Assembly (NCBI GenBank): GCA_021789095.1
Contig: JAJYJX010000132.1
Coordinates: forward strand, 1-6,427
From: a bacterium
GTDB lineage: Bacteria > JAMCPX01
Length of the DNA stretch: 6,427 nucleotides
Reading direction: 5' to 3'
Every line of letters begins with the position of its first letter. Within the stretch, counting starts at the first letter, position 1. The notes below the pieces were generated by a model. The model worked only from the letters and a program-made list of their open reading frames with translations. It did no database searches and had not been told where the DNA came from. This document shows positions 1 through 6,427 of the stretch, piece by piece. The position numbers and the translations under genes are program-made.

Positions 1-1
1 T

Positions 2-586
2 CTTGTTCCTCCGCCGCTGAGGGCCATACTCGATGGCAGGGAAACACGACTGGATGGCTTTGTATACCCGGGTCATGTAAGTGTGATAATAGGTTCAAAG
101 CCGTATGAATTTATACCCAAGGAATACGGTATCCCCGGGGCTATTACGGGTTTTGAGCCCGCCGATTTACTTATCGGTATAATTTCTGTTTTGAAGCAGA
201 TAGAAGATGAGAACCCCAGTGTGGATATAGCGTACAAAAGGGCAGTAAAACCCGAGGGTAATCTTCTGGCAAGGAGAATAATGGAAAACAAATTCTTTGT
301 TGCTGATGCCGATTGGAGGGGATTCGGAATGCTCCCCGGCAGTGGATTAAAGCTCAAGAATGAACGGATGGATGCAGAAAGAGCATTCCAGCTCGATTTT
401 GCCACTGTATGGGAAAATAATGCATGCAGGTGCGGAGATGTTGTAAAAGGGAAAATTGAGCCTGAGGAATGCGCCTTATTCAAAAAGGTATGCACCCCTG
501 AAAAGCCAATAGGACCGTGCATGGTCTCCATGGAAGGGGCATGTCTTATTCATTATAAATACAGCGGGGTCACATGGACAGAATAA
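2..586 (+). CDS. hypD: Hydrogenase maturation protein HypD, C-terminal part (5' end outside window)
   Basis: HypD is a cytoplasmic iron-sulfur scaffold. With HypC it holds the iron atom on which the CN and CO ligands of [NiFe]-hydrogenase are assembled, receiving cyanide from HypE. Reading is open from base 2 with no start codon needed, and about 194 residues are visible against a usual length near 360, so roughly the N-terminal half is missing off the left edge. Seen in the sequence: the family stretch 'LDGFVYPGHVSVIIG', then 'GFEPADLL', then the Cys-rich C-terminus with CRCGDVVKG, a Cys in PEEC, VCTP, GPCM and EGAC, which in this family includes the ligands of a [4Fe-4S] cluster. A methionine-initiated reading from position 83 would cut through the conserved domain and is not the real start. 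The last 13 bases overlap hypE, indicating translational coupling. Identity is very secure. Confidence 0.95.
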   Translation, partial: LVPPPLRAILDGRETRLDGFVYPGHVSVIIGSKPYEFIPKEYGIPGAITGFEPADLLIGIISVLKQIEDENPSVDIAYKRAVKPEGNLLARRIMENKFFVADADWRGFGMLPGSGLKLKNERMDAERAFQLDFATVWENNACRCGDVVKGKIEPEECALFKKVCTPEKPIGPCMVSMEGACLIHYKYSGVTWTE

Positions 587-1560
587 GTTTAAGCCTTGGG
601 TCGGGTGGAAAACTTATGAGGGACTTTCTCAGGGAAGGTGTTCTGAAACATTTCGGCAACGAATATTTAAATAAACTCGCCGATAGTACTCACATAGAAC
701 TGAGCGGCAAGATCGGTTTCACAACAGATAGCTTTGTCATCACTCCACTTTTCTTTCCCGGAGGAGACATTGGCAGGCTTTCAGTAGCAGGTACGGTCAA
801 TGATCTTGTTGTTTCAGGGATAAGACCGGGATTCTTATCCCTGTCATTGATTATAGAAGAGGGGTTTCCGGTTAATGACCTTGAACTAATATTCCGGTCT
901 ATAAAAAAAGCCTTACAAGAGGCAGGAGTTGAAATTGTTACAGGAGATACGAAGGTTGTCAGGAAGGGTGAAGCGGATGGTATTTACATAAATACAGCCG
1001 GCATTGGTAAGGTAATAGCAGAACCTGCAGAATTGAATAATGGCGACCCGATCGTCATTACAGGCTCCCCGGGTGACCACTCTGTCGCTATAATGGTGGC
1101 AAGGGGCGAATTTACCTTTGATGGAGAAGATATAAAGAGCGATTGCCAGCCGCTGAATGATTTACTGCCATTATGGGGCCGCGGTGTTAAATGGATGAGG
1201 GACATAACAAGAGGCGGGCTCGCAACAATCCTTTGTGAACTTGCAGAAGCTGAGAGTGTTGCAGTTTCCATAGAAGAATCTGATGTTCCTTTTTCACCGC
1301 CTGTCAGGGCGGCATCGGAAATCCTTGGTATAGATCCATTTTATCTTGCAAGTGAGGGGAAGGCAGTTCTCGTTGTTGCTCCTAAAAGTGCAGATGAAAT
1401 TCTTAGGTATCTTAAAACCCTTGAATATGGTAAAGAATCAAGAATAATTGGCAAAATTGGTGGTATAGGTAAAAACGGGGAGCTTGTTTTAAAGACCATC
1501 TCAGGTGGATTACGTATTATGGAACCTCTTACAGGCGAGTTGTTGCCAAGGATATGCTAA
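574..1560 (+). CDS. hypE: Hydrogenase maturation protein HypE (carbamoyl dehydratase)
   Basis: HypE takes the carbamoyl group that HypF places on its C-terminal cysteine and, using ATP, dehydrates it to a thiocyanate that supplies the CN ligands to HypC/HypD. It is cytoplasmic. The protein is 328 residues, about the family's usual length. It starts with the glycine-rich N-terminus (ISLSLGSGGKLMRDF), followed by the PurM-like ATP-binding core (TTDSFVITPLFFPGGDIG, VAGTVNDLVVSG, EEGFP, TGDTKVV), then DITRGGLAT and ASEGK in the second domain. It ends exactly in PRIC, so the acceptor cysteine is the final residue and the gene is intact. The ATG lies inside hypD in another frame, giving a 13-base overlap. 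A functional HypE implies that the host makes at least one [NiFe]-hydrogenase, although none is encoded in this window. Confidence 0.96.
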   Translation: MDRISLSLGSGGKLMRDFLREGVLKHFGNEYLNKLADSTHIELSGKIGFTTDSFVITPLFFPGGDIGRLSVAGTVNDLVVSGIRPGFLSLSLIIEEGFPVNDLELIFRSIKKALQEAGVEIVTGDTKVVRKGEADGIYINTAGIGKVIAEPAELNNGDPIVITGSPGDHSVAIMVARGEFTFDGEDIKSDCQPLNDLLPLWGRGVKWMRDITRGGLATILCELAEAESVAVSIEESDVPFSPPVRAASEILGIDPFYLASEGKAVLVVAPKSADEILRYLKTLEYGKESRIIGKIGGIGKNGELVLKTISGGLRIMEPLTGELLPRIC

Positions 1561-1610
1561 GGTTGGTTATTAAACATTCGCATACTTTTCTATTTAGCAA
1601 ATTTAAAATT

Positions 1611-1655
1611 AGATTGTTGTAAAATCATACACACTGTATAAGATTACAACAGTCT
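1611..1655. promoter_or_regulatory. 45-bp imperfect palindrome, candidate operator or upstream activator site
   Basis: The arms AGATTGTTGTAA (1611-1622) and TTACAACAGTCT (1644-1655) match in inverted orientation over 12 positions with one T/G mismatch. Between them ATACA (1627-1631) and TGTAT (1635-1639) form a second inverted pair around a 3-base centre, so the whole element is symmetric about position 1633. It lies about 130 bases before the transcription start predicted from the downstream -24/-12 promoter, a normal distance for a dimeric sigma-54 activator. No T-run follows it, so it is a poor intrinsic terminator for hypE. The symmetry is directly visible; the role is inferred. Confidence 0.5.
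1614..1642 (+). promoter_or_regulatory. Possible weak sigma-70 type promoter inside the palindrome
   Basis: TTGTTG (1614-1619), a 17-base spacer and TATAAG (1637-1642) resemble -35/-10 boxes (3/6 and 5/6 matches). The boxes fall within the palindrome, so a protein bound there would block it. In AT-rich DNA such a match arises easily by chance, and it would leave a leader of about 130 bases before the next gene. I consider it less likely than the -24/-12 promoter downstream. Confidence 0.2.
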
Positions 1656-1697
1656 TAAAACATTGTTATCTTTCTATAACTTAGGATTATTTACATA

Positions 1698-1710
1698 AAT
1701 CAACATGATA
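1698..1710 (+). promoter_or_regulatory. Weak IHF-like site between palindrome and promoter
   Basis: AATCAACATGATA matches the IHF core WATCAANNNNTTR at all but one specified position (A for the first T of TTR). It lies between the palindrome at 1611-1655 and the -24/-12 promoter, where IHF commonly bends DNA at sigma-54 promoters. The match is short and the region is AT-rich, so support comes mainly from its position. Confidence 0.25.
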
Positions 1711-1736
1711 CCATGCTATGTATCCCATATTATAAA

Positions 1737-1752
1737 TGGCATAATGTATGCC
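1737..1752 (+). promoter_or_regulatory. Candidate sigma-54 (-24/-12) promoter for the GcvH-like/HybAB operon
   Basis: TGGCATAATGTATGCC carries the invariant GG (1738-1739) and GC (1750-1751) separated by exactly 10 bases, with a full TGGCA at the -24 side and TGC at the -12 side (consensus TGGCACG-N4-TTGCW). The predicted start of transcription is near 1763, just before the ribosome binding site at 1769-1776, leaving a leader of about 19 bases. The same bases form a perfect palindrome, ATGGCATA (1736-1743) and TATGCCAT (1747-1754) around ATG, so an operator is an alternative reading, or a repressor could share the site. If it is a sigma-54 promoter, transcription depends on an activator and ATP hydrolysis. 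Confidence 0.55.
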
Positions 1753-1768
1753 ATATAGATAATCAGAG

Positions 1769-1776
1769 AAAGGAGG
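1769..1776 (+). promoter_or_regulatory. Strong ribosome binding site that fixes the start at 1782
   Basis: AAAGGAGG lies 5 bases before the ATG at 1782. An in-frame upstream ATG at 1713 has no such site and precedes the predicted transcription start, so the start at 1782 is preferred. Confidence 0.8.
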
Positions 1777-1781
1777 CTAAA

Positions 1782-2513
1782 ATGGAAAACAACAAAAGAT
1801 GTCCATTCCTGAAGATCCAGGCATGCGGGTATTGTTCATTGTTCTCTGTAAGGAAGATGATACCCATAGACCAGATGAAAACCGAAAGCCTCTGTCTTTC
1901 CCAGGAATACCAGCATTGCGAGCAGTATATTGATATGGAGAAAAAATCACTGAGCAAGCCTGCAGCAAGTATGAATGAGGATGTTAAAGGATTTATAATC
2001 AGAAAAAATTACTTTTACAATTATGGACATACATGGGTGAAGAAAGAGAACGAAAACGAAGTGAGGATCGGGATTGATGATTTTGCCAGCAAGCTGTTGG
2101 GCAGCATAAAACGTGTGGAACTTATATCCGGCACAAATGCATTGAACTCGGGCAAGGTTTTCATGAAGGTATGGTGCGGAGAAAAAAATGCTTACCTGAT
2201 AAGCCCTGTAGATGGAATGGTACTGGAGGTCAATAAGCTTGTAAAAGAGGATGCCGGTATAGTTAAAAGGGAACCTTATGACAACGGATGGCTCCTGCTG
2301 GCGAAAACCAAAAACGAGGGACTTAAATGGCTGTTCAGCGGGACTATCGCAAAGGAATGGGTAAAAATAGAAACTGAACGGCTGCACAATATTATCGGAC
2401 AGGATGTTGGTACCACGGTTACGGACGGCGGCGTTATGATTGAGAGGCTGACATCACTGATGCAGGAAGAAGAATGGAATGCCTTTATAAGGGCATTCAT
2501 GCTGAACGGTTAA
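1782..2513 (+). CDS. Soluble GcvH-like protein with N-terminal Cys-rich segment, lacking the standard lipoyl-lysine motif
   Basis: The protein has 243 residues and three parts. Residues 1-50 contain Cys7, Cys15, Cys18, Cys38 and Cys46 (CPFL, CGYC, then CLSQEYQHC), which looks like a small metal- or cluster-binding segment. Residues about 75-176 resemble glycine cleavage H protein (GHTWV, IGIDDFASKLLG, ISPVDGMVLEVN, DNGWLL). In true GcvH a lipoylated Lys lies six residues before the S/A-P-V of this last motif; here that position is Glu134, with Lys135 one residue on and no ESVKA-like context, so lipoylation is doubtful. Residues about 180-243 are a helical tail with VGTTVTDGG, absent from GcvH but shared with the next gene. 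No signal peptide or membrane helix is seen, so it is probably cytoplasmic. No P, T or L protein genes are nearby. As first gene of the operon it probably serves the HybAB-type complex, but the actual role is unknown. Confidence 0.85.
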   Translation: MENNKRCPFLKIQACGYCSLFSVRKMIPIDQMKTESLCLSQEYQHCEQYIDMEKKSLSKPAASMNEDVKGFIIRKNYFYNYGHTWVKKENENEVRIGIDDFASKLLGSIKRVELISGTNALNSGKVFMKVWCGEKNAYLISPVDGMVLEVNKLVKEDAGIVKREPYDNGWLLLAKTKNEGLKWLFSGTIAKEWVKIETERLHNIIGQDVGTTVTDGGVMIERLTSLMQEEEWNAFIRAFMLNG

Positions 2514-2538
2514 AAAAATAAAAAAGGAGGCGAGTAAA

Positions 2539-3225
2539 ATGGTAGCGATAATGGTTGCAATAACGATCATCGGGTTTGTTGTTTTAGACCTGGTGCTTCA
2601 GGCAGTAAGAAAGAAAGAAGAGATTGCAGAAAAACAGGTTGAACTCGAATTCTCGGACTTTCGTGTGCCTATGGCAACCTTCTTTTACCCAGGACATACA
2701 TGGGTAAACATACTCCCTACAGGCGATGTTCATGTGGGTCTTGACGACTTCTCCAGAAAGGTAATAGGCAATATAGAACATATAGAATTTCCGAAAGAGG
2801 GCAGGATGCTCAAACAGGGAGAGAGTGCCTTCACGGTAAAGAGCGGCAGCAAAACGCTTACCTTCCTGTCGCCTGTTGACGGAGAAGTCATCGGCATAAA
2901 CAGAATGATGCTTTCCAACCCGGCAGAGGTATCGAGAAACGCGTACGGCAGCGGATGGGTGCTGAATCTAAAACCTACAAATCTCTCTGTAAACCTTAAA
3001 GCAATGAAGATAGCTGAAGATGCAGTAGCGTGGCTGAAGGTAGAACTCAGGAGGTTCCGTGAATTCGCACTTGGTGAGAACCTCCAGCACATAAAGGACG
3101 AACTGCAGTACGAGGTAGGGCGCACAAGCCAGGACGGCGGATTCCTTACGGAAGGCATGCTGGGACGTATGGACGAAGAGGCAGTAAAGTACTTTGAAAA
3201 AGAGTTCCTGGGAAGGAAAGAGTAA
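2539..3225 (+). CDS. Membrane-anchored GcvH-like protein, paralogue of the preceding gene
   Basis: The product has 228 residues. Residues 3-22 form one hydrophobic helix followed by RKKEE, so by the positive-inside rule the rest faces the cytoplasm. Residues about 50-146 are GcvH-like (GHTWV, VGLDDFSRKVIG, LSPVDGEVIGIN, GSGWVLNL). The residue aligned with the lipoyl lysine of GcvH is Ser104, with Lys105 next to it, the same one-residue shift as in the upstream paralogue. Residues about 155-228 are a charged helical tail with EVGRTSQDGG, matching VGTTVTDGG upstream. The membrane helix replaces the Cys-rich segment of the upstream protein. AAGGAGG (2524-2530) precedes the ATG by 8 bases, favouring this start over a Met codon at 2551. 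It could tether or scaffold the complex, or carry an acyl or other group; this cannot be told from sequence. Confidence 0.85.
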   Translation: MVAIMVAITIIGFVVLDLVLQAVRKKEEIAEKQVELEFSDFRVPMATFFYPGHTWVNILPTGDVHVGLDDFSRKVIGNIEHIEFPKEGRMLKQGESAFTVKSGSKTLTFLSPVDGEVIGINRMMLSNPAEVSRNAYGSGWVLNLKPTNLSVNLKAMKIAEDAVAWLKVELRRFREFALGENLQHIKDELQYEVGRTSQDGGFLTEGMLGRMDEEAVKYFEKEFLGRKE

Positions 3226-3276
3226 ATACTGTTGGCAATGACGGGATAAAATTACAGAAACAGAAGAGGAGCAGAT

Positions 3277-4089
3277 ATGGCTAAGATGGGTATTCTTATA
3301 GACATAACAAAATGCATAGGGTGCAAGGCATGTGAAAAGGCATGCAAGATGCGAAATGACCAGCCTCTTACTCTGGATGAGCATCTTTCTGCCAATGCAT
3401 ATACCGTTGTTCAGGAAAGACTGCCCAATACGTATGTAAGAAGGATGTGCATGCACTGTGAGAACCCGACATGCGTATCGGTCTGCCCTGTAGGAGCGTT
3501 CACAAAAACAGCGGCCGGTCCGGTTGTTTATGACAAGTATAAATGCATAGGCTGCAGGTACTGCATGTATTCATGTCCCTTCAGTGTGCCGAAGTATCAG
3601 TGGAACAAAGTCGTACCGTATGTGCAGAAGTGCTACATGTGTGCGGACAGGATTGAAGAGGGGTCCGAGCCGGCGTGCACGGCAGCGTGTCCCACGGGTG
3701 CAAGCATATTCGGCGAAAGGGATAAGCTCATAGAAGAAGCACAGAAAAGGATCAAGGACAACCCGGACAGGTATGTTGATCACATATACGGGCTGCACGA
3801 GGTTGGCGGCACATCGATACTCTACATCTCAAATGTTGAATTTGAACAGTTCAAGGCACCGTTTAACATAGCTCTGCCTGACAAGCCGCTGCCCATGTAC
3901 ACATGGGCTGCACTTGAGAAAGTTCCGACTATCGTAGTCGTGGGCGGTGTTGTGCTGACAGGCATATGGTGGATAACGAGCCGCAGGGGAGAGGTCGAAA
4001 AGTTTGAGGCAGGAAGTAAGCAGGAGCACTGGTGGCGGTTTGGGAAGAAGCAAGAGGGTGTAAAAGAAAAAAAAGAGGATAAACAATGA
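3277..4089 (+). CDS. hybA: HybA-like four-cluster ferredoxin subunit with C-terminal membrane helix, no Tat signal
   Basis: This is an electron-transfer subunit of the HybA/DmsB/HmcB type, passing electrons between a catalytic or cytochrome partner and a quinone-facing membrane subunit. Sixteen cysteines form four [4Fe-4S] sets: Cys13/16/19/23, Cys58/61/66/70, Cys90/93/96/100 and Cys119/122/134/138. A GxxxILYISNV segment and a linker lead to one membrane helix at about 216-234, followed by RR and a lysine-rich tail. Escherichia coli HybA has this layout but begins with a Tat signal. Here an in-frame stop at 3247-3249 lies close upstream of the ATG, so no leader is encoded. The basic tail predicts a periplasmic ferredoxin domain, which would then need a Tat-carrying partner, as for FdnH; otherwise the topology is reversed. 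AGAGGA lies 6 bases before the ATG. The symbol is by similarity; the partner is unknown. Confidence 0.88.
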   Translation: MAKMGILIDITKCIGCKACEKACKMRNDQPLTLDEHLSANAYTVVQERLPNTYVRRMCMHCENPTCVSVCPVGAFTKTAAGPVVYDKYKCIGCRYCMYSCPFSVPKYQWNKVVPYVQKCYMCADRIEEGSEPACTAACPTGASIFGERDKLIEEAQKRIKDNPDRYVDHIYGLHEVGGTSILYISNVEFEQFKAPFNIALPDKPLPMYTWAALEKVPTIVVVGGVVLTGIWWITSRRGEVEKFEAGSKQEHWWRFGKKQEGVKEKKEDKQ

Positions 4090-4313
4090 GTATTATAGAT
4101 ACGATATTCTCCAAAACAGGATTGCCTTCGGGCACAAAGAACAATAATGCAACAGCGCAGCTTAAGCTGCTTGCCAACCGGCTGCCGTTGCTTAAATCAT
4201 TGCACCTGACTGATATAGCCCTGGCAGGCGGCCTGTATTGGATAATAGACAGGAGAATGAAATTTGATAGCACAGGGCACAAAGTTGCATCAGGACAGCC
4301 CGATAAGAAATAG
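4086..4313 (+). CDS. Small 75-residue protein between HybA-like and HybB-like subunits
   Basis: I do not recognise a family. The product is basic, with a polar N-terminus (MSIIDTIFSKTGLPSGTKNNN), a leucine-rich amphipathic stretch (QLKLLANRLPLLKSLHL), a short weakly hydrophobic segment (IALAGGLYWII) and a polar C-terminal tail. Its ATG overlaps the TGA of the preceding gene (ATGA, 4086-4089), with GAGG just before, and its TAG stop touches the AGGAGG of the next gene. This coupling on both sides argues for a real gene and a defined ratio with HybA/HybB. It may be a small structural subunit at the membrane surface, comparable in position and size, but not demonstrably in sequence, to small subunits such as HmcD of the Hmc complex. 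Confidence 0.7.
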   Translation: MSIIDTIFSKTGLPSGTKNNNATAQLKLLANRLPLLKSLHLTDIALAGGLYWIIDRRMKFDSTGHKVASGQPDKK

Positions 4314-4324
4314 GAGGAATTACG

Positions 4325-5476
4325 ATGGTCAGAATACCGAAGATAACATTCTGGAGGATTATAATCGCCGTCATAATGGTCCTTGGTATTTATTACACGG
4401 TTATACGATACACGCAGGGGCTTGGCGCTGTAACAAACCTGAGCGACCAGTATCCCTGGGGATTATGGGTGGCATTTGATGTTATAACAGGTGTAGGACT
4501 TGCAGCTGGCGGGTTCCTGATAGCACTCACCGTATACATATTCCGCATCGACAATTATAAACCCATACTGAGACCTGCAATACTGACCGGGTTTTTAGGG
4601 TATACCCTTGTCGCGGTGGGCCTTCTCTACGACCTGGGCAAATGGTTCGATATATGGCATGCGATTATATTCTGGAACCCGCGCTCCGTGATGTTCGAGG
4701 TTGCATGGTGCGTTATGCTCTATCTGACGGTCCTTGCACTCGAGTTCAGTACCGTGGTGTTCGAAGGACTGAAATGGAAAAGGCTGAACCAGTTGATCCA
4801 TATGTTGATAATACCGCTCGCAATATTCGGGGTGATACTGTCAACGCTGCACCAGTCATCCCTTGGCTCGCTGTTCCTTATCGTTCCTGCAAAGTTGTAT
4901 ACCTTATGGTACTCTCCACTCCTGCCTTTGTTCTTTTTTATCTCAGCCGTATCGGTTGGTTTTGCAATGGTGACGTTTGAATCCTTCCTGAGCAGGAGAT
5001 TTCTCGGCAAGGGCATAGAACTTAACCTTCTCAACGGTCTCGCACGGGTCAATGTACTCGTCATGATATTTTATCTCACCATAAAGATATGGGATCTTGC
5101 CGGCAGGGGCGTACTGGGCGATGTTCTGTCAACGAGGTTTGAAAGCATAATGTTTGACATAGAAACGCTTGTGCAGGTGATTATACCCCTGGTATTGCTG
5201 CTGATCCCTGCGGTAAGGACCAGTACCAAAGGACTGTTCGTCTCGTCCCTGTTCGTCATTGTAGGATTTATCATGAACAGGCTCGATGTTGCCATAACGG
5301 GTATCGAGGCTTCGTCCGGCGCACATTACTTCCCCGCATTCGGGGAAATAGCAATATCCATCTTTATTGTGACCATAGGCTTCCTTGCATTTGCCTTCCT
5401 GGCAAAGCATTTCCCCGTGTTTATTGAACCGAAGGAAAATGAGGAAGAACCGGTTGAGATTGTACATGATATTTGA
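4325..5476 (+). CDS. hybB: HybB-like integral membrane subunit (NrfD/PsrC superfamily), quinone-facing
   Basis: The 383-residue product is almost entirely hydrophobic, with about ten membrane helices as in E. coli HybB, which is of similar length. Diagnostic segments resemble HybB closely: GLGAVTNLSDQYPWGLWVAFD (about residues 32-52), GLAAGGF, RPAILTGFLGYTL (83-95), a Glu-containing VMFEVAWC (122-129), ALEF, LHQSSLGSL (175-183) and HYFPAFGEIAIS near the end. Members of this superfamily exchange electrons and protons with menaquinone without haem, using a ferredoxin subunit such as the HybA-like product upstream. AGGAGG (4312-4317) lies 7 bases before the ATG, and the gap to the previous stop is 11 bases. 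HybB normally works with hydrogenase HybOC, but the same pair is also found in other respiratory complexes, so the electron source is open. The acidic C-terminus (KENEEEPVE) is unremarkable. Confidence 0.92.
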   Translation: MVRIPKITFWRIIIAVIMVLGIYYTVIRYTQGLGAVTNLSDQYPWGLWVAFDVITGVGLAAGGFLIALTVYIFRIDNYKPILRPAILTGFLGYTLVAVGLLYDLGKWFDIWHAIIFWNPRSVMFEVAWCVMLYLTVLALEFSTVVFEGLKWKRLNQLIHMLIIPLAIFGVILSTLHQSSLGSLFLIVPAKLYTLWYSPLLPLFFFISAVSVGFAMVTFESFLSRRFLGKGIELNLLNGLARVNVLVMIFYLTIKIWDLAGRGVLGDVLSTRFESIMFDIETLVQVIIPLVLLLIPAVRTSTKGLFVSSLFVIVGFIMNRLDVAITGIEASSGAHYFPAFGEIAISIFIVTIGFLAFAFLAKHFPVFIEPKENEEEPVEIVHDI

Positions 5477-5534
5477 CCCAAAAGTTTATTTGAAAAGAAG
5501 CGAACAAACAAACCTCGCTGTTGGAGATAAACAT

Positions 5535-5975
5535 ATGAAACCATATAGAATGTTGATTGTAATTACGATACAGATGTTTTTTATGTCCTATGCCTCTCAT
5601 GCCGTAGCTGCAGCTCATATGTACGTAGGCATTGAACCATGCAAAATGTGCCATGAAAAACAGTACAAGGTATGGGAAGAAAGTGCACATGCAAAGGCTT
5701 ATGACGTGTTGAATGCGAAAGAAAAGACCGATCCAGAATGTTTATCATGCCACACAACAAACGGCACGAGTGCATTCCCAAATGTGCAGTGTGAAGCGTG
5801 TCACGGTCCAGGCAGCGATTATTCAGACATGGACACGATGAAAAACTTCAAGAAGGTATGGGATGCAGGGTTAAACCGCCATGCAGCAGATACCTGTGTT
5901 AACTGTCACAATAAAAAGAGCCCCACATTCAAGGGATTTGATTTCAAGACACACTGGATGAAGATAATGCACTGA
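5535..5975 (+). CDS. Secreted tetraheme cytochrome c, cytochrome c554-like
   Basis: The product has 146 residues. Residues 1-27 are a Sec signal peptide (basic KPYR, hydrophobic LIVITIQMFFM, likely cleavage after SHAVA or AVAAA), so it acts in the periplasm. Four CXXCH haem-binding motifs follow: C36KMCH, C69LSCH, C86EACH and C121VNCH. His52 (ESAHAKAY), His116, His140 and the terminal His146 are candidate distal ligands. The sequence CKMCHEKQYKVWEESAHA together with CEACHGPG is typical of cytochrome c554-type multihaem domains. GGAG (5523-5526) lies 8 bases before the ATG and gives a proper signal peptide, so the longer in-frame reading from 5385 inside hybB is rejected. It follows hybB by 58 bases with no visible terminator, so probably shares the operon. 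It may deliver electrons to or accept them from the HybAB-type complex; its specific partner is unknown. Confidence 0.9.
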   Translation: MKPYRMLIVITIQMFFMSYASHAVAAAHMYVGIEPCKMCHEKQYKVWEESAHAKAYDVLNAKEKTDPECLSCHTTNGTSAFPNVQCEACHGPGSDYSDMDTMKNFKKVWDAGLNRHAADTCVNCHNKKSPTFKGFDFKTHWMKIMH

Positions 5976-5999
5976 GTATAGCCAAAAAATGCATTTTAA

Positions 6000-6062
6000 A
6001 ATAAGAAAGTTTGTGTTTTGTGGGGCGAGGTTGCCCCAGGCGAACGAGCAAATTTTCTTATT
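6000..6062. terminator. Large composite hairpin between convergent genes, likely bidirectional terminator or repeat-family copy
   Basis: An outer stem of 14 pairs joins 6000-6013 (AATAAGAAAGTTTG) with 6049-6062 (CAAATTTTCTTATT), with one G-U pair. Inside it TGGGGC (6021-6026) pairs with GCCCCA (6033-6038) around a GAGGTT loop, with partial further pairing (GTT/AAC) in between. T-rich DNA follows on the + strand (6064-6078), and on the - strand the product would run into TTTTAAAATGCATTTTTT (complement of 5984-6001). It sits between the 3' ends of the cytochrome gene and mqnD, the expected place for a shared terminator. Its size and two-part design are unusual for a plain terminator, and a dispersed palindromic repeat is an alternative. 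Confidence 0.6.
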
Positions 6063-6090
6063 GTGATTTTTGGATTTAGTCATTGTAGCA

Positions 6091-6427
6091 TCATGAGATG
6101 AATTCAATCTTTACATCCGGCACGAGCTTTAGCTTCACTGCTTGTTCGATGAACTCCTGTACAGCGCTCCTGCCTTCTTTCCCGGGCTCGAGCGTGTAAT
6201 CATTCACGTACATGAGTGCGAACTGCTTTACCCTCCTCATGTCCAGCCCCCTTGAGTATTTTGCCGCGTAGGTCATTGCCTCCTCCTCGTGAGAAAACCC
6301 GTATGCGATGCTGTCCTTTATCGCCTGGTTGATCCTGTGTTTGAGCCCTTCCTCCAGTGAACGTTTGACAAGGTTAATACCGAGAGGCAAAGGCAGGCCT
6401 GTTTTTTCAAGCCACCATTTGCCCAGG
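6091..6427 (-). CDS. mqnD: 1,4-dihydroxy-6-naphthoate synthase MqnD, C-terminal part (5' end outside window)
   Basis: MqnD converts cyclic dehypoxanthine futalosine to 1,4-dihydroxy-6-naphthoate in the futalosine route to menaquinone, in the cytoplasm. The frame is open to the right edge, giving about 111 visible residues of an expected 270-290. Seen: LGKWWLEKTGLPLPLGIN at the edge, then LKHRINQAIKDSIAYGFSHEEEAMTYA and YVNDYTLEPGKEGRSAVQEF, matching the C-terminal lobe of the MqnA/MqnD periplasmic-binding-like fold. The LPLPLG stretch favours MqnD over MqnA. A TTG at 6390 lies inside this conserved motif and is not the start. The gene converges on the cytochrome operon and so is separately transcribed. 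Its product, menaquinone, is the probable partner of the HybB-like subunit, but sharing the locus may be coincidental. Confidence 0.85.
   Translation of the reverse strand, partial: LGKWWLEKTGLPLPLGINLVKRSLEEGLKHRINQAIKDSIAYGFSHEEEAMTYAAKYSRGLDMRRVKQFALMYVNDYTLEPGKEGRSAVQEFIEQAVKLKLVPDVKIEFIS

Follow-up and report, generated by a model that had tools for sequence, protein, structure and literature searches.

The six genes at 1782-5975 of the window (6,427 nucleotides, one whole contig, G000:C69) form, with a probability that we put at about one half, a quinone-linked redox module of the membrane that stands on its own and works with its own c-heme two-component system rather than a hydrogenase. 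The module, its partners, the promoter site and the loss of the lipoyl lysine are read directly from the sequences. As the window spans an entire contig, its neighbourhood was rebuilt from other contigs. All six ORFs were confirmed at the positions given by the first-pass annotation (Table 1), and ORFs and profile matches agreed with its account of the gene content as two GcvH-like proteins, a HybA-like protein, a small protein, a HybB-like protein and a tetraheme cytochrome. Its statement that no catalytic [NiFe] subunit lies between 1561 and 6091 was likewise borne out.

Table 1. Features of the window, with positions, strands and supporting matches or remarks.
Feature	Position	Strand	Match or remark
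HypD 3' part, neighbour outside module	2..586	+	
HypE, neighbour outside module, end of upstream hydrogenase/hyp block	574..1560	+	
Predicted sigma-54-type -24/-12 promoter site TGGCATAATGTATGCC	1737..1752	+	~30 bp 5' of GcvH1 start codon
GcvH1, GcvH-like, Cys-rich N-terminus	1782..2513	+	Pfam GCV_H 1.8e-19
GcvH2, GcvH-like, membrane-anchored	2539..3225	+	GCV_H 2.5e-18
HybA/HmcB-like iron-sulfur subunit	3277..4089	+	four Cys-rich 4Fe-4S motifs
Small one-helix protein	4086..4313	+	homologous ORFs at matching position in L004, L005, L048
HybB/HmcC-like NrfD-family quinone-reactive membrane subunit	4325..5476	+	PF03916 1.1e-22
Secreted tetraheme c-type cytochrome, 146 aa	5535..5975	+	four CxxCH; Cytochrome_C554 1.2e-10
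Menaquinone-biosynthesis gene, neighbour	6091-6426	-	

Among NCBIfam models, the HybA-like protein scored higher with HmcB (250 bits) than with HybA (198 bits), both under the equivalog cut-offs, and the HybB-like protein higher with HmcC (330 bits) than with HybB (310 bits), again under the cut-off (420 bits for HmcB, 550 bits for HmcC). The latter protein belongs to the NrfD family by its family match and conserved quinone-site Asp/Ser residues; D52, D103, S121, E125 and S182 of the quinone site and R83, Y93, E140 and H176 of the proton channel match E. coli HybB. A phmmer search of HybB against PDB sequences gave no match, and in the HybB tree the window protein was placed in a clade with Bacteroidota HybBs of matching layout (99/96). 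The HybA-like protein begins MAKMGILIDITKCIGC, carries no Tat signal and ends in a transmembrane anchor. A cytosolic, inverted HybA/HybB arrangement was considered and found unsupported, the K+R counts of the HybB loops matching those of E. coli and of Tat-type HybBs. In this clade HybA lacks a Tat signal, yet HybB has a standard-looking topology and HybA a positively charged tail, so that any electron route is tentative. The small ORF aligned to sister-genome ORFs with scores of 67-70 (shuffled maximum 40-51) and is, as judged by this homology, a real gene; its segment GLYWIIDRR resembles GIWWITSRR in the C-terminal anchor of HybA. The cytochrome, with its start taken as ATG 5535 and not TTG 5385, has a homologue at the equivalent place in five sister contigs (73-79% identical).

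For the comparison of HybB neighbourhoods, proposed in the first-pass annotation as a check, 71 HybB loci were used. GcvH-like genes were found within 8 kb in 48 of these, most of which came from searches using GcvH-like proteins. Hydrogenase subunits were found within 8 kb of HybB in 0/71 loci, and were accordingly never adjacent in the 48 GcvH-bearing ones. A c-heme histidine kinase was present in 42/48 loci with GcvH-like genes versus 1/23 without (Fisher 6e-12, for related sequences; the counts are not independent, given the relatedness among sister genomes and among many Bacteroidota loci). The GcvH-free class is slightly too large, because the GcvH genes of L007, L008, L009 and L029 were overlooked by ORF calling, as shown by tblastn. 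The conserved partner of the module, invisible in the window, is a c-heme two-component system and not a hydrogenase. The partner kinase, encoded on contig C121 and in sister loci, has a periplasmic Cache-like domain with a CxxCH motif for putative heme attachment; its sensor exceeds the Mcp40H-20 cut-off, and CX2CH plus CX4CH motifs occur in 55/56 kinase sensors.

In the clade of the window, an NtrC-type regulator and an archaemetzincin (M54) protease join the kinase as partners. The kinase-protease-NtrC genes adjoin the operon in L048 and L052, and GcvH, HybA, HybB, kinase, NtrC and M54 are colinear in a Planctomycetia contig (L140). M54 was found in 22/22 Bacteroidota-group genomes with the solo-GcvH layout versus 28/350 without strong GcvH-like matches. 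The module ranges over at least the Bacteroidota group, Planctomycetota and the small phylum of the window, with a partial locus in Myxococcota.

Upstream of GcvH1, the pattern TGGCA[CT]-N5-[AT]TGC was present in 7/7 distinct operons of the window's phylum (L006 and L052, one genome, counted once), at a background of 0.012 per kb per strand. It lies at a fixed distance, 53-56 bp before each compared stretch ends, in an upstream region that has otherwise diverged, and the predicted sigma-54 site has GG at -24, GC at -12 and a fixed, conserved spacing. The site was also seen in two Bacteroidota operons (L186 and L187); that it marks the Bacteroidota layout in general was rejected, since it is near the start in only two checked loci and far upstream in one more.

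Much of this is explicable without sensing, as a transcriptionally controlled quinol:cytochrome c enzyme, because the window's phylum keeps a cytochrome. HybA, HybB and the tetraheme cytochrome would then be a regulated quinol:cytochrome c (or reverse) oxidoreductase of the Hmc/Nhc kind, in which the two-component system merely controls transcription according to NO or redox state and the GcvH-like proteins are assembly factors, a reading that we consider plausible, though at rather less than even odds. It accounts for HmcB and HmcC as top NCBIfam matches, for the sigma-54 site, and for a cytochrome beside HybB both in the phylum of the window and in Bacteroidota loci of the receiver-GcvH layout, where it has 13 hemes; a heme-Cache domain of a signalling protein is also known to bind NO (PMC12889525). 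Against it, in 9/12 Bacteroidota-group loci with a window-type operon and kinase (L175-L182, L184) no cytochrome gene was found within 8 kb, although GcvH, HybA, HybB and the kinase are all kept, and in Bacteroidota receiver domains are fused directly onto the GcvH-like domains.

The operons typically pair one membrane-anchored with one Cys-rich GcvH-like protein. In the window, GcvH1 comprises a Cys-rich N-terminal stretch (CPFL..C..C...C....C), the hammerhead domain and a C-terminal extension with DGG, and GcvH2 an N-terminal transmembrane helix (2-30), the hammerhead and the DGG extension; the C-terminal DGG is invariant across the family. Both window proteins were modelled with AlphaFold; the GcvH2 model (pTM 0.73) gave H-proteins of Thermus and E. 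coli as best Foldseek matches (TMt 0.92-0.93), and by these models the GcvH-like family has retained the fold of H-proteins. This fold is what speaks for the proteins having a lipoyl-carrier role like that of LbpA in Hdr-like sulfur oxidation, with the module drawing electrons from a lipoyl-bound substrate. Such a role is unsupported and very improbable, since the lipoyl lysine is missing: it is absent from both window proteins, where the predicted hairpin turn is Gly-Glu (GcvH1) and Gly-Ser (GcvH2), and among the proteins scored Lys occupies the lipoyl column in only 2/44 solo and 8/51 receiver-fused members. The position beside this column is often Lys or Arg, and both window proteins have a Lys one position off, which leaves slight doubt; a shifted lipoyl lysine is conceivable in some family members. 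Plasmid records yielded ordinary or partial GcvH matches only.

That the genes are an ordinary Hyb-type hydrogenase module with its catalytic subunits elsewhere is suggested by the adjoining HypD and HypE, which the first-pass annotation took as a sign of a hydrogenase link, and by [NiFe] subunit genes ~6 kb upstream of GcvH1, but is contradicted, and made hardly credible, by the type of that enzyme and by the sister genomes. The missing upstream DNA was found through the HypD 3' part in the window, which overlaps (149/151) with contig C121 at the latter's 3' end; C121 carries hydrogenase genes of Vhu/Mvh-Hdr type together with hyp genes. The large subunit scored 460 bits with VhuA versus 103 bits with the E. 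coli HybC model, and the predicted enzyme is a cytosolic Vhu/Mvh-type [NiFe] hydrogenase, not of the exported HybC/HybO type. Taken literally, the finding named at the outset as making this an ordinary Hyb operon, [NiFe] genes next to it, was made, but these genes lie in a block of cytosolic type, private to the window's genome among the nine compared (this one and eight sisters), and a 221-bp gap with the sigma-54 site inside stands between this block and GcvH1. The module is present in 7/8 sister-family genomes and a [NiFe] large subunit in none of the eight, their PF00374 matches spanning profile positions 1-75 only, like NuoD; the [NiFe] large subunit is also entirely absent from 27/40 Bacteroidota-group genomes with GcvH-like genes. 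These genomes, together with the HybB neighbourhoods, support the alternative already raised in the first-pass annotation, a self-standing conduit.

For this redox module with its c-heme two-component system, we propose that HybA/HybB would trade electrons with menaquinone, and that the tetraheme cytochrome may connect this exchange to the periplasm. The heme sensor could read the redox state of the periplasm or the quinone pool, or NO, and phospho-NtrC would turn the operon on. The GcvH-like domains may serve as docking adaptors that bring phosphorelay proteins and membrane subunits together, a contact that the receiver-GcvH fusions of Bacteroidota would have made covalent. Of these steps, the adaptor and sensing roles carry the least certainty. 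More specifically, and tentatively, the module might be a redox-sensing complex of the membrane without a catalytic enzyme of its own, in which HybA/HybB sample the quinone pool via the iron-sulfur clusters and the non-lipoylated GcvH-like proteins, free or fused to receiver domains, relay its state to or from the c-heme kinase.

Three kinds of gene that annotation usually leaves without a role gain a conserved context from the module: surplus 'glycine cleavage H' genes, orphan pairs of HybA and HybB, and the archaemetzincins of bacteria. In metagenome surveys such orphan pairs are easily mistaken for hydrogenases, a reading that is wrong here. A signalling-adaptor role of the GcvH-like proteins would mean that a swinging-arm carrier of metabolism has been recruited as a phosphorelay part; if the redox-sensing complex is real, bacterial archaemetzincins would gain a functional context. 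The module is apparently previously undescribed, and searches of the open-access literature found no account of GcvH-like genes associated with HybB, with receiver domains or with heme kinases.

Among known systems, the Hmc/Nhc/Ohc cytochrome-NrfD complexes of sulfate reducers share with the module a periplasmic multiheme cytochrome, a four-cluster iron-sulfur subunit and an HmcC/NrfD-like membrane subunit, as well as the absence of a molybdenum or nickel catalytic subunit. In contrast to them, the module has four hemes only, two GcvH-like proteins, a Tat-less HybA and a link to a c-heme kinase, NtrC and M54, and its operon lacks HmcD/E/F-like genes; of the Hmc complex itself, neither the 16-heme HmcA, HmcD-F nor equivalog-level HmcB and HmcC were found in it, and the same genome family also has separate, recognisable Hmc-like operons (L067-L069). 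E. coli hydrogenase 2 (HybOABC) shares the HybA-HybB pair and the quinone and proton-channel residues of HybB, whereas the module lacks HybO and HybC and has GcvH-like partners; of the marks of a Group 1 [NiFe] hydrogenase Hyb operon, exported subunits in the operon and a Tat signal on HybA, it shows neither. Glycine cleavage GcvH and LbpA share the hammerhead fold, but the GcvH-like proteins of the module differ in the missing lipoyl lysine, in the helical nature of their DGG-bearing C-terminal extension, in an N-terminal membrane anchor, Cys-rich stretch or receiver domain, and in not lying beside gcv genes. Finally, the heme-binding Cache sensors GSU0582/GSU0935 and Tll0287 likewise have, within a signalling protein, a CxxCH-bearing Cache-like domain in the periplasm, to which the partner kinase adds the CX4CH motif and the tie to a HybA/HybB/GcvH-like module.

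The window comprises contig C69, complete, from a 2.15-Mb draft genome (G000). The six-gene run of the first-pass annotation was borne out, with all six genes on the plus strand and their families clear. The small ORF has homologues at a conserved position in sister genomes, and its hydrophobic end is similar to the HybA anchor.

Genes of the module, with coordinates in the window
Feature	Position	Strand	Basis
GcvH-like protein 1 (GcvH1)	1782-2513	+	family match
GcvH-like protein 2 (GcvH2)	2539-3225	+	family match
iron-sulfur protein, intermediate between HmcB and HybA	3277-4089	+	family match
small ORF	4086-4313	+	sister-genome homologues
NrfD protein, intermediate between HmcC and HybB	4325-5476	+	family match
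secreted tetraheme cytochrome	5535-5975	+	family match

The module is conserved, and a hydrogenase is not part of it. It is present in seven of the eight other genomes compared from the phylum, which all belong to one family. None of the eight encodes a [NiFe] large subunit; PF00374 is matched in them over just the first 67-75 of 508 positions, as it is by NuoD. Strong GcvH-like matches were obtained in 45 of 395 sampled Bacteroidota-group genomes; among the 40 of this kind examined, 13 carry a [NiFe] large subunit and 27 have none anywhere. No [NiFe] subunit was encoded within 8 kb at any of the 71 HybB loci. The reading of a Hyb system with remote catalytic subunits is wrong; the alternative, a self-standing electron conduit, was right as far as it went, but incomplete.

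Upstream, the final 151 bases of contig C121 and the opening 151 of the window agree at all but two positions, inside hypD, and C121 therefore most likely precedes the window. C121 encodes QmoC/HdrC-like, NuoE/F-like, HdrA2-like, VhuD-, VhuG- and VhuA-like proteins, a protease, and hypA, hypF, hypC and hypD; its hydrogenase is of the cytosolic Vhu/Mvh type. At its opposite end lies a c-heme histidine kinase gene, whose product is 80% identical to a kinase encoded directly divergent from GcvH1 in the sister genome G002. Contig C124 ends with M54 and NtrC genes, neighbours of this kinase, and we infer the order C124-C121 solely from gene order. In G000, a block of ~21 kb (transporter, hydrogenase, hyp genes) thus parts the kinase from its operon. 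The block (L049, L066) holds a GntR regulator, a cobalt/nickel-type ECF transporter, the Vhu/Mvh-Hdr hydrogenase and hyp genes; it is found in G000 only, the spacing in sister genomes being ~220-240 bp.

Among the 48 HybB loci that have GcvH-like genes, 42 are accompanied by a kinase with a periplasmic c-heme sensor, versus 1 of the 23 without; at that one (L029), a GcvH-like gene had been missed by ORF calling. The six kinase-less loci are L004, L005 and L142 (short contigs), the window, whose kinase lies beyond the block and hence off its contig, and L172 and L173, with none nearby. Two layouts recur. Layout A, that of the window, runs GcvH, HybA, HybB, GcvH, kinase, NtrC-type regulator and M54 archaemetzincin; in some cases (L186, L187) a tetraheme cytochrome is added. 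Layout B runs Tat-signal HybA, HybB, 13-heme cytochrome, kinase and two receiver-GcvH fusions, and often continues with 19-, 16-, 4- and 14-heme cytochrome genes; in the Bacteroidota-group loci L149-L168 a gene for a 421-aa protein often joins them, and the whole resembles an extracellular electron-transfer cluster. A Planctomycetia contig is colinear (GcvH-HybA-HybB-kinase-NtrC-M54), and a Myxococcota contig carries NtrC-M54-GcvH. M54 occurs in 22/22 layout-A Bacteroidota-group genomes versus 28/350 genomes without strong GcvH-like matches. It adjoins the kinase and/or NtrC in 15 loci (including L052:7743-8300 and L048:7839-8396), a possible functional context for bacterial archaemetzincins.

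The GcvH-like family retains the H-protein fold (Foldseek TMt 0.92-0.93; the first 62 residues of the GcvH1 model are poor). At the lipoyl-lysine position its members carry G, N, D, S, E or others, rarely K; the predicted hairpin turns of the window's two proteins are Gly-Glu and Gly-Ser. A DGG in the C-terminal extension is invariant (27/27 and 28/28 aligned members). Layout-A operons typically encode one member that starts with a transmembrane helix and a second with a Cys-rich N-terminus, and the receiver fusions of layout B involve the same family. G000 has two further, ordinary-looking GcvH genes (C98:3975-4358 and C65:20244-20651; L102, L108), which makes the GcvH-like proteins additional copies rather than the sole H-proteins.

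A sigma-54 -24/-12 site at 1737-1752 keeps its distance to GcvH1 in six sister operons, making seven distinct operons (L006 and L052, one genome, counted once), against a background of 0.012 per kb per strand; an NtrC-type regulator is found near operons with the site. Upstream of it, an inverted repeat (TGTTGTAA...TTACAACA, 1615-1651) is a possible regulator-binding site.

Quinone-site and proton-channel residues, whose roles have been described (PMC8076601), are conserved in HybB; HybA contains iron-sulfur motifs, and the cytochrome and kinase both contain heme motifs. Electrons would be exchanged with menaquinone and passed on to the periplasmic cytochrome, the heme sensor would read redox state or NO, which is bound by the heme-Cache domain of a signalling protein (PMC12889525), and the GcvH-like domains may serve as docking parts. 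Because nine layout-A loci with no cytochrome gene nearby keep the kinase and GcvH-like genes, the balance tilts, not strongly, towards signalling over a plain oxidoreductase. HybA of the window's clade has no Tat signal; despite this, the charge pattern of the HybB loops and HybA tail is that of the exported form, and HybA may be taken along by a partner, or else lie on the cytoplasmic side.

In the HybB tree, the window protein shares a clade (support 99/96) with those of layout-A loci lacking Tat-HybA, separate from layout B and from Hmc. Genomes of this family also carry distinct Hmc-like operons, with receiver-domain genes on their flanks, and an NrfD protein that has a six-heme domain fused to it (L067-L069, L051, L053, L054). 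No description of the module turned up in a search of open-access literature. The parts belong to known kinds, and their combination is new.
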